Assembly: GCA_030448025.1 (NCBI GenBank)
Contig: JAUJNQ010000001.1
Location: 407,894 to 471,893 of the forward strand
DNA length: 64,000 nt
Source: Acidimicrobiales bacterium
Lineage (GTDB): Bacteria > Actinomycetota > Acidimicrobiia > Acidimicrobiales > GCA-2861595
Direction: 5' to 3'
Both the position numbers and the translations under genes were made by a program. Below the pieces are notes generated by a model. The model had not been told where the DNA came from. It was given only the letters and a program-made list of their open reading frames with translations, and searched no databases. Shown one piece after another: positions 1-64,000 of this stretch. The first letter of the stretch is position 1. The number at the start of each line of letters is the position of its first letter.

Positions 1-52
1 GGATCGGCCGGAAAGCCTCAGGGTGTCCCCGCCGGCGGCCGATGTAGGGGGC

Positions 53-1150
53 ATGGCTCACGAGATCCTCGACCGTCTCCTTCAGACCATGGACGGCATC
101 GATGCCTCCGACCTCCACATCAAGGTGGGAGCGTCGCCGAGGATGCGGATCCACGGCACCCTTATCACCGTCCAGGGCGAGGAGCGACTGAGCAACGAGG
201 CCACCGAGGAGATGGCGGCTGCCATCATGCGCGCCGACGTGGCCGAGCAGTTCGCCAAGCACAACGAGGCCGACTTCGCCTACGCCATCGCCGGGGTCGG
301 TCGCTTCCGGGTCAACGTCTTCCGCCAGCGGGGGACCGTGGCCATGGTCTTCCGCCGGGTCCGCACCTCGGCTGCCAGCTTCGAGGAGCTGGGCCTGCCC
401 GAGGTGGTGGCCCGGTTGGCCAACGAGCCACGGGGGCTGGTGCTGGTCACCGGCCCCACGGGATCGGGGAAGACCACGACGCTCGCGGCCATGATCGACC
501 ACATCAACCGCACCCGCGAGGTCCACATCGTCACCATCGAAGACCCCATCGAGGTGCTCCACAAAGACGACATGGCCGAGGTGAACCAGCGTGAGATCGG
601 CTTCGACACCGAGGACTTCGCCATCGCCATGCGCTCGGCCATGCGCCAGGACCCCGACGTCATCCTGGTGGGTGAGATGCGCGACACCGAGACCGTGGCC
701 ACCGCCCTGCGAGCGGCCGAGACCGGCCACCTGGTGTTCTCCACCCTGCACACCATCGACGCCACCGAGACCATCAACCGGATCGTGGACTTCTTCCCAC
801 CGTTCCAGCAGAACCAGATCCGCGTGGCCCTGGCCGGCGCCCTCAGGGGCACGATCTGCCAGCGTCTCGTCCCCCGGAGCAATGGCGGCGGGAGGGTGGC
901 GGCGCTGGAGGTCATGGTGGTGAACGGTCGGCTCCAGCAGTGCATCATCGACCCGAACAAGACGTCTGACATCCACGAGATCGTCGCCGACGGTGAGTAC
1001 TACGGCATGCAGACCTTCGACCAGGCCCTCGTCCGCCTCTACGAGCAGGGCGCCATCGACCTGCGCGACGCCATGATGACGGCGTCCAACCCGCACGACC
1101 TCAAGGTGATGCTCCAGCGCAAGGGCCTGGTGGCCGCCGGCTCCCGCTGA
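53..1150 (+). CDS. pilT: PilT-family type IV pilus retraction ATPase
   Basis: A 365-residue cytoplasmic hexameric ATPase of the PilT/GspE family that powers retraction of type IV pili. The N-terminal PAS-like part (about residues 1-110) is followed by Walker A GPTGSGKTT, an Asp box, Walker B DPDVILVGEMRD with the acidic residues typical of PilT, and the His box TGHLVFSTLHT. The length matches PilT (about 350) and not PilB. The reading frame extends upstream to 23, but the ATG at 53 lies behind a G-rich ribosome site and gives the usual PilT start. No other pilus gene follows inside the window; the rest of the locus presumably lies upstream. Confidence 0.93.
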   Translation: MAHEILDRLLQTMDGIDASDLHIKVGASPRMRIHGTLITVQGEERLSNEATEEMAAAIMRADVAEQFAKHNEADFAYAIAGVGRFRVNVFRQRGTVAMVFRRVRTSAASFEELGLPEVVARLANEPRGLVLVTGPTGSGKTTTLAAMIDHINRTREVHIVTIEDPIEVLHKDDMAEVNQREIGFDTEDFAIAMRSAMRQDPDVILVGEMRDTETVATALRAAETGHLVFSTLHTIDATETINRIVDFFPPFQQNQIRVALAGALRGTICQRLVPRSNGGGRVAALEVMVVNGRLQQCIIDPNKTSDIHEIVADGEYYGMQTFDQALVRLYEQGAIDLRDAMMTASNPHDLKVMLQRKGLVAAGSR

Positions 1151-1209
1151 CCAGTCCACGCTGACGCCTCCTGCCGCCGCCTCGCTGAAGGTGGTGGACG
1201 GGAACAGGG

Positions 1210-1755
1210 GTGGCGCGGGAGGCTCTTGTCTTGCCCGAGGACTGGGGAGCGGCCGGCACGCAGAGCGTCGACGCGGCGCGCTACCGCCAGGTGCTGGGCC
1301 ACTTCTGCACCGGCGTCACCATCGTCACGGCCGTCGAGCACGACCGAGCAGGCCTAGGGGCGCCGGTGGGCTTCAGTGCCCAGTCGTTCACGTCCGTCTC
1401 GCTGGATCCACCTCTCGTCGCCATGTGCCCCGGGAGGGCCAACCTCAGCTGGCCGAGCATCCGTGACGCAGGCGCCTTTTGCGCCAACATTCTCGCCCAT
1501 GACCAAGAGGTGCTCTGCCGCCGGTTCGCCACCCGCGGCGTGGACAAGTTCCAGGGGATCGGGTGGAGGCCGTCCCACGCCACCGGATCACCGGTGCTCG
1601 ACGGCGTCCTGGCCTGGGTCGACGCCAAGATCGAGGCCGTCCACCAAGCCGGGGACCATCTCATCGTAGTGGGAAGGGTCGTCGACCTCGACGTGAACCG
1701 GGAGACGTCACCCCTCCTGTTCTACCGGGGTGGCTACGGCCGCTTCGAGCCGTAG
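1210..1755 (+). CDS. Flavin reductase family (FMN-binding split barrel) protein
   Basis: 181 residues with the flavin-reductase-like domain: the motif HFCTGVTIVTA near residue 30, then SFTSVSLDPPLV and FCANILAHDQ, as in HpaC/RutF-type NAD(P)H:FMN oxidoreductases and the reductase partners of two-component monooxygenases. It starts with GTG behind GGAAC. No partner oxygenase is adjacent, so the substrate is unknown. The gene sits 10 bp upstream of a MauE-like membrane gene and may be co-transcribed with it. Confidence 0.85.
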   Translation: MAREALVLPEDWGAAGTQSVDAARYRQVLGHFCTGVTIVTAVEHDRAGLGAPVGFSAQSFTSVSLDPPLVAMCPGRANLSWPSIRDAGAFCANILAHDQEVLCRRFATRGVDKFQGIGWRPSHATGSPVLDGVLAWVDAKIEAVHQAGDHLIVVGRVVDLDVNRETSPLLFYRGGYGRFEP

Positions 1756-1764
1756 GGGAGGGCG

Positions 1765-2217
1765 GTGGAGCGCGTCGCGGTGGGCACCGTCTTGTTGCTC
1801 GCAGGTGCGTTCAAGCTCGGCCAGCGGGCGTGGCCCACGGCTGCGGCGGAGTTCGGGGCCCCGCGTTGGGTGATCGGCGGACTGCCGTGGGTGGAGCTGG
1901 TCCTGGGCGGCCTGCTCATGGCCCAGGTGGGCGGAAGGTGGACGGCCGCCGCGGCGGCAGCCCTCTTCGCCTTGTTCACGGTCGCCGTGGCCCTGCGCCT
2001 CAGGACCGTGGAGAGGGTCCCGTGCGGGTGCTTCGGCGAGACGTCACCGGCGCCGGTGGGCGTCGACACCCTCGTGCGCAACGTCGTGTTGACCGCCATG
2101 GCCACGGTCGGTGCGGTGCGCGGCGGCGAGGTAGGGCGCGTGGAGTTGATCGTGGGGGTGATGGCCGGCCTCGTGATCGTGGTGCAGTCCCGGTCCCGGA
2201 TCGGTGCCCGCGGGTAG
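1765..2217 (+). CDS. MauE/DoxX-like membrane protein with CGCFG motif
   Basis: 150 residues with four predicted membrane segments (about 1-18, 32-52, 58-78, 95-145) and the cytoplasmic loop motif VPCGCFGE near residue 87. The Cys-Gly-Cys-Phe-Gly signature is characteristic of the MauE branch of the DoxX-like family, which is linked to thiol redox or to maturation of disulfide-rich periplasmic proteins. Start is GTG, 10 bp after the flavin reductase stop. The specific redox partner is not visible. Confidence 0.75.
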   Translation: MERVAVGTVLLLAGAFKLGQRAWPTAAAEFGAPRWVIGGLPWVELVLGGLLMAQVGGRWTAAAAAALFALFTVAVALRLRTVERVPCGCFGETSPAPVGVDTLVRNVVLTAMATVGAVRGGEVGRVELIVGVMAGLVIVVQSRSRIGARG

Positions 2218-2248
2218 GGCGACCGCCACCGGTACCCTGGGGACGCCT

Positions 2249-2800
2249 ATGCCCAAGGTCATCGAGTCCGAGGTCATCACGGGTGTCGTGATCGTGGAGC
2301 CCGATGCTCACGGGGACGAGCGTGGCCGCTTCGTGGAGACCTATCGCCGGTCATGGTTTGCTCACGGCCGTGAGATGGTGCAGGCCAACCGATCGGACCG
2401 CCAGGCCAACACGGTGGTCGGTCTCCACTACCACCTGCACCAGGCGGACTACTGGTACGTCCCCCGGGGAAGGGCACAGGTGGTGCTCCACGACCTGCGG
2501 GAGGGCTCGCCCACAGACGGCGCCACCCTCGAGGTGGAGATCGGCGAGGATTCCGACAAGGGCGTGTTCATCCCGCCTGGGGTGGCTCACGGCTTCGCCG
2601 CCCTCACCGATCTCACCATCACCTACCTGGTCGACAGCTACTACAACCCGAAGGACGAGCTGGGCGTGGCCTGGGACGACCCCGAGATCGGCGCCAACTG
2701 GGGCGTCGACGAACCGATCCTCTCCGAGCGGGACCGTTCCAACCCTCGACGGGCCAAAGTCCCCTCGGACCGCAGGCCGCAGGCCGGCCTGCGCACGTAG
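2249..2800 (+). CDS. dTDP-4-dehydrorhamnose 3,5-epimerase family (RmlC-like cupin)
   Basis: 183 residues with the RmlC fold: DERGRFVETYRRSW near the N-terminus, QANRSDRQANTVVGLHYH carrying the conserved histidine, and the loop IPPGVAHGFAAL. RmlC enzymes epimerise dTDP-4-keto-6-deoxyglucose in dTDP-L-rhamnose synthesis. The ATG at 2249 follows the sequence context better than the upstream in-frame start at 2204, which overlaps the preceding gene. No rmlA, rmlB or rmlD is next to it, so an epimerase for another nucleotide sugar is possible. Confidence 0.85.
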   Translation: MPKVIESEVITGVVIVEPDAHGDERGRFVETYRRSWFAHGREMVQANRSDRQANTVVGLHYHLHQADYWYVPRGRAQVVLHDLREGSPTDGATLEVEIGEDSDKGVFIPPGVAHGFAALTDLTITYLVDSYYNPKDELGVAWDDPEIGANWGVDEPILSERDRSNPRRAKVPSDRRPQAGLRT

Positions 2801-2887
2801 GGCGCCCAGGGCCTCAGCGATGGTCTAAACATTGCCAAGAGAGCCTATGACCACATACCGTGATCATTTCGTAGACGGAGCGTGACG

Positions 2888-4699
2888 ATGAACCTGGAGA
2901 GCTTGGGCCAGGCACAGGTACTCCAGACGGCAACGGCGGACGTGGCCGTGGCGCGGGAGAGGGCTCGGCGGCGGCGGCTGACCCGCCTGGCGGTGGTGCT
3001 CGCCGTGGTGGCGGTGTGGATGTGGGTCCGCGTCGTGACCGGCGACCCCGTGCAGCTGGGTGTGCCCGGCCTGCCGTTCCCGCCCGAGTTCCTTCCCGGC
3101 CTGCTGCTCACGATGGTGCTGGTCCTTGCCCTCGCCGTCCCGATGCTCGGCGCCGGCCGCTCTCCCCATGTGCTGTTCCGTCCGAGCGAGATCGAGCTCG
3201 GGTTCGAGGACGTGAAGGGTGCCGGGGTCGTGGTCGAGGAGGTGGTGAAGACCCTGAACCTCTTCCTGGCCCACCGCACGTTCAAGGAGCAGATGGGGGG
3301 CAGCTCCCGGCGGGGCATCCTCTTCGAGGGTCCTCCCGGGACGGGTAAGACCTATCTGGCCAAGGCCATGGCCCGAGAAGCGGGCGTGCCCTTCCTCTTC
3401 GTGTCCTCCTCCGCCTTCCAGTCCATGTACTACGGCCAGACCAATCGCAAGATCCGCTCGTACTTCAAGGCCTTACGCCAGTACGCCCGCCGGGAAGGCG
3501 GCGCCATCGGCTTCATCGAGGAGATCGACGCCATCGGCGCGGCTCGCTCGGGCATGGGCTCTTCCACCCAGCGCGAGGGGGTCTCGGGCGTGGTCAACGA
3601 GCTGCTGATCCAGCTGCAGTCCTTCGACACACCGCCCGCGGGCCGGCGCCTGGCCGGGCGGTTCATCGACCAGGTAAACCGCTGGCTTCCGGCCCACTCC
3701 CAGCTGCGCAAGCCGGTGGCCCCGGCGGCCAACGTGCTCGTCATCGGCGCCACCAACCGGGCCGCCGACCTGGATCCGGCCCTCTTGCGTCCCGGCCGCT
3801 TCGACCGCTCCATCCACTTCGACCTTCCCAACCGGGGTGATCGACGGGAGATCATCGACTACTACCTGGGTAAGAAGGCCCACGACACCAACCTGGACGA
3901 GCCTGCGGCGCGCGACACCCTGGCCGCCATGACCTTCGGCTACTCGCCGGTGATGATCGAGCACCTGCTGGACGAAGCGCTGGTCTGGGCCCTGCGCAGA
4001 GGCGGTGACCGCCTCAGCTGGCACGACGTGCAGCAAGCCCGGATGACCGAAGAGCTCGGGCTCAAGAATCCGGTGGCCTACGCCGAGCACGAGCGGCGAG
4101 CCATAGCCACCCACGAAGCCGGCCATGCCGCCGTGGCCCATCTGGTGGGCAAGGGGCGCAAGCTGGAGGTGCTCTCCATCATCAAACGGGGCGACGCCCT
4201 CGGGCTGCTGTCGCATTCCGACCTCGAGGAGCGATACACGAAGTCCCGCTCCGAGATAGAAGCGCTCATCCAGATCGCCTTTGGGGGGATGGTTGCCGAG
4301 GAGCTGTTCTTCGGTGAGTCGGGCACGGGCCCGGCCGGCGACCTCCAGGCCGCCACCTCAGCGGCGGCTCAGATGGTGGGATCGCTCGGCCTCGGCGGAT
4401 CGCTGATCTCCTACGAGGCCGCCGACGCCGGCGCGGGAGCCAATCTGGTCACCAAGGTGTTGTCGGCCGACGCGAGCCGGGAGGCGGTGGAGGAAATATT
4501 GTCCAGGGCCAAGCACGAGGTGACCCGCATGCTGGAGGGAAGCCGGCATGTCGTCGAGGCCCTGCGCGACGCCCTACTCGACAGGGACGAGTTGGTGGGC
4601 GACGAGATCGCCGAGGTGATCACGAGGGCCGAGCAGACTGTGATCGACCTGCGCCCAGGTTCCCCAGGAGGCCTGACTCTCGACGGCCGTCCTCGGTGA
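2888..4699 (+). CDS. Divergent FtsH-like membrane AAA+ zinc protease
   Basis: 603 residues with two N-terminal membrane helices (about 30-50 and 70-90) joined by a short loop of roughly 20 residues, an AAA+ domain and an M41 peptidase domain. Walker A is GPPGTGKT. The second region of homology ATNRAADLDPALLRPGRFDR keeps the arginine fingers. The zinc site is THEAGH, with the third ligand in AGDLQAAT. Oddities: Walker B reads FIEEIDAIG, so the usual FIDEID Asp is Glu; the pore loop is MYYGQT rather than FVG; and about 55 extra residues separate Walker B from the arginine-finger motif. It is a paralogue-type FtsH rather than the housekeeping one. The ATG at 2888 has GGAG eight bases upstream; an in-frame GTG lies at 2882. 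Confidence 0.88.
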   Translation: MNLESLGQAQVLQTATADVAVARERARRRRLTRLAVVLAVVAVWMWVRVVTGDPVQLGVPGLPFPPEFLPGLLLTMVLVLALAVPMLGAGRSPHVLFRPSEIELGFEDVKGAGVVVEEVVKTLNLFLAHRTFKEQMGGSSRRGILFEGPPGTGKTYLAKAMAREAGVPFLFVSSSAFQSMYYGQTNRKIRSYFKALRQYARREGGAIGFIEEIDAIGAARSGMGSSTQREGVSGVVNELLIQLQSFDTPPAGRRLAGRFIDQVNRWLPAHSQLRKPVAPAANVLVIGATNRAADLDPALLRPGRFDRSIHFDLPNRGDRREIIDYYLGKKAHDTNLDEPAARDTLAAMTFGYSPVMIEHLLDEALVWALRRGGDRLSWHDVQQARMTEELGLKNPVAYAEHERRAIATHEAGHAAVAHLVGKGRKLEVLSIIKRGDALGLLSHSDLEERYTKSRSEIEALIQIAFGGMVAEELFFGESGTGPAGDLQAATSAAAQMVGSLGLGGSLISYEAADAGAGANLVTKVLSADASREAVEEILSRAKHEVTRMLEGSRHVVEALRDALLDRDELVGDEIAEVITRAEQTVIDLRPGSPGGLTLDGRPR

Positions 4700-4766
4700 C
4701 TTACCGCACCGCCGCAATCTCCCGAGGGTTCATCGGTGCTCGGGGTGCGTTCTTGCCCAGCGTGTG

Positions 4767-6887
4767 TCACGCAGGGGTGGTCAGGTCCCGCACGGCGCCA
4801 GCGGCGATGTCGTCGGCCGGCTGCCATCCCACGGCATCGAGGACGAAGGCGTACACGAGGGCCTCGTCCCGCCAGGCGTCGTAGCGCCCGGAAGGGCCCA
4901 TGTGACCCGCTCCCAGCTCTGTCTTGAGCAGGACCCGTGCCTCTCCGGTCGTGCGGTCACGGACCCGCTGGACCCACTTCGCCGGCTCCCAGTAGCTGAC
5001 CCGGGGGTCGTTAAGCCCCGCCGTCACGAACATGGCGGGGTACGGCGCCCGGGCCACGTTGTCGTAGGGCGAATATGACTTGATGTAGGCGTATGCCTCC
5101 GGGTCGGCCTTGGGGTTGCCCCACTCCTCCCACTCGAGGACGGTGAGGGGGAGGGTCTCGTCGCAGATGGTGGTGAGAACGTCCACGAAGGGCACTTCGG
5201 CCACCACACCTCCGAACAGGTCGGGGCGCAGGTTGACCGTGGCACCCATGAGGAGGCCACCGGCGCTGCCACCGCGGATCACCAACCGCTCCGGCGAGCA
5301 GTAGCCCTGCGCTACGAGGTGCTCGGCGCAGGCCACGAAGTCGGTGAAGGTGTTCTTCTTGGTGAGGAGCTTTCCGTCCTCGTACCACCGCCTGCCCAGC
5401 TCGCCGCCGCCTCGCACGTGGGCGATGGCGAACACGAAGCCGCGGTCGAGCAGGCTGAGGCGCAACGAGGAGAACACGGGTTCCACGCTGTGCTCATAAG
5501 AGCCGTAGCCGTACAGGAGCGCCGGCGCTCGGCCGTCCAGGGCCAGGCCCTTCCTGTGAACCAGCGACACCGGCACCTCCACCCCGTCGGTGGCGGTGGC
5601 CCACAGCCGAGTGGTCTGGTACTCGTCGGGGTCGTAGCCCCCGAGGACCGGCTGGCGCTTCATGAGCTCCCGGGTGCGGGTTTCCAAGTCGTAGTCGTAC
5701 ACCGAGTGGGGGGTGACCAGGGAGGAGTACCCGAAACGCAGGATGCGGCTGTCGAACTCCAGATTGGCCCCCGGGTAGATGGTGTAGACGGGCTCCGTCT
5801 GCTCCACCACGTGCGTTTCGCCGTCCGACAATCGCCGCACGGCCAGTCGCCGAAGCCCCGCAGCCCGCTCGAAGAGCACGAGGTGCTCCATGAACACGTC
5901 GATGCCGTCGAGCTTGACGTCGGTGCGGTGGGGAACGACATCTGACCAGTGCTCCCGGCCGGAGTCGCCCACTGGTGCCGCCACGAGCTTGAAGTTCACC
6001 GCCCCGTCGGCGTTGGTGACGATGAGGAAGCGGTCACCCTCGTCCCCGGCGTGATGATCGACGTCGTACTCCACGCCCTGCTCCCGAGGGGCCACCATAC
6101 GGAAGTGGCCGGTGGGGTCGTCGGCAGCGACGTAGCGGATCTCGCTGGTGACCTTGCTGGCGAGCGTGAGCAGGACGAATCGCTCCGACTTCGTGAGGTG
6201 CACGCCGAGATAGAAGCGGTCGTCGTCCTCCTGGTGGACGAGGACGTCGTCAGAGGCGGCAGATCCGAGGACGTGGCGCCACAGCTGGTAAGGACGCATG
6301 GCGGCGTCCACCTTGACGTAGAAGACCGTCCGGTTGTCGGCCGCCCAGGCCAGCCCGTAGTAGGTGTCCGGCACCTCGTCCTCGAGGTCCTCGCCGCCCT
6401 CCAAGTCCCTCACCCGCAGGGTGTATCGCTCACTGCCGTCGGTGTCGGTGGCGTAGGCGAGGAGGGTGGCATCGGGGCTCACGACGTGGTTGGCCACCTC
6501 GAAGAACTCATGGCCCGAAGCCAGCTCGTTCTGGTCCAGCATCACCTGCTCCGGGCCCTCCGGCCCGCCCCTGCGCCGGCACGCTATGGGGTACTGGAGG
6601 CCCTCGACGGTGCGGCCGTAGTACCACCAGTCACCCTTGACGGCGGGGACGGAGAGGTCGGTCTCGAGGATGCGGCCAACGATCTCGTCGTAGAGCTGGT
6701 CCTGGAGAGCTTCGGTGCGGGCCAGTGCCAGCTTGGTGTAGGCGTTCTCGGCCTCGAGGTGGGCGAGGACCTCGGCGTTTTCCCGTTCCCGCAGCCAGTA
6801 CCACTCGTCGGAGCGACTGTCGCCGTGGACGGTGAGCACCGTCGGATGCCTGGCGGCCACGGGCGGGGCGGGTTCCTCGGCGGGCAT
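4767..6887 (-). CDS. ptrB: Oligopeptidase B (S9A prolyl-oligopeptidase family)
   Basis: 706 residues, the normal length for oligopeptidase B. A long seven-bladed propeller gates a C-terminal alpha/beta-hydrolase. The nucleophile is in IRGGSAGGLLMGA, the acid in NDPRVSYWEPAKW and the histidine in GAGHMGPSGR. The family cleaves short peptides after basic residues in the cytoplasm. There is no signal peptide. The gene is convergent with the FtsH-like gene, and 67 bp separate their stop codons. Confidence 0.93.
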   Translation of the reverse strand: MPAEEPAPPVAARHPTVLTVHGDSRSDEWYWLRERENAEVLAHLEAENAYTKLALARTEALQDQLYDEIVGRILETDLSVPAVKGDWWYYGRTVEGLQYPIACRRRGGPEGPEQVMLDQNELASGHEFFEVANHVVSPDATLLAYATDTDGSERYTLRVRDLEGGEDLEDEVPDTYYGLAWAADNRTVFYVKVDAAMRPYQLWRHVLGSAASDDVLVHQEDDDRFYLGVHLTKSERFVLLTLASKVTSEIRYVAADDPTGHFRMVAPREQGVEYDVDHHAGDEGDRFLIVTNADGAVNFKLVAAPVGDSGREHWSDVVPHRTDVKLDGIDVFMEHLVLFERAAGLRRLAVRRLSDGETHVVEQTEPVYTIYPGANLEFDSRILRFGYSSLVTPHSVYDYDLETRTRELMKRQPVLGGYDPDEYQTTRLWATATDGVEVPVSLVHRKGLALDGRAPALLYGYGSYEHSVEPVFSSLRLSLLDRGFVFAIAHVRGGGELGRRWYEDGKLLTKKNTFTDFVACAEHLVAQGYCSPERLVIRGGSAGGLLMGATVNLRPDLFGGVVAEVPFVDVLTTICDETLPLTVLEWEEWGNPKADPEAYAYIKSYSPYDNVARAPYPAMFVTAGLNDPRVSYWEPAKWVQRVRDRTTGEARVLLKTELGAGHMGPSGRYDAWRDEALVYAFVLDAVGWQPADDIAAGAVRDLTTPA

Positions 6888-7165
6888 CCGCCTAGCCTGT
6901 CACCTTCGATGCAGGCTTCGGCCCCCGTGGAGACGGCTTCTGTGAGGCGGGTGGTGGTGGTCGGTCAGGAGGCCAACGCCGTGGGGCGGGCGGTGCGGTC
7001 CCGGAGAGGGCCCGGGATGGCGGTGGCCGGTTTCGTGGGTCACGACGAGCAGGCCGCCCGCCAGATGGCAGATGAGATGCTCGGTGGTGTGGACCGGGTA
7101 GAGGCGTTGAGTGACGAAGGAGGGACAGCCAAAGGCGCGACCGCGCCCGGGCCGCCCCCGGACGG

Positions 7166-7414
7166 CTAGGAGCCGGTGCTGACCGGGCTCACCAGTTGGC
7201 CTTGGATCTGGTCGAGCAACTCCAGGATCTCGCCGCTCGAGAACAGGTCCCGCTGAATGGTGAGGCTGAGCCAGGTCTCGATCAGGCGCCCTACGGGTTG
7301 GCTCTGCACCTCGGCGTACAGGTCGAACAGGCGATCCTGCACCCGTGACGAGCTCGAGTAGGTGTCTTGCTTCGTAACGGTTCGCCAATCGGCGATGAGT
7401 TGCTCAGCAGTCAT
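7166..7414 (-). CDS. Small hypothetical protein (82 aa)
   Basis: I do not recognise the family. The 82-residue soluble product begins MTAEQLIADWRTVTK and contains amphipathic stretches such as LFDLYAEVQSQPVGRLIE and GEILELLDQIQGQL, suggesting a helical bundle. The ATG at 7414 is chosen because a near-perfect GGAGGTGACC lies immediately upstream; the frame itself opens further upstream at 7468. It is divergent from sufB, with which it shares a 134-bp control region. Confidence 0.65.
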   Translation of the reverse strand: MTAEQLIADWRTVTKQDTYSSSSRVQDRLFDLYAEVQSQPVGRLIETWLSLTIQRDLFSSGEILELLDQIQGQLVSPVSTGS

Positions 7415-7455
7415 GGTCACCTCCACAACGTCGGCACGGTCTCTCGTGTTCCCCA

Positions 7456-7468
7456 GTGATTTAATCAC
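7456..7468. promoter_or_regulatory. Palindrome in the sufB upstream region
   Basis: A perfect 5-bp inverted repeat, GTGAT-TTA-ATCAC, lies between the divergent small gene and sufB. Its centre TTTAAT also resembles a -10 element on either strand. A dimeric repressor such as a SufR-type regulator would fit, but no regulator gene is nearby and the assignment is inference. Confidence 0.35.
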
Positions 7469-7548
7469 CCGGGGGGAAGTAGCCGGTGTCGGGCATTGTT
7501 AACATCCACGTAGGAGAAATTCCCTCGCGTCCCAGGAGCTGATGCCGC

Positions 7549-8955
7549 ATGTCCACCGCTGAACTCGACCTCGGTCGATACAAGCTCGGGTGGAGCGACA
7601 CCGTCGACTACGCCTTCACCCCCAAGAAGGGGGTCAACGAGGACGTCGTCCGGGAGATCTCCTGGTGGAAGGGTGAGCCCGACTGGATGACCCAGTACCG
7701 GCTGAAGTCGCTGCGTCACTTCGAGCGCATCCCGATGAAGCGGTGGTTCGCGGTCAACATGCCCGACATCGACTTCGACGACATCTACTACTACCTGAAG
7801 CCCTCGGGCGAGCAGGTGGATGACTGGGACGAGCTGCCGGCGGAGATGAAGGCCACCTACGAGAAGCTCGGCATCCCCGAGGCCGAGCGCAAGTACCTGG
7901 CCGGCGTGACGGCCCAGTACGAGTCGGAGGTCGTGTACCACAAGAACCGCGAAGACCTCGAGGCCCAGGGGATCCTGTTCTCGGACATGGACACCGCGTT
8001 GCGGGAGCATCCCGAGATCGTGAAGAAGTACTTCGGCACGGTTATCCCGTCCGGCGACAACAAGTTCGCGGCACTCAACTCGGCGGTGTGGTCCGGCGGG
8101 TCCTTCATCTACATCCCGCCCGGCGTCACGTGCGAGATGCCCCTCCAGGCCTACTTCCGCATCAACGCAGAGAACGCCGGCCAGTTCGAGCGCACGCTGA
8201 TCATCGCCGACGAAGGTGCACAGGTGCACTACATCGAGGGCTGTTCGGCGCCGGTGTACGCCAAGGACACCGACTCCCTGCACTCGGCGGTCGTGGAGCT
8301 GGTGGCCCTGCCCGGTTCCCGCATCACCTACACCACCATCCAGAACTGGTCGAACAACGTCTACAACCTGGTCACCAAGCGGGCCCGCGCCGAAGCCGAG
8401 TCCCGGGTCGAGTGGATCGACGGCAACATCGGCTCCAAGCTGACCATGAAGTACCCCTCGGTGTACCTCATGGGCCCGAAGGCGTCCGGTGAGGTGCTCT
8501 CCGTCGCCTACGCCGGCGAGGGCCAGCACCAAGACGCCGGGGCCAAGATGGTCCACGCCGCTCCGGAGACCACGTCCACCATCGTCTCCAAGTCCATCTG
8601 CAAGGACGGCGGGCGGACTTCGTACCGGGGCCTGGTGCACGTGGACGAGGGCGCCACCAACTCCAAGAGCTTCGTCCGCTGCGACGCCCTCATCCTGGAC
8701 GACCACAGCCGTTCGGACACCTACCCTTACCAGGAGATCGAGGAGCGCGACGCCCAGATCGGCCACGAGGCCACCGTCTCCAAGGTTGGCGACGAGCAGC
8801 TCTTCTACCTCATGAGCCGGGGGCTCTCCGAGGAGCAGGCCATGGGCATGATCGTGAACGGCTTCATCGAGCCCGTCACCCGAACCCTGCCCATGGAATA
8901 CGCCGTGGAATGGAGCCGCCTGATCGAGCTCCAGATGGAGGGGTCGGTCGGCTAG
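7549..8955 (+). CDS. sufB: SUF Fe-S cluster scaffold subunit SufB
   Basis: 468 residues, full length for SufB, part of the cytoplasmic SufBCD scaffold that assembles Fe-S clusters. Visible landmarks include the N-terminal [19 protein letters not shown], the beta-helix core, [20 protein letters not shown] with the cysteine that receives sulfur, and the C-terminal [19 protein letters not shown] and [23 protein letters not shown] precedes the ATG by ten bases. It heads a gene cluster in which sufD and sufC follow after two unrelated genes. Confidence 0.97.
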
Positions 8956-9041
8956 TCGGAGCTCCGTGATCGACACCGCACGCGGGGGTTCGAGCCCTCG
9001 TCGCGAGCGTCGGCTGCCCCGATCGCCTCTACCATTGTCCA

Positions 9042-9401
9042 ATGCCGATGCGCACCAATTGCAGGCACTACGAGACGCGCACGTACCGCTCGGAGGAGAC
9101 GGTGCACATGTGTCGGCTCGATCTCGCCCCCGAGGCGCCGTGGCGCTGTCCAGCCGACTGCCCCAAGTACGAGTTCCGGGGGTTCGACGCCGGCTGGACG
9201 CAAGGGAGCCTGGCCCACAAGAACCTTCCCGAGGACCCGCCCCGCCTCGACGAGAACACCACCGCCCTGCTCGACCGGGCCGAGGACATCGTGAACGCCG
9301 TCGGCCCCGGGGTGCTCGAGGACGTCGAGCGACAGAAGGCGCAGGAGCAGCAGCAGTCCGAGGAGCCTCGTTGGAAGCGCTTCTTCCGCCGGCGCGGCTA
9401 A
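9042..9401 (+). CDS. Conserved Cys-rich hypothetical protein in the suf cluster
   Basis: 119 residues of unknown function. The first 40 residues hold four to five cysteines in NCRHY, CRLDL, WRCPADCPKYE, a spacing suggesting a metal (zinc or Fe-S) site. The rest is charged and helical and ends in a basic tail WKRFFRRRG. Its place between sufB and sufD hints at an iron-sulfur role, but that is inference from position only. Confidence 0.75.
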   Translation: MPMRTNCRHYETRTYRSEETVHMCRLDLAPEAPWRCPADCPKYEFRGFDAGWTQGSLAHKNLPEDPPRLDENTTALLDRAEDIVNAVGPGVLEDVERQKAQEQQQSEEPRWKRFFRRRG

Positions 9402-9473
9402 ACGGTCCCTGACCGCCGTTCCTGGGCGCCCAGCCGGCGTCGGCCACCGCGCTGGTTGCTCCGTCGTAAGCCG

Positions 9474-10268
9474 GTGAGCGTCGAGCTTCGCTACCGGTTG
9501 GTCGACGTCTTCAGCGACGTCCCGCTGGCCGGAAATGCCCTGTGCGTGGTCCTCGACCCGTGTCCCGATCCCGTCATGGCGGCCATCGCCCGGGAGGTGA
9601 ACCTGTCCGAGACCACCTTTCCCACGGTGCTCGATGAAGGTCGCTACCAGATGCGCATCTTCACGCCCAGGCGGGAGCTGCCCTTCGCCGGCCATCCTTC
9701 CCTCGGCACGGCCTGGGTCCTCGGCCCACGCCGCTGGGAGCAGACGACGGAGGGCGGCACGGTGGTTGTTGAGGCCGAAGGCGCCAGGGCGAGGATGAGC
9801 CAGCCCGACCCCGTCCTGACCGACACCGACCCGGACGGGCTGTTGGAAGCGCTGAGCCTCTCCGATGCCCGAGCGGTGCACGTTGCCGAGGCGGTGGGGC
9901 TGCGTCACGTGGTGGTTGCGACCGATGCCTCGATCGACCGGATCTGCCCCCAACCGGCCGCCGTCGCCGCCGCCTCGCGCCGCTCCGGCGCCGGCACCGT
10001 GGCTGCGGTCCGTCGTCTGGACGACCGCACCCTTCACTTGCGGGTGTTCGCACCGGTGCTCGGCGTCGACGAGGACCCGGGCACGGGATCGGTGGCGGGA
10101 CCAGTGGCCCTGGTGGCTCGCAGCGTCTGGGGAACATCCGAGGACGTCACCATCCTCCAGGGAGCCGAGGTGGGCCGGCCTTGTCGGATCGAGGTCCACG
10201 CCGAGCCGGGCGAGCTGCGGGTGGGCGGTCGGGTCACGGCGTGCGCCGAGGGGCGGTTCACACTGTGA
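9474..10268 (+). CDS. PhzF-family isomerase
   Basis: 264 residues in the diaminopimelate-epimerase-like fold of PhzF. Motifs: YRLVDVFSDVPLAGNALCVV, the catalytic-Glu motif NLSETTF, FTPRRELPFAGHPSLGTAW, and the C-terminal DEDPGTGSVAGPVALVA that binds the substrate carboxylate. PhzF itself isomerises DHHA in phenazine synthesis, but most family members have other, unknown substrates and no phenazine genes are present. GTG at 9474 is preferred over TTG at 9456 because the conserved domain starts there. It interrupts the suf genes. Confidence 0.88.
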   Translation: MSVELRYRLVDVFSDVPLAGNALCVVLDPCPDPVMAAIAREVNLSETTFPTVLDEGRYQMRIFTPRRELPFAGHPSLGTAWVLGPRRWEQTTEGGTVVVEAEGARARMSQPDPVLTDTDPDGLLEALSLSDARAVHVAEAVGLRHVVVATDASIDRICPQPAAVAAASRRSGAGTVAAVRRLDDRTLHLRVFAPVLGVDEDPGTGSVAGPVALVARSVWGTSEDVTILQGAEVGRPCRIEVHAEPGELRVGGRVTACAEGRFTL

Positions 10269-10355
10269 GGGCCGGCGGAGGGGACGTACCCTCGCTGGGG
10301 TAGCATCCTCCTTTGCACGAGGGCCGCTCCGGCCTCGGATCGCGCCCACACCTCC

Positions 10356-11693
10356 TTGAGCCCCTTCCCGGCAGACGCCGCTTCCAACCTGTCTGGTCCG
10401 CCCTGGCTGCGGGCTCGCCGCGCCGCGGCGTTCGAGCGCTTCCAGGCATCCGATCTGCCCACCGAGGCTGAGGAGGTGTGGCGCTACAGCCGGATCGACG
10501 AGCTCGACCTCGACGCCTACTCGCCCCTCGGGGCTGGCGCCGGCGTCGTGGTCATGGATCACGCCGGCCTGGGGCGAGAGCTACCGCCAGCGCTGCAGGC
10601 GGTGGCGGTAGCCGTCGGGGAGCGGGCCGGCCTGGTGGTGGTGCACAACGGCAAGGTGGTCCGTACCGAGCTCGAACCCACCCTGGCCGAGCGCGGCGTG
10701 ATGCTCGGCAGCCTGGTCGACGATGACGCCAGTGGCGAGGGGCTGGTTGGCTCGGTGACCGATGTTCCAGACGCCTTCGTGGACCTCAACACCGCCTTCA
10801 TGGCTGACGTGGTGACGGTGCGGGTACCCCGGGGCGTGGCCGTCGAGCGCCCTGTCTTGGTGCTTCATTGGGTGGACGCTGTGGGCGGCGCGGTCTTTCC
10901 CCGGCTGGTGGTGCAGGCCGGGGAGGCGTCACAGGTCAGCGTGGTCGACCACGTGGCCTCACCCGCCGGGTTGGCTGCCTTCGTGGTGCCGGTGGTGGAG
11001 CTGGACGCAGGCGACGCGGCGAACGTCGCATACGTCGGTATGCAGGAACTGGGTCGGAGGGTCTGGCAGGTGGGCTATCAGGCCAGTCGTGTAGGGCGCG
11101 ACGCCATGCTCGGCTCCGTGCTGGTGGCGCTGGGCGGGGAGTACGCCCGGGTGGCCACCGACTCGCGGCTCTTGGGCCTGGGGGGAACCAGCCGACTCCG
11201 GGCGCTGTACTTCGGCGACGGGGCCCAGATGCACGACTTCCGGACACTGCAGGACCACGACGCCCCCAAGACCACGAGCGACCTGTTGTTCAAGGGTGCG
11301 GTGGAGGACGAGTCCCGAGCGGTCTACAGCGGCCTCATCCGCATCCGCAAGGGTGCTGCCGGCACCAACGCCTTCCAGACCAACCGCAACCTCGTGCTCG
11401 GCGAAGGGGCGCACGCCGACTCGGTGCCGAACCTCGAGATCGAGGAGAACGACGTCAAGTGCAGCCATGCCTCCGCCGTCGGCCCCATCGACGAGGAGCA
11501 GCGCTACTACCTCGAGGCTCGCGGCCTTCCGCCCGAAGCGGCCGAGCGTCTCATCGTCCTCGGCTTCTTCGAGGAGATCCTGGACGACATCCACATCACC
11601 GGCCTCCACGAGCCGCTGCGCCAGGCAGTGGCGGCCAAGCTCGAGACCGGTCCAAAGCTCGAGACGGCTCCGAGCGGCACGGCAACGGCGTGA
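10356..11693 (+). CDS. sufD: SUF scaffold subunit SufD
   Basis: 445 residues, homologous to SufB but with the shorter N-terminus of SufD. It begins with an aromatic-rich PTEAEEVWRYSRIDEL motif and ends in ENDVKCSHASAVGPIDEEQ and the signature GFFEEILDDIH. It pairs with SufB in the SufBC2D complex. The most upstream start is TTG at 10356; no better in-frame start precedes the conserved region. Its stop overlaps the next start in a GTGA arrangement, indicating translational coupling. Confidence 0.95.
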   Translation: MSPFPADAASNLSGPPWLRARRAAAFERFQASDLPTEAEEVWRYSRIDELDLDAYSPLGAGAGVVVMDHAGLGRELPPALQAVAVAVGERAGLVVVHNGKVVRTELEPTLAERGVMLGSLVDDDASGEGLVGSVTDVPDAFVDLNTAFMADVVTVRVPRGVAVERPVLVLHWVDAVGGAVFPRLVVQAGEASQVSVVDHVASPAGLAAFVVPVVELDAGDAANVAYVGMQELGRRVWQVGYQASRVGRDAMLGSVLVALGGEYARVATDSRLLGLGGTSRLRALYFGDGAQMHDFRTLQDHDAPKTTSDLLFKGAVEDESRAVYSGLIRIRKGAAGTNAFQTNRNLVLGEGAHADSVPNLEIEENDVKCSHASAVGPIDEEQRYYLEARGLPPEAAERLIVLGFFEEILDDIHITGLHEPLRQAVAAKLETGPKLETAPSGTATA

Positions 11694-12006
11694 CCAGCCG
11701 GGAGCGCCTCTGCGCAGTCGGTGACCTGGGCTCGGGCGAGGCACGCTGCTTCGAAGCGGCCGGCCACCGCATTGCCCTCGTCCGCGTCAACGACGACTTC
11801 TACGCCGTCGGGGACCGGTGCAGCCACGCCAACTTCTCCCTGTCCGAGGGTGAGGTGCTCGGCGACGACCTCGAGATCGAGTGCTGGAAGCACGGCAGCG
11901 CCTTTTCCCTCACCACGGGCGAGCCGCAGTCCTTCCCTGCCACCAAGCCGGTTCCCGTCTACGAGGTGCAGGTGGAGGGCGACGACGTGACGGTGGTGAT
12001 CCCGCA

Positions 12007-12010
<4 letters not shown>
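11690..12010 (+). CDS. Rieske-type [2Fe-2S] ferredoxin
   Basis: 106 residues consisting of a single Rieske domain. The cluster ligands are in DRCSHANF (Cys-x-His) and ECWKHGSAF (Cys-x-x-His). It resembles the NirD/BphF-like ferredoxin components of non-heme iron oxygenases and the Rieske proteins commonly found inside actinobacterial suf operons. It overlaps sufD by 4 nt at the start and sufC by 4 nt at the end, so it is surely made with them. A role in electron supply to cluster assembly is inference. Confidence 0.92.
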
Positions 12011-12804
<794 letters not shown>

Positions 12805-12877
12805 TCGCCGACCAGATTGCCGCTCGATGCGGCCGACGGCGTCTTCGGACCCAATGCATTTCATGTAACTTCAAGCT

Positions 12878-14272
12878 ATGAATGGATACCGGCTCAAGGC
12901 CGTGGCCGGGCAGGGGAGCACCGGCACGGTCTACCGGGCTCAAAGGGGCGGCAGCAGTAGGAGCGGCAGTAGTGGGCCTGTCGTGGCCCTGAAGCGGCTG
13001 CGCAGGTCCGGCGACCCAGAGGTGGCCGAGCGGCTAAGGCGAGAGGCCGCCGCCCTGGCTTCGGTGGACCACCCCAATTTGGTCCGGATCCTCGATCTGG
13101 TCGAGGACGGCGCCGGCCCGGCCATCGCCATGGAGTACGCCGCCGGGGGCTCTCTGGCCACCCTGCTGGCACGTCGGGGAAGGCTGCGACCCGAGGAGGC
13201 GGTGGCGGTGGCCGTCCCCTTGGCCGATGCCCTGGCTGTGGTTCACGGCAGGGGACTGGTGCACGGTGACGTCAAGCCGGCCAACATCTTGTTCACGTCG
13301 GCAGGGGCGCCCGTGCTGGCCGACTTCGGCCTTGCCACCTCCACGGCCGGCCCCACGTACACGGCCGGCCCCACGTCCACGGCCGGCCCCACCTCCACGG
13401 GCGGCATGGTGATGGGAACGGCGGGCTACGTCGATCCGGCGGTAGTAGAAGGGGCCGCGGTCGGCGAGCGCAGCGACGTCTACTCCCTCGGAGCTGTGTG
13501 CCACGAGATGCTGTGCGGGCGTCCGCCCGAACGTCGCCCCGCCAGGGCGCGGCAGACGCTCGGACCACCGGAGTTGGAGGCGGTGGTGGAACGGTCGCTC
13601 GCCAGACGTCCCGCCGATCGCTACCCGGACATGGCCGCCTTGGGAGCGGCCTTGCGGGCAGCGGCCGCCGGCCTGCCGGTGCCCCCGGCTCTTGCCGTCG
13701 AAGGCGCCCCCGCCGCGTCGGACCACTTTTGGGGCCTCGACGAGGCGGGGCCCCCCACCCGTCCGCTCGGTGCTCGGGCGCACCGGGCTCCCAAGGGAGA
13801 GGCGCCCGTGAGGCGCCGCGGGCGCGCCGTGATCTTGGGAGCCTCCGCCGCTGCGGCGGTCGTGGTTGGCGGCATGGGGGTAGGCGTGCTGACCTTGCTG
13901 GTCCCTCGTCTCGGCGATGCGCCCACGCGCCCTCGCCCGCAGACGTGCCCGCCGGTGACGTCGCCCATGAGCGCGGACCTCGACGGGGACGGTTGCCCGT
14001 CGGCGGTGGCCGTGCGGGGGAACATCCTCGAGATCGAGGGCCAGCGGTACCAGCTGGGCCAGAGGGGGGACACGGTGCTCGTCGGCGACTGGGACTGCGA
14101 CGGGCGGGACACTCCCGCCCTGTACCGTCCCGGCGGTCAGGTGTTCCTCTTCGATGCCTGGGCGGAGGAGGGTGAGGCCCTCCCGGCGGCATCTCGGGGA
14201 GAGCACCTGAAGGATGGCCAGCCCGAGGTGGACCACGGCGAGGATGGCTGTGACCAGCTGGTGGTGCGCTGA
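12878..14272 (+). CDS. Membrane Ser/Thr protein kinase with extracytoplasmic FG-GAP-like tail
   Basis: 464 residues. The kinase domain occupies about 1-275: glycine loop GQGSTGTVY, catalytic lysine in VVALKRL, catalytic loop HGDVKPAN (HGD instead of HRD), and DFG in LADFGLA. The activation segment contains a threonine-rich repeat (TAGPTS/Y units) and GTAGYVDPA. A membrane helix lies at about 325-345. The outside domain holds two Asp-rich calcium-binding-like motifs, ADLDGDGCPSAVAV and GDWDCDGRDTPALYRPG, as in FG-GAP/VCBS repeats. The likely role is a surface signal sensor. A TAACTT box six bases before ATG suggests a leaderless mRNA. Confidence 0.85.
   Translation: MNGYRLKAVAGQGSTGTVYRAQRGGSSRSGSSGPVVALKRLRRSGDPEVAERLRREAAALASVDHPNLVRILDLVEDGAGPAIAMEYAAGGSLATLLARRGRLRPEEAVAVAVPLADALAVVHGRGLVHGDVKPANILFTSAGAPVLADFGLATSTAGPTYTAGPTSTAGPTSTGGMVMGTAGYVDPAVVEGAAVGERSDVYSLGAVCHEMLCGRPPERRPARARQTLGPPELEAVVERSLARRPADRYPDMAALGAALRAAAAGLPVPPALAVEGAPAASDHFWGLDEAGPPTRPLGARAHRAPKGEAPVRRRGRAVILGASAAAAVVVGGMGVGVLTLLVPRLGDAPTRPRPQTCPPVTSPMSADLDGDGCPSAVAVRGNILEIEGQRYQLGQRGDTVLVGDWDCDGRDTPALYRPGGQVFLFDAWAEEGEALPAASRGEHLKDGQPEVDHGEDGCDQLVVR
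13343..13396 (+). repeat. Three 18-bp tandem repeats in the kinase activation loop
   Basis: Three nearly identical 18-bp units starting at 13343, 13361 and 13379 (core ACGGCCGGCCCCACG) encode three Thr-Ala-Gly-Pro-Thr-Ser/Tyr units. They fall just after the DFG motif and before GTAGYVDP, that is in the activation segment, where threonines are normally phosphorylated. Confidence 0.85.
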
Positions 14273-14322
14273 GTCAGCTCCTGACGGCCGGGTGCATCCC
14301 GCACACGAGAGGGCATGAGATG

Positions 14323-14328
14323 TACAAT
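14323..14328 (+). promoter_or_regulatory. Candidate -10 box for a leaderless HTH gene
   Basis: TACAAT, a near-consensus -10 element, ends six bases before the ATG at 14335, so transcription would begin at or next to the start codon. No convincing -35 is seen at the expected position. This supports translation from 14335 rather than from the ATG at 14320, which overlaps the box. Confidence 0.45.
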
Positions 14329-14334
14329 CCCGTC

Positions 14335-14571
14335 ATGTCCGAGACCATCCGGTGGATGAGCACGCGGACGGCTTCCGAGCGGCTCGGAGTCACCTTGCGC
14401 ACCCTCTACCGATTCATCGACGAAGGTCAGCTGGCCGCGTACAAGTTCGGGCGGGTGATCCGCATCAAGGAGGCCGACGTCGAGGGGTTCATCGAGGCCG
14501 CCCGCATCTCTCCCGGGTCACTGGAGCACCTCTATCCGGAGCCGAGGAACGAGCAGCAGGGCGCAACCTGA
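14335..14571 (+). CDS. BldC/excisionase-like helix-turn-helix DNA-binding protein
   Basis: 78 residues. The MerR-like winged helix STRTASERLGVTLRTLYRFI followed by DEGQLAAYKFGRVIRI is the excisionase-family DNA-binding fold, with no effector domain, as in BldC. BldC proteins control developmental or stress genes in actinobacteria by cooperative binding. No integrase is adjacent, which argues for a chromosomal regulator rather than a phage Xis. The C-terminal tail is acidic and proline-containing. Confidence 0.8.
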   Translation: MSETIRWMSTRTASERLGVTLRTLYRFIDEGQLAAYKFGRVIRIKEADVEGFIEAARISPGSLEHLYPEPRNEQQGAT

Positions 14572-14608
14572 GCACAGCCCAAGGCGACGTCAGGACCGAG
14601 TCATCAAG

Positions 14609-15169
14609 TCAGTCGAGCAGGGTCAGCTCGCGCAACGAAGCGAGCTGGAGATAGATGGTCGGCTGCGGATCACCGTCCAGACGCAGAGTGGCAACCTCAC
14701 CGCTGGCCGAGCGCAGCTCACCGGCCAGCGCCTCACCACCACCCTCTGCCACCACTCGCACCCGCGGGCGGTCGGCGGCGAGGGCGGTGACCACGTCGGC
14801 CAGCACGGTGTCGACCGGACTGGTTCGGTCCGATGCTGTGTCGCCGGGCCGGTGCCCGCCCTCCGGTCGAATGGTCGCCACCGCCGGAAGGGCCAGGAAC
14901 GAGGTGCCACCGTCGTGGCGGAGCACCAGGAAGTCGCGAGCCACGGCCACGATGTGGCCGTGGAGCGTTCGGGCCGTGGTGGTGCCGATGGCGACGGCCA
15001 CGCCCCGCTCGGCCAGATCGAGGGCCAAACCGGTGAACAGGGCGCCCTCGGCGGCCTGCTGGCGCAGCCACCGCTCCCGTGTCCGGGAGCGGGCCGCGTC
15101 GTCGGTCCGAGTGTCAGCGGTCCAGCGCGCCAGGTCGTCGAGGAAGGCGTCCACGTCTTCCACCGGCAT
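14609..15169 (-). CDS. Conserved actinobacterial hypothetical protein (186 aa)
   Basis: I do not recognise a named family. The protein begins MPVEDVDAFLDDLARW, has a helical N-terminal third rich in Arg and Ala, then beta-rich sequence such as GHIVAVARDFLVLRHDGG and a C-terminal YLQLASLRELTLLD. That pattern, two small beta barrels after a helical segment, is seen in conserved soluble actinobacterial proteins. ATG at 15169 is chosen over upstream in-frame starts because the longer forms run into the divergent HIT gene. Confidence 0.7.
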   Translation of the reverse strand: MPVEDVDAFLDDLARWTADTRTDDAARSRTRERWLRQQAAEGALFTGLALDLAERGVAVAIGTTTARTLHGHIVAVARDFLVLRHDGGTSFLALPAVATIRPEGGHRPGDTASDRTSPVDTVLADVVTALAADRPRVRVVAEGGGEALAGELRSASGEVATLRLDGDPQPTIYLQLASLRELTLLD

Positions 15170-15233
15170 GTCATCCACTCGCTTCTCCTCCACTGGGGCC
15201 GACGCTAGCTTCGAGGCCCATGAGAGACTGCCC

Positions 15234-15578
15234 ATGACGGACTGCCTGTTCTGCAAGGTGGTGTCGGGCGAGGCCCATGCGGACGAGGTGGCGTCCACCG
15301 AGAACACCTACGCCTTTCGCGACATAAATCCTGCCGCTCCGGTCCACGTGCTCGTCGTGCCCCGCCTACACATCGTCGACGCCGGCGAGGTGGGCGCCGA
15401 GCACGGCGGCGTCCTGGCCGAGATGTTCACCACCGCCCAGGAGGTGGCCCGCCGGGAAGGCGTCAGCGAAGGGGGCTACCGCCTGGTGATGAACGTGGGC
15501 GAGGATGCTCTCAACAGCGTGGGACATCTCCATCTGCACGTCATCGGCGGGCGCCGGCTGAGCTGGCCGCCCGGCTGA
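15234..15578 (+). CDS. HIT-family nucleotide hydrolase
   Basis: 114 residues with the complete histidine-triad fold: CLFCKVVSGE at the start, FRDINPAAPVHVLVVP in the middle and the triad HLHLHVIGG near the C-terminus. HINT-branch proteins hydrolyse nucleoside phosphoramidates and AMP-lysine. The Cys-x-x-Cys at the N-terminus is the common zinc-binding form. It is divergent from the 186-residue hypothetical gene. Confidence 0.93.
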   Translation: MTDCLFCKVVSGEAHADEVASTENTYAFRDINPAAPVHVLVVPRLHIVDAGEVGAEHGGVLAEMFTTAQEVARREGVSEGGYRLVMNVGEDALNSVGHLHLHVIGGRRLSWPPG

Positions 15579-15646
15579 CCGCAGAAACGTACAGCCGAAC
15601 CGCTCGCGCTCACGTACGCTTTGCAGCGAAGGCCAACCCAACGCCA

Positions 15647-16615
15647 TTGTCACCCACCCAAGTCAAGATCTTCGTCCCGGGCAATCACCTCATGGTCGGG
15701 CTCGTCGGCCAACGCGACGAGCTGCTCCGTCTGGTCGAGAAGTCCTTCAGCGGCACCACCATCCACGCTCGTGGCAACGAGATCAGCATCGAGGGTGACG
15801 AAGCCGAGCAGGTGGGCAAGCTGTTCAACGAACTGGTCCTCCTGCTCGAGCGAGGACATGCCCTCGACACCACCAACGTGGGTCGCACCATCGACATGGT
15901 GAAGGCCGACGAGCGCCCGTCGGAGGTGCTCACGGCCGAGGTGCTCCGCTCGTCCCGGGGCCGAAGCGTGCGCCCCAAGACGGCGGGCCAGAAGCGCTAC
16001 GTCGACGCCATCGCCGGCAGCGTCGTCACCTTCGGCATCGGTCCGGCCGGTACGGGCAAGTCCTACCTGGCCGTTGCTCTGGCGCTGCAGGCGCTCCAGG
16101 CCAAGCAGGTGGAGCGCATCATCCTCACCCGACCGGCGGTGGAGGCAGGGGAGCGCCTCGGGTTCCTTCCGGGCACGCTGATGGAGAAGGTCGACCCGTA
16201 CCTTCGGCCCTTGTACGACGCCTTGTTCGACATGCTCGGCACCGACGCCATGCCCCGGCTCATGGAGCGGGGAGCCATCGAGGTCGCCCCGCTGGCGTTC
16301 ATGCGAGGCCGCACGCTCAACAGCAGCTTCATCATCCTCGACGAGGCCCAGAACACCAGCGCCGAGCAGATGAAGATGTTCCTCACCCGCATCGGGTTCG
16401 GCTCCAAGGCGGTGGTGACGGGCGACGTCACCCAGATCGACCTGGCCGTCGGCAGGTCCGGGCTCCTCGGGTTGGAGGACGTGCTCGGTGGCATAGAGGG
16501 CCTGTCCTTCGTGCGCCTCGGCGCTCGGGACGTGGTGCGCCACAAGATCGTGCAGGACATCGTCTCCGCTTACGAGCGGGTGTCCGGCCAGCCCCGTGAG
16601 GCGGACCAGGGCTGA
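15647..16615 (+). CDS. phoH: PhoH-family ATPase
   Basis: 322 residues. An N-terminal KH-like region (about 1-100) is followed by a P-loop domain with Walker A GPAGTGKSYLA, Walker B FIILDEAQNTSAEQMKMFLTR and TGDVTQIDL. PhoH (YbeZ) associates with YbeY in ribosome quality control and rRNA maturation. The start is TTG. The stop codon overlaps the ybeY ATG by one base, the classical phoH-ybeY coupling. Confidence 0.94.
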   Translation: MSPTQVKIFVPGNHLMVGLVGQRDELLRLVEKSFSGTTIHARGNEISIEGDEAEQVGKLFNELVLLLERGHALDTTNVGRTIDMVKADERPSEVLTAEVLRSSRGRSVRPKTAGQKRYVDAIAGSVVTFGIGPAGTGKSYLAVALALQALQAKQVERIILTRPAVEAGERLGFLPGTLMEKVDPYLRPLYDALFDMLGTDAMPRLMERGAIEVAPLAFMRGRTLNSSFIILDEAQNTSAEQMKMFLTRIGFGSKAVVTGDVTQIDLAVGRSGLLGLEDVLGGIEGLSFVRLGARDVVRHKIVQDIVSAYERVSGQPREADQG

Positions 16616-17085
16616 TGGTGTGCGTCTTGGTCAGCGACGAACAGGGTGACCAACCCGTCGACACGCAGCGTTGGGCGAACCTGGCCAGGAGCGTTCTCGA
16701 TGCCGAGGGCGTGCCTGACGCCGGCGAGCTGTCGATGGCGTTCGTGGCCGAGGGTGCGATGGCCGACCTCAACCAGCGCTTCGCCGGCGAGGAGGGCCCC
16801 ACCGACGTGCTCGCGTTCCCCATCGACGACGGCGATCCTGGTGACGGAACCCCGGCCATGCTCGGTGACGTGGTGATCTGCCCGGCGGTGGCAGCACGCA
16901 CAGCACGCAACGCTGCCGGCCACGGCGGCACCTACGAGGACGAGCTGGCCCTCCTCGTGGTGCACGGCATCTTGCATCTCATGGGCATGGACCACGAGAA
17001 CCCGTCCGAGGCCCAGCTCATGCGGCGGCGGGAGAGGGAGTTGCTCGACCGGTTCCATGCGACTCCTGTCAGAGAGCGTCCGTGA
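16615..17085 (+). CDS. ybeY: Endoribonuclease YbeY
   Basis: 156 residues of the UPF0054/YbeY metal-dependent RNase family, which matures the 3' end of 16S rRNA and degrades defective ribosomes. The zinc-binding motif is VHGILHLMGMDHE (H-x3-H-x5-H), preceded by the conserved PTDVLAFP. It overlaps phoH and the following transporter gene by 1 and 4 nt. Confidence 0.95.
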   Translation: MVCVLVSDEQGDQPVDTQRWANLARSVLDAEGVPDAGELSMAFVAEGAMADLNQRFAGEEGPTDVLAFPIDDGDPGDGTPAMLGDVVICPAVAARTARNAAGHGGTYEDELALLVVHGILHLMGMDHENPSEAQLMRRRERELLDRFHATPVRERP

Positions 17086-18383
17086 CCGGCACCGAAACCA
17101 TCATGGTCGTGGCCATCGTGGCGCTACTGATGATGGCGGCCTTCTTCGCCCTCTCGGAGACCAGCCTCACCCGGGTCAACCGGGTCAAGGCCATCTCGCT
17201 GGAGGAGGAGGGCAAGCGCGGCTCCCGGCGGCTCGCCCGCCTCGTCGAGCACCCCGAGCGCTTTCTCAACCCGGTCCTCCTCCTGGTCCTGGTGTGTCAC
17301 ATGGTGCTGGCCTCGCTGGTCACCACGTTGACCGAGGACCGCTTCGGTCCCCTCGGTGTGTTGGTGGCCATCGTCTTCGACGTGGTGGCCATCTTCGTCC
17401 TGGCCGAGGTGGTGCCCAAGACATGGGCCGTGCAACACCCGGAGCGCGCTGCTCTCTTCGTCGCCCCAGCCATCCACGCCATCGCCAACTTCCTGCCCAT
17501 CCGTCTCGTGGCCCGCGCCCTGATCGGTCTGGCCAACGTCATCATCCCGGGCAGGGGCATCAAGCAAGGCCCGTTCGTCTCCGAGGAGGAGCTCCTGGCC
17601 ATGGCCGACACGGCGGCCGACGAGGCGGTCATCGAGCGCGAGGAGCGAGCCCTCATCCACTCCATCATCCGCTTCGGCGACACGGTGGTCCGGGAGGTCA
17701 TGGTCCCCCGCATCGACATGGTCGCCGTGGAGGCCAGCGACAAGGTGAGCGACGCCATGGAGCTGGCCATGTCCGTGGGCCACTCCCGCTTTCCTGTCTA
17801 CGACGACGGCATCGACGACATTGCCGGCGTGCTCTTCACCAAGGACCTCATGAAGGCCGAGCGGGAGGGCAGATCGGGTCAGGAGGTGCGTGAGCTCGTC
17901 CGGGAGGCTCATTTCGTCCCGGAGACCAAGCAGGCAAACGACCTGTTGAAGGAGATGCAGCTGGAGAAATACCACATGGCCGTCGTGGTCGACGAGTACG
18001 GCGGCACCGCGGGCTTGGTGACCCTCGAGGATCTCATCGAGGAGCTGGTGGGCGAGATCATCGACGAGTTCGACGTGGAGGAGAAGATCATCGAGCCGCT
18101 GGCCAACGGTGACTTCCGGGTGGACGGCCGCATGCCCATCGACGAGCTCAACCACCTGCTCAAGGCCGAGCTGCCCACCGGTGATTGGGACACCGTCGGC
18201 GGGCTGGTGTTCAACCTCATGGGCCACGTCCCGAGCGAAGGCGAGGAAGTAGACGCCGACGGGCACCGGCTCACTGCCGAGCGGGTCCAGAGGCGCCGTA
18301 TCGGCAGGGTGCGCATCGCCAAGCTGCCTTCCACGGAGGCCGACGTCGAGCGGGAGGCCGAGCGCCAAGCGGCCAGCGAGTGA
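17082..18383 (+). CDS. CNNM/CorC-type (HlyC/CorC) membrane protein with CBS domains
   Basis: 433 residues. The N-terminal CNNM domain has about four membrane segments and the motif ALSETSLTRVN. A CBS pair follows at about 195-330 (VMVPRIDMVAVE, VVVDEYGGTAGLVTLEDL) and then the C-terminal CorC_HlyC domain (FRVDGRMPIDELN). The family handles Mg2+ or Co2+ efflux and homeostasis; the hemolysin label is historical. GTG start overlaps ybeY; its own stop overlaps era, giving a phoH-ybeY-corC-era string. Confidence 0.9.
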   Translation: MTGTETIMVVAIVALLMMAAFFALSETSLTRVNRVKAISLEEEGKRGSRRLARLVEHPERFLNPVLLLVLVCHMVLASLVTTLTEDRFGPLGVLVAIVFDVVAIFVLAEVVPKTWAVQHPERAALFVAPAIHAIANFLPIRLVARALIGLANVIIPGRGIKQGPFVSEEELLAMADTAADEAVIEREERALIHSIIRFGDTVVREVMVPRIDMVAVEASDKVSDAMELAMSVGHSRFPVYDDGIDDIAGVLFTKDLMKAEREGRSGQEVRELVREAHFVPETKQANDLLKEMQLEKYHMAVVVDEYGGTAGLVTLEDLIEELVGEIIDEFDVEEKIIEPLANGDFRVDGRMPIDELNHLLKAELPTGDWDTVGGLVFNLMGHVPSEGEEVDADGHRLTAERVQRRRIGRVRIAKLPSTEADVEREAERQAASE

Positions 18384-19216
18384 GGAGCGGATTTGTCAGC
18401 CTCCTCGGCCGCCCCAACGTGGGCAAGTCGACGCTCGTCAACTGCATCCTCGGGACCAAGGTGTCCATCGTCTCCGACAAGCCCCAGACGACGCGGGCCC
18501 AGGTGCGAGGGGTCCTCAACCGCCAGGACGCCCAGGTGGTGTTCGTTGACACCCCCGGCATCCACAAGCCCCGGACGTTGCTCGGCGAGCGGCTCAACGA
18601 CACCGCCGTGGAGGCGGCCGGGGGCGTGGACGTGGTGCTGCTGGTCCTCGACGCCACCGCCCCCCTGGGCCGAGGCGATCGATTCGTAGCCGACCGGGTG
18701 CCGAGGGACGCCCTGGTGGTGGTGAACAAGCTCGACGCCGCCTCCCGGCATCAGGTCCTGGCCCAGCTCACGGCGGCGGCCGAGCTCGATCGGGCCGCCT
18801 ACTTTCCGGTCTCGGCCAAGACCGGGGAGGGCGTCGAGGCCCTGGTGGACGCTCTGGTCGAGCGGCTCCCCGAAGGTCCGCAGTACTACCCCGATGACAC
18901 GGTGACCGACGTCCCCGAGGCCTTCTGGGTGTCCGAGCTGGTGCGCGAGCAGCTCCTCGGCGTGACCCGGGAGGAGGTGCCGCACTCCATCGCCTGCCGG
19001 GTCACGGAGTGGGAGTGGCCCCGCATCCGCTGCGAGATCCTCGTGGAGCGGGACTCACAGAAGGGCATCGTCATCGGGCGCGGAGGCGAGGTCCTGAGGG
19101 AGGTCGGCACGCGGGTGCGCCAGCAGCTGGCGCAGGGCGCCTACCTGGAGTTGTTCGTGAAGGTGGACAAGGACTGGCAGCGCCATCCCAAGGCCCTGGA
19201 GCGGCTGGGTTTCTAG
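18380..19216 (+). CDS. era: GTPase Era
   Basis: 278 residues. G1 GRPNVGKSTLVN, G2 KPQTTRAQVRG, G3 VDTPGIHKP, G4 NKLD and G5 SAKTGEG are all present, followed by a C-terminal KH domain with IVIGRGGEVLREVG. Era binds the 3' end of 16S rRNA and checks 30S assembly, consistent with the upstream ybeY. The GTG start at 18380 overlaps the corC stop and places G1 nine residues from the N-terminus. Confidence 0.95.
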   Translation: MRSGFVSLLGRPNVGKSTLVNCILGTKVSIVSDKPQTTRAQVRGVLNRQDAQVVFVDTPGIHKPRTLLGERLNDTAVEAAGGVDVVLLVLDATAPLGRGDRFVADRVPRDALVVVNKLDAASRHQVLAQLTAAAELDRAAYFPVSAKTGEGVEALVDALVERLPEGPQYYPDDTVTDVPEAFWVSELVREQLLGVTREEVPHSIACRVTEWEWPRIRCEILVERDSQKGIVIGRGGEVLREVGTRVRQQLAQGAYLELFVKVDKDWQRHPKALERLGF

Positions 19217-19259
19217 CGGCTGGCCCAAGAGACTGGGCCTCAGGCGGCAGGAGGCCTCG

Positions 19260-19604
19260 TCACTCCCGCCGCAGGAAGAACTCCTCGAGGGGCCCCATCG
19301 GCAGGAGCACGGCGCTGAGGCCGAGGACCAGCGAGATGAGGGTTGCAACCCCGGCAACGATCAGGCGGCTGTTCCCCCTCGCCCTGCACAGGGCCTTCTC
19401 CCTGCCCACCAGCAAGCCGATGGTCACGCGCTCCTTGGGCTTCGAGCCGACCAACGCTCCATTGCAGTTGAGCCCGCCCGCGGCCTTGAACGGTGATGCG
19501 GCGTAGGCGAGCACCCCGAGCAGGACGATGACCACTGCCAGTGTCGCCATCAACTGCTTGCTGGGTCCGCTGTCCGTGCGGGTAAGTGCCTTGGGCAGTT
19601 GCAT
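19260..19604 (-). CDS. Small two-helix membrane protein, hypothetical
   Basis: 114 residues with two predicted membrane helices, about 18-38 (ATLAVVIVLLGVLAYAAS) and 82-103 (VAGVATLISLVLGLSAVLL). Between them lies an extracytoplasmic loop with two cysteines (NCNG and CRAR) that could form a disulfide. The family is unknown. It is convergent with era and divergent from uppS. Confidence 0.65.
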   Translation of the reverse strand: MQLPKALTRTDSGPSKQLMATLAVVIVLLGVLAYAASPFKAAGGLNCNGALVGSKPKERVTIGLLVGREKALCRARGNSRLIVAGVATLISLVLGLSAVLLPMGPLEEFFLRRE

Positions 19605-19738
19605 GGCGCCATCGTGTCACGACTGGTCCGCTCCGGTCAGGCCGACCGTCGGTCCTCTACGTTGACCTCCGCAGAATCTCCGGCGAACCTCCACTGCGGG
19701 AACGCCAACAGGAGGATCACGCGAGGTACCGTCGCTGT

Positions 19739-20455
19739 GTGGAGCTCGACGGCATCGACCCCCTGCAAGTGCCGGTCCACGTCGGATGCGTGATGGACGG
19801 CAACGGCCGCTGGGCCCGCAAACGCGGCCTGCCTCGCAGCGAGGGCCACGACGCCGGCGAGGAGGCGCTCTTCGACGTGGTGGAGGGAGCCCTGGAGCTC
19901 GGCATCGGTTGGTTCACCGTGTACGCCTTCTCCACGGAGAATTGGAAGCGTCCACCCGAGGAGGTCCGCTACCTGCTCGGGGTCAACCAGTCCATCATCA
20001 CCCGCCGGTTGGGCGAGCTCCACGAGCGAGGCGTGCGTGTCCGTTTCGCGGGCCGGCGGGACTGGCGTGTGCCGAAGCGACTCCTCAGGAGCATGGACGA
20101 GGCGTTGGAGCGCACGGAGGCCAACAAGGCCATGACCCTCACCATTGCCTTCAACTACGGAGGACGGGCCGAGATCGTGGACGCCGTGCGGGGCCTCGTG
20201 GCCGAAGGAATCCGGCCCGAGAAGGTGAACGAGAAGGCCATCCGCTCCCACTTGTACCTGCCGGACATGCCCGACCCCGACCTGGTGATACGGACCTCGG
20301 GTGAGTTCCGGATCTCCAACTTCTTGCTGTGGGAGCTGGCTTACAGCGAGCTGGTCTTCACCGACGTGCTCTGGCCCGATTTCCGACGGGAGAACCTCTT
20401 CGAAGCGGTGCGTGAGTTCCAGAGTCGCGACCGCCGCTTCGGAGGACTCGAGTGA
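19739..20455 (+). CDS. uppS: Isoprenyl transferase (undecaprenyl diphosphate synthase family)
   Basis: 238 residues, the usual size for cis-prenyltransferases. The diphosphate-binding motif CVMDGNGRWA with its catalytic Asp is near residue 15; YAFSTENWKRP, FNYGGRAEI and DLVIRTSGEFRISNFLLW follow. It makes long-chain polyprenyl diphosphate for cell-wall carrier lipid. GTG at 19739 is the start that gives the family length; the frame extends upstream to 19586. It is next to recO, a common actinobacterial arrangement. Confidence 0.93.
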   Translation: MELDGIDPLQVPVHVGCVMDGNGRWARKRGLPRSEGHDAGEEALFDVVEGALELGIGWFTVYAFSTENWKRPPEEVRYLLGVNQSIITRRLGELHERGVRVRFAGRRDWRVPKRLLRSMDEALERTEANKAMTLTIAFNYGGRAEIVDAVRGLVAEGIRPEKVNEKAIRSHLYLPDMPDPDLVIRTSGEFRISNFLLWELAYSELVFTDVLWPDFRRENLFEAVREFQSRDRRFGGLE

Positions 20456-20468
20456 GTCCTCCTCGCTC

Positions 20469-20715
20469 TCGCAACCAGAGGTTGCTCGGCGAACCAATCG
20501 AGCTCCAGGCGACCGGCGGAGCCGGTCGCCCTCCGCGCTCCCACTTTTCTCCTGCAGCCGGAGGGGCGCCTGCGGCGCCTCCGGCGGCCGCAGAAGCCGC
20601 CGAAGGCGGCCCCCACGGCAGCCGGCAAGAGAAGTGGTGAGCGCCGGAGCCGGCCGGCTGCGCCGGCCGGTGGAGGCTCGATTGGCTCGCCGAGCAAGCT
20701 CCGCTTGGGAGGCGA
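20469..20715. repeat. Non-coding long inverted repeat element, copy A
   Basis: About 247 bp between uppS and recO whose two ends are imperfect inverted repeats about 85 bp long. Left arm motifs TTGCTCGGCGAACCAATCGA and GCGCTCCCACTTTTCTC recur as reverse complement in the right arm (GCTTGCTCGGCGAGCCAATC, CGCTCACCACTTCTC). Shorter GC palindromes sit inside each arm, such as GCGACCGGCGGAGCCGGTCGC. No protein is encoded. The right tip GGGAGGCGAA supplies the ribosome site of recO. A shorter relative lies at 25457-25614. Confidence 0.8.
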
Positions 20716-20716
20716 A

Positions 20717-21433
20717 ATGAGTCTTTACCGCGAGCAGGGGATCGTCCTTCGCACGCTTCGGCTGGGAGAGGCCGATCGGATCATCACCTTCGTCACCCAG
20801 GGTCACGGCAAGGTTCGGGCCGTGGCCAAGGGCGTGCGCAAGACCAAGAGCCGCTTCGGCGCCCGCCTGGAGCCGCTCACCCACGTGAGCCTCCTGCTCT
20901 ACGAAGGGCGTGAGCTGGACATCGTCACCCAGGCCGAGACCCTCGACCACTTCCGCTCCATCCGCGAGGACCTCCACCGGGTGGGCCGGGCCACGTCCAT
21001 GCTCGAAGCCGTGGACCAGGTGTCGCAGGAGCGCGAGCCGAGCCCTCGCCTGTACCAGATGCTCCTGGGCGCCCTCCGGGCGCTCGCCGCCCGCGACTCC
21101 GAGCTGGTGCTGGCCGGCTTCTTCTGGAAGCTGCTGTCCCTCGAAGGCGCCCATCCCGTGCTCGAGCAGTGCGCTTCGTGCGGCACCGAAGAGTCGCTGG
21201 AGGCCTTCGACCACGCCGAGGGCGGCGTGTTGTGCCGGTCATGCCGGCGGGGCGTGCCCATCAGCCCGGCGGCACTCGAGATCCTCCGGCGCATCCTGGG
21301 CGGCGACCTGGCCGGCGTGCTCGACGAGCCCGCCAGTCCGGCCACCCGCGAGGTGGAGCACCTGGCAACCCGCTCCGTCGAGCACCACCTGGAGCGCCGC
21401 CTGCGCTCGGTGGGGGTCCTGGACGGCGCCTAG
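20717..21433 (+). CDS. recO: DNA repair protein RecO
   Basis: 238 residues. The N-terminal OB fold starts SLYREQGIVLRTLRLGEADR, as in all RecO proteins; the C-terminal helical domain carries a zinc-finger-like CASC plus CRSC pair near residues 152 and 174. RecO loads RecA on SSB-coated DNA with RecR. ATG at 20717 lies six bases after GGGAGG, which belongs to the upstream inverted repeat element. Confidence 0.94.
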   Translation: MSLYREQGIVLRTLRLGEADRIITFVTQGHGKVRAVAKGVRKTKSRFGARLEPLTHVSLLLYEGRELDIVTQAETLDHFRSIREDLHRVGRATSMLEAVDQVSQEREPSPRLYQMLLGALRALAARDSELVLAGFFWKLLSLEGAHPVLEQCASCGTEESLEAFDHAEGGVLCRSCRRGVPISPAALEILRRILGGDLAGVLDEPASPATREVEHLATRSVEHHLERRLRSVGVLDGA

Positions 21434-21442
21434 TCTCCAGCC

Positions 21443-22804
21443 GTGCCCCAGCCGGACGTCCAACAGCCCGACCTCATGGAGAAGGTCGTCAACCTCTGCA
21501 AGCGCCGGGGCCTGGTCTTCCCCTCGAGCGAGATCTACGGCGGCTTTCGGTCCACCTACGACTACGGGCCCCTGGGCGTCCTGCTGCTGAGGAACGTCAA
21601 GGACGCCTGGTGGCGCTCGATGGTTCAGCTACGCGACGACGTGGTGGGCCTCGACTCGTCCATCCTCATGAGCCCGAGGGTGTGGGAGGCCTCGGGGCAT
21701 CTGGCCAACTTCAGCGATCCCCTGGTGGACTGTCGGAACTGCAAGGAGCGGTGGCGGGCGGACCACGTCGAAGGGACCGGGCCCGCCGGTCCGGGCGGCG
21801 AAGCCTCCAGTGAGGCACCTGCCTGTCCCAACTGCGGCTCCCATGACCTCACCGAGGCCCGCCCGTTCAACATGATGTTCAAGACCTTCGTGGGCCCGGT
21901 GGAGGACGCCGCCGCCGTGGCCTACCTGCGGCCGGAGACGGCGCAGGGGATCTTCGTGAACTTCATGAACGCCCTTCAGACCACGCGCAAGAAGCCTCCG
22001 TTCGGGGTTGCCCAGATCGGGAAGTCGTTCAGGAACGAGATCACGCCCGGCAACTTCGTGTTCCGGACTCGGGAGTTCGAGCAGATGGAGATGGAGTACT
22101 TCGTGCCTCCGGGTGAGGGGCCGAGGTGGTTCGAGTACTGGTGCGGGGCGCGCATGGGCTGGTACACCGACCTCGGCATCCCGTCCGACCTGCTTCGTCT
22201 CCGCCACCATGAGCAGGACGAGCTGAGCCACTACTCCACGGGCACGGCCGACATCGAGTTTCGCTTCCCGTGGGGTTGGGGGAGCTGGAGGGCATCGCCC
22301 AGCGCACGGACTTCGATCTCGTCCAGCACGCCGAGCACTCGGGGGAGCGTCTCGAGTACTTCGACCAGGCCAGCGGGGAACGCTACGTCCCCCACGTGGT
22401 GGAGCCGGCCGCCGGCGCCGCTCGCAGCATGATGGCCTTCCTGCTGGCCGCCTACAGCGAGGACGAGTGGGGGGGAAGCGCGCACCATGCTCCGCCTGCA
22501 CCACCGCCTGGCTCCGAGCAAGGTCGCCGTGCTGCCGCTGTCGAAGAAGGACACCCTCACTCCCACGGCCCGGGAGGTTCTCGGACTGCTCCAGCCGCAC
22601 TTCCAATGCGATTACGACGAGACGCAGTCCATCGGCAAGCGCTACCGCCGCCAGGACGAGGTGGGCACTCCCTACTGCGTGACCGTTGACTTCGACTCGC
22701 TCGACGACCGCGCCGTCACCATCCGCGAGCGCGACACGCTGGAGCAGGTGAGGGTGCCGATCGACGCCCTCGTTCAGGAGCTCTCCTCCCGTCTCGGCCC
22801 CTGA
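21443..22804 (+). pseudogene. glyQS: Glycyl-tRNA synthetase, frame broken twice
   Basis: Homology to single-chain class II GlyRS is continuous but needs three frame segments. Frame one covers the catalytic start (VFPSSEIYGGFRSTYDYGP, RPETAQGIFVNF, FRTREFEQMEMEYF) up to FRFPWG near 22268. Frame two continues [14 protein letters not shown] to about 22470. Frame one resumes at [19 protein letters not shown] to the end, covering the anticodon-binding domain. The first break is one G short in a G run at about 22274; the second is a G run one short plus two extra bases at about 22470-22483. The product is essential and everything else is conserved, so sequence error is likelier than gene loss. Confidence 0.9.
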
Positions 22805-22837
22805 GCCGGCGCACCCGTTCACCTAGGCTGACCGGTC

Positions 22838-25468
22838 ATGTCGTACGTCTACGCCTTCGACCACAAGCACAAGAAGTCCGCCTATGAGCCTGAAGGACCT
22901 GCTCGGGGGCAAGGGCGCCAACCTGGCCGAGATGACCTCGGTTCTGGACCTCCCGGTGCCTCCCGGCTTCACCATCTCCACCGGCGCGTGCAGGGATTAC
23001 ATGCGGTCGGGGTGGCCCGAGGGTCTGACCGACGAGGTGGCCAAGCAGGTGAAGAAGCTGGAGAAGGCGATGGGCAAGGGGCTGGGGACGCCGCCGATCC
23101 CCTTCTCGTGAGCGTTCGATCCGGCGCCAAGTTCTCCATGCCGGGGATGATGGACACGGTCTTGAACCTGGGCCTCAACGACGAATCAGTCGAGGGGCTG
23201 GCCAAGCAGACCAGCGACGAGCGCTTCGCCTACGACTCCTACCGCCGGTTCATCCAGATGTACGGCCGCATCGTGTTGGGCGTCGAAGGTGAGGAGTTCG
23301 ACCGACTGCTCGAGACGGCCAAGGAGTGGGACGGCGTCACCGCCGACTCCCATGTGTCACCGGACACGCTGCGCCGGCTGGTGCTGCGATACCAGGACGT
23401 CGTCGCACGCCACACCGGCCTCCCGTTCCCCCAAGATCCTTGGCGGCAGCTGCAGGGAGCCGTCGAAGCGGTGTTCCGATCCTGGAACGGCCCCCGGGCC
23501 ATCGCCTACCGGGTCCGCGAGCGCATTGCCCACGAGCTGGGGACGGCGGTGAACGTCCAGGCCATGGTGTTCGGGAACCGGGACGACAACTCCGGCACCG
23601 GAGTGGGGTTCACTCGGGACCCGGCCACCGGCGCCAAGGGCTCCTATGGAGACTTCCTGGTCAACGCCCAGGGCGAGGACGTGGTGGCCGGGATCAGGAA
23701 CACCGAGCCGCTGTCGTCGCTCGCAGGCCACTTCCCCAAGGTGGACAAGGAGCTCCACGCCATCTTCGAGCGGCTCGAGCACCACTACCGAGACATGTGC
23801 GACACCGAGTTCACCATCGACCAGGGCAAGCTCTGGATGCTGCAGACCCGAGCGGGCAAGCGCACCGGTGCCGCCGCCTTGAAGATGGCGGTGGACATGA
23901 CCAAGGAGCGCAAGATCAAGCTGTCCAAGGCCGAGGCCTTGCAGCGCATCACCGCGGATCACCTGGATCAGGTGCTTCACCCGCAGCTCACCACCCACAA
24001 CGCAACGGTGATCGCCAAGGGCCTGGGGGCGTCACCCGGGGGTGCCGTGGGCCGCGTCTACTTCACCGCCGACGAGGCGGCCGCGGCAGCGGGCCGGGGC
24101 GAGCCCGTCATCCTCGTCCGCAGCGAGACGTCGCCCGAGGACGTGCACGGCATGATCGTGGCCCAGGGCATCCTCACCGCCCGCGGTGGTCTGGTCAGCC
24201 ACGCCGCCGTCGTCGCCCGGGGTTGGGGGAAGCCGGCGGTGGTGGGAGCGGAGGCCGTGCGCATCACGGGCAAGTCGTTCATCGCCGGCGGCGTGACGAT
24301 CAACGAAGGGGACACCCTCTCGATCGACGGCTCCACCGGCCAGGTCGTCGTGGGTGAGGTGGAGCTCACCATCGCCCAGCCGCCGCCCGAGTTCGACCAG
24401 GTGCTGGAGTGGGCGGACGAGATTCGCCAAGGACGGATGGCTGTGCGGGCCAATGCCGACACGGGGGCGGACGCCAAGAATGCGCGCGAGTTCGGCGCCG
24501 AGGGCATCGGCCTGTGCCGGACCGAGCACATGTTCCTCGGCGAGGACCGCCTCCCGATCGTGCGGGAGATGATCCTGGCCCAGACGCCCGAGCAGGAAGA
24601 AGCCGCCCTCGAGCGGCTCCGGGAAGCGCAGAAGGCCGACTTCGTGGACATCCTCGAAGCCATGGACGGCCTCCCCGTCACCGTGCGCCTGCTCGATCCG
24701 CCGCTGCACGAGTTCCTTCCCCGCACCGAGGAGCTGGCCATCAAGGCGGCCACTCAGGGTTTGTCGGACGAGGAGCGGGCCCTGTTCCGCGCCGCGGAGA
24801 CATGGCACGAGTTCAACCCCATGCTCGGTACCCGCGGGGTGCGCCTCGGCGTGCTCAAGCCGGGCCTGTACGCCATGCAGGTGCGAGCGCTCATGGAGGC
24901 GGCTGCCGAGCGGATGAAGGTGGGCGGCAAGCCCATTGTGGAGGTGATGGTCCCTCTCACGGTGACCCGAGAGGAGATGGGCCTGGCTCGGGGCTGGGCC
25001 GTCGACGCCATCGCCGAGGCCACCCGCGGCGTCGAGGGGCCCGTCGACGTGCAGATCGGCACCATGATCGAGACGCCGCGGGCAGCCCTGCGGGCGGACG
25101 AGATCGCCGAGGAGGCCGACTTCTTCTCCTTCGGCACCAACGACCTCACCCAGATGACGTTCGGCTTCAGCCGCGACGACGTGGAGGGGCGCATGATGGT
25201 CGCCTATCTCGAGCAAGGGCTGTTGAAGCGCAACCCGTTCGAAACCATCGACCCGTCCGGGGTGGGCGAGCTGGTGAGGATCGGCGCCGAGCGGGGACGG
25301 CGGACCCGCCCCGATCTCAAGCTCGGTGTCTGTGGCGAGCACGGCGGCGATCCCGAGTCCATCGCCCTGTTCGCCGATGCCGGCCTCGACTACGTGAGCT
25401 GCTCGCCGTTCCGGGTGCCGATCGCCCGGCTCGCCTGCGCCCAGGCGATTCTCGCTTCGCAACCGTAG
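22838..25468 (+). pseudogene. ppdK: Pyruvate, phosphate dikinase with a frameshifted N-terminal segment
   Basis: About 880 residues. From RSGAKFSMPGMMDTVLNLG on, the frame is open and complete: ATP-grasp domain, phosphohistidine motif GGLVSHAAVVARGWG, and PEP-binding domain with GLCRTEHMF and FGTNDLTQMTFGFSRDD. The stretch 22883-23096 reads correctly only in another frame (DLLGGKGANLAEMTS, LPVPPGFTISTGAC). One extra base near 22884 and one missing G near 23092 (four Gs where five are expected) restore one reading frame from ATG 22838. PPDK interconverts pyruvate and PEP. Probably an intact gene with two sequence errors. Confidence 0.9.
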
Positions 25469-25614
25469 GTTGTACCGCCGGCAGGCCGCTGGCGCTGCCG
25501 TAGGCGGCCCCTCCGGCTGCCGGTAGACAGGTGGTGAGTGCCGGAGCCGGTCCGGCTTTGCCGGTCGGCGGAGGCTCGTCAGAGCTCGCCGAGCAACCTT
25601 TGGTTGCGAGGCGA
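25457..25614. repeat. Long inverted repeat element, shortened copy B
   Basis: A second member of the family at 20469-20715, between ppdK and dnaG. Its right half aligns almost base for base with copy A (GTGGTGAGTGCCGGAGCCGG, GGAGGCTCG, GCTCGCCGAGCAA, GAGGCGAA). On the left only the tip TCGCAACC-GTAGGTTG remains, so most of the left arm is missing. The ppdK stop codon lies inside the left tip. Copy B ends 27 bp before the dnaG start. Confidence 0.75.
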
Positions 25615-25641
25615 AACCGCGGGCGGGCTACGGTCCCGCTC

Positions 25642-27393
25642 GTGGGGATCGTCGAGGAGGACATCGCCCGGGTACGGGCGGCCACCGACTTGGTGGAGGT
25701 GGCGGGCGAGCACATCCAGACGCGCCGGGTAGGGCGACGCTGGGTGGGGCTGTGCCCCTTCCACGCCGAGAAGACGGCGTCGTTCTCCATCAACGCCGAG
25801 GAGGGCCTGTACTACTGCTTCGGGTGCCAGGCAAAGGGTGACGCCATCACGTTCCTGCGCGAGGTGGAGCACCTCGAGTTCGCCGAGGCGGTGGAACGGC
25901 TGGCGTCGCGAGCCGGCATCCAGCTCCGCTACGACGACGCCAGGGAGGGGCAGGACCGGAAGCGCCGTTCCCGCCTCATCGATGCCATGGAGGCGGCCGT
26001 CGAGTGGTACCACCAGTGCTTGCTCACCTCCGACGGGGCGGCGTCGGCCCGGGGCTATCTGCGGTCTCGGGGCTACGACGGGGACGTCGTGCGCAGGTTC
26101 AAGCTGGGTTGGGCGCCGGATGACTGGGACGCATTTTCCCGAGCGCTGCGGCTGCCCACCGACGTCCTGAGCCAGGCCGGCCTCGGCTTCGTGAACCGCC
26201 GGGGCCGACACCAGGATGCGTTCCGGGCCCGCGTGATGTTCCCCATCTATGACACGGCCGGCGCGCCGGTGGCCTTCGGCGGGCGCATCCTTCCGGGAGG
26301 CGACGGCCCGAAGTACAAGAACTCGCAGGAGACTGCCATCTACGCCAAGCGGCGCACGCTCTACGCCCTCAACTGGGCCAAGGTCGACGTGGTGACCGCC
26401 GGCGAGGTGATCGTCTGCGAGGGCTACACCGACGTTATCGGATGCTTCCAGGCGGGCCTTCCCCGGGCCGTGGCCACGTGCGGCACGGCACTGGCCGACG
26501 AGCACTTCCGTACCCTCAAGAACTTCACCCGCCGCATCGTGCTCGCCTACGACGCCGACGCGGCCGGCCAGGCCGCAGCCGAGCGCTTCTACGAATGGGA
26601 GCAGCGATACGAGGTCGATGTGGCCGTTGCGCCCTTGGCCCCCGGCACCGATCCGGGTGACCTGGCCCGCAGCGACCCGGGCGCGCTGCTGGCCGCGGTC
26701 AAGGAAGCCAAGCCCCTGCTCGCCTTCCGGCTCGAGCGGGTACTGGCCGGCGCCGAGCTCAGGACTCCCGAAGGTCGGGCGCGTGGCGCGCAGGCGGCGA
26801 TGAGCGTCGTCAGCGAGCACCCCGACGTGCTCGTGCGCGACCAGTACCTCATGCAGGTCGCCGACCGCTGCCGGGTGGAGCCCGACCGCCTGCGAGCCGC
26901 GCTCAGCAGCACGTCGCGACGGGGCCGGCCTTGGCAGCAGCTGGTAGACCCCCGGCGGCAGTCCGACCGCGGCGGACCCGAGCTCGAGGCGCTTCGCCTC
27001 GCCGTGCACAAGGGCGACGAGGTCGTTCACCGCCTGCACGAGGTCCTCTTCGCCGACGAGCTGCACCTGGCCGCCTTTCGAGCGGTTGCATCGTCAGCGA
27101 CCTTGCGAGAGGCGATCGACGCCGCCGACCCCGGGGCCGCGGAGCTGCTGCAACGCCTGGCGGTGGAGGAGGCTCACGCCGACCCCGACGATGTGTTGAA
27201 CCTCATTGTCCATCGCGCCGGCGAGCGGGCGCTGCACCAACTCGAGGCCGAAGTTCGAGCGTCAGAGGAGCGGGGGCCCGAGCTCTCGCGTGCGGTCGGT
27301 TGGCTGAAGCTCACGCTCGAACGCCTTCCCGACCCCGAGGCGGCCAGTGCGTTGGTAGCTTGGCTTGCTCAGTGGGGCCACAACAGAGGCTGA
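25642..27393 (+). CDS. dnaG: DNA primase DnaG
   Basis: 583 residues. The CHC2 zinc domain ([24 protein letters not shown]) begins near residue 35. The RNA polymerase/TOPRIM core follows, with [13 protein letters not shown] and [14 protein letters not shown]; a C-terminal helicase-binding region ends the protein. GTG at 25642 starts right before [11 protein letters not shown], the typical DnaG beginning; upstream in-frame sequence belongs to the repeat element. The next gene is the primary sigma factor, the classic macromolecular-synthesis pairing. Confidence 0.95.
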
Positions 27394-28664
27394 CCGACGC
27401 GACTCCTGAGCTCCCCAACCCGGAGGTCGGTTTCGCACAGGCCTTTGCCGGGCTACTCACCAAGGGTCGGGCGCATGGTGTGGTCACTGCGGACGACGTG
27501 GCGACGGTCTTGCATTCCGTCGAGCTCACCCCCGAGGTGATCGACGCCGTGATCGGGGCGGTGAAGGCCGAGGGCATCGACTTCGACGGCGACGACCTGG
27601 TGGGGGCCCATCACGAGTCGTCAGAGCACGAGGCCCCCACGAAGACGGCCGCCAGGCTCAGCCCTCTCCCCCGGAAGCCGCCGTCGAAGGGGCGCAGCTC
27701 CAGAGCGGCCGATCACGACACCCGTCGCAACTACGCCTCCGACCCGGTTCGTCTCTACCTCAAGGAGATCGGCAAGGTCCCGCTTCTGACCGCCCACGAA
27801 GAGGTCATGCTGGCGCGCCGCGTCGAGGCCGGGTTGGCCGCGGCGCAGCGCATCGCCGATCTCGAGGACGCCAACGGTGGCCAGGCCCACGTGCCCGCCC
27901 ACGAGCTCCACGACGAGGAGAAGGTGGTGATGGATGGGCTCGAAGCGAAGCAACGCCTCATCAACGCCAACCTCCGGCTGGTGGTCTCCATCGCCAAGCG
28001 TTACCGCAACGCCGGGATGGCGTTCCTGGACCTGATCCAGGAGGGAAACGTGGGCCTCATGCGAGCCGTAGAGAAGTTTGACTACAACAAGGGCTTCAAG
28101 TTCTCGACGTATGCCACGTGGTGGATCCGCCAAGCAATCACCCGAGCCATCGCCGAACAGGCCCGCACCATCCGCATCCCCGTGCACATGGTGGAGACCC
28201 TTCACAAGGTGGCGCAGGCCCAGCGCCAGCTCGTTCAGGAGCTGGGGAGTGAGCCTTCCGTCGAGCAGATCGCCGCCCGGATGGAGCTGGGGCCGTCCCG
28301 CGTGCGGGAGTTGCTGCGCATGGGACAAGACACCGTGTCGCTGGAGCAGCCCATGGGCAACGAAGACTTCAGCCTGGGCGACCTCATCGAGGACGAATCG
28401 GCCGTGGTGCCCGCGGCCGCTGCGGCACACACGCTGCTCAACGAGGCGGTGAAGCAGGCCCTAGAGGAGTTGTCAGAGCGTGAGCGTCAGGTGGTGCGCA
28501 TGCGATTCGGTCTGGAAGACGGGAAGGCTCGCACGCTGGAGGAGGTCGGCAAGGAGTTCGGGGTGACCCGGGAGCGAATCCGCCAGATCGAGGGCAAGGT
28601 GCTCACCAAGCTGCGCGACCCCTCGACGAGCGAGCAGTTGCGCGGCTACCTCGAGGAGGGTTAA
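27372..28664 (+). CDS. rpoD: Primary sigma factor RpoD/SigA
   Basis: About 430 residues with all regions of a group 1 sigma factor: a region 1.1-like segment (residues 15-75), a basic linker, region 1.2 [17 protein letters not shown], region 2 [20 protein letters not shown] and [15 protein letters not shown], region 3 and region 4 [19 protein letters not shown]. The start is uncertain; GTG 27372 overlaps the dnaG end by 22 nt and TTG 27360 is an alternative. Overlap with dnaG implies one transcript. Confidence 0.95.
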
Positions 28665-28697
28665 CGAGTTCCGACCGCGATGCTCCGGGCGGCGGTG

Positions 28698-29006
28698 TCA
28701 GAGTCCGGGTGGCGCGGTCCTGAGGAAGGGATCGTCGGGCGGCGGGGGAGGAACCACGGCGCCGTTGGGGCCTTCGCTGCCAATGGTTCCATCGCTGTCG
28801 CCGATCTTTGAGTCCACGATGTCCTTGGTGCGCTCGACGCCGAGGTCCACCACGTCCTTGGCTTTGTCGGTGGCCGTCTCGAAGGTGTCCGACCGCTTGA
28901 CCCTCCGAACCATGTCGTTGATCTGGTCGTAGCGCTCTCGACCGGCCTTCGAGCCCAGGTAGTACCCGAGGCCGAAGCCGACACCCAATCCAAGTCGAAA
29001 TCTCAT
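28698..29006 (-). CDS. YtxH-domain small protein
   Basis: 102 residues. The N-terminal hydrophobic glycine-rich segment RLGLGVGFGLGYYLGSKAGR is the YtxH/gas-vesicle-like signature, followed by a charged helical region (RVKRSDTFETATDKAKDVVD) and a proline-rich tail. These are membrane-associated proteins of unclear, often stress-related, function. ATG at 29006 puts the YtxH motif at the N-terminus; the frame is open up to 29084. It is convergent with rpoD. Confidence 0.7.
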   Translation of the reverse strand: MRFRLGLGVGFGLGYYLGSKAGRERYDQINDMVRRVKRSDTFETATDKAKDVVDLGVERTKDIVDSKIGDSDGTIGSEGPNGAVVPPPPPDDPFLRTAPPGL

Positions 29007-29082
29007 GAGACGCTTTCTACCCTGTCTCGCCATTTCTTGCACATGGGCGAACGCATGTTCGTACCGTTGATATGACGTGACC

Positions 29083-29292
29083 ATGGGCTACAGGGGCAAG
29101 CTGGGGGAGAAGGGAGCGGGCTGGACTCCTTGGTGGTCAGGCCTTTCTCGCTGCAGGGGGGCGAAGACAGGCATCCGCCACAACAAGCACGCGCACGGGT
29201 GCGTCTACGTGCGGTACTGCTGCTCTCGAACGCACCGCGCCATCATGGGACTTTGCAGGGGACTGATATCTTCGAGCGCCATTCCGGGGTAG
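29083..29292 (+). pseudogene. Deletion relic of an actinobacterial HTH-type accessory protein
   Basis: A 69-codon frame that starts MGYRGKLGEK and ends GCVYVRYCCSRTHRAIMGLC plus about ten residues finishing in AIPG. From memory, both ends match a family of roughly 200-residue helix-turn-helix proteins common in actinobacteria, while the middle is missing, so this looks like an internal in-frame deletion. The TAG stop codon is inside the 5' acceptor/D-arm of tRNA-Asn. Family recognition is from memory and needs a search. Confidence 0.45.
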
Positions 29293-29355
29293 CTCAATAG
29301 GCAGAGCAGGGGATTGTTAATCCCAAGGTTGCGGGTCCGAGTCCCGCCCCCGGAG
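29283..29355 (+). tRNA. tRNA-Asn (GTT)
   Basis: The acceptor arms TCCGGGG and CCCCGGA pair fully. The D stem is GCTC/GAGC, the anticodon loop TTGTTAA gives GTT, and the T stem is GCGGG/CCCGC. Discriminator G; CCA is not encoded. Two oddities: the first anticodon-stem pair is G-A, and the T loop reads TCCGAGT, with C where TTC is nearly invariant. Confidence 0.92.
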
Positions 29356-29373
29356 CTTGACTTTCGATTCCCA

Positions 29374-29449
29374 GGGCCCGTAGCTCAGTGGTCAGAGCGG
29401 GGGACTCATAATCCTTTGGTCGCAGGTTCGATCCCTGCCGGGCCCACCA
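29374..29449 (+). tRNA. tRNA with CAT anticodon (Met or lysidine-type Ile2), CCA encoded
   Basis: Acceptor GGGCCCG pairs with CGGGCCC and is followed by ACCA, so the CCA end is encoded. Anticodon loop CTCATAA, T arm GCAGG-TTCGATC-CCTGC. The loop and the variable region (TTTGGTCGC) resemble E. coli tRNA-Ile2, whose CAT anticodon is modified to read ATA, but an elongator tRNA-Met cannot be excluded from sequence alone. The 3' 47 nt recur, degenerate, at 31425-31471. Confidence 0.9.
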
Positions 29450-29896
29450 GACACTGCCGGGGCCACCGGTAACACGGCGGTTCGGAGGCATCTACGTCCA
29501 GCTCCGGACCGCTTGCCATCGAGCCGGCCACGCCCTCTTCCGGCCGAGTCACGCCGCCGCCCGGTGGATCGCGGCGACGGCGGTACACCTCAACGTGCCA
29601 CTCTTGTCCCGCGATGGCGTCTTCGGCCGAGCTCCCGGTCTTGCATTCGATACTGCGCTGAACGGCTGATGGTGGAACCGAGCGCCTGGGCGGCCCACCG
29701 CCCTCGAGGTGTCCGAAGGCGATGATCCTGTGACGGTGTCGGATGCTTTCCATCCAAAATCGGTCCAACTCACGAGCTGAAACCAGCCGTCATCCAACAT
29801 CTCCAGCCGGACGCCTACTTGAACGAAACCCCAGGCGGGCGCATCCCTGTCTGTCAGGCTGACGTGAGACACCTGCTGCACCTGACCATCCCTACA
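29450..29896. other. Gap without recognisable gene
   Basis: About 450 bp between the CAT tRNA and the IS3 element. Short frames occur on both strands; those crossing the tRNA end read GPAGIEPATKGL, a well-known spurious antisense-tRNA translation. I see no coding signature or structured RNA that I can defend. Confidence 0.5.
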
Positions 29897-29921
29897 GGGC
29901 GAGACAGGAACACCTAGACCG

Positions 29922-30355
29922 ATGACCATGACGACTGCATCTTTGATGGCGCGCGCCCATGATGGGGCGGTGGACGAGCCTGACCCGGCCGCCCGGCCTC
30001 GCCGACGCTCGTTCACAGCCGAATACAAGGCCCGCATCCTCGACGAGTACGACGCCCTGCCGGCTGGTTCGGAGGGACGAGGAGCGCTGCTGCGCCGAGA
30101 GGGTCTCTACACCTCCCACATCGCCGAGTGGCGCAAGGTCCGAGACGCCGGTGCCATCGAAGGCCTGACCGCCAAGGGCCGCAAGGCCAAGCGTTCGCCT
30201 GAGCAGGTCGAGTTGGACAAGGTCCGTCGCCGCGCCGAGCGGCTCGAGGCGGAGCTGGCCCGCACCAAGCTTGCGCTGGAGATCACGGAAAAGCACACGC
30301 GCTCTTGGAGCTGCTCTCCGAGAGCGCGGACTGCGACCCGAAGTCGAAGCCGTGA
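29922..30355 (+). pseudogene. IS3 transposase subunit OrfA, one-base frame break near 30288
   Basis: The N-terminal 120 residues are a helix-turn-helix OrfA: RRRSFTAEYKARILDEYDAL, then YTSHIAEWRK and a leucine-zipper region (VRRRAERLEAELARTKLAL). After EIT the usual ending GKAHALLELLSESAD is found in the next frame, so one base (probably a G) is missing near 30288. In the corrected frame the TGA at 30353-30355 overlaps the orfB GTG. A programmed slippage at GAAAAG is less likely because the shift leads to the OrfA tail and not into OrfB. Confidence 0.75.
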
Positions 30356-31362
30356 TCGAGCCTGCCTTCGCCGAGCTGGTCGAGGCCACGTCGGCCAAGC
30401 GGGCGTGCGAGCTGTTGGGCAAGCCTCGCGCCACCCACTACCGGCGCCGGTGCACAGCCACCTCGGTCCCGCCTGCCCCTCGGTCCACGCCACCGAATGC
30501 GCTGAGTGAGGCCGAGCGCCAGGAGATCCTGGCCGTGCTGCGCTCGGAGGAGTACTGCGACCTGGCCCCGGCCCAGGTGTGGGCCCGCCTGCTCGACGAC
30601 GGCACCTACCTGTGCTCCATCTCGACCATGTACCGGCTGTTGGCCGCCGCCGGCGAGAGCCGCGAGCGGCGCCGCCAGCGCACCCATCCGGCCAAGAAGA
30701 AGCCCGAGCTGATCGCCCGGCGGCCGAACCAGGTTTGGTCGTGGGATATCACCAAACTCCAGGGCCCCACCCGGGGCGTGTACTACGAGTGCTTCGTGAT
30801 CATCGACATCTACTCCCGCTACGTCGTGGGGTGGATGGTCACCCCGGCCGAGACCGGAGAGCTCGCCGAGGCGTTCATCGCCGACACCTTGAACCGCCAC
30901 GGGATCAAGGCCGATCAACTCACCCTGCACGCCGATCGGGGAACGTCGATGACCTCCAAGCCCGTGGCCCAGCTACTGGTCGACCTGGGCGTGGCTCGCA
31001 GCCACAGCCGCCCGCACGTGAGCAACGACAATCCCTACTCTGAGGCGCACTTCAAGACCCTCAAGTACTGCCCGGCGTTCCCCGGACGGTTCGGCTCGAT
31101 CGAAGACGCCCGCACCTTCTGCGCCAACTTCTTCGATCACTACAACCACATCCACCGCCATGCCGGCGTCGGCCTGCACACCCCTGCGTCGCTCCACTAC
31201 GGCACCGCCACGGAGATCCGCCAGCAGCGGACCATCACCCTCGATGCCGCTTACGCCGCCAATCCGTCCCGGTTCCGCCATCGCCGGCCCACGCCACCGA
31301 AGTTGCCCACGATCGCCTGGATCAACGAACCCACTCCCGAAGCACTCATCAAATCCGCATGA
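30352..31362 (+). CDS. IS3 transposase subunit OrfB (DDE integrase)
   Basis: 336 residues. The HTH_21-like N-terminal part (SAKRACELLGKPRATHYRRR) precedes the rve integrase core. The DDE residues are visible in WSWDITKL, HADRGTSM and DNPYSEAHFKTLKY, so catalysis should be intact. GTG at 30352 overlaps the orfA stop, so OrfB is translated by coupling. The C-terminus is basic and proline-rich. Confidence 0.9.
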   Translation: MIEPAFAELVEATSAKRACELLGKPRATHYRRRCTATSVPPAPRSTPPNALSEAERQEILAVLRSEEYCDLAPAQVWARLLDDGTYLCSISTMYRLLAAAGESRERRRQRTHPAKKKPELIARRPNQVWSWDITKLQGPTRGVYYECFVIIDIYSRYVVGWMVTPAETGELAEAFIADTLNRHGIKADQLTLHADRGTSMTSKPVAQLLVDLGVARSHSRPHVSNDNPYSEAHFKTLKYCPAFPGRFGSIEDARTFCANFFDHYNHIHRHAGVGLHTPASLHYGTATEIRQQRTITLDAAYAANPSRFRHRRPTPPKLPTIAWINEPTPEALIKSA

Positions 31363-31424
31363 GAAGTTGTCTCACCGGACTTGACACGTTCCGCATCAAG
31401 CCCACCGCCCGGACGATCGGATGT

Positions 31425-31471
31425 CGACTCATGATCCTTCGCTCGAAGGTTCGATCCGTGCCGGGCCCACC
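31425..31471 (+). repeat. Degenerate copy of the 3' half of the CAT tRNA (att-like)
   Basis: 47 bp matching the CAT tRNA from its anticodon loop to the acceptor end (GACTCATGATCCTT, AGGTTCGATCC, TGCCGGGCCCACC) with about five mismatches. No 5' half is present. A direct repeat of a tRNA 3' end is what tRNA-targeting integrases leave at the far end of an inserted element; here about 2 kb lie between the copies. It could also be a plain tRNA fragment duplication. Confidence 0.7.
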
Positions 31472-31575
31472 GGCAAACCACAGGTCACGGCGCCGCCGCC
31501 CGAGGTCGACGGCTCGGGCGCCGGGACGGCCGCGGGCTCCGATCTCCGTGAACGGGCCAGGCAACCGTCCAGCCA

Positions 31576-33062
31576 TCATGGGTTGGCTGGCAGCAGGTAT
31601 ACGTAGTACCGCTCGTCGTCGACGACACTGTTGGTGAGGGCCCCGAGCAGTTTGACGTCGCCGCCGCCGGGAGGGAGGGCTGAGCTCGCGACCAGGACCA
31701 CGGGCCGACCGCTCCCTACCCGCAGCGTCCTCGCTTGGTTGACTGCATCCTCAAAGCTCACCGGCCCCCGGTCGGCGCTCCACCTGATGTACGTGCCAAG
31801 CCGCCGTGAGGACGGGTAGTAGATAGGGCGGTCGAGTTGGCCACACAGCGATGATGTCTGGAAATCACCATGACCAACGAGCATGGCGTCAGCCAGACCG
31901 CGTTGCCGGAGGAGGCGTGCTGCCTCGGCGCTGGCCGAGAACGGCGTGGAGAGTCAACGGACACTGCGACCAGCGAAGCGATCAGATGGATGACCAGCAA
32001 GGCTCCAAGGACCGACTTGGCCAGGCTCAGCCGAGATGCTGGATCGCTCTGCTTGGCTTCGTGCTGGGAGCTCAGAACGACGGAGCCAGCCACATCGTGG
32101 CCACAAGGAGGATGAAGAGGTGACCCTTGTGGCGCAACGACAAGTTCGGGAACAGCAAGTGGGTGAACGAGAGCACAAGGATCGTGCCTGCCGTCCACAT
32201 CCACAAAGCCGCCGGCCGTCGGCGGATGGACCAGGCGATTGCCATCACAAGGCCCGATCCGAGGACGATGGTGGCCGCACCCTGTTCCACCAGGTCGTCG
32301 TTCCAAAAGTCGCCATTGAGCGGGGGGACGGGGACGAGCGCCTCCCAGGGAAGGAATGCCGTCGTCTTGGCATTGCCGATGTTGGCGACCTCAACGTCGA
32401 CGACAGGCACGGCGTCGGCTGGGGCCCGAAGCTGGAGGGCAGCAGCGCCAACTCCGACGACGACGATGGCACTAGTGGCCAGGACCTGCCGTACGCCGGG
32501 TCCGGGCCTGTGCAGCCGGTGGCTCAAGAGCACCTCGTCGATGACGATGGCTGAAGCCAGCGCCAAGCTCAGCAACAAGGCGTAGACGCTCGTCCAGGCC
32601 ATGAGGACGAGGAGAAGAGCCATGATGGAATAGCGCCGAGGCCTTCTCGATCCGAGGGCGCAGAAGCCGACTACCGCGAGGAAGCCGAGCCCATAGTTGC
32701 GGCTGATGGTGCCGTACTCGTAGAGCGGGAAGTAGCCGAAGGCGGGTGAAGCGGCTCAGGACGAACAAGAGGAAGTACCAGACGACGGGATGGCGCTCGT
32801 AGCGAACGGCTTCCACGAGGGAACCGAGCGACGAGCTGTCTCGCCCGATCATCCATGACTGCAGCTCGTCTCTCCACATCTCGTGGCGCAGCATCAGCAC
32901 CAGCCCCAGGCCCAGGAAGCAGAGGGTGAGGCTCCAGTGAAAGGCTCCCCTTGAGAGCCGCGCCACACCAAGGCACCGGCGGGCCGCCGAGCCGGCAGCC
33001 AGCCGATGGCGTGCCGGAGATCCCGTGGTCAAGGTTTGAGCTTGCTCTGTCCTGGTGGTCAT
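31576..33062 (-). pseudogene. GT-C-type membrane glycosyltransferase-like gene with three frame breaks
   Basis: Reading the minus strand in four frame segments gives one protein of about 490 residues. It begins with HEMWRDELQSWMIGR and YERHPVVWYFLLF, the acidic-loop and HP motifs seen in mannosyltransferase-like GT-C proteins. Several membrane helices follow (LLLVLMAWTSVYALLLSLAL, ATSAIVVVGVGAAALQL), then a soluble C-terminal part ending DDERYYVYLLPANP. Breaks fall near 32745, 32080 and 31955. All segments remain protein-like, so the damage is recent or an artefact. Confidence 0.7.
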
Positions 33063-33147
33063 GGCAACCGATGTGCAGCCGCCCGGCGAGCCTGGTCGAA
33101 GCGGCTAGCCTTTTGACAACAGTTCTCACACTCAAAGCCTGGCCCAC

Positions 33148-33912
33148 CTGACACCCGCCCTCGGCGTAGATGCCGTCTCCTTCGCCTTCGGTTCGCAGAG
33201 CGTTCTGGACTGCGTGACCTTCAGCGTGAATGACGGTGAGTTCGTCGCCCTTACTGGGCCCAACGGGGCCGGCAAGTCCACCCTGCTGCGCATCCTCCTC
33301 GGCCTCCTGCCACCGCTAGGCGGCACGGTGGAGGTCTTCGGAGCGTCGCCTCGGGACCTGCGCGACCGCTGGCGCATCGGTTACGTGCCCCAGCGATCGG
33401 TGCTTCCCGACAACCTGCCTGCCACCGTCGAAGAGGTGGTGGCCACGGGCCGCCTTGCCCGACGCGGTTGGTCGCGCCGGCCGGGCGCGGTCGACCGCGA
33501 GGCCGTCAGCCATGCGCTCGAATCCGTCCTCGTGGACGATCTGAGGCGTCGAAGGATGCACGAGCTCTCCGGGGGCCAGCAGCAGCGGGTCCTGATCGCC
33601 AAGGCCTTCGCCAGTGAGCCCGACCTCCTCATCCTGGACGAACCGGTGGCCGGCGTCGATGCGGACTCGCAGCGGCGCTTCCGGGATTCGCTCGTCCACT
33701 TCGCCCGCAGCCATGGCACCGCCGTGCTCCTGGTGTCCCACGAGCTCGGTGCTGTCGCCGCCGATCTCGACCGGGTGCTCGTGCTGCGTCAGGGCAGGAT
33801 CGCCTTCGACGGGAGACCGGAGGAGCTGACGGCCACGGGAGTGAGCCTGGGTGTCCACCGCACCGACCTTCCCCTCTGGTTGGAGGATCCCGGACCGACG
33901 GCACCGAGATGA
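33148..33912 (+). CDS. znuC: Metal ABC transporter ATP-binding protein (ZnuC-like)
   Basis: Walker A TGPNGAGKSTL, Q-loop VPQRS, signature LSGGQQQRV and Walker B LLILDEPVAGVD are intact. The first canonical start in frame is GTG 33214, but that would cut off the first beta strand and the A-loop aromatic of VSFAFGSQSVLD. The frame is open back to 33109 with only CTG codons available, so initiation at CTG (33148 or 33139) or a start-region mutation is inferred. About 254 residues from 33148. It overlaps the permease by 4 nt; Zn or Mn uptake is inferred from the neighbouring Zur-like regulator. Confidence 0.85.
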   Translation: MTPALGVDAVSFAFGSQSVLDCVTFSVNDGEFVALTGPNGAGKSTLLRILLGLLPPLGGTVEVFGASPRDLRDRWRIGYVPQRSVLPDNLPATVEEVVATGRLARRGWSRRPGAVDREAVSHALESVLVDDLRRRRMHELSGGQQQRVLIAKAFASEPDLLILDEPVAGVDADSQRRFRDSLVHFARSHGTAVLLVSHELGAVAADLDRVLVLRQGRIAFDGRPEELTATGVSLGVHRTDLPLWLEDPGPTAPR

Positions 33913-34757
33913 ACCTCGCGCTCCCTTGGCCTTTTGAGCGGGACTACATGCAGCTTGCGCTCGTGGCCGGCGTGGTCGTCGGCGTGTGTGCACCTCTCAT
34001 CGGCACCTTCTTGGTCCAGAAGCGGATGTCTCTCATGGGCGACGGGATCGGCCACGTTGCCTTCGCCGGCGTGGCGGCCGGGCTGGTGTTCGGCGTGTGG
34101 CCCATCGGAACCGCCCTCGTCGCCGCTGTCGTCGGAGCCGTTTGCATCGAATGGCTTCGCTCGCGCGGCCGGGCCGGTGGTGACCTCGCGCTGGCGGTGC
34201 TCTTCTACTCCGGCATCGCCGGGGGAGTGGTGCTCACCGGCCTGGCCGGTTCCCTGGACGCCAGCACCCTCACCTACCTGTTCGGCTCCATCCTCACGGT
34301 GGCCCCGGCGGACGCCCTCACCATTGCAGTCCTGGGGCTCGTGATCCTCCTTGCCGTCGTCATGGGGTGGCGGGCGTTGTTCGCCGTGATCGTGGACGAG
34401 GAGGCGGCGAGGGTTGCCGGGCTCCCCGTGGAGGCCCTCAACCTGGGGCTGGCCGGGCTCACCGCGGTCACCGTCGTCGCGGGCATGCGAGTCGTCGGCG
34501 TCCTTCTGGTGGCGGCGATGATGGTGCTCCCGGTCGGTGCCGCCCAGCGAGTCGCCCGGTCCTTTCGGGCAACGTTGGTCGTCGCCAGCGGCATCGGGAC
34601 CTTCTCGGTCATCACGGGGTTGGCCGCTGCCCGTGCCTTCGGGTTGGCCCCCGGAGGCGCCGTCGTGTTGGTGGCCGCCGCCTGCTTCATGGTCGCCGCC
34701 GTGTCCAAGGGACCGGCGGGATCGCGGCTGCTGACCTCGGGCACGGCTCGCCGCTGA
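33909..34757 (+). CDS. znuB: Metal ABC transporter permease (ABC-3 family, ZnuB-like)
   Basis: 282 residues with about eight membrane helices. Family hallmarks are MSLMGDGIGHVAFAGVAAGL near residue 45 and VVGVLLVAAMMVLPVGAAQ in the C-terminal half. Members import Zn2+, Mn2+ or Fe2+. ATG overlaps the ATPase stop (ATGA). No solute-binding gene precedes this pair; the binding protein at 35285 may serve both permeases. Confidence 0.9.
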   Translation: MNLALPWPFERDYMQLALVAGVVVGVCAPLIGTFLVQKRMSLMGDGIGHVAFAGVAAGLVFGVWPIGTALVAAVVGAVCIEWLRSRGRAGGDLALAVLFYSGIAGGVVLTGLAGSLDASTLTYLFGSILTVAPADALTIAVLGLVILLAVVMGWRALFAVIVDEEAARVAGLPVEALNLGLAGLTAVTVVAGMRVVGVLLVAAMMVLPVGAAQRVARSFRATLVVASGIGTFSVITGLAAARAFGLAPGGAVVLVAAACFMVAAVSKGPAGSRLLTSGTARR

Positions 34758-34797
34758 GCTTCCCGGAAGGGCCAGCGAGAAGGACCAGGAGGAGGGC

Positions 34798-35241
34798 TCA
34801 GCCGGCGCAGGACCGGCAGCGTCCGGCGACGGCGAAGTGGCGAGGTTGGACCAGGAAGCCGAACTGCTTGTGGACGCCCTTGGCCAGGGTGGCGAACACC
34901 TTGTCGGGAACCTCGACGACGGTGCCGCACGATTCGCATACGAGGTGCTGGTGGGACTCGTCGGCCAGGTGGTACACGGCCCGCCCGTGGCCGAGATGGA
35001 CGTGGTCCACCACACCCAGCTCCTCGAGGGACCCGAGGCAGCGGTAGATCGTGGACCTGTGCACATCGGGATGAGCGGACTGCACCGTGTCCGCCAACTC
35101 GTCGGCCGTCACGTGACTCCCGGCTTCGAGGAGGGCGGTGATTATGGTTCTGCGTGGTGTGGTCACTCGTCCGCCACGATCCCGGAACATGGCCAGGATG
35201 CGCTCGAGCCGGGCGGTGTCCACGCTCTCCACGCTAGCCAT
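34798..35241 (-). CDS. zur: Fur-family metalloregulator, probably Zur
   Basis: 147 residues. The winged helix RVTTPRRTIITALLEAGSHV leads to HRSTIYRCLGSLEELGVV, then the metal sensor region HLADESHQHLVCESCG and the terminal CRSC, the Cys4 structural zinc site of Fur/Zur proteins. The gene sits between two Zn/Mn-type uptake operons and is divergent from a metal-binding protein gene with only 43 bp between their starts, so autoregulation and control of the transporters are likely. Confidence 0.85.
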   Translation of the reverse strand: MASVESVDTARLERILAMFRDRGGRVTTPRRTIITALLEAGSHVTADELADTVQSAHPDVHRSTIYRCLGSLEELGVVDHVHLGHGRAVYHLADESHQHLVCESCGTVVEVPDKVFATLAKGVHKQFGFLVQPRHFAVAGRCRSCAG

Positions 35242-35284
35242 GCTTGAAGCGATCGGGTTGCAACAACATGGCGGAGACAATACC

Positions 35285-36316
35285 GTGCGCCTTGCGATGG
35301 CGTCCCTCCGCGGCCCCCGGTTGCTCGGCGTCACCGTCCTGGCCGGCGTTCTGGCAGTTTCCTGTGGCGGGGATGAGACCGGTAGCGCTCCACTCAGCGG
35401 CGGCGGCCAAAGCCGAAGGCTCCGCTTGGTGACCACGGTTGCGCCCATCACCAGCATCGTGGCCAACGTGGCCGGCGACCTTGCCGACGTCACCGGGATC
35501 GTCCCCGAGGCCACCAACTCGCACACCTACGAACCGCCCCCGAGCGCGGCCAAGGTCCTGGCCAAGGCCGACGTCATATTCGTCAATGGGCTCAAGCTCG
35601 AGGACCCCATCCAGCAGCTGGCCGAGGGAAGGCTCGGGAAGCAAGCCCAGATCGTCGAGCTCGGCGACGCGACCATCGGGTCCGAGGAGCACATCTACGA
35701 CTTCTCCTTTCCCAAGGAGCAGGGCAAGCCCAACCCTCACCTGTGGACCAACCCCCCGATGGCCAAGGAGTACGCCCGGGTCGCCGCCGAGGCGCTCGAG
35801 CGTGGAGATCCCGTCCACGCGGCGGGATACCGAGCCAACTACCAGAGGTTCGCAGCCAAGGTCGACGAGTTGGACGCGGCGATGGCTCGGGCCACCAGGA
35901 CCGTCCCCAAGCCCCACCTGCTCACCTACCACGACGCCTACGCCTATTTCGCCAGGCACTACGGCTGGAAGGTCATCGGCGCCATCCAGGTCTCGAGCTT
36001 CGAGGACCCCACGCCGAAGGAGGTGGCCGACCTCATCGGCCAGGTGAAGGCCGAGGGCGTGCCGGCCATCTTTGGCTCCGAGGTCTTCCCGAGCTCGGTT
36101 CTGGCCCAGATCGGCCGGGAGTCGGGCGTACGCTACGTGGACGTGCTCCGCGACGACGATCTGCCAGGCGAGCCGGGCCAGCCGGAGCACTCCTGGCTGG
36201 GCCTCATGCGCTTCGACTTCATCACCATGGTGAAGAGCCTCGGAGGCGACGCGTCGGCGCTCGAGGCGGTGACGGTGGAGAACACGGCTCCGGACAGGGC
36301 CACCTATCCCCAGTGA
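35285..36316 (+). CDS. Metal ABC transporter substrate-binding lipoprotein (ZnuA/TroA family)
   Basis: 343 residues. A lipoprotein signal ends at the lipobox AVSC near residue 25. The cluster A-I metal-binding fold has histidines in NSHTYEPPPS, NPHLWTNP and HDAYAYFARHYGWK and an acidic ligand near the C-terminus (FGSEVFPSSV, VRYVDVLRDDDL). It lacks a long His-rich loop, so Zn versus Mn cannot be decided from sequence; the Zur neighbour favours Zn. Start GTG 35285, alternative ATG 35297. Confidence 0.9.
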   Translation: MRLAMASLRGPRLLGVTVLAGVLAVSCGGDETGSAPLSGGGQSRRLRLVTTVAPITSIVANVAGDLADVTGIVPEATNSHTYEPPPSAAKVLAKADVIFVNGLKLEDPIQQLAEGRLGKQAQIVELGDATIGSEEHIYDFSFPKEQGKPNPHLWTNPPMAKEYARVAAEALERGDPVHAAGYRANYQRFAAKVDELDAAMARATRTVPKPHLLTYHDAYAYFARHYGWKVIGAIQVSSFEDPTPKEVADLIGQVKAEGVPAIFGSEVFPSSVLAQIGRESGVRYVDVLRDDDLPGEPGQPEHSWLGLMRFDFITMVKSLGGDASALEAVTVENTAPDRATYPQ

Positions 36317-36340
36317 CGGGCTCCCAGTGACGGACTTCCT

Positions 36341-37123
36341 GTGACCGAGCCCCTGCTGAGGATCGAGCGGGCCACGTGCGCCTACGCCGGCGTGCCCGTG
36401 GTGGTGAACGCCGACCTCGAAGTCTTCCCCGGGGACTTCACCGGAATCGTGGGACCGTCGGGCTCCGGCAAGACCACGCTGCTGCGGGCCGTGCTCGGGA
36501 CCGTGCAGCCCGTTGCCGGGACCGTGCGACGCCGCCGGGGGCTGGCCGTGGGGTACGTACCCCAGCTTGAGACGGTGGACTGGAACTTTCCCGTCACCGT
36601 CTCCGAGCTCGTGCTCATGGCCCGGACGAGCGGCCGGTTGCTGCCCTGGGCCAGTCCGGGCGAGCGCCGGGAGGCGGGCGCCGTTCTCGAGCGCCTCGGC
36701 ATCGCCGAGTTGGGGCGCCGCCACCTACGGGAGCTGTCGGGCGGCCAGCTGCAACGGGTCTTCATCGCCCGGGCCCTCCTGCGCCGGCCGCAGCTGCTGC
36801 TCCTCGACGAGCCCACCTCGGGTGTGGACGTTCGTACCCGCCACGACGTCTTGCACCTCTTGGCCGACCTCAACGCCGAAGGCCTGGCCGTGGTCCTCAC
36901 CACCCACGACCTCAACGGCATCGCCGCCCACCTTCCCCACCTGGTCTGCCTCAACACCGAGGTCATCGGCGAGGGGGCCCCCGCCGACGTGCTCACACCG
37001 GAGATCCTCCAGCGCACCTATGGCGCGCCCATGGAGGTGCTCCAGCATGGCGGCATGCCCGTGGTGGTGGATCGCTCGGAGCCCACCGACAACGTCATCC
37101 GCCTGCGCCGGGGGACGGCGTGA
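36341..37123 (+). CDS. Metal ABC transporter ATP-binding protein, second copy
   Basis: 260 residues: Walker A GPSGSGKTTLL, Q-loop VPQLETVDWNFPVTV (the VDW-FP pattern of Mn/Zn transporters), signature LSGGQLQRVFIAR, Walker B LLLLDEPTSGVD and switch His TTHDL. It is about 30 residues longer at the C-terminus than znuC. It lies 24 bp after the binding-protein gene and just before the permease. Confidence 0.92.
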   Translation: MTEPLLRIERATCAYAGVPVVVNADLEVFPGDFTGIVGPSGSGKTTLLRAVLGTVQPVAGTVRRRRGLAVGYVPQLETVDWNFPVTVSELVLMARTSGRLLPWASPGERREAGAVLERLGIAELGRRHLRELSGGQLQRVFIARALLRRPQLLLLDEPTSGVDVRTRHDVLHLLADLNAEGLAVVLTTHDLNGIAAHLPHLVCLNTEVIGEGAPADVLTPEILQRTYGAPMEVLQHGGMPVVVDRSEPTDNVIRLRRGTA

Positions 37124-37136
37124 TGGAGACGTCGTG

Positions 37137-37997
37137 ATGGAGACGCTGCTCGAACCCTTCCAGTTCGCCTTCTTCCGCTACGGCATCGTGGTGGCCACCC
37201 TCGCCGGCGGCCTGTGCGGCCTGGTTGGCATCTACGTGGTGCTGCGGGGCATGAGCTACATCGGCCACGGTCTGTCCCATGCCATCTTCGGAGGCGCGGC
37301 CGCCAGCGCGGTGGTGAACGTCAACTTCTACCTGGGGGCGGGGATCTGGGGCCTGGCGTCGGCGCTCATGATCGGGCGGGTGACGAGACGGCGGGTGATC
37401 GGCTCCGACGCGGCCATTGGTGTCATCACCACTGCGTCCTTCGCTCTGGGCCTGGTGCTGTTCGGGTCCTTCGGAGTGGCTCGCAAGAGCGTTGACGCGG
37501 TCCTCTTCGGCAGCATCCTCGGGGTCACGGCCGGCGACGTGTGGGTGGTGCTGGCGGTGGCCGTGGGGGCGGCGGCGACGGTGTTCTTTCGCTACCGGGC
37601 CCTCCTGTTCACCACCTTCGACCCCGAGGTGGCCGACGTGTCGGGTGTGAACACGGCTCGCACCGACGCCCTTCTCATGCTGATGCTGGCGGTGTCGATA
37701 CTCGCCACCATGAAGGTCATCGGCGTGGTGCTGATCGCCGCCATGCTCGTCATCCCGCCTGTCACGGCGCGCATGATCACCAACAGCTTCGCCCGCATGC
37801 TCTGGCTGTCGGTGGTGATCGGTGCCGCGTGCGGGCTGGTGGGGATGTACCTGAGCTACCACCTGGACGTTTCCTCAGGGGCCACCATCGTCCTCGTGGG
37901 CGCCGTGGCCTTTGGGTTGACCTTCGCCATGAGCGGGCCACGGGCCCTGAGCCGGGCGGGTCGCCATACCGTCGCCGCTCCGGTGATCGAGCCCTGA
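37137..37997 (+). CDS. Metal ABC transporter permease, second copy
   Basis: 286 residues with eight predicted membrane helices of the ABC-3 family: MSYIGHGLSHAIFGGAA near residue 40 and VIGVVLIAAMLVIPPVTARM in the second half. ATG 37137 is 13 bp past the ATPase stop, with in-frame GTG directly upstream. With the binding protein and ATPase it makes a complete importer; the 33-34.8 kb ATPase-permease pair is partly redundant. Confidence 0.92.
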   Translation: METLLEPFQFAFFRYGIVVATLAGGLCGLVGIYVVLRGMSYIGHGLSHAIFGGAAASAVVNVNFYLGAGIWGLASALMIGRVTRRRVIGSDAAIGVITTASFALGLVLFGSFGVARKSVDAVLFGSILGVTAGDVWVVLAVAVGAAATVFFRYRALLFTTFDPEVADVSGVNTARTDALLMLMLAVSILATMKVIGVVLIAAMLVIPPVTARMITNSFARMLWLSVVIGAACGLVGMYLSYHLDVSSGATIVLVGAVAFGLTFAMSGPRALSRAGRHTVAAPVIEP

Positions 37998-38051
37998 CAG
38001 CGTTGTCCTGATTCAGTTGCGCGGCAGCGGTGGGCGCCGGTGCCTGCGGCG

Positions 38052-38621
38052 TCAGCTCTCCTCACCCAGCCAGCGGGGTGCTCCCTCGAGCAGGCTCTGA
38101 CTCACCTTGAGGCAGCGGTCGAGGGTCTCGCAGAGCAGCGGCTCCTCGGCGGTGAGGATCTTGGCCAAAGACACCTGCTGGCGGGCGATGATGGTGAGGC
38201 TGCGCTGGGGGGCGTCGGTGGCGGCCGGGAACGAGTCGATGGCAGAGACCTCGAGTGGCAGGTCCAGGCCGGCAACGGCGGCGAGGTCGAGGTGGAGCTG
38301 GAGCAGGTCGGGACCCTCGAGCAATGGCGGCAGGGCCCAGTTGAAGGTGATGGGGAAGTCGTAGCCGGGGGGCGGTTCGGCGTCCTCGGGCAGCTCCATC
38401 ACCGCGTCCTCGAACGAGAGCAGGGTCCGGGGGTCGATCTCGAGGGCGAGGTGCAGGTCGAGCGGCCCGCCACACGCCTCCTCGGGGTGGAGGTCGACCT
38501 CCCAGGCCTGGCGAAGGGAATAGCTCTCCACGAAGTGGCGCTCGTCGTGGACGTGGAAGCCGTGATCGGCAGCGTGGCTCTTGAGGTCGGCCACGAAGCC
38601 GGGCACGTCGATAACTGCCAC
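38052..38621 (-). CDS. Conserved hypothetical protein (189 aa)
   Basis: Not a family I can name. It begins MAVIDVPGFVADLKSHAADH, is rich in alternating acidic and hydrophobic residues (DLHPEEACGGPLDLHLALEI, PPPGYDFPITFNWALPP), and ends in helices. It looks like a soluble alpha/beta protein. It is convergent with the permease gene and lies upstream of, and opposite to, tRNA-Val. Confidence 0.7.
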   Translation of the reverse strand: MAVIDVPGFVADLKSHAADHGFHVHDERHFVESYSLRQAWEVDLHPEEACGGPLDLHLALEIDPRTLLSFEDAVMELPEDAEPPPGYDFPITFNWALPPLLEGPDLLQLHLDLAAVAGLDLPLEVSAIDSFPAATDAPQRSLTIIARQQVSLAKILTAEEPLLCETLDRCLKVSQSLLEGAPRWLGEES

Positions 38622-38733
38622 GACCGTGGAGCCTACGGGCCCGGCGCCACCGGAGGCGGCGCGCTCGCGTCCCGAGTGGCCGGACCGGCCGGACCTGCCT
38701 GACCCCTCGTTCTGCGAGTATGGGCCTGTCGAG

Positions 38734-38808
38734 GGGCGCTTAGCTCAGCCTGGTCAGAGCACCTCCCTTACAAGGAGGGAGTCGGGGGTTCGAATCCCTC
38801 AGCGCCCA
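38734..38808 (+). tRNA. tRNA-Val (TAC)
   Basis: Acceptor GGGCGCT/AGCGCCC pairs fully, D stem GCTC/GAGC, anticodon stem CCTCC/GGAGG with loop CTTACAA giving TAC, and T arm GGGGG-TTCGAAT-CCCTC. Discriminator A; CCA not encoded. Confidence 0.96.
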
Positions 38809-39377
38809 CTCTTGTCATTGCACGAACACTTTGTGACGGGCCCGGAATCTGCGCTACCGCCGGTGGCGGGTACGAGCACCGGCTGGCGGTCGTTACCGGG
38901 CGAGAGGTACGTGCGAACTCGGGCGGTCGGTCCAGGCGAGGCCGTAGCTGCCCATGCGCCCTACCGGCACCTCGAGAATAGGACCAGGACCGTCGGTGGC
39001 GCATCTCCTGAGACACACCTGGACTCAGATCGAAGGGCGCTCGCCCGGCGGTCAGGAGAACATCCGTCCCTAGCGGCTCCAGAAGGGCGCAACATCGACC
39101 TGACGCTTCCCGCCTCTGAACTGTGACCGTCTGGCCGAAGGCTTGCGAGGAGGCCTTGCCTTCGCCGGATCCGCGATGACGACGCGCGCTAGCGCAAACT
39201 GGTGGAAGCCGTGGGCTGTCCTCCAATGGCTTACGAGCAGCTGCGAGCTACGGACCCTCAGCACCTCTAGTTGACCTGACTGTCATTGCCGGTCAGCAGA
39301 TGGAGGAGCTGCAGGTACCCTGGCCATCGACTGAAGGATCTGGGCTAGGCGCCCCGGTCTGAGACGAGGGGAAGCCA
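38809..39377. other. Gap without recognisable gene
   Basis: About 570 bp between tRNA-Val and a lipoprotein gene. A 64-codon Arg/Lys/Pro-rich frame on the minus strand (39070-39264) and two frames reading through the tRNA (one contains GFEPPTPSL, an antisense-tRNA artefact) are not convincing. Nothing else is supported. Confidence 0.5.
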
Positions 39378-40067
39378 ATGCTGAATGCAACGAGGCCGCG
39401 CCAACAACTGGAGCGAGCAGCAAGGGGCACGCTGTCCCCAGCTGACCGGCGGGCCTGGAGCGAAGTGGTGTCACTTCGGCGCGGGGCCGGACTGGCTTGC
39501 CTGCTCGTGGCTCTTGCCTTCGCCGGTTGCGGGGGCGGTGAGGACACCTCGGAGACGTCGGAAACGCCATCTGCACCGGCGGAGACATCGGCGCCGAGCT
39601 CGGCGAGCCTGCCCGGACAGGCCAGGGGTCAAACCTTCAGCACCGGGTTGCCGGCCGGCTGGGTGGCGGGCAGCACTTCGAGGGTTCAGGAGTACTTCGT
39701 CCGGGACGGGCGGAAGGACAACGTGGAGATCGGGGTGTCCAGCTCCCCGGTGGCCGGCGGCGAAGAGGGGCTCAAGACCTACGTGCAGGGCCAGGTCGAT
39801 CAGATCAAGGGATTCACCAACCTGAAGACGGTGACCGAACCCAAGCCCCTGGCCTTCACGGTCGGCGGGGCGAAGGCGACCACCTTCGACAGGGTCTTCA
39901 ACGCCCAGAACAAGGCGGGCCAGCGGGTGGAGTTCCATGAGCGACGCGTCATGCTGCTGCATGGTGGACGCCTGTACGACGTGAAGTTCCAGAGCCCCGA
40001 GGCCGGTTTCGAAGCGGCGCGGCCTGATCTCGAAGCCATCCTGCGGTCGTGGAAGTTCAACGCTTGA
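39378..40067 (+). CDS. Putative lipoprotein, PsbP/DcrB-like
   Basis: 229 residues. The lipoprotein signal has hydrophobic core LACLLVALAFAGC, with Cys as the lipidation site near residue 51, so the true start may be GTG about 85 bp downstream of ATG 39378. A Ser/Thr/Glu-rich linker (EDTSETSETPSAPAETS) precedes a compact domain (FSTGLPAGWVAGSTSRVQEY, FEAARPDLEAILRSWKF) of the type seen in PsbP-like and DcrB-like proteins. Function unknown. Confidence 0.75.
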   Translation: MLNATRPRQQLERAARGTLSPADRRAWSEVVSLRRGAGLACLLVALAFAGCGGGEDTSETSETPSAPAETSAPSSASLPGQARGQTFSTGLPAGWVAGSTSRVQEYFVRDGRKDNVEIGVSSSPVAGGEEGLKTYVQGQVDQIKGFTNLKTVTEPKPLAFTVGGAKATTFDRVFNAQNKAGQRVEFHERRVMLLHGGRLYDVKFQSPEAGFEAARPDLEAILRSWKFNA

Positions 40068-40110
40068 CCACCCGAGCGACCAATACCAGGAGATACGACC
40101 ACTGCACGAA

Positions 40111-40690
40111 ACGTACGATCATCTTGACGCTCTTGTTGGCCGGGTAATTGCTTTCCGCGTGCGGCGACGACACCAACTAGGAGACGGTCCTAACCAGCGT
40201 CACTCCCCAAGCGACAACCCCCACCACGGCGTCCGGCGGTTCTGCCATCGCCGATGCGGCCAAGACCCGCGATGACCTCCTGGCCGCGACCGCCACAGCC
40301 ATCAAGGGCAAGGAACATGGAGAAGGAGAACAAGGCGGCGGCAGACGCCGTCCTGGCCGCGTGGAAGGGCCGCGTGCCCGGCGTGGTTGTCAGCGGCTAC
40401 GGGGTGGAGTCGAAGCCGGTACCTCCCCCGAGCGCCTCCTCCACCCTTTTGCTGGGATCAGCGCGGCCAACTCCAAGGACTCGGAGGGCCGGCCAACCCA
40501 TACCAGGTTGTCTTCGTCGTCAAGGACGCGGCCGGCAAGTGCGCCGGGGGCGTGTTGCGGGGCTTTCCCACTCCCACCCAGGAGAAGAGGTTCGACCTCA
40601 CAGGCCCCTGCAGCGTCTCCGCCGTTCCGGCATCAAGCCTGGGGGTGAGCCGGCATCAGGTTGCCCGCGTCGCGCACACGACATGATCGC
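40111..40690 (+). pseudogene. Decayed lipoprotein gene
   Basis: Pieces of one secreted protein can be followed in plus-strand frames. They are a signal peptide TIILTLLLAG-stop-LLSACGDD with a lipobox Cys but two in-frame stops (about 40147 and 40177), then ASGGSAIADAAKTRDDLLAA, then in another frame KAAADAVLAAWKGRVPGVVV, then in a third PYQVVFVVKDAAGKCAGGVL. Stops inside the signal region, not only indels, argue for real decay. Original function unknown. Confidence 0.6.
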
Positions 40691-41055
40691 GCCCGGAAGG
40701 GCGGCCGGTCGCCGCGGTCACCGACGGAGCTGGTCGTCTGAGAGCTTGCCGCCCGCTTTTCGCCTCCACTTGAGGCCAACACGAACGTCCCTCGCCGTCG
40801 TACTCAGCGTCGTGGACGCCTCGACGGCCAAGACGGTTGCCCACCACAGCGGGCGGCACCTATCGCTCGTGCTTGCGGGACCCGTCAGTAGAACATCCAC
40901 CAAATGCCGGCTGAGCGGCACGGTTTGCCGCAGGGCGTGAATGGGGAAGGCCCGTATGTGCACCGCCACCGGAATGCTGCGTACCGCTCGCGTGGCGCTG
41001 GTAACCGCCATTGGCTGGCTCGCAACCCTGGGAGATCCGTAGACCCCGGTTCGGC
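40691..41055. other. Gap without recognisable gene
   Basis: About 365 bp. Overlapping short frames on both strands have no protein-like signature. It lies between the decayed lipoprotein and the PPOX-fold gene. Confidence 0.5.
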
Positions 41056-41477
41056 TCAGCCTTCGGGCCACATCCCGAAGGCGTGCTTCGGGCCGAGGCG
41101 AACGATCAGGCGGCAGTCGGCCACCATGGCTCGGCGGTACTCGTCCCAATCGGGATGCTCTCCCTGAAGGGACCGGTACAGCTCCACCAGCTCGTCGACA
41201 ACCGCGTCGTCAACAGCCTCGGCCACTCCCGTCAGCTCGGCGTCGCCTTCGAGGACGAGGTAGGCCCAGCCGTCCGGTCGACTCACGTACAGCGAGGCGC
41301 GGGGGTCACGACGCAGGTTCGCCGTCTTGGCCCTGCCATCGGTGACGGAGATGCGCACGAGCCCCTCCCGGACCGCGTACATGACGTTCGACACCTGTGG
41401 ACGACCATCGCGCTTGAGCGTGACCAGCGCCCCGAGCTTTTGGTCCGAAGCAAGTCGAAAGCGCGGATCAACTCCAT
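41056..41477 (-). pseudogene. PPOX-class (F420-type) oxidoreductase, frame break near the start
   Basis: The body reads RLASDQKLGALVTLKRDGRP, VSNVMYAVREGLVRISVTDG, RAKTANLRRDPRASLYVSRP, a split-barrel flavin/F420-binding fold of about 130 residues. The ATG at 41477 (MELIRAF) starts in a different frame from the body; one missing base near 41458 would join them. In the uncorrected frame the protein would need an implausible upstream start. Intact domain otherwise. Confidence 0.75.
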
Positions 41478-41767
41478 GAGAGGAAGGAACAGTAGGCCGC
41501 CCGAGCGGATCCTGCGCTGCCGGCGCCAGAGTGATGACCGTAGGCTCCTGACCCGGCTGCGACAGGTGGCACAGCACTTCGAGGGACCTCAGCCGGCCAT
41601 CGCTTCTGCCAAGACCGCCCCGGTAGTCGAACCCCTTGGCGAGGACGCGTACCGGCGGACAAGCCGGTTCACGTGCTCGACTCCTGCCTCCCACGGACCT
41701 CGCCAGGCCTCCATGGGCCCCGCGCGCGACGTCGAGATGCCCTGCGCAGGACCTGTGCTCAGGTTCG

Positions 41768-42181
41768 TCATCCACGCCCGTTGGCCAACACCTGGCTGTG
41801 CTCGATGACGGCGCAGTAACAAGCCTCGTCGCGGGGCAGGCGGTCGGCCTCAGCCTTCAGGGTGATCAACTCCTCACGCAGCTGTGCCATCTCTGCCATG
41901 CGACGGTCCAAATCGGCAACCTGGCGGTCGAGCACGCCCAGGACGTACTCGCAGGGACGCTCCGCTCGCTCACGGAAGGCAAGGATCTCGGAGATCTCCG
42001 AGAGCGAGAGGCCCAGACGCTGAGCGGTCCGGATGAAGCCCAAGCGGTCGACGTCGTCGTTGGTGTACTCGCGGTAGCCCGACGGACGCCGCTGAGGATC
42101 CGGCAGCAGGCCGATGCTCTCGTAGTATCGAACGGTCTTGGGGTTGACCCCCACCACCTCGGCGAGTTCGCCGATGCGCAT
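41768..42181 (-). CDS. MerR-family heavy-metal-responsive regulator
   Basis: 137 residues. N-terminal MerR helix-turn-helix MRIGELAEVVGVNPKTVRYY with the wing GYREYTNDDVDRL, a long dimerisation helix, and cysteines for metal sensing in RPCEYV (near 77) and ACYCAVIEH near the C-terminus. The Cys-x-Cys close to the end resembles the ZntR/CadR/CueR group; the exact metal is not clear. It lies 45 bp downstream of the HMA gene on the same strand and likely shares its transcript. Confidence 0.88.
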   Translation of the reverse strand: MRIGELAEVVGVNPKTVRYYESIGLLPDPQRRPSGYREYTNDDVDRLGFIRTAQRLGLSLSEISEILAFRERAERPCEYVLGVLDRQVADLDRRMAEMAQLREELITLKAEADRLPRDEACYCAVIEHSQVLANGRG

Positions 42182-42226
42182 CTCGTTCTCCTTCGGTTGC
42201 GTCGTGGCCAGTACCTAGCGACCGGC

Positions 42227-42436
42227 TCAGGAAACCGGCTCGAAGCCGACCTCCTCGAGGGTGGCCCGGACCCGCTCCTCTGCGAGCTGGGTGTCGTCGA
42301 AGCTCACCTTCACGTCGTTTCGCTCAGCCGAGGGCACTACCAGGGCCACGCCGGGGAGACGGGACAGCGCCGTGCGGATGGTGTTCTCGCAGCTGGCGCA
42401 GTGGATCTCGCTGACACGGAACGTTCTGGTGATCAT
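42227..42436 (-). CDS. Heavy-metal-associated (HMA) domain metallochaperone
   Basis: 69 residues forming one HMA domain with the metal site HCASCENTI, then LSRLPGV and SFDDTQLAEERVRATLEEVG. It resembles CopZ-type copper chaperones, and the neighbouring P-type ATPase has its own HMA domain. ATG 42436 is preceded by AGGAGGT at ideal distance. Transcribed from the MerR-type promoter upstream. Confidence 0.9.
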   Translation of the reverse strand: MITRTFRVSEIHCASCENTIRTALSRLPGVALVVPSAERNDVKVSFDDTQLAEERVRATLEEVGFEPVS

Positions 42437-42466
42437 GAAGCGCACCTCCTTTGGCGTTCTGTCCGG

Positions 42467-42498
42467 ATGATAGAGCTTCCACCCAAGTGGAAGGTCAA
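42467..42498 (-). promoter_or_regulatory. MerR-type promoter/operator for the HMA-merR operon
   Basis: On the minus strand a -35 TTGACC (42493-42498) and -10 TATCAT (42467-42472) are separated by 20 bp, the over-long spacer typical of MerR-activated promoters. The spacer holds a perfect 7-bp dyad CTTCCAC-TTGG-GTGGAAG (42476-42493). The start point would fall about 25 bp before the HMA gene. Confidence 0.88.
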
Positions 42499-42666
42499 CT
42501 GTCGGTTGGCTGTGCTCAGCCTCGGTGTGAGTCGCGACCTGCTCCACGGCACCGCGAAGCGGTGTTCGCTTGTGCAACGGAGAGCCGCTCGGAGGGGTAC
42601 TTGCGCTTCCAGCGGCGGGAAGCTGTTACATCGAGTTCGCGCACCAGGAGGCAAGGAGAGACCCGC

Positions 42667-45144
42667 ATGAGCTACGCACCCGCACCGCCCGACGGCCAGC
42701 CGGGCGCGCCGGCCTGGCTCGACGAGAAGATCGGCCCCGACGGGCTAGCTCGATTCCGGGCCCGCATCGGCGGCCTGCACTGCTCGCTGTGCACGGGCAC
42801 CCTGGAGAAGGCCCTCGGCAGACAACCAGGGGTGGCCAACGTGGCCGTCAGCCTCACCCACGAGCAGGCGCTGGTCGAGTACGACCCCGCCCAGCTGCGC
42901 CCCCAGGATCTGGTCGACACCCTGAAGGACATCGGCTACAGCGCCCGGGATCCGGCCAAGGTCCGCCCCTACGAGGAGGAGGAGGCCGAGTTGGTCCACG
43001 AGGGCCGACGCCTGCTGTGGGGGATCGCCTTCAGCCTGGAGACAATCTCCGTGCTCATGTCGGTTGCCGGCCTCTGGTACATATGCGCAGCGGTCGGGCT
43101 CAGCTTCCTGGCCATCGCCTATCTGCTTCTGCGCCCCAGGGGCCTGGCCACGGCGGTGGCCGGCACATCTGCTCTGGCCGCCCTGACGGCGGGCACGCTG
43201 GCCCTCGAGATCAGTGGGGCCATCGACCCGGCCGTGCCCTGGATCGTCGCTGTCTTTGCCGTGTGCATGGTGTTCGGCCTCTCTCGCCACATCCTCGTCA
43301 TGTCGCTCCAGTCCATCCGCCGCGGCATCCTCAACCAACACGTCATGCTCGAAGCCGCCGCCTTCGCCGGCCTCGTCGGGGGGACGATCGGTCTGGTCTT
43401 CAGTCCCGACGACTACCCGACCGGGCCGTTCTTCGGTGTCTCGGTGCTGGTGACGACCTACCACCTGTTCTCGGAGTGGCTGTCGCTGCTGGTCAAGACC
43501 CGCAGCTCCCAGGCCATCAAGCGCCTCCTGGACCTCCAGCCCGACGTGGCCAGCGTCGTGCGCGACGGCACCGAGCGCGAGGTGCCCATCAGCGAGGTGG
43601 TGGTGGGTGAGCTGGTCCGGATTCGCCCCGGTGAGGGAGTGCCGGTAGACGGGGAGGTTGTCGACGGCCATTCGGCGGTTGACCAGTCCTTCGTGACCGG
43701 CGAGCCGCTGCCCGTGGAGCGCTCGGCGGGGGACGCGGTCACGGGGGGCTCGATCAACGGCAGCGGGACGTTGCTGGTGGCGGTGTCGGCCGTGGGCGAG
43801 GAGAGCTTCTTGGCCCAGGTCGTGCGCCACGTCGAGGACGCCCGGGCCCTCAAGCCGGGAATCCTGCACCTCGTCGACCGCATCCTGCGCATCTACGCCC
43901 CCACGGTGTTGTTGCTCTCTGCTGGCTCCTTCCTGGGCTGGGTCATCGGGTCCTGGGCCATCGGCGGCCAGGTCGACATCGAGCGGGCCGCCTTCGCCGC
44001 CCTCAGTGTCCTGGTCATGGGCTACCCGTGCGCGGTGGGCATCGCCGCCCCTCTCTCCATCGTCCGGGGGGCGGGGGAGGCGGCCGACGACGGCATCATC
44101 ATGCGCACCGGGGAGGCTTTCCAGGCCTTCCGCCTCGTGCGCACGATCGTGTTGGACAAGACCGGTACCCTCACCGAGGGCCGGCCCACGGTGAGAGAGA
44201 TCGAGGCCGTGGCCAACTCCGACGAGCTCCTGGCCTTGGTGGCGGCGGCCGAGTCGTCGTCCGAGCACCCGCTGGCCCAGGCAGTGCTCACCGCTGCCGT
44301 CGAGCGGGGCCTCGACGTCCCCGCCGTCGAGGACTTCGACTCCCTCGCCGGCCGGGGCGTGCTTGCCGTCATTGGCGGCCAGCGGCTCCTGGTGGGCCGG
44401 CCCAGCTTCCTCGAGGGCGAGGGAGTCGATCTCTCGGCCAAGGCGGCTCACATCGCGGAGCTGGAGGAAGCGGGTCGGACCGTCATCGCCGCCAGCCGCG
44501 ACAGCGACCTGCTGGGCGCCTTGGCCTTCGACGACCGGCTGCGCCCCGACGCCGCCGAGGCGGTGGCAGAGATGCGCAGGGCCGGGATCCGCCCCGTGCT
44601 TGTCACCGGCGACAACCGTTCAGCCGCCGAGCGGGTTGGGAGCGAGCTCGAGATCGAGGAGGTCCACGCCGGCGTGCTACCCAACGAGAAGGCGGAGGTC
44701 GTGCGCGGTCTCCAGCGCGCGGGCCGGGTGGCCATGGTGGGGGACGGGATAAACGACGCTCCCTCGCTCATGCAGGCCGACGTGGGGGTGGCCATGGGAG
44801 CCGGCACCGACATCGCCATCGAGTCGGCCGACATCGTCATCGTTGGCAACCGCCTGGGGTCCATCCTCACCGCCAGGGAGATCAGCCGCTACGCCTACCG
44901 CAAGACCAAGCAGAACGTGACGCTGGCCTTCCTCTTCAACGGCATCGGCATTCCCGTCGCCACCACCGGCCTGGTCTACCCAGTGTGGGCCATGGTGGCC
45001 ATGGCCCTCAGTGTGACGACCATCTTCGTGAACTCGCTGTGGGGCCGGCCGTCGCTGTTCTTCGAGGCCATCATGAGCGTGGGGCGGGCCGTGCCTGCTC
45101 CGTCACCCGAGATCCGGCCGGCCGAGGCGAAGGGCGTCGGTTGA
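42667..45144 (+). CDS. P1B-type heavy-metal-translocating ATPase with YPC motif
   Basis: 825 residues. An N-terminal HMA domain carries GGLHCSLCTGTLEKAL. About eight membrane helices follow, with actuator SFVTGEPLPVERSAG, phosphorylation site DKTGTLTEG, the HP motif SSSEHPLAQAV and hinge GDGINDAPSLMQADVG. The membrane transport motif, normally CPC in Cu and Zn/Cd pumps, reads MGYPCAVGIAAPL, so the first Cys is Tyr and selectivity is uncertain. ATG 42667 follows AAGGAGAG. It is divergent from the HMA-merR operon and presumably co-regulated. Confidence 0.9.
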   Translation: MSYAPAPPDGQPGAPAWLDEKIGPDGLARFRARIGGLHCSLCTGTLEKALGRQPGVANVAVSLTHEQALVEYDPAQLRPQDLVDTLKDIGYSARDPAKVRPYEEEEAELVHEGRRLLWGIAFSLETISVLMSVAGLWYICAAVGLSFLAIAYLLLRPRGLATAVAGTSALAALTAGTLALEISGAIDPAVPWIVAVFAVCMVFGLSRHILVMSLQSIRRGILNQHVMLEAAAFAGLVGGTIGLVFSPDDYPTGPFFGVSVLVTTYHLFSEWLSLLVKTRSSQAIKRLLDLQPDVASVVRDGTEREVPISEVVVGELVRIRPGEGVPVDGEVVDGHSAVDQSFVTGEPLPVERSAGDAVTGGSINGSGTLLVAVSAVGEESFLAQVVRHVEDARALKPGILHLVDRILRIYAPTVLLLSAGSFLGWVIGSWAIGGQVDIERAAFAALSVLVMGYPCAVGIAAPLSIVRGAGEAADDGIIMRTGEAFQAFRLVRTIVLDKTGTLTEGRPTVREIEAVANSDELLALVAAAESSSEHPLAQAVLTAAVERGLDVPAVEDFDSLAGRGVLAVIGGQRLLVGRPSFLEGEGVDLSAKAAHIAELEEAGRTVIAASRDSDLLGALAFDDRLRPDAAEAVAEMRRAGIRPVLVTGDNRSAAERVGSELEIEEVHAGVLPNEKAEVVRGLQRAGRVAMVGDGINDAPSLMQADVGVAMGAGTDIAIESADIVIVGNRLGSILTAREISRYAYRKTKQNVTLAFLFNGIGIPVATTGLVYPVWAMVAMALSVTTIFVNSLWGRPSLFFEAIMSVGRAVPAPSPEIRPAEAKGVG

Positions 45145-45219
45145 ACCTTCCCAGATGCCCCGGGCGAGGGAGTTCCGAAGGGGATCCGCTTTGACCTTCC
45201 ATCTGACAATACGGAGTCC

Positions 45220-45248
45220 TTGACCTGCCTCTCGGGGGGAAGTCTTAT
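45220..45248 (+). promoter_or_regulatory. Candidate promoter of the 142-aa lipoprotein gene
   Basis: TTGACC at 45220-45225 and TCTTAT at 45243-45248 are separated by 17 bp, matching a housekeeping sigma promoter and placing the start about 55 bp before the ATG at 45310. A second TTGACC at 45191 has no matching -10. Confidence 0.5.
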
Positions 45249-45309
45249 CGTGAGTGCATCAGGCGACGGCGGTAACCGGTCACGAGCACAGCAGAAGGCG
45301 GGGGGCGAA

Positions 45310-45738
45310 ATGCAGAAGGCATCACGTGCGGTGGGTTCGGTTAGCCGGCGGGCAAAGGGATGTCTGGCCGTGACCGCGCTCCTGCTGTTCCTCACGGCGA
45401 CCCTCGCATCGTGCGGGGACGACGACTCAACGCTGGAGACGAGTGAGACCACCGCTGCAACGGCGAAAAAGGTCATGGCCTCCCAAGCTTGTGCCGACTC
45501 CTTCCGACACGGGCACAACCAGGAGAAGGGCGGAGAGCCGACGCCGAAGGCGTTCCTTCCTTCGATTCAAGCGTGCCAGAGCGTCGAGGAATGGACAGCC
45601 GCTGCAAGGGCGTTTGGCGTCAACCTTCAAGGCCAGGAGCCTCGATTCTTGGACAACACCTGCTTCGCAGTCAGTCCCGAGGTGCAGGAGCTCAGGATCT
45701 GCAAGGAGGCCAGGGCCCAGGTCAAGCCACCGGGATGA
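45310..45738 (+). CDS. Putative lipoprotein (142 aa)
   Basis: The signal peptide has hydrophobic core VTALLLFLTATLASC, with Cys as lipidation site near residue 36, followed by an Asp/Ser/Thr linker (GDDDSTLETSETTAA). A cysteine-containing mature part follows: QACADSF, IQACQSVEEW, DNTCFAV, RICKEA, suggesting disulfides. ATG 45310 is chosen after GGGGGGCG; the frame opens at 45220. Function unknown. The linker resembles that of the 39378 lipoprotein. Confidence 0.7.
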   Translation: MQKASRAVGSVSRRAKGCLAVTALLLFLTATLASCGDDDSTLETSETTAATAKKVMASQACADSFRHGHNQEKGGEPTPKAFLPSIQACQSVEEWTAAARAFGVNLQGQEPRFLDNTCFAVSPEVQELRICKEARAQVKPPG

Positions 45739-45820
45739 TCCACTCTTCGACCGCTGACCCCTCAGGGCACGACAACGTGGCTGAGCGACGCAGCATGCCG
45801 GTCGGGTAGAGGCATATCAC

Positions 45821-46801
45821 GTGCTCCGAAGGCCTGGAACTGACAGCTGTAGTCACCAGCACCAACGAATTCGCCGACGTGGGCCGGCTAAACGGGCACG
45901 AACGAGAGGGCCGGCGCTGGCGAGTTCGGTGGCGGTCCTTCTCGTCGCCCTGGCTGCCTGTGGAGGCTCCTCGGCCCAGCGGCAACGACCTCCGGCGGTC
46001 CAGAACAAGCAGCTGAACGTCGACGGCCTGAACAGAAGCTACCGCTTGTTCGCCCCCTTGACCCTCGAGCGGGACCAGCCCACGCCACTGCTGCTGGTGC
46101 TCCATGGCGTCGGCGACTCGGGCGAGGGCATGGTCGGGGCGACGCAACTGGACGGGGTGGCGAGCAGGGAGGACTTCATCGTGGCCTATCCCGACGGGAT
46201 CAACCAGACGTGGAATGGGGGCTATTGTTGCCTCGGTCGGGCCAAGACCGGCCCAGATGACGTCGCCTTCTTGGCCCGGGTGATCAATGACGTCCAGGCC
46301 GAGCACAATGTGGATCCCGCCCGGGTCTTCGTGGTCGGCGTCTCGGCCGGCGCCATCATGGCCTACCGGCTCGGTTGCGAGCTCGCCGGGCGGATCAACG
46401 GGGTTGCCTCGGTGGCCGGAGCCATGGTCCTCGATGCGTGCCAACCCACGAAGGCGGTGTCTGTCATCGAGATCCATGGCACCGCCGACCGCCTCGTTCC
46501 TTCCGCTGGCGGGAGAACCGCCGGCGGAGCCACACAGCCCTCTCCGCCCACGAGTGCGGTCGTTGGGCGCTGGGCCGAGCTGAACCGTTGTCCCTCGCCT
46601 CCTGCCAACGGGACCGAGGGGCTAGTCACCACCTTGACCTGGACCGGCTGCTCGGGGGGTACGGCTGTGAAGCTGATAACCGTCGAGGGTGGGGGCCACA
46701 CCTGGTTCGGCCCCGGCTTCGGAGCAGTCGACGGTGCAATAGACGCTACGGGCGCCATCGTGGAGTTCTTCGGCCTTCGGCCTAAGCCCAGGCAACCCTG
46801 A
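45821..46801 (+). CDS. LpqC-like secreted esterase (PHB depolymerase family)
   Basis: 326 residues. A basic N-terminus and SSVAVLLVALAACGG lipobox mark a lipoprotein. The alpha/beta-hydrolase domain has PLLLVLHGVGDSGEGM (oxyanion region), nucleophile FVVGVSAGAIMAYRLG (G-x-S-x-G), acid in IEIHGTADRLVP and His in EGGGHTWFGPG. The CE1/LpqC branch includes polyhydroxybutyrate depolymerase-like and feruloyl esterases acting outside the cell. GTG 45821 is the most upstream start; a shorter start is possible. Confidence 0.85.
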   Translation: MLRRPGTDSCSHQHQRIRRRGPAKRARTRGPALASSVAVLLVALAACGGSSAQRQRPPAVQNKQLNVDGLNRSYRLFAPLTLERDQPTPLLLVLHGVGDSGEGMVGATQLDGVASREDFIVAYPDGINQTWNGGYCCLGRAKTGPDDVAFLARVINDVQAEHNVDPARVFVVGVSAGAIMAYRLGCELAGRINGVASVAGAMVLDACQPTKAVSVIEIHGTADRLVPSAGGRTAGGATQPSPPTSAVVGRWAELNRCPSPPANGTEGLVTTLTWTGCSGGTAVKLITVEGGGHTWFGPGFGAVDGAIDATGAIVEFFGLRPKPRQP

Positions 46802-46877
46802 CCTCTGCCAGTGGGCCGACCAGCGGGTCGATGCCAGTCGGATGGGAATGACGGCGTCGATGCGCAAGACGGCAACC

Positions 46878-46902
46878 CGCTGGCAGTCAGCGACCTTTTT
46901 TT
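46878..46902 (+). terminator. Candidate intrinsic terminator after the esterase gene
   Basis: Hairpin CGCTG-GCAGT-CAGCG followed after three bases by seven Ts. It lies 77 bp after the esterase stop; the T run overlaps the convergent sigma-factor stop. The stem is short (5 bp), so it is weak. Confidence 0.5.
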
Positions 46903-47687
46903 CAATCTTCGGCGCTGTCTGGTCTCTGATTCAGCCAAGATCGCAGCTGTAACATGGCCTTGCCGTAGATCTGGTACATCCTGCTCACGGTGACCCTGAG
47001 CGCGTCGCCGATCTCGGCCAGGGTGAGGCCCTCGTAGTAGTAGAGCGTGAGGACGGTCTTCTCCGGGTCGGCCAGCCGCTTGATGGCGTCTGCCAACACC
47101 TCCTTGGACTCCTCGCCCTCCATGGCCTGCATGGGGCCGTCGCCCTTGGTGGACACTCCCTGCTCCCCACCCGGGGACAACATCTCGTCGAGGGCCACGA
47201 GGCCCACGGAGGAGACCTGCTGGAAGAACTTCTGCAGCTCGCTTTCGCTGATCCCCATCTCCTCGGCCACCTCGGCGTCGGTTGGGGTGCGCAGTAAGGA
47301 TGTCTCGAGCTTGGTATAAGCCTTCTCCACCGACCTGGCCTTGGCCCGGACAGAGCGGGGGATCCAGTCGATCAAGCGGAGCTCGGCGATGATGGCGCCC
47401 TTTATGCGGGAGATGGCGTAGGTCTCGAACTTGATGCTCCGCCCGGGTTCGAATTTGTCGATGGCGTCGATGAGGCCGAAGACCCCGTAGCTCACCAGGT
47501 CAGCCTGGTCGATCCTTTGTGGGAGTCCGACCGACACTCGCCCCGCCACGTACTTCACCAGCGGCGAATAGTGGATGATGAGCCCGTCCCGCGCCTCTTG
47601 AGAGCCAGAGCTCTTGTACTCAGTCCAGAGGCGGCTGATCACTCTTTGGACTTCCAGCCGCCGCTGCTCTTCGTTCTGGAATTCCAA
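46902..47687 (-). CDS. FliA/WhiG-family sigma factor
   Basis: 261 residues with sigma regions 2, 3 and 4 and no region 1.1. Motifs: HYSPLVKYVAGRVSVGLPQR, DLVSYGVFGLIDAIDKFEPG, FETYAISRIKGAIIAELR in region 2, TPTDAEVAEEMGISE in region 3 and YYEGLTLAEIGDALRVTVSR in region 4. This is the WhiG/FliA type, used for sporulation or motility in actinobacteria. No flagellar gene or anti-sigma is adjacent, so the regulon is not evident. Confidence 0.93.
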   Translation of the reverse strand: MEFQNEEQRRLEVQRVISRLWTEYKSSGSQEARDGLIIHYSPLVKYVAGRVSVGLPQRIDQADLVSYGVFGLIDAIDKFEPGRSIKFETYAISRIKGAIIAELRLIDWIPRSVRAKARSVEKAYTKLETSLLRTPTDAEVAEEMGISESELQKFFQQVSSVGLVALDEMLSPGGEQGVSTKGDGPMQAMEGEESKEVLADAIKRLADPEKTVLTLYYYEGLTLAEIGDALRVTVSRMYQIYGKAMLQLRSWLNQRPDSAED

Positions 47688-47938
47688 GACTCAGTCCGAC
47701 AACGAAGCTGCCACAGAGTCCTCAGAGCCCGAAGGCCGACCAGGTGATCAAGCCGGCCAATCCGCACGAGCGCTCGGGTTGGACACCATCTATGTCCCCG
47801 ATCACTCCGGCAAGCACGACCCGATCCCGGGAGGGATCCGGCCCGTCGGATGGACCGTCCTAACGGCGTTCGTGGCGGCGACCGCGAGTGCTGGCGTCGG
47901 CAGCCCGGTCACCAACCGGGGTTTGGCTCGGAAGCGCT

Positions 47939-49624
47939 TCATCCTGCGCCCCTCTTCTGCGAACGGCGCTGGGAATCTTCCTTGGGAGCGACGGTGACCG
48001 CCCCAACCCGACCATTTTGCTGCCACTCCGCCTCCAACCGCTGAGCAGTCGCGTCGACGCGGTTGGGCTCACGTAGGAAGTCCTGGAGAGCCCTGCCCAT
48101 CCCTTGATCTCGAGCGGAGCCAAAGGTGGGCTGCTGCAGGTCCGAGAGGTCGAAGCGGATCGTCTTCGCGTCGACGAGCAGTCTGGCGGCGCGGCGAGTG
48201 GCGTCGTCGGGATACACACCAGGGTCCAGGCTCTTGTTGGGGGAGCTGAACCCCCCTTCTCGTGCCCAAGGCTCGGCCGCCTCCGGGGTGGCAAGGAAGC
48301 GGATGAGCTTCTTGCTGAGCTCGTTGTCGGTGAACAGCACGGCGACGTCACCACCTGCGACCAGACCTGCCTCCGAGTCGTGGCCGACTCTCGGAAACTC
48401 GAAGAAGCTGGCCAGCGGCCTCACCTGCTTGGAGATGTGGTTGGAGACGAAGTCCCCCTCGAACACCATGGCCGCCTTCCGGTCCGAGCCGAAGACCTGC
48501 CGAACCGACGCGGCGTAGTCGGTGCGGAGCGCACCCTCTGGCCCGTCCGGCAACCATTCCTTCTTGGCGAAGATCTCGGCCAGCACGCGCAGGGTGTCCT
48601 TGACCGAGTCGTCGGTCCAGAGGAGCCTGTGGTCGGCAAGCCGGTCGTATTTCTCGGGCCCAGCGGTGCGGAGGTAGACGTTCTCGAACCAGTCCGTGAG
48701 GGTCCAGCCGGAGTCGCCGGCCAAGGCAAACGGGGCGAGCTCTGACTTGGTGGCGATGTCGCCGGCCACCCGCTGCCACTCCTCCCACGTTTGGGGAGGG
48801 TGCACCCCGACTTCCCGGAACGCTTCGGTGCTGTACCAGACGATCGATTTGTTGGCTGCCTTGAACCAGACGCCGTACAGGGTGTCCTTTACCGAGCCGA
48901 GCCGACGCCATTCGGGGGAGTAGTGCTTGGTTACCAAGTCCCCCGCTATGTCCTCGATCGGCAGGATGTTGCCTTTACTGGCCAGCTCCGCGACCAGACC
49001 GGGCTGCGGGACAAGGGCAATGTCGGGCGGGCAATGACGCTCGACTCGTGCCCTCAGCGTATCGGCGATGTCGTGGCCCTCGGGCTGGTAGGCAAGGGTC
49101 ACCTCTGAGCCGGACCACTTCTCGAACAACTCCAGGACGGGGGCGAACCTCGCTCGCTCGTCGTCGCTCCACACCCCTGCAACGACGATGCCTTGATCAT
49201 CGGCGCCTCCACAGGCGGGAGTGAACGCAACCGCGGCCACCGCCTCTTCGTCTGCGGAGAACAGAGTGGCCACGGCCAAGATGACGGCCACCAAAGCAGC
49301 GGCGATCTTCGACAGCGGCGGCTTGGGCAACCTGCGCCTGGCGGGGCGTCGCCGTGGACGGTCAGGCGCCGCCGCCCCCCGCCCCCTCGTGCCGACGGTT
49401 CGCCTGGCCATGTCGACAACTGTCACGGACCGTCGCAGACTCTCCAGATAGGGCTTCGGGTCGACGCCGCGCGCGTCCTCGATGATCTGAATGGCGCATT
49501 CGGCCTCCTCCCTCTCGGCCTCCGTCAAGTCGTCGAGGGATGGCGGAGCTGCCTCGCCCTCGAGGTAGGCCAGGAATGTGGCGACGGCGTCGTTGACCGG
49601 GCTGCTGGGATCAGGCGCAATCAC
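47939..49624 (-). CDS. Membrane-anchored solute-binding-domain protein, putative anti-sigma/sensor
   Basis: 561 residues. Residues 1-100 are cytoplasmic: an acidic helical part (NDAVATFLAYLEGE, DDLTEAEREEAECAIQIIED), then a strongly basic linker. One membrane helix follows at about 106-123 (IAAALVAVILAVATLF). Residues about 135-545 form a full extracellular solute-binding domain of the MalE/alpha-glucoside type (ARFAPVLELFEKWSGSEVTL, YGVWFKAANKSIVWYSTEAF, PQTWEEWQRVAGDIA, AAMVFEGDF). It lacks a lipobox or cleavable signal. The GTG start overlaps the ECF sigma stop by 14 nt with GGAGG upstream. No permease or ATPase is near, so a signalling role is inferred. Confidence 0.85.
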   Translation of the reverse strand: MIAPDPSSPVNDAVATFLAYLEGEAAPPSLDDLTEAEREEAECAIQIIEDARGVDPKPYLESLRRSVTVVDMARRTVGTRGRGAAAPDRPRRRPARRRLPKPPLSKIAAALVAVILAVATLFSADEEAVAAVAFTPACGGADDQGIVVAGVWSDDERARFAPVLELFEKWSGSEVTLAYQPEGHDIADTLRARVERHCPPDIALVPQPGLVAELASKGNILPIEDIAGDLVTKHYSPEWRRLGSVKDTLYGVWFKAANKSIVWYSTEAFREVGVHPPQTWEEWQRVAGDIATKSELAPFALAGDSGWTLTDWFENVYLRTAGPEKYDRLADHRLLWTDDSVKDTLRVLAEIFAKKEWLPDGPEGALRTDYAASVRQVFGSDRKAAMVFEGDFVSNHISKQVRPLASFFEFPRVGHDSEAGLVAGGDVAVLFTDNELSKKLIRFLATPEAAEPWAREGGFSSPNKSLDPGVYPDDATRRAARLLVDAKTIRFDLSDLQQPTFGSARDQGMGRALQDFLREPNRVDATAQRLEAEWQQNGRVGAVTVAPKEDSQRRSQKRGAG

Positions 49625-50309
49625 CGATGGGCCTCCTTCCGTTCTGCTGCCGCGCTGGCCGGACACCTTCTCGAGGCCAGAACAGCTGCTGGGCGTCGCG
49701 CAGCTTGCGGAGGGCCTGGACCAACACTTGGCCCACCCGCTGGCCTGAGATCGACGGCTCGAAGTCATGCCCGACGTCGGTGCGAGTCCGGACATGTCCG
49801 AGCACTTGAACAAAGACGTGCAGCTCTTGTTCGGAGAGCACGCCGCTTAGCCGGTATAGGAGTTCACGACGCTCGGCCGCCTCGGCGGCGTCGAAGTACT
49901 CATCTTCGACGCTGCCGACAAGGTCCGCCTCCAGGACATCGACCTTGACTCCGAGACGAACTCCTGTGCGACAACGGTCCTCGCCGTTCGACTCAGCTCG
50001 CTCGAGGTATGAGATGCGGCTGGGCTTGTTACGCCGCAAGGCGTCGAGAGCGGCATTGCGTGTGGCTGTCAAGGCGTAGCTTTGAAGGTTCACGATGGTC
50101 GAGGGATCGGTTGCCATCACACGCATCCAGGCTCTGTGGGCGATGTCATCAGCCGAATCCCCACCCAGTTGTCCGAACCGCCCGATGATGCCGTGGGCGC
50201 GTAGGACCATTCTGTCGATGACGCTTCGGTACGCAGGGCCCCAATCCGGTGGGTCGGCGCGGGCCCAGGCCAGCAGGCGGTCGCTGGTTCCGTGGTCCAC
50301 GTGGCTCAA
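49611..50309 (-). CDS. ECF-type RNA polymerase sigma factor
   Basis: 232 residues. Region 2 at about 25-100 (HGIIGRFGQLGGDSADDIAH, RAWMRVMATDPS, QSYALTATRNAALDALRRNK), an unusually long linker of about 45 residues, and region 4 at about 150-205 (LYRLSGVLSEQELHVFVQVL, ISGQRVGQVLVQALRKLRDA). Regions 1 and 3 are absent, as in ECF factors. Start is TTG at 50309; GTG nine bases later is an alternative. Its 3' end overlaps the solute-binding-domain gene, which is therefore the likely regulator. Confidence 0.85.
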   Translation of the reverse strand: MSHVDHGTSDRLLAWARADPPDWGPAYRSVIDRMVLRAHGIIGRFGQLGGDSADDIAHRAWMRVMATDPSTIVNLQSYALTATRNAALDALRRNKPSRISYLERAESNGEDRCRTGVRLGVKVDVLEADLVGSVEDEYFDAAEAAERRELLYRLSGVLSEQELHVFVQVLGHVRTRTDVGHDFEPSISGQRVGQVLVQALRKLRDAQQLFWPREGVRPARQQNGRRPIGDCA

Positions 50310-50456
50310 AGAGAAGACGTAGGACGTTCAGATATCGAAAGTGCGTCCCGTGGCGACGCTAGCGGAGTGGCGCTTTCGGCTCAGGAACCGGATGCGTCCT
50401 TCCCATGGCGACAGAAGATCTCTACGCCTAGAGCTATTGAGCGGAGAGCGGCAGTC

Positions 50457-51446
50457 ATGAACTCCGGCTATCGGACAGGCCCCAACCGGGCGGGCTCTAC
50501 CCCTCTCTTCGGCGTCGTGGCGGGAACCGCACTGGTGTTGGCCGCCATCGGATGTGTGGCCTTCCTGATGATGTTCATTGGGGGTTGGAAATCAGTCCCT
50601 GTAGACAAGGTTGCCCTGCACTACACAGGGGGCCCCATCCAGGGGCAGCACTTCGAGGAGGTCGTTGCGCCTGGAACCCGCGCCAGGTTCTACGGGCTAC
50701 TGGAGCAACTGCACGAGCTCCCCGCCACTCAGCGTAACTACATCATGTCCAAGAACCCCGGGGAAGGTGACAGGAGACATGCCGAGTTCGTTGGGGCGCC
50801 AACGCGGGACAAGGTTGTCGTCGAATGGGAAAGCGCCACCTACTTCAAGCTCAACACGGACGGCCCCGTAGTGCGTACGTTCTTCGAGCAGATCTGTCTC
50901 AAGTATGAGTGTACGGACTTGTCACCCGGGGGCGGCTGGGACCGCATGTTGGCGGATACGTTTCGCCAGCAGATCGTCGCTGCCATCCAAGCCGAGGCCC
51001 GGCGTTACACGGCAGAGGACATCTTCTCCAATCGGGAGACCCTCCTGCGCATCCAGTCGGAGGTCGGCTCCACCTTGAAGGAACGGGTCGCCGAGGTGCT
51101 TGGAGGAGAGTTCTTCTGCGGTCCCACCTACAGGCCTTCCCTTCCGTCCGAATGCCCGGATTTCAGCTTCTTGATCAAGGAGGTGACGCTCCCGCAGCCG
51201 CTTCTGGACCAGTACCGCGCCGTCGAGGAGGCCCGGACCAAGGCCACCGAGAAGAGGATCGAGGCCGAAGGCGAGGCAGCGAAGCAAAACGTCCTTCGGG
51301 CCCCACAGAATCTCACGCCCTCCCAGCTCGTGGACTACATGCGGGTTCAAGCCGAGATGGAATGCGCCCGGCGCGAGGGATGTCTCCTAGTGGCGGGCAA
51401 TGGCCCGAGCGGCGTGGTGGTGAGCCCACCAGGAAGATCGCCGTGA
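50457..51446 (+). CDS. SPFH/Band-7 domain membrane protein
   Basis: 329 residues. N-terminal membrane helix at about 18-42 (GVVAGTALVLAAIGCVAFLM), then a Band-7 domain starting VPVDKVALHYTGGPI, with RYTAEDIFSNRETLLRIQSE and the helical coiled part EEARTKATEKRIEAEGEAAK. Stomatin/prohibitin-like proteins form membrane scaffolds and often accompany proteases. ATG 50457 has GGAGAG upstream; the frame opens at 50292. It is divergent from the ECF sigma gene with about 150 bp between. Confidence 0.85.
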   Translation: MNSGYRTGPNRAGSTPLFGVVAGTALVLAAIGCVAFLMMFIGGWKSVPVDKVALHYTGGPIQGQHFEEVVAPGTRARFYGLLEQLHELPATQRNYIMSKNPGEGDRRHAEFVGAPTRDKVVVEWESATYFKLNTDGPVVRTFFEQICLKYECTDLSPGGGWDRMLADTFRQQIVAAIQAEARRYTAEDIFSNRETLLRIQSEVGSTLKERVAEVLGGEFFCGPTYRPSLPSECPDFSFLIKEVTLPQPLLDQYRAVEEARTKATEKRIEAEGEAAKQNVLRAPQNLTPSQLVDYMRVQAEMECARREGCLLVAGNGPSGVVVSPPGRSP

Positions 51447-51465
51447 CAGGCCCAGCAGGTGAGCG

Positions 51466-51744
51466 ATGACTCAAGTCCTCGCCCTCCTCGTCGGGCTGAT
51501 CATCGTCACGGCGGGTGCGGCTCTCATCGTGATGTCTGTGGGCAACAGTCGGCGCCGAGCCGTGGATCGCTCGCCGGCGTCCGCGCTGCAGGTGGGAGAC
51601 ATGTGGTACCGACAAGCCGTGCGGATCGCTCGCTTGCTTGAGCAAGTCCGGCGCGACGACATGATCGCTGTCACCATTCCTCCACCCGTCAAGCGGGAAA
51701 TCGACGAGGCCCTCGGGCAATTCTGGGACCTCCACACTCCTTGA
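51466..51744 (+). CDS. Small membrane protein downstream of Band-7 gene
   Basis: 92 residues with one N-terminal membrane helix (VLALLVGLIIVTAGAALIVM) and a soluble tail containing WYRQAVRIARLLEQVRRDD. Unknown family. It lies 19 bp after the Band-7 stop with AGGTGAG before ATG, so the two are probably one operon and may act together at the membrane. Confidence 0.65.
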   Translation: MTQVLALLVGLIIVTAGAALIVMSVGNSRRRAVDRSPASALQVGDMWYRQAVRIARLLEQVRRDDMIAVTIPPPVKREIDEALGQFWDLHTP

Positions 51745-51822
51745 GTCCGGGCCGCCGGCGCCGGATATCCGGCGGGTGCGGGCGTTACATTCGCCTGGTA
51801 TCGCCCGCACCAGCTCAACGAT

Positions 51823-52137
51823 TCAGCGAGAGGCGCCGGCCAGGAACGTCGACACGATGTAGTTGGCGTGGCGGTCGAGGAACCCCGGCCCCGGTCGTAG
51901 CGCATGGTCGTGCGGGGATCGGCGTGGCTGGCCGCCTCCTGGACGTCTCGGAGCGGCACGCCGGCGTCGAGGGCGGCGGTGATGAAGCTGTGGCGCAGGC
52001 TGTGAGGGCTGATGCGTTTGGTGATCCCGGCCCGTCCTGCCAGGCGCTTGACCGTGCGGTCGGCGGCGTAGCGGTCCATCCGTTCGCCCTTGGCGCCGAG
52101 GAAGATGGGGCCCGTGGTCCTCTCGCCGATGTAGAGG
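51823..52137 (-). pseudogene. Tyrosine recombinase, C-terminal catalytic part (split gene)
   Basis: Catalytic landmarks are ISPHSLRHSFITAALDAGVP (H-x-x-R), SHADPRTTMRYDRGR with the nucleophilic Tyr, and RHANYIVSTFLAGASR in a shifted frame at the end. The upstream part of the same domain is at 53562-53840. The ISL3 element between them interrupts the gene exactly at an 8-bp duplicated target. A one-base break also lies near 51880. Confidence 0.8.
52130..52137. repeat. Target-site duplication, copy 1
   Basis: TGTAGAGG, identical to 53562-53569, immediately outside the left end of the ISL3 element. Eight base pairs is the characteristic duplication length of the ISL3 family. Confidence 0.85.
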
Positions 52138-53561
52138 GGCTCTACGCGGCTGAGTGGGGAGAGCGGGTTCTGATGCGTGGTGGTGCCGGAGGGTCTGGCC
52201 AGCTGACGCCGCCGGCGTGGAGAAGAACACGAAGGCGGTAGTTCTCGAACTTTCGAAACCCGTGACCACAGCGCTTCACCTTCTTGACCAACAGGTTGAG
52301 CCCCTCGGTGGGTCCGTTGCTGGCACCGGTGTGATGGTGGGCCACAATCTCGTTGCGCCACCGCGAAAGCGTCTTGGCCAGCGAGCGGATCTCCTCCACC
52401 TCGTCGGCGGCGCAGCCGGCGATGGCCTTGTCGATGAGGGTGCCCGCCTCGCAGGGTCGTCGGTCAGGTAGATGTCACGCGCCGATTCCTTGGCCAGCCA
52501 GGCACCGAGCAGCTCGTCGTGGGGATCGCCGATGCGTAGCCCGAGCAGCACGCGGGTGTGGCCTCGATCGTCGAGGCGCTCGGAGCCGGTGAGCAACAGC
52601 TTGCGTATCCGATAGAGCGGGTCGGCCTTGTGGCCTCGATGGCCGGTGGTTTCGTTCTGCACCCGGCGCCGCACGGCGTCCACGCAGCGGTTGGCTGCTC
52701 TGGTCACGTGGAACGGATCAGCCACACGGCGAGCATGGGCCAGGTGCGGGTTGAGCCCGGCTCGGTAGGACTCGGCCAGGTCGGTGGCGACCGTGGTGAT
52801 GCCGGCCAACCACCACGGGCTTTGAGCCTCACACCATCGCCGCAGGTCAGCAGCGGAGTTGCCTTTGACCATGTCGATGAGCATGGGACGGTCGAGGTCG
52901 ACCAGGCCGGTGGCGTAGAGGGTTCGCTGCGTGGCGGTGGCGGCCAGGTAGGAGGTCTCACGATGCCGAGCTTGGTGACCACACCGACGCGACCCCGGGC
53001 CTCGACGAGGGGGTGCCGTGCTCCTTCACCGCCTCCATCACCGTCCACCAGCACGCGCCGAGCTCTTGGGCCAGGCCGGCCACGGGACGGGCGTTGGCGC
53101 CCACCTGGCGACAGGCCTCCGCACCGGCTCGCCGGGTCAGCACCGTGCGCGACGACACGTGCGGCGAGATCTCGGTCCAGGTCTTGGCGTCACAGTCAGG
53201 CTCGGTGCAGCGCCAGCGGCGCTTGTTCCACACCAGTCGGGCCGGGCGCCCGAAGCAGGCCAGATCACGGATGTCGACCATCATCCGATCCTGCGACTCG
53301 GCCCGCGTTCCGCACCCCGCGTACAGCCCACGACGTCGAGCGTGGTCTCGATCGAGACAACCATCTCAGCCGGGCTCTCCGACACCGCCAGCACCCGGAA
53401 GCCCTCCAGTCCCAACAGTGCCTCCGCCAGCCCAGTACCTTCGCTCATCGCAGGGGTCTCCTCCTCGTCGCAGCCCTTGACAGCCGCAACGATGGCGGGA
53501 CCCCTGCTTCAGTTGGTGGACCCTCCGCTACCTGGCGCTCCCCACTTCAACGCGAAGGGCC
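52138..53561 (-). mobile_element. ISL3-family insertion sequence with intact ends
   Basis: 1,424 bp. Left end reads inward GGCTCTACGCGGCTGAGTGG, right end GGCCCTTCGCGTTGAAGTGG; both continue GGAG, giving imperfect terminal inverted repeats of about 25 bp. It is flanked by a perfect 8-bp duplication TGTAGAGG and sits inside a tyrosine-recombinase gene. The single transposase gene on the minus strand has several frame breaks. Confidence 0.88.
52142..53448 (-). pseudogene. ISL3 transposase, frame broken at several points
   Basis: Protein segments in order: MSEGTGLAEALLGLEGFRVL, zinc-ribbon part (GCGTRAESQDRMMVDIRDL, KRRWRCTEPDCDAKTW), HTH region, DDE core (VATDLAESYRAGLNPHLAHA, DPFHVTRAANRCVDAVRRRV) and the typical end HHHTGASNGPTEGLNLLVKK with GFRKFENYRLRVLLHAGG. 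At least four breaks (near 53330, 53000, 52900 and 52440). Element ends and target duplication are perfect, so breaks may be sequence errors. Confidence 0.8.
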
Positions 53562-53569
53562 TGTAGAGG
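53562..53569. repeat. Target-site duplication, copy 2
   Basis: TGTAGAGG directly outside the right end of the ISL3 element, identical to 52130-52137. Confidence 0.85.
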
Positions 53570-53840
53570 TCCAGCGCACGTGAGGTCCGGGGCGCCAGGG
53601 GGATGACGGCCGTCTTGCCCCCTTGCGGAGGATCTTGAGCGTGCGGTGACCCCGTTCGAACTCGAGGTCGTCGATGTCGGCGCCTAGGGCCTCGGAGATG
53701 CGCAGTCCGTTGAGGGCCAGCAGCGAGGCCAGGGCATGGTCGCGGGCCGAGCCGAGCCCGGCCTGGACCAGGAACGCCCCCAGCTCGTTCCGGTCCAACC
53801 CGAGCGTTCGGGACTCGCAGTCGACCTTGAGAGCGCCTGT
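53562..53840 (-). pseudogene. Tyrosine recombinase, front part of catalytic domain
   Basis: Reads LDRNELGAFLVQAGLGSARD, LNGLRISEALGADI with the first catalytic Arg, and LKILRKG, then in a shifted frame KTAVIPLAPRTSRALDLY up to the ISL3 insertion. The shift is one G missing from a run near 53617. The N-terminal SAM-like core-binding domain is absent; a vapC-like gene abuts instead, so the recombinase was already truncated. Confidence 0.75.
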
Positions 53841-53860
53841 GCTCGCCGCCGGAGCGATTT

Positions 53861-54268
53861 TCAGGGACGAGGTGGAAGGTGCAGCAGCCTGACCGGCAGG
53901 TTCGGCGCCCCGGCCAGCTTGTGGTCGTCGGTGAGAAGCTCGGCGCCGAGGTGCTCGGCCAGCGTCACATAGACGCGCCGGCAAAGATCAGATTCGCTCG
54001 CAGGCCCCAGGCATCGAAGAACAGACCCCGCACCTGGGTCACCCGAAGGGGCCAGGCCATCAACTCCTCGACGGCGGTGGCGATCTGCGCCTTCGAGAGG
54101 ATGGTGTTCAGGTCCCAGCGGCGCAGCACGGCACCGCACTCGACGTAGAAGAGCTCAGGCACCCAGGGAACGGCGTCGGGTGGCAGAAGTCCCCGCATCG
54201 CCCGCCCCCGCACCGTGTCGGCAACCAACTCGACCCCCGCAGAGGGCGTCGATGACGACCGGGGTCAC
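53861..54268 (-). pseudogene. VapC-like PIN-domain toxin, frameshifted
   Basis: Three frame segments join into one PIN protein: TPVVIDA, then VELVADTVRGRAMRGLL with PDAVPWVPELFYVECGAVLR and EELMAWPLRVTQV, then YVTLAEHLGAELLTDDHKLA ending HLPPRP. The acidic PIN residues (Asp of VVIDA, Glu of FYVECG, Asp of TDDHK) are all present. Breaks lie near 54255 (one extra C) and 53973. GTG 54268 overlaps the antitoxin stop. Confidence 0.75.
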
Positions 54269-54449
54269 TCCTCCCCGGTGGCTCGGGCCTCCACAAGCGT
54301 CTCCGTCGCCGTAACGCCAGGATCAACCGGCTGACCGCCTGCCGCCGATCCAGCCAGGCCGAGAACGCTTCAGGACTGACCTCGTCCTCAGGATTGAGCA
54401 CGACGACTGCGGGATCCAAAGGCTGATTTCCAGCGGAGCGGACCACCAC
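54265..54449 (-). pseudogene. VapB-like antitoxin, one frame break
   Basis: VVRSAGNQPLDPAVVVLNPE, EAFSAWLDRRQAVSRLILAL and, in a shifted frame, LVEARATGEE with a TGA that overlaps the vapC GTG. About 60 residues, acidic with a basic middle, in the normal antitoxin-first order. The break is near 54305 in an Arg-rich GC stretch. Confidence 0.6.
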
Positions 54450-55250
54450 GACATCCTACCGGGCGCCAGTTCTCCCGAGCTGCGCCTCACCCTGGCCGAG
54501 GCGACGTCGATATCGGGTGCAACAGCTGTGCCGATATCGGGTGGCCGCCGCATGGGACTACCTTCGGGCTCCCGAGCTAAAAACGGGTCACGACGCAGAC
54601 GCAAAGAACTCTGAATCCGACCATTGACCACGCCCCGCCGGGTCGCTGGGCGCCGGGGCTTGGGGTAACCGTCCGGTCCGGTAGCCACAGCGCGCCTCGC
54701 TGGCGTCACTCTGTCCTGCATAGCTGATGACGACTTCGGCCGAGGATCACGGAGTGCCGGAGTGGGGGACCTAGCCGGCGAGGCGGTGACCGGAACCGCC
54801 CTGCGCATCGCGACTACGGTCGTCGGCGACATCAGGACGGACGGCGGCTTGGAAGACGAGATGAGATCCGGAAGGTTGTTGCGGGAGTCGCCGTTGGAGT
54901 GGGCTCCATCTTGGTCAGCGGGATTCCGGCTGACGCGCCACACGTCCACTCGCTCCAGACAGGCAGTGGCGCATGCGTGCTGCTCGCCCAACGCGGGGGT
55001 GAAAAGAAAGTCCAGCTGCCGTTTGCCGACGAGTATGGCCCAACCCGCAGCCAGTGGGGAGTACGTCAATAGGCGGTAACTGAACCGCGGCGGTGTCAGG
55101 ATGTCGCCGTTACCCTGGAGCGTTACTGAGCACTGCGCTGGTGCCGAAGTCGAGCGCCTTCCGTGGCCAGTTGGCTTTGCCGTCCGTCCGCTCCAGCGGT
55201 CGGTCACGCATCACACCTCCGCGGGTGGTCCGAAAAGGACCGGTGCTGGC
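54450..55250. other. Gap without recognisable gene, holds one dispersed repeat
   Basis: About 800 bp upstream of the vapBC-like pair. Frames of up to about 290 codons on the minus strand lack any consistent protein signature, although VILVGKRQL-like hydrophobic stretches near 55030 may be a remnant. Copy 1 of the dispersed repeat lies at 55121-55152. No gene can be defended. Confidence 0.45.
55121..55152 (+). repeat. Dispersed repeat, partial copy 1
   Basis: CGTTACTGAGCACTGCGCTG followed by GTGCCGAAGTCG, matching the core of the copy at 62383-62436 (CGTTACC, GCACTGGTGCCGAAGTCGG). Confidence 0.5.
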
Positions 55251-55256
55251 TACACT
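55251..55256 (+). promoter_or_regulatory. Candidate -10 box for a leaderless two-gene operon
   Basis: TACACT lies seven bases before GTG 55264, so the transcript would start at or next to that codon. No clear -35 is seen. Confidence 0.4.
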
Positions 55257-55263
55257 GGCACCG

Positions 55264-55425
55264 GTGTTAGGCATCGAGCTTGAACGAGTCGAGGCGCTCG
55301 AGTTGCTCGGGATGACTCTGGCGCACCTCAACGATGCTGAGGCGAGGGCGGAGGCATCCCCCCGAGTACCGCTGCTGATGGCCATTCGAGACAAGCTCGC
55401 CAAAGCTCTCCGGGAGGAATCATGA
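55264..55425 (+). CDS. Small helical protein (53 aa), first of an overlapping pair
   Basis: Unknown family. Mostly helical and acidic/basic amphipathic: ELERVEALELLGMTLAHLND, then RVPLLMAIRDKLAKALREES. GTG 55264 is chosen because of the TACACT box just upstream; GTG 55243 is an alternative. It overlaps the next gene by ATGA, so the two products are coupled. The arrangement recalls toxin-antitoxin or small regulator pairs, but no named family is recognised. Confidence 0.55.
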   Translation: MLGIELERVEALELLGMTLAHLNDAEARAEASPRVPLLMAIRDKLAKALREES

Positions 55426-55679
55426 GCTACACGGACGGCCAGGTATCGGCGGCCACCGCCGCCATGGACAAGTATCGGGGCTGCGACGACGGCGAAGTCG
55501 GTTCGGCGCTGGTTGTGGTCGGGCTGAGCGCAGAACGAACCGCCAAGGAAGCGCAGATTCGTGACGACATGATCCGAGTTGCACATCGCGTCGGCGCGTC
55601 GATCCGCCAGCTCGGCGAGGTGTCTGGGCTGGGCCGCAAGACCGTGACCGCCATTGTCTCTTCCGACGCGCGGGACTGA
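55422..55679 (+). CDS. Small HTH-containing protein (85 aa), second of the pair
   Basis: The C-terminal third RVGASIRQLGEVSGLGRKTV has the spacing of a helix-turn-helix (helix, GVSG-like turn, recognition helix). The N-terminal part (YTDGQVSAATAAMDKYRG, SAERTAKEAQIRDDMIRVAH) is helical. It could be the DNA-binding member of a two-gene module. Unknown family. Confidence 0.6.
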   Translation: MSYTDGQVSAATAAMDKYRGCDDGEVGSALVVVGLSAERTAKEAQIRDDMIRVAHRVGASIRQLGEVSGLGRKTVTAIVSSDARD

Positions 55680-55787
55680 CTGTCCCGCACCTGCCGGTTT
55701 AAGCACATCCGGGACGCCCCGGGAAAGCCCACCGCCCGTAGTCGCCGGTTCCTTGGTACCTGGGCCACCTCGCTGCTGTGACGACCG

Positions 55788-55813
55788 CGTTACCTCGCGC
55801 CCGCGTGGTGCCG
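55788..55813 (+). repeat. Dispersed repeat, partial copy 2
   Basis: CGTTACCTCGCGC plus CGCGTGGTGCCG, matching the core of the copies at 60874 and 62383 with two or three differences. Located in the 3' flank of the OsmC-like gene. Confidence 0.55.
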
Positions 55814-55889
55814 TAGTCGGGTGGCCCAGCCGGCTCTCGAACGTGGTTAGGGCACAAGAGCTGCGGTTGAACAGACGCGGCCAGAGAAC

Positions 55890-56294
55890 GAGGGCGTCGG
55901 CGTGAGGTGCGGGTGATCTTCAGTGTCGGCGACCGGAGCAGCGTCTGGGCGACGACGCAGTACTGCTCCGTCAGCCGCAGGAGCGTGTCGAGTTGATCGG
56001 GTCGGCGTCCGTGTCGAGGTCGAAACGCACGCGGATGTCGGAGAACCCGAGCGGCGCTTCCTTGTCGACCGCCAGCGTGCCCTTGAAGTGAAGGTCCCCT
56101 TCTACCGCCACGGTGCCGCCCCGCAGCGGAATGTCGAGTGAGGTGGCGACAGCGCCCAGCGTTACCCCCGCGCACGCCGCCAATGCCTCGAGCAGCATGT
56201 CACCTGAGCAAACCCACTTGCCGCCGCCGCCGCCGGGGGCGGGGTGCAGACCGGCGTCGATCAGGGCTCGGCCGGTCTCGATCGAGCACGTCAC
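55890..56294 (-). pseudogene. OsmC-family protein, frame broken once
   Basis: The body CSIETGRALIDAGLHPAP, SGDMLLEALAACAGVTLGAV and LDIPLRGGTVAVEGDLHFKG is an OsmC domain with the peroxidatic Cys in LAACAGV. The expected ending QLDTLLRLTEQYCVVAQTLL, carrying the second conserved Cys, is in the next frame; the break is near 55990. Start and exact end are uncertain. OsmC proteins reduce organic peroxides. Confidence 0.7.
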
Positions 56295-56466
56295 CCCCTT
56301 GTCGAATCTTCGGCTGACCGGCGTCTCGTGGCGGAAGCCGTTCAGTGACCCCGTCGCCGAGTGGGGGCCATCTCCTGGCGTATCTGCCGCAGCTCAAGCG
56401 CCGCATCGAGCGCCGCCAGCCCAGGGTTCTCTTCTCCCGCCGCCGCAACTTGGTACCGGAAACGAG

Positions 56467-56616
56467 GTGAACCCGCGCGAGTCACTCGCCGAGTACGCAA
56501 ACGAGCAACTGAGAGCCGTGCAGGAGATCCGGCGGGAGGCGGAGTCGATCGTGCGCGTGTACCTCGGAGCGACGAACCGAGATCACCTGCTCCAATTGGT
56601 GGCGAGGGGCGAGTGA
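56467..56616 (+). CDS. Very small protein (49 aa)
   Basis: GTG start, product fully helical and highly charged: NPRESLAEYANEQLRAVQEI then RREAESIVRVYLGATNRDHL. Unknown. It is the first of three tiny genes in tandem on the plus strand. Confidence 0.5.
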   Translation: MNPRESLAEYANEQLRAVQEIRREAESIVRVYLGATNRDHLLQLVARGE

Positions 56617-56644
56617 CGGACGAGGAGCGACAGACGTGGGTCTG

Positions 56645-56779
56645 ATGGTCAGCCTGCTCGTTGTGCTCTTCGGGCTCTTCTCGTTCGCCGGCTGCGTTCT
56701 CAGCGGGCTGTGGGACCTCGGCACCTGCCTCCGACGCTCCGGCGCGACACGGCGGCGGACCGCCGCTGGAGTGCTGTGA
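56645..56779 (+). CDS. Very small membrane protein (44 aa)
   Basis: ATG followed by one hydrophobic helix VSLLVVLFGLFSFAGCVLSG and a basic tail. Its stop overlaps the next start (GTGA), suggesting translation coupling. Unknown family. Confidence 0.5.
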   Translation: MVSLLVVLFGLFSFAGCVLSGLWDLGTCLRRSGATRRRTAAGVL

Positions 56780-56970
56780 AGCTGACCGCCGCAGCGCTCA
56801 TCGGGATACTCCCATGGATCGCGGTACCGATTGCCGAGTCGAGCACGGGCTGGGTGGACACGGACCACGACGGGATGCTCGACGGGTTCGTCAACGGCTC
56901 ATACGACTGGGTTGACATCAACGGCGGTGCTTGGTCGACCGCTGCCATCCTGATCGTCCTGTCGGCGTGA
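56776..56970 (+). CDS. Small secreted or membrane protein (64 aa) with calcium-loop motif
   Basis: Hydrophobic N-terminus LTAAALIGILPWIAVPIAES, then DTDHDGMLDGF, the D-x-D-x-D-G pattern of EF-hand-like/thrombospondin type 3 calcium loops, then a second hydrophobic stretch at the end. GTG overlaps the previous stop. Unknown family. Confidence 0.5.
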   Translation: MKLTAAALIGILPWIAVPIAESSTGWVDTDHDGMLDGFVNGSYDWVDINGGAWSTAAILIVLSA

Positions 56971-57003
56971 GCCTCGGGGCAGTCCTCGCGGCGGTGCGCG
57001 CGC

Positions 57004-57406
57004 TTGAGCGTGAACGGGCTCACGACGCCGACGCTGTCGGCGTGCCCAATTGATCGAGAGGATCCCGATTTCGGCGCCGACCTACGCAGACGCCCGCGTT
57101 GGCCCTGGATCGCCAGCGGCCTCGTTTTTCTGCTGGCTGCGCTCGCAGGTGCCTTCTGGTTCCTGTTCGTTCCGAATTGGCGCACCAGCCTGGAACGGCT
57201 CGTCGTGGTCTGCATCACAGTCACTGGGCGGACATGTCACCTCCAACCCCACGGCCGTGTCGCCGTGGGCACCGGGCCGGGTGGACGTGTTGGTGCGAGG
57301 CAGTGACAATGCCCTTTGGCAGCGCCGTCCCCCCTCAGATCCCCTAGCCCGGAACAGGAGATTGCATGAAAGCTTCGCTCGGGAGGCGACCTGCGACTCC
57401 TGTTGA
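57004..57406 (+). pseudogene. Membrane-anchored fragment with a single propeller-repeat blade, frameshifted
   Basis: Frame one gives a TTG-started protein with helix [20 protein letters not shown]. Near 57180 the sense passes to the next frame, which reads [20 protein letters not shown] then [19 protein letters not shown]. That is one blade of the 45-residue repeat found six times in the GH6 protein at 57519-59405. It looks like the start of a second repeat protein whose remainder has been lost. Confidence 0.55.
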
Positions 57407-57518
57407 GCGCAGCGCCAAAGACCGGGACGCTGCGAAGCATGTGTGCTCGCTCTAACCCTCCGCTTGGTTGTGCGGCCGCGGGGGCGTCGAGGGATTGCGG
57501 CCGAAGATTGGGCTGGGC

Positions 57519-59405
57519 TCAGGCCGCCCGTAACGCCAACTCGATCGCGTACTCGGCCCACCACTGCCCGGCGGGAGGCCCGCCGTTGCAGGTGCCGTCG
57601 GACTCGCCCGGGTACTTGACCCAGAGGACGGCGTCGAGCAGGGCAACCCCTGTGGCCGTGTTCGGTGGCGTGCCAAGGCCCCTGCCCGCAGGGTTGCACC
57701 AATTGCGGTTGGAGCCCTGAGCGTTGCGGCTGGTGTCCACGACGAAGTGCGCTCCACCCACGAGATTGGACACCACCTGACCGTAGGACACCTCGTCGCT
57801 GGTAGGCATGAAGTTGCTCACGTTCAGGCTGAAGCCCCGCGCCCTGGACACGCCGGCAGCTCGGAGGCGCTCGGCCATGACTCCAGCGGGCTTCCAGGCA
57901 CTGTGGCCGGCGTCCAAGTAGACGACGGTTGCCGGCAGGTCGTCGAGGACCCCCACGGCCTCCCTCAGGAGGTCCAGACGGCGCCGTTGCGTGACGGTGT
58001 CAAGGCAATCGAGCTGGGCAAGCGCATCAGGCTCCAAGATGACCGCGGCAGGACGAGTACCTATGCCAGCGGAGAAAGATCGGATCCACGCCCGGTAGGT
58101 ATCTTCGACCAGCCCGCCCCCGGAGAAGCCGCCGCAGTCCCGATGGGGGATGGCGTATGCCACGAGGACGGGGAGTTGGCCCACGACCGAGGCCTGCGAA
58201 ACCTTGGCATCGACCGCCGTCCGCACATCGGTGTTCCAGTCGCCGAACCACGACGACGTGGGGCGAGTGGCGATGCGGTCCATGAGAGCGGCATCGCCGG
58301 CGCGACTGAGTCGCCATTCCGACGCCTGCCGGCCAGCTGGGGTGTTCGGCTCTATCCACAGCGGACGCGAGGCCAACGGGTTCGGCGCCCCCGACTGGTC
58401 TGGCAACCACTTGTGCCAGAGGGCGTTGTCGCCTCCGCGAACGACTACGTCGCGGCGCCCGGCTCCGCCAGACACCGCCGCTGGATCCGATGTGAGGTAA
58501 CCACCTTGTGAGATCCACGGCGACCAACCAGAGCCGTCCCACGATCGCTGCCACAGGGCGTTGTCACCGCCCCGGACGAACACGTCGAGCTTGTCGGGGG
58601 CGGCCGAGGCGGCGTCAGGACCGGACGTCAAGTACCCGCCGAGCGAGACCCAACCTGACCAGCGGGAGCCGTCCCACCCCTTGTGCCAGAGGGCGTTGTC
58701 ACCCCCGCGGACGAAGACGTCCAAGTGCCCTGGGCCCCACGAGACGGCGGTGGGGTTGGACGTCAAGTAGCCGCCGAGCGGTCCCCAACCTGACCAGCGG
58801 GAGCCGTCCCACCACTTGTGCCAGAGGGCGTTGTCACCGCCTCGTACCACCACGTCGAGGCGTCCCGGCGACCAGGAAGCCACATCAGGCCCGGACGTCA
58901 AGTAGCCGCCGAGCGATTCCCAACCTGACCAGCGAGAGCCGTCCCACCACTTGTGCCAGAGGGCGTTGTCACCCCCGCGGACGAAGACGTCGAGCCGGCC
59001 GGAAGCCCATGACACCGCAGCGGGGTCCGAAGCCAGGTAGCCACCGTGGCTTTGCCAGCCGCCCTGGCAGGAGCCGTTCGACACGTGATGCCAAAGGGCG
59101 TTGTCGCCGCCTCGTACCACCACGTCGAGCCGACCCGGCGCCGACGAAGCCACGTCAGGACTGGAGGTCAGGTACCCGCCCCTGGATTCCCAAGTGGACG
59201 GTGACGATGACGGGCAAGGATCGGACGCAGATGCGCGCAGCTCCGCGCCGAGTACTTGGGCTTGTCCTCCACCAGGCTCTCCGGATCCCCCGCCTGGGCC
59301 GGGCTGGCCCCGCGACAAGAACCCGGCGACGAGGGTGATCGCAACCACCAGGGCATAGACCATGGGGGCCGCGACCGCCCGAGACCTTTCCGTCTCGGAG
59401 GGCAT
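57519..59405 (-). CDS. Glycoside hydrolase family 6 enzyme with six propeller repeats
   Basis: 628 residues. An N-terminal membrane/signal helix (VYALVVAITLVAGFLS) and a Gly/Pro linker precede six 45-residue repeats (typical core RWSGWESLGGYLTSGPDVAS, LDVVVRGGDNALWHK) at about 65-335, a PLL-like beta-propeller. The GH6 catalytic domain (345-625) shows YAIPHRDCGGFSGGG, the catalytic-acid motif VILEPDALAQLDC, FSLNVSNFMPTSDE and WVKYPGESDGTC. GH6 enzymes are cellobiohydrolases or endoglucanases. The enzyme is likely surface-anchored, with the repeats binding sugar. Confidence 0.9.
   Translation of the reverse strand: MPSETERSRAVAAPMVYALVVAITLVAGFLSRGQPGPGGGSGEPGGGQAQVLGAELRASASDPCPSSSPSTWESRGGYLTSSPDVASSAPGRLDVVVRGGDNALWHHVSNGSCQGGWQSHGGYLASDPAAVSWASGRLDVFVRGGDNALWHKWWDGSRWSGWESLGGYLTSGPDVASWSPGRLDVVVRGGDNALWHKWWDGSRWSGWGPLGGYLTSNPTAVSWGPGHLDVFVRGGDNALWHKGWDGSRWSGWVSLGGYLTSGPDAASAAPDKLDVFVRGGDNALWQRSWDGSGWSPWISQGGYLTSDPAAVSGGAGRRDVVVRGGDNALWHKWLPDQSGAPNPLASRPLWIEPNTPAGRQASEWRLSRAGDAALMDRIATRPTSSWFGDWNTDVRTAVDAKVSQASVVGQLPVLVAYAIPHRDCGGFSGGGLVEDTYRAWIRSFSAGIGTRPAAVILEPDALAQLDCLDTVTQRRRLDLLREAVGVLDDLPATVVYLDAGHSAWKPAGVMAERLRAAGVSRARGFSLNVSNFMPTSDEVSYGQVVSNLVGGAHFVVDTSRNAQGSNRNWCNPAGRGLGTPPNTATGVALLDAVLWVKYPGESDGTCNGGPPAGQWWAEYAIELALRAA
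58411..59220 (-). repeat. Six 135-bp tandem repeats in the GH6 gene
   Basis: The landmark TTGTGCCAGAGGGCGTTGTC or close variants recurs at 58411, 58546, 58681, 58816, 58951 and 59086, exactly 135 bp apart. Units 3-5 are the most alike, the outer ones more diverged. Each codes for one 45-residue blade, six blades in all. Confidence 0.93.
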
Positions 59406-59828
59406 GGTTGAGGGCTTCGGCAGGCGCTTAGGCCGTCTTTAGCCTCTCAGACGGCGTTTGAATGCACGCTCAGGGACGGCCAGCCCGAACGTTCGCGTGG
59501 AGGCCCGCGGTGGCCCGCAGCTCATGGGCAGGCGCGTCCATTATCAATGACGGCCGCCGTCGTGGGCACGGTGTTGGTCATTGGTGCAGGGGCGATGGCG
59601 GAGTGAGCGCACTTTCCGGTCGCTTCCCCGCGCTGCGGTAGCAAGCGCGAGGAGATTGGCGCTGGCACCCTCTTGTGGAATCAGCTCGGCCAGGAGCGCG
59701 GAATGCCCGGTCCGGAGGCGCCGTGCTCGTTGAAAAGGAGCGACAGGACGCTCCGCCGTGACCCCCTGCAGGAGTGCACGGCGAGCGATGCTATGGGGCT
59801 AACTAGGAGGCAACCGGTGGGGGGAGGC
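59406..59828. other. Gap without recognisable gene
   Basis: About 420 bp between the GH6 start and the ABM-like gene end. No frame with protein-like composition and no structured RNA was recognised. The promoter of the GH6 gene should be here. Confidence 0.5.
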
Positions 59829-60117
59829 TCAGTCCACGAAACTGACCCGCTCGAGCGGCGAGATCTCGAACGTCGGTGCGGGGCGCCCAGCGCGCTCGAG
59901 TGCCGGCAACATCTGTCGTCACGGAAGGCCTCGAACGCCTCCTGTGTGTCCCAAAGACTGACGATCCTCCATCCAGACTCCCACGGGCCGGCCATTCGCA
60001 CCCGAGCGCCGGGAGGGGGGTTGTTCTCGAGATCGAGCGCTTGCACCATCGCGTCGTCCTGCTCGGCTGTGCCTTCGGGCACAACGGAGGTCACCAACAC
60101 CGCCATATTGTCTCCCA
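59829..60117 (-). pseudogene. ABM-like dimeric alpha/beta-barrel protein, frame broken once
   Basis: MGDNMAVLVTSVVPEGTAEQ, VRMAGPWESGWRIVSLWDTQ and EAFEAFRDDR are in one frame; LPALERAGRPAPTFEISPLE and the end VSFVD follow in another. The join is near 59915. The whole would be about 95 residues of the antibiotic-biosynthesis-monooxygenase-like fold, usually a small heme or quinone-related enzyme of uncertain role. Confidence 0.65.
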
Positions 60118-60249
60118 TCTGTACGACCACCCGGACAGGGGGAGACTACTGGCGCGGGAACCGCTTAGGCCGGCGCACTCCGGCCGCCATCTCGGCAGCT
60201 ATGGGCGCTGTTACCCATGCGGATGAGCCGGCAGGTGCTGTCGTTGTCA

Positions 60250-60587
60250 TCATGGAGCGCACTCGCGGACGTAATCCGAGGACAGCGCAGGCGGGACCGG
60301 GCACCCCAACCGACGCGCCTCGGCGCGCAAAGCTTGCTCGCGCATTCGCAACCTTGCTTCCTCTTCCGGAGTCGGAGCCCGAATCCCGCGATCGTGGCGC
60401 GGGCATCCTGGGCCAGTCGAAGCGACCTTCGCCGCCACGTCCGAACAAGTAGCGGGTGAAGCGGTAGACCCAGGCTTGTTGGGTTGCGTGGGCGGGTCGA
60501 CGTGGTCGTGGGCGAGGTATTGGTTGGCACCTTCGTCTCGCTATCCCCGCCGTTCGCTCCACCGCAGGCGGCCAGGACCAAAACCAA
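60250..60587 (-). pseudogene. Small lipoprotein, frame broken once
   Basis: VLVLAACGGANGG with a lipobox Cys and a Thr-rich linker (TNTSPTTTSTRPRNP) are in one frame. PNKPGSTASPATCSDVAAKV through PTPEEEARLRMREQALRAEA to SSDYVRECAP is in another, joined near 60480. About 110 residues in total. Function unknown. Confidence 0.6.
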
Positions 60588-61034
60588 ACATCATTGCCCC
60601 GGCAGTGGCCCCAACGGTCCTCGACGCCGAGTTGTTGTTGCCGCGCCGATCGGGTCCAAGACTGACTCTTGTTGGTAGCCCCTCTGGCCTCGTGAGGCGG
60701 CGCCGCTGCCGACGCGTCACCCGCCCATATTGCCCCGATTCGGTACGCGCTCGCCTCGGCATCATCGGAGGGCGCACGGAACGTGCACCTTGGCGGGACC
60801 GCGAGATTCAGCTCCTGGTGTCGGGGACGCTGGCGGCCACGAGGCACCGACGGACGGAGCGGTGTGGTTCTCGCGGCCACGGTGCTCGATGGGCTCCCGA
60901 GCGTTACCTCGCGCGGCACTGGTGCCGTTATCTCGCGCCCTCCGACGGCATCCGGGACGCGCTCAGATGGCGGATAGCCTCGCGTATCGAGGCGCGCGTC
61001 CCACACCGGTCGTGAGGCACCGGTTATCCGACAC
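60588..61034. other. Gap without recognisable gene, holds a dispersed repeat
   Basis: About 450 bp between the lipoprotein and phosphotransferase-like genes. Contains the dispersed repeat at 60874-60927. No gene is supported. Confidence 0.5.
60874..60927 (+). repeat. Dispersed 54-bp repeat, copy 3
   Basis: CGGCCACGGTGCTCGATGGG then CTCCCGAGCGTTACCTCGCG, CGGCACTGGTGCCG. It differs from the copy at 62383 at only six or so positions over 54 bp. It contains the palindrome GGCACTGGTGCC. Confidence 0.75.
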
Positions 61035-62019
61035 TCAGCCTCGGCTCTGCTTCGGGAGGTGCGGGCCCAGCTCGCGCCAAGGCGGGTGGATCTGCTGGTG
61101 GAAGTAGAGGAGCATGTCTGTCAGCCGAGCAACTGGTCGCTCTCCCCACGCCAAACCAGGGGTGGCGCCACGAGGCAGCAGGCGTAGTACAAGCTGTAGC
61201 CGACGCCAGAGAATGGTCGCCTCTGTGGAGACGGGCTCCACCGGACGGACCTCGCGGTACCCCTTGAGCATTGGGTCGACGGCGGCGAGTGGGACCACGG
61301 CGAAGTCGTCGGCCGCATTCCCGCGCCGGGCTCCCCCCCCAGTCGATCAGCGCCCGGTAGGAGCGGCCTGCTGGGTCTAGGAGGACGTTGGACATCTGAA
61401 GGTCGCCGTGGATGAACACCGGTTCGGCCGCGCTCACCAGCGGAGCCAGCTGGTCGAGCCAGGCATGCAACCGGCGCGCCTCCAGCGGCGAAATCCACCC
61501 CTCGGCGGCACGGAGCTCGGCGAGATGGCGTGGGTCTCGGAGCTCGTCGGGCCACGGCTGGCCCGGTGGCGGTGGAGCTGGCGACAGATGGAGCCGGCCC
61601 ACTTCGACACCAAGCCGACGCCACGCCGCTCGAGGCTCCGGAGGCACGGTGTCAAGCGACTCGGCGTTCGTTCCGTTGACCCGGTCGACGACGAGGAACG
61701 GCACCGGCAGGATCTCCAGGCTGTCGTCGTAGCCCACCAGTCTGGGTGTGCTCACCCCGGCATCGACGGCAGCGGGGATGGCGAGGGCCTCGCGCCGACC
61801 CTGCGCAACGTGACAGGAATGGTCTCGGGGGACCCGGAGGACGAACCGCTCACCGAGTCGGTACACGGAGTTGATGATCCCGATCGATTCGATGGGCTCC
61901 CACGGGAGGTGGGGTACGCCGTGCGCGGCGGCGATCGCGGCAACCTGCTCCACGGTGATCGGTATAGGACGCGGCGGCATGAATGCACGTCGCGGCTGAG
62001 GCGAATCCTTGTCGGGCAC
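61035..62019 (-). pseudogene. Aminoglycoside phosphotransferase-family kinase, one-base insertion
   Basis: The N-lobe has IESIGIINSVYRLGERFVLR and VPFLVVDRVNG; the catalytic loop is FIHGDLQMSNVLLDP (HGD-x4-N) and the metal motif is ALIDWGG. After it the frame is lost and resumes as NAADDFAVVPLAAVDPMLKG to the end LPKQSRG. A run of eight Gs at 61332-61339 where seven would keep the frame explains the break. APH-fold kinases phosphorylate small molecules; the name does not prove drug resistance. Confidence 0.82.
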
Positions 62020-62444
62020 GGCCCCCTTTCTGATGAAGGGGTGCCACGGCCGGTCTTACGACATCGGCACGAAGGTGGCAGCCCCACTCACTTCACGAAC
62101 ATGCAAGACCGTCCACCTCCTCTCGCGCTCGCCTGGCATCGCTTCTCGAAGAGTCTCGCACAGCGGTGGCTCGGCGCCACGGTGTCACCACGGCGAGACA
62201 ACCGCAGATCGGCCGAGGCACGGTCCTTGGTCGCCGCAAGGCCGGGCTGTCGCTTGGGCTGACCCCGAACGACGTGGTCGCGTCGACACTTCGAACGCCC
62301 GAACCGCCGGTACAAGGCAAAGGTCAACCGCCCGGAAACCGGAATCATGCGGGGCTGAGCGGTCAAGGCGCACGAGTCGGCTCGGCCACCGTGCTCGGTG
62401 GGTTCCCGATCGTTACCTCGCGCCGCACTGGTGCCGAAGTCGGG
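62020..62444. other. Gap without recognisable gene, holds a dispersed repeat next to the intron
   Basis: About 425 bp. Contains a 54-bp dispersed repeat at 62383-62436 and ends at the proposed group II intron border. No gene is supported. Confidence 0.5.
62383..62436 (+). repeat. Dispersed 54-bp repeat, copy 4
   Basis: CGGCCACCGTGCTCGGTGGG then TTCCCGATCGTTACCTCGCG, CCGCACTGGTGCCG. Contains hairpin CCACCG-TGCT-CGGTGG and inverted repeat GCAC-TG-GTGC. The intron border at 62445 lies eight bases after it. Confidence 0.75.
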
Positions 62445-64000
62445 GTGCGTCCAGGAGCTTGGGCGCCATGATGACAAGGAGGTTGTCATGACGTAACCAA
62501 GCGCCAAGCTGAGGGCAGCCAGCCGGTGCAAGTCCGGCCCGGGGAGACGCCAGGGTCCTCGGTAGCTGGCTCCCGGCGTCGGTCGAGAGGCCGCCGTCGA
62601 AGCGGAGCGACGACACCCCATTGAGGGGGTGGCAACTGACCAGTCCGCAACGTCGAGTGAAGCCTGCAGCGTCGTCACGGCACCTCGCGTGAGCGAGACA
62701 AGGAGGAGCCGAGCCCGTCTCGAATGGGCGAAGGCCACGGACGGCACCCCAGAACCTGGAGCGGGTGCCCAAGAACCTCCCGGCGTAATGGGCGTGGAAT
62801 GGTCAGAAGGTTGTCCTCGGAACTGGAGAGACCCTCCTCGGCCCCGGGTCTGCGGCCCGGGAAGCAAGCGCACCTATAACCGGTGACGGGAAGTGGTGGG
62901 CGGCCGAGAGGGAGTCGGAGGGGGCCGGAGTAGTGACGACGGCCGGGACAACACAACCCGGCCCGAGCGAAGGGCCCCTGCCTCATCGACGCACACGAAG
63001 GAGTCGAGGAGCCCTGATGAGTGCCGAGCGATCGGCTAGGTCCGTCAGCCACGCCGAGGGCGTGGACAAGGTTCGAGCCCTCCAACGCGTGCTCTACCGC
63101 GCAGCCAAGCAGGATCCCGCCCGTCGTTTCCACGCCGTCTACCACCACGTCGCCCGCAGCGACATCTTGTGGCGGGCGTGGTCCGACGTGCGTGCCAACC
63201 GGGGGGCTCCCGGCGTCGACGGCCTCAGCATCGACGCCGTTGAGGAGTCCGGGGTGGCGATCTTCCTCGACGAGCTCGCCGGGGCATTGCGGGCCGGGAC
63301 CTACCGGTCGGCGCCGCTGCGGCGGGTGCGCATCCCCAAGGCCGGCCAGCCGGGCAAGACCCGGCCGCTCGGCATTCCCTGTCTTCGCGACCGGGTGGCG
63401 ATGGCGGCGGCGAAGCTGGTGCTCGAAGCGATCTTCGAGGCCGACTTCCTGCCCACCAGCTTCGGCTTCCGGCCGAAGCGCTCGGCCCACATGGCCCTCG
63501 AGGCCATTCGGGTCGAGGCCAACGCGGGAGCGAACTGGGTGCTCGACGCCGACGTCTCGGACTGCTTCGGGTCCATCGACCACGACGCCCTCATGGCCCT
63601 GCTGGCCCGGCGGGTGTCGGACCGGAAGATGCTCAAGCTGCTCCGAGCCTGGCTTCGGGCGGGGGTGCTGGAGGACGGGGCGTTCACCGACACGGTGTCG
63701 GGGACGCCACAGGGATCGCCCATCTCGCCGTTGCTCGCCAACGTCGCGCTCCACGTCCTCGACGAGGAGTGGACCAACACGAGCAGCGGCCTCGGCGTGC
63801 TCATTCGCTATGCCGACGACTTCGTCGTCCTCTCCACCAGCCGCCCTCGCGCCGTCGAGGCGCAACGGCGGGTGCGGGCGATCCTGGCCCGTCTGGGACT
63901 TCAGCTGAACCCGGACAAGACCAGGATCGTGCACCTCGGCCGAGGTGCAGAGGGCTTCGACTTCCTGGGGTTCCATCTGCACAAGGTGGAGTCCTGGCGT
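62445..64000 (+). mobile_element. Group II intron, 5' part (continues beyond the window)
   Basis: The proposed 5' border GTGCGT (consensus GUGYG) at 62445 is followed by about 570 nt of structured RNA typical of domains I-III: GGTGCAAGTCCGGCCC, AACTGGAGAGACCC, GCGTAATGGGCGTGGAATGG and GGCCGGAGTAGTGACGA. A reverse transcriptase frame follows. The 3' end with domains V and VI lies outside the window. Confidence 0.85.
63017..64000 (+). CDS. Group II intron reverse transcriptase/maturase, partial
   Basis: 328 codons open to the window end. RT blocks: ANRGAPGVDGLSIDAVEESG, RRVRIPKAGQPGKTRPLGIP, SFGFRPKRSAHMALEAIR, DADVSDCFGSIDHDALM, GTPQGSPISPLLANVALHVL, the active-site LIRYADDFVVLS and FDFLGFHLH. 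The YADD motif and Asp of VSDCF are intact, so the RT appears active. The maturase X and endonuclease domains are beyond the edge. ATG 63017 starts MSAERSARSVSHAEGVDKV. Confidence 0.92.
   Translation, partial: MSAERSARSVSHAEGVDKVRALQRVLYRAAKQDPARRFHAVYHHVARSDILWRAWSDVRANRGAPGVDGLSIDAVEESGVAIFLDELAGALRAGTYRSAPLRRVRIPKAGQPGKTRPLGIPCLRDRVAMAAAKLVLEAIFEADFLPTSFGFRPKRSAHMALEAIRVEANAGANWVLDADVSDCFGSIDHDALMALLARRVSDRKMLKLLRAWLRAGVLEDGAFTDTVSGTPQGSPISPLLANVALHVLDEEWTNTSSGLGVLIRYADDFVVLSTSRPRAVEAQRRVRAILARLGLQLNPDKTRIVHLGRGAEGFDFLGFHLHKVESWR

Follow-up and report, generated by a model that had tools for sequence, protein, structure and literature searches.

A candidate receptor anti-sigma switch with a transporter-type solute-binding domain beside an ECF-like sigma factor in Acidimicrobiales

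Receptor anti-sigma factors and the architecture of the locus

In Clostridium thermocellum, the RsgI proteins, which work with SigI, are carbohydrate-sensing membrane anti-sigma factors and need regulated proteolysis (PMC12203970). Regulated proteolysis is also needed for RsiV of Bacillus subtilis, the anti-sigma factor of sigma-V, which is itself a receptor for lysozyme (PMC5014341). The class I anti-sigma domain (ASDI) consists of four helices, three of which bind sigma-4 and the fourth sigma-2; its zinc motif is not obligatory (PMC7406223). In B. subtilis, sigma-W controls the flotillin genes floA and floT (PMC8581546, PMC8144471). An anti-sigma factor of the solute-binding-protein (SBP) type, or a pairing of sigma factor and CapP, is not described in the literature searched, which lay outside the main ECF re-classification (10.1093/nar/gkaa1229), and the module presented here may fall within a catalogued, uncharacterised ECF group.

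The window analysed is a stretch of 64,000 nucleotides from a 2.70-Mb Acidimicrobiales genome. The features relevant to this study are as follows.

47939..49624, (-): membrane-anchored SBP protein, putative receptor anti-sigma factor (561 aa; GTG start; Shine-Dalgarno GGAAGGAGG)
48014..49196, (-): predicted extracellular SBP domain of the CUT1 sugar type, residues ~143-537 (SBP_bac_1 match)
49257..49316, (-): the one membrane-spanning helix, residues ~104-122 (highest Kyte-Doolittle value 2.37, at 104)
49439..49624, (-): N-terminal ~60-aa sigma-partner motif (profile; consensus xVxxYLxxLxGxxxxPxLxxLxxxxxxxAxxLxxLL)
49611..49624, (-): overlap of the sigma and SBP genes (14 nt; ORF coordinates)
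49611..50309, (-): ECF-like sigma factor, divergent in sequence (232 aa; TTG start; region 2 above the Pfam cut-off)
50336..50378, no strand: CGAAAGYGC-N-GCRCTTTCG, a weak inverted repeat in the gap separating the sigma and SPFH genes, at a position matching the repeat of relatives
50457..51446, (+): SPFH/band-7 membrane protein, putative target (329 aa; divergent from the sigma gene; Band_7)
51466..51744, (+): small membrane protein just behind the SPFH gene, uncertain member of the module (92 aa; ORF and position)

The N-terminus of the sigma factor lines up with the MKxLD start of its relatives. The protein matches Sigma70_r2 above the Pfam cut-off (E=3.2e-7, residues 38-95) and Sigma70_r4 weakly, below the cut-off (0.012, residues 157-204), and no region 3 was found with Pfam or NCBIfam models. 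TIGR02937 gives 39.8 bits, just below its cut-off of 42.9, which the homologue at locus L077 clears with 48.5. The top PDB fold matches of an AlphaFold2 model (mean pLDDT 66) are sigma-factor structures. ECF (group 4) sigma factors contain only regions 2 and 4, are about 160-230 aa long and lack regions 1.1 and 3; the window protein answers to this description, with a weak region 4. Downstream of the SBP gene, at a distance of 250 bp, is a second sigma factor gene (46902-47687, (-)); its product has regions 2, 3 and 4 and by eye is of the WhiG/FliA type.

For the SBP gene, the start of the longest ORF, a TTG at 49813, was rejected because a strong ribosome-binding site (GGAAGGAGG) precedes the GTG at 49624 by ~7 nt and this GTG aligns with the starts of relatives. 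The 14-nt overlap likely couples translation of the two genes. The membrane helix has 10 K/R before it and none after, a strong positive-inside bias that places the N-terminus inside and the C-terminus outside; the predicted cytoplasmic part is ~103 aa long and has a single Cys, at 43. The window protein has no lipobox. The layout described in the initial annotation, with overlapping genes, a cytoplasmic N-terminus, one helix and an outer SBP domain lacking a lipobox, is thus borne out. So is its remark that no permease or ATPase lies nearby: none was recognised among the flanking ORFs tested, a subset of those lying between position ~41 kb and the end of the window. The SBP protein has the SBP_bac_1 domain of CUT1 transporter SBPs, but instead of their lipobox or soluble export, with permease and ATPase partners, it has a membrane helix behind its cytoplasmic part, and no permease was recognised in the flanking ORFs tested.

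The locus resembles RsgI/SigI in its putative sigma-holding cytoplasmic N-terminus, its one membrane helix, its outer sensor and its position beside a sigma gene. The sensors of RsgI proteins, however, are CBM, glycosidase or PA14 domains, whereas here we find an ABC-type solute-binding domain for soluble ligands; the sigma factor is ECF-like, with regions 2 and 4, and the neighbouring gene encodes an SPFH protein. Pfam and NCBIfam searches found neither the N-terminal nor the autocleavage periplasmic domain of RsgI in the SBP protein, which places it outside that family. With RsiV it would share an ECF sigma factor and the principle that the anti-sigma factor doubles as receptor of a ligand outside the cell; the ligand domain is unrelated, without a family match. 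Like ASDI, the predicted helical N-terminus spans ~100 aa before the membrane helix and is encoded directly behind an ECF gene, but it lacks the Hx3Cx2C zinc motif and any anti-sigma match in Pfam or NCBIfam, carries a distinct YLxxLxG...PxLxxL motif, and has a weakly predicted number of helices. Placing an SPFH-family membrane protein under an ECF sigma factor would recall sigma-W and FloA/FloT; here, though, the SPFH gene is divergent and adjacent, and the putative anti-sigma factor bears an SBP sensor. The protein may be read as working like the known receptor anti-sigma factors, while by its sequence it belongs to neither class I nor RsgI.

On balance, we lean towards an RsgI/RsiV-like receptor anti-sigma switch, in which a transporter binding domain would serve as sensor and the SPFH protein as the controlled output. 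The N-terminal ~60-100 residues of the membrane protein would bind the ECF-like sigma factor, holding it to the membrane. By sequence, one helix crosses the membrane and carries outside it a domain that most likely came, in a single event, from the binding protein of an ABC sugar transporter and has kept most of the transporter-type conserved residues. A ligand would close this domain, and the sigma factor would be freed, directly or via intramembrane proteolysis, and transcribe its own operon and the divergent gene for the SPFH/band-7 protein, a membrane organiser. The one-step release initially suggested is unproven: RsgI and RsiV, which come nearest in function, depend on regulated proteolysis.

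Conservation of the module and origin of the outer domain

The module is rare. A sigma gene, a gene for a protein with N-terminal motif, membrane helix and SBP domain, and a divergent SPFH gene occur together in only four of the order's ~400 genomes: that of the window and three relatives (L039/G070, L077/G321 and L078/G270), all three from one other family. In each relative the upstream sigma gene overlaps the gene for the membrane-anchored SBP. A fifth locus (L118/G137) holds the SBP part only, at a contig end that breaks inside the gene. A lack of co-occurrence of the two genes in relatives had been named at the outset among the findings that would refute the idea; the pair is kept in three further genomes, and chance proximity is rejected because the arrangement is conserved at four loci. 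Between the window and L039, the SPFH protein is better conserved (63% identity) than the sigma factor (30%), with the SBP protein at 44%. The conserved divergent SPFH gene, the Cys pair, the promoter-region repeat and the wider sigma-partner family described below all go beyond the initial annotation.

The SPFH protein has a Band_7 domain (E=7.7e-10, 39.5 bits against a cut-off of 23.6, residues 46-274) preceded by a hydrophobic segment, the combination of N-terminal anchor and Band_7 by which SPFH proteins are recognised. The same genome has a second SPFH/band-7 gene of this family (L087, contig C2, ~26789-27715), beside a gene for a small one-helix protein; no sigma or SBP gene was seen near it.

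The outer domain matches SBP_bac_1 over residues 162-450 (55.8 bits against a cut-off of 26), and its PDB relatives are NagB1/NagB2 and AcbH, binders of chito-oligosaccharides and other sugars. Its best homologues outside the locus (99 relatives) are mostly ordinary lipoproteins, and a lipoprotein paralogue in the window's own genome is 51-52% identical. The five membrane SBPs form one clade nested among the lipoproteins (UFBoot/SH-aLRT 96/95), and the membrane anchor requires a single change on the tree, a number as low as this being reached in 0/500 shuffles. The receptor form therefore most likely arose once.

Eleven close lipoproteins have 82 invariant columns in common, and the membrane-anchored SBPs keep 54 of these unchanged, including W239, K255, N258, W263, Y264, W307, D311, E314, N315, W336 and D426. 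Many of the retained residues are aromatic or acidic, a type common in sugar pockets. Cys138, in the stalk just before the domain, and Cys198 are common to all five membrane copies, the stalk Cys being visible in L118; the close lipoproteins have no Cys within the SBP domain. A disulfide between the two may tie the stalk to the domain. As to the ligand, nothing found supports the alpha-glucoside specificity implied by the binding tests first proposed, and no finding links the sensor to a specific sugar. Some 7 kb ahead of the sigma gene, a GH6 (cellulase-type) protein with DUF346 repeats is encoded (57519-59405, (-)), too far from the module for a ligand to be assigned from it.

It is also possible that the outer domain no longer senses small ligands and instead serves as a docking platform for another protein, such as a cell-wall partner, a transporter or a lipoprotein, or as a sensor of envelope stress, with the holding of sigma unchanged. 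We regard this as unlikely, although it is the alternative that survives best. The SPFH neighbour points to envelope or membrane stress rather than nutrition, and neither a permease nor a catabolic operon was recognised among the adjoining genes; against this stand the 54 unchanged lipoprotein-invariant columns, with their many aromatic and acidic residues.

The N-terminal motif and its genomic settings

Profiles of the first ~60-160 residues of the SBP protein, searched over the class, phylum and order, identified 15 further loci that lack the SBP domain, and in 15/15 a sigma gene lies directly ahead. At these loci the motif opens a protein of ~220-310 aa, whose gene overlaps or abuts the upstream ORF. 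Among 252 ORFs, an HMM seeded with sigma sequences matches all 15 of the upstream ones and none besides; since two of its six seeds came from these loci (L132 and L137, besides four SBP-linked sequences), 13/15 of the matches are independent. Two weak motif matches, L148 (E=1.8e-4) and L149 (E=5.4e-4), have no sigma gene and were discarded. A sigma gene accompanies all matches stronger than these, and also L133 (E=3.6e-4).

Pfam gives no match for the motif or for the motif proteins tested, and no PDB relative of the motif was found. AlphaFold2 models the SBP protein poorly (mean pLDDT 45); helices 9-21 and 35-50 (pLDDT ~78) are among the best-predicted parts, and two more, 57-64 and 69-76, are of low confidence. 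Because the motif stands behind a sigma gene in 15/15 loci and is fused to other domains, we consider it a modular sigma-partner domain, the shared element of a family that had no name. Anti-sigma genes lie directly beside their cognate sigma genes, and the 14-nt overlap, the four module loci and the 15 motif loci show such a placement. The motif is probably an anti-sigma domain, and the proposal that the N-terminus of the SBP protein holds the sigma factor, strengthened by the ~60-aa domain directly behind a sigma gene in every one of the other loci, has strong indirect support.

Seven loci (L154, L155, L156, L157, L161, L162 and L163) are three-gene units of divergent sigma factor, ~300-aa motif protein and SMC-like ATPase. 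The two ATPases tested match the PADLOC mad3 model (E=2e-21 and 7e-25), which stems from the MADS defence system, and the ATPases are also related to LmuB. The units of L154-L157 adjoin ThiF/E1-type genes; small ORFs nearby that look ubiquitin- or E2-like by eye have no Pfam match. Directly behind the unit of L163, a TIR-SAVED effector and a CD-NTase are encoded (L163:8888-11250). Three other loci (L159, L160 and L164) are CBASS-like: alongside an oligonucleotide cyclase (PADLOC E<=1e-108) they encode a sigma factor, a motif protein and an M78 peptidase, together with a small membrane protein. An M78 peptidase is supported by HMM in L132 and L160 and by eye in L164, and that of L160 is CapP-like (E=2.9e-12).

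Proteases of the CapP type act by cleaving a regulator (PMC13373217), and the CapP-like peptidase behind the motif protein therefore favours a role for the latter as a destructible inhibitor. These loci resemble the CapH-CapP arrangement of CBASS and other immune operons (PMC13373217) in having a CapP-like M78 peptidase behind the partner and, at some, beside a CD-NTase. They differ in that a sigma factor and its partner replace the HTH repressor, and the SBP loci have no peptidase. The gene content of L159, L160 and L164 suggests that CBASS is under sigma/anti-sigma control there.

The motif protein could instead be a co-activator or delivery partner, needed for the folding or activity of the sigma factor, so that the ligand-bound state switches transcription on; possibly the partner would recruit sigma to the membrane. 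Strict pairing of overlapping genes fits any obligate partner, and the motif proteins elsewhere are soluble, with no obvious membrane helix in the loci read. ECF sigma genes, however, usually precede their anti-sigma genes, and the peptidase behind some motif proteins is of a repressor-destroying class. We place this reading second among the alternatives and think it improbable.

Less probable again is that the sigma/motif pair is primarily a regulator of defence or genome stress, whose SBP/SPFH variant guards the membrane against attack from outside, for example by sensing a phage- or bacteriocin-related ligand. Sister pairs do adjoin CBASS cyclases, TIR-SAVED, E1-type and mad3/LmuB-like genes, but no defence gene was recognised in the SBP/SPFH loci, and PADLOC gave no significant match for the SBP, sigma or SPFH protein of the window. 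That the SBP protein is a transporter part with a changed anchor, feeding a permease encoded elsewhere, beside an incidental sigma gene, is most improbable and is rejected: its closest relatives are lipoproteins, two of them (L119 and L121) in CUT1-type ABC operons by eye, but the N-terminal motif, the linkage to sigma and SPFH genes across two families and the single origin all speak against it.

Returning to the receptor anti-sigma switch, there is a real chance that the motif defines a new anti-sigma class. The broader form of this proposal, to which we give even chances, is a sigma-binding class across Actinomycetota, in every case encoded after a divergent ECF-like sigma factor of its own and built into very different sensors: a transporter-derived outer sugar receptor with an SPFH output; SMC-like ATPases of the mad3/LmuB type by ubiquitin-like conjugation genes; and CapP-like peptidases by CBASS cyclases.

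The promoter region and wider implications

In L039, L077 and L078, a ~40-bp inverted repeat, GCAACCCC-N23-25-GGGGTTGC, lies between the SPFH and sigma genes. It occurs once each in G070, G321 and G270 and is absent from 7 comparison genomes. A free inverted-repeat search picks a different repeat in L077, and the repeat of L078 is matched by 23/300 shuffles. A divergent promoter common to both genes, in which two -35-like elements face each other, would account for the repeat. The window counterpart, CGAAAGYGC...GCRCTTTCG, occurs once in its genome and is not significant (117/300 shuffles are as good, and 153/2000 with the position fixed), so it is not used alone as evidence. Control of the SPFH gene by the sigma factor is suggested by synteny together with the repeat in relatives.

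If the proposed switch is correct, a transporter binding protein has become a signalling receptor by fusion to a sigma-holding domain, and a transcription switch reads small extracellular ligands without a kinase. Sensing would also be tied to an SPFH membrane organiser, a protein type whose inducers are poorly known in Actinobacteria. To our knowledge, this would be the first SBP-type receptor anti-sigma factor, and the sister loci would be the first case of such immune operons under sigma/anti-sigma control. The shared motif can also be used to search the phylum for immune and stress operons that a sigma factor controls, and synthetic biology might gain from the module a new orthogonal sensor part.

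Just past the SPFH gene, the window contains a fragment of an ISL3-type transposase and a weak match to phage integrase (52276-52884 and 53547-53984, (-)), hinting at a mobile-element boundary beyond that gene.
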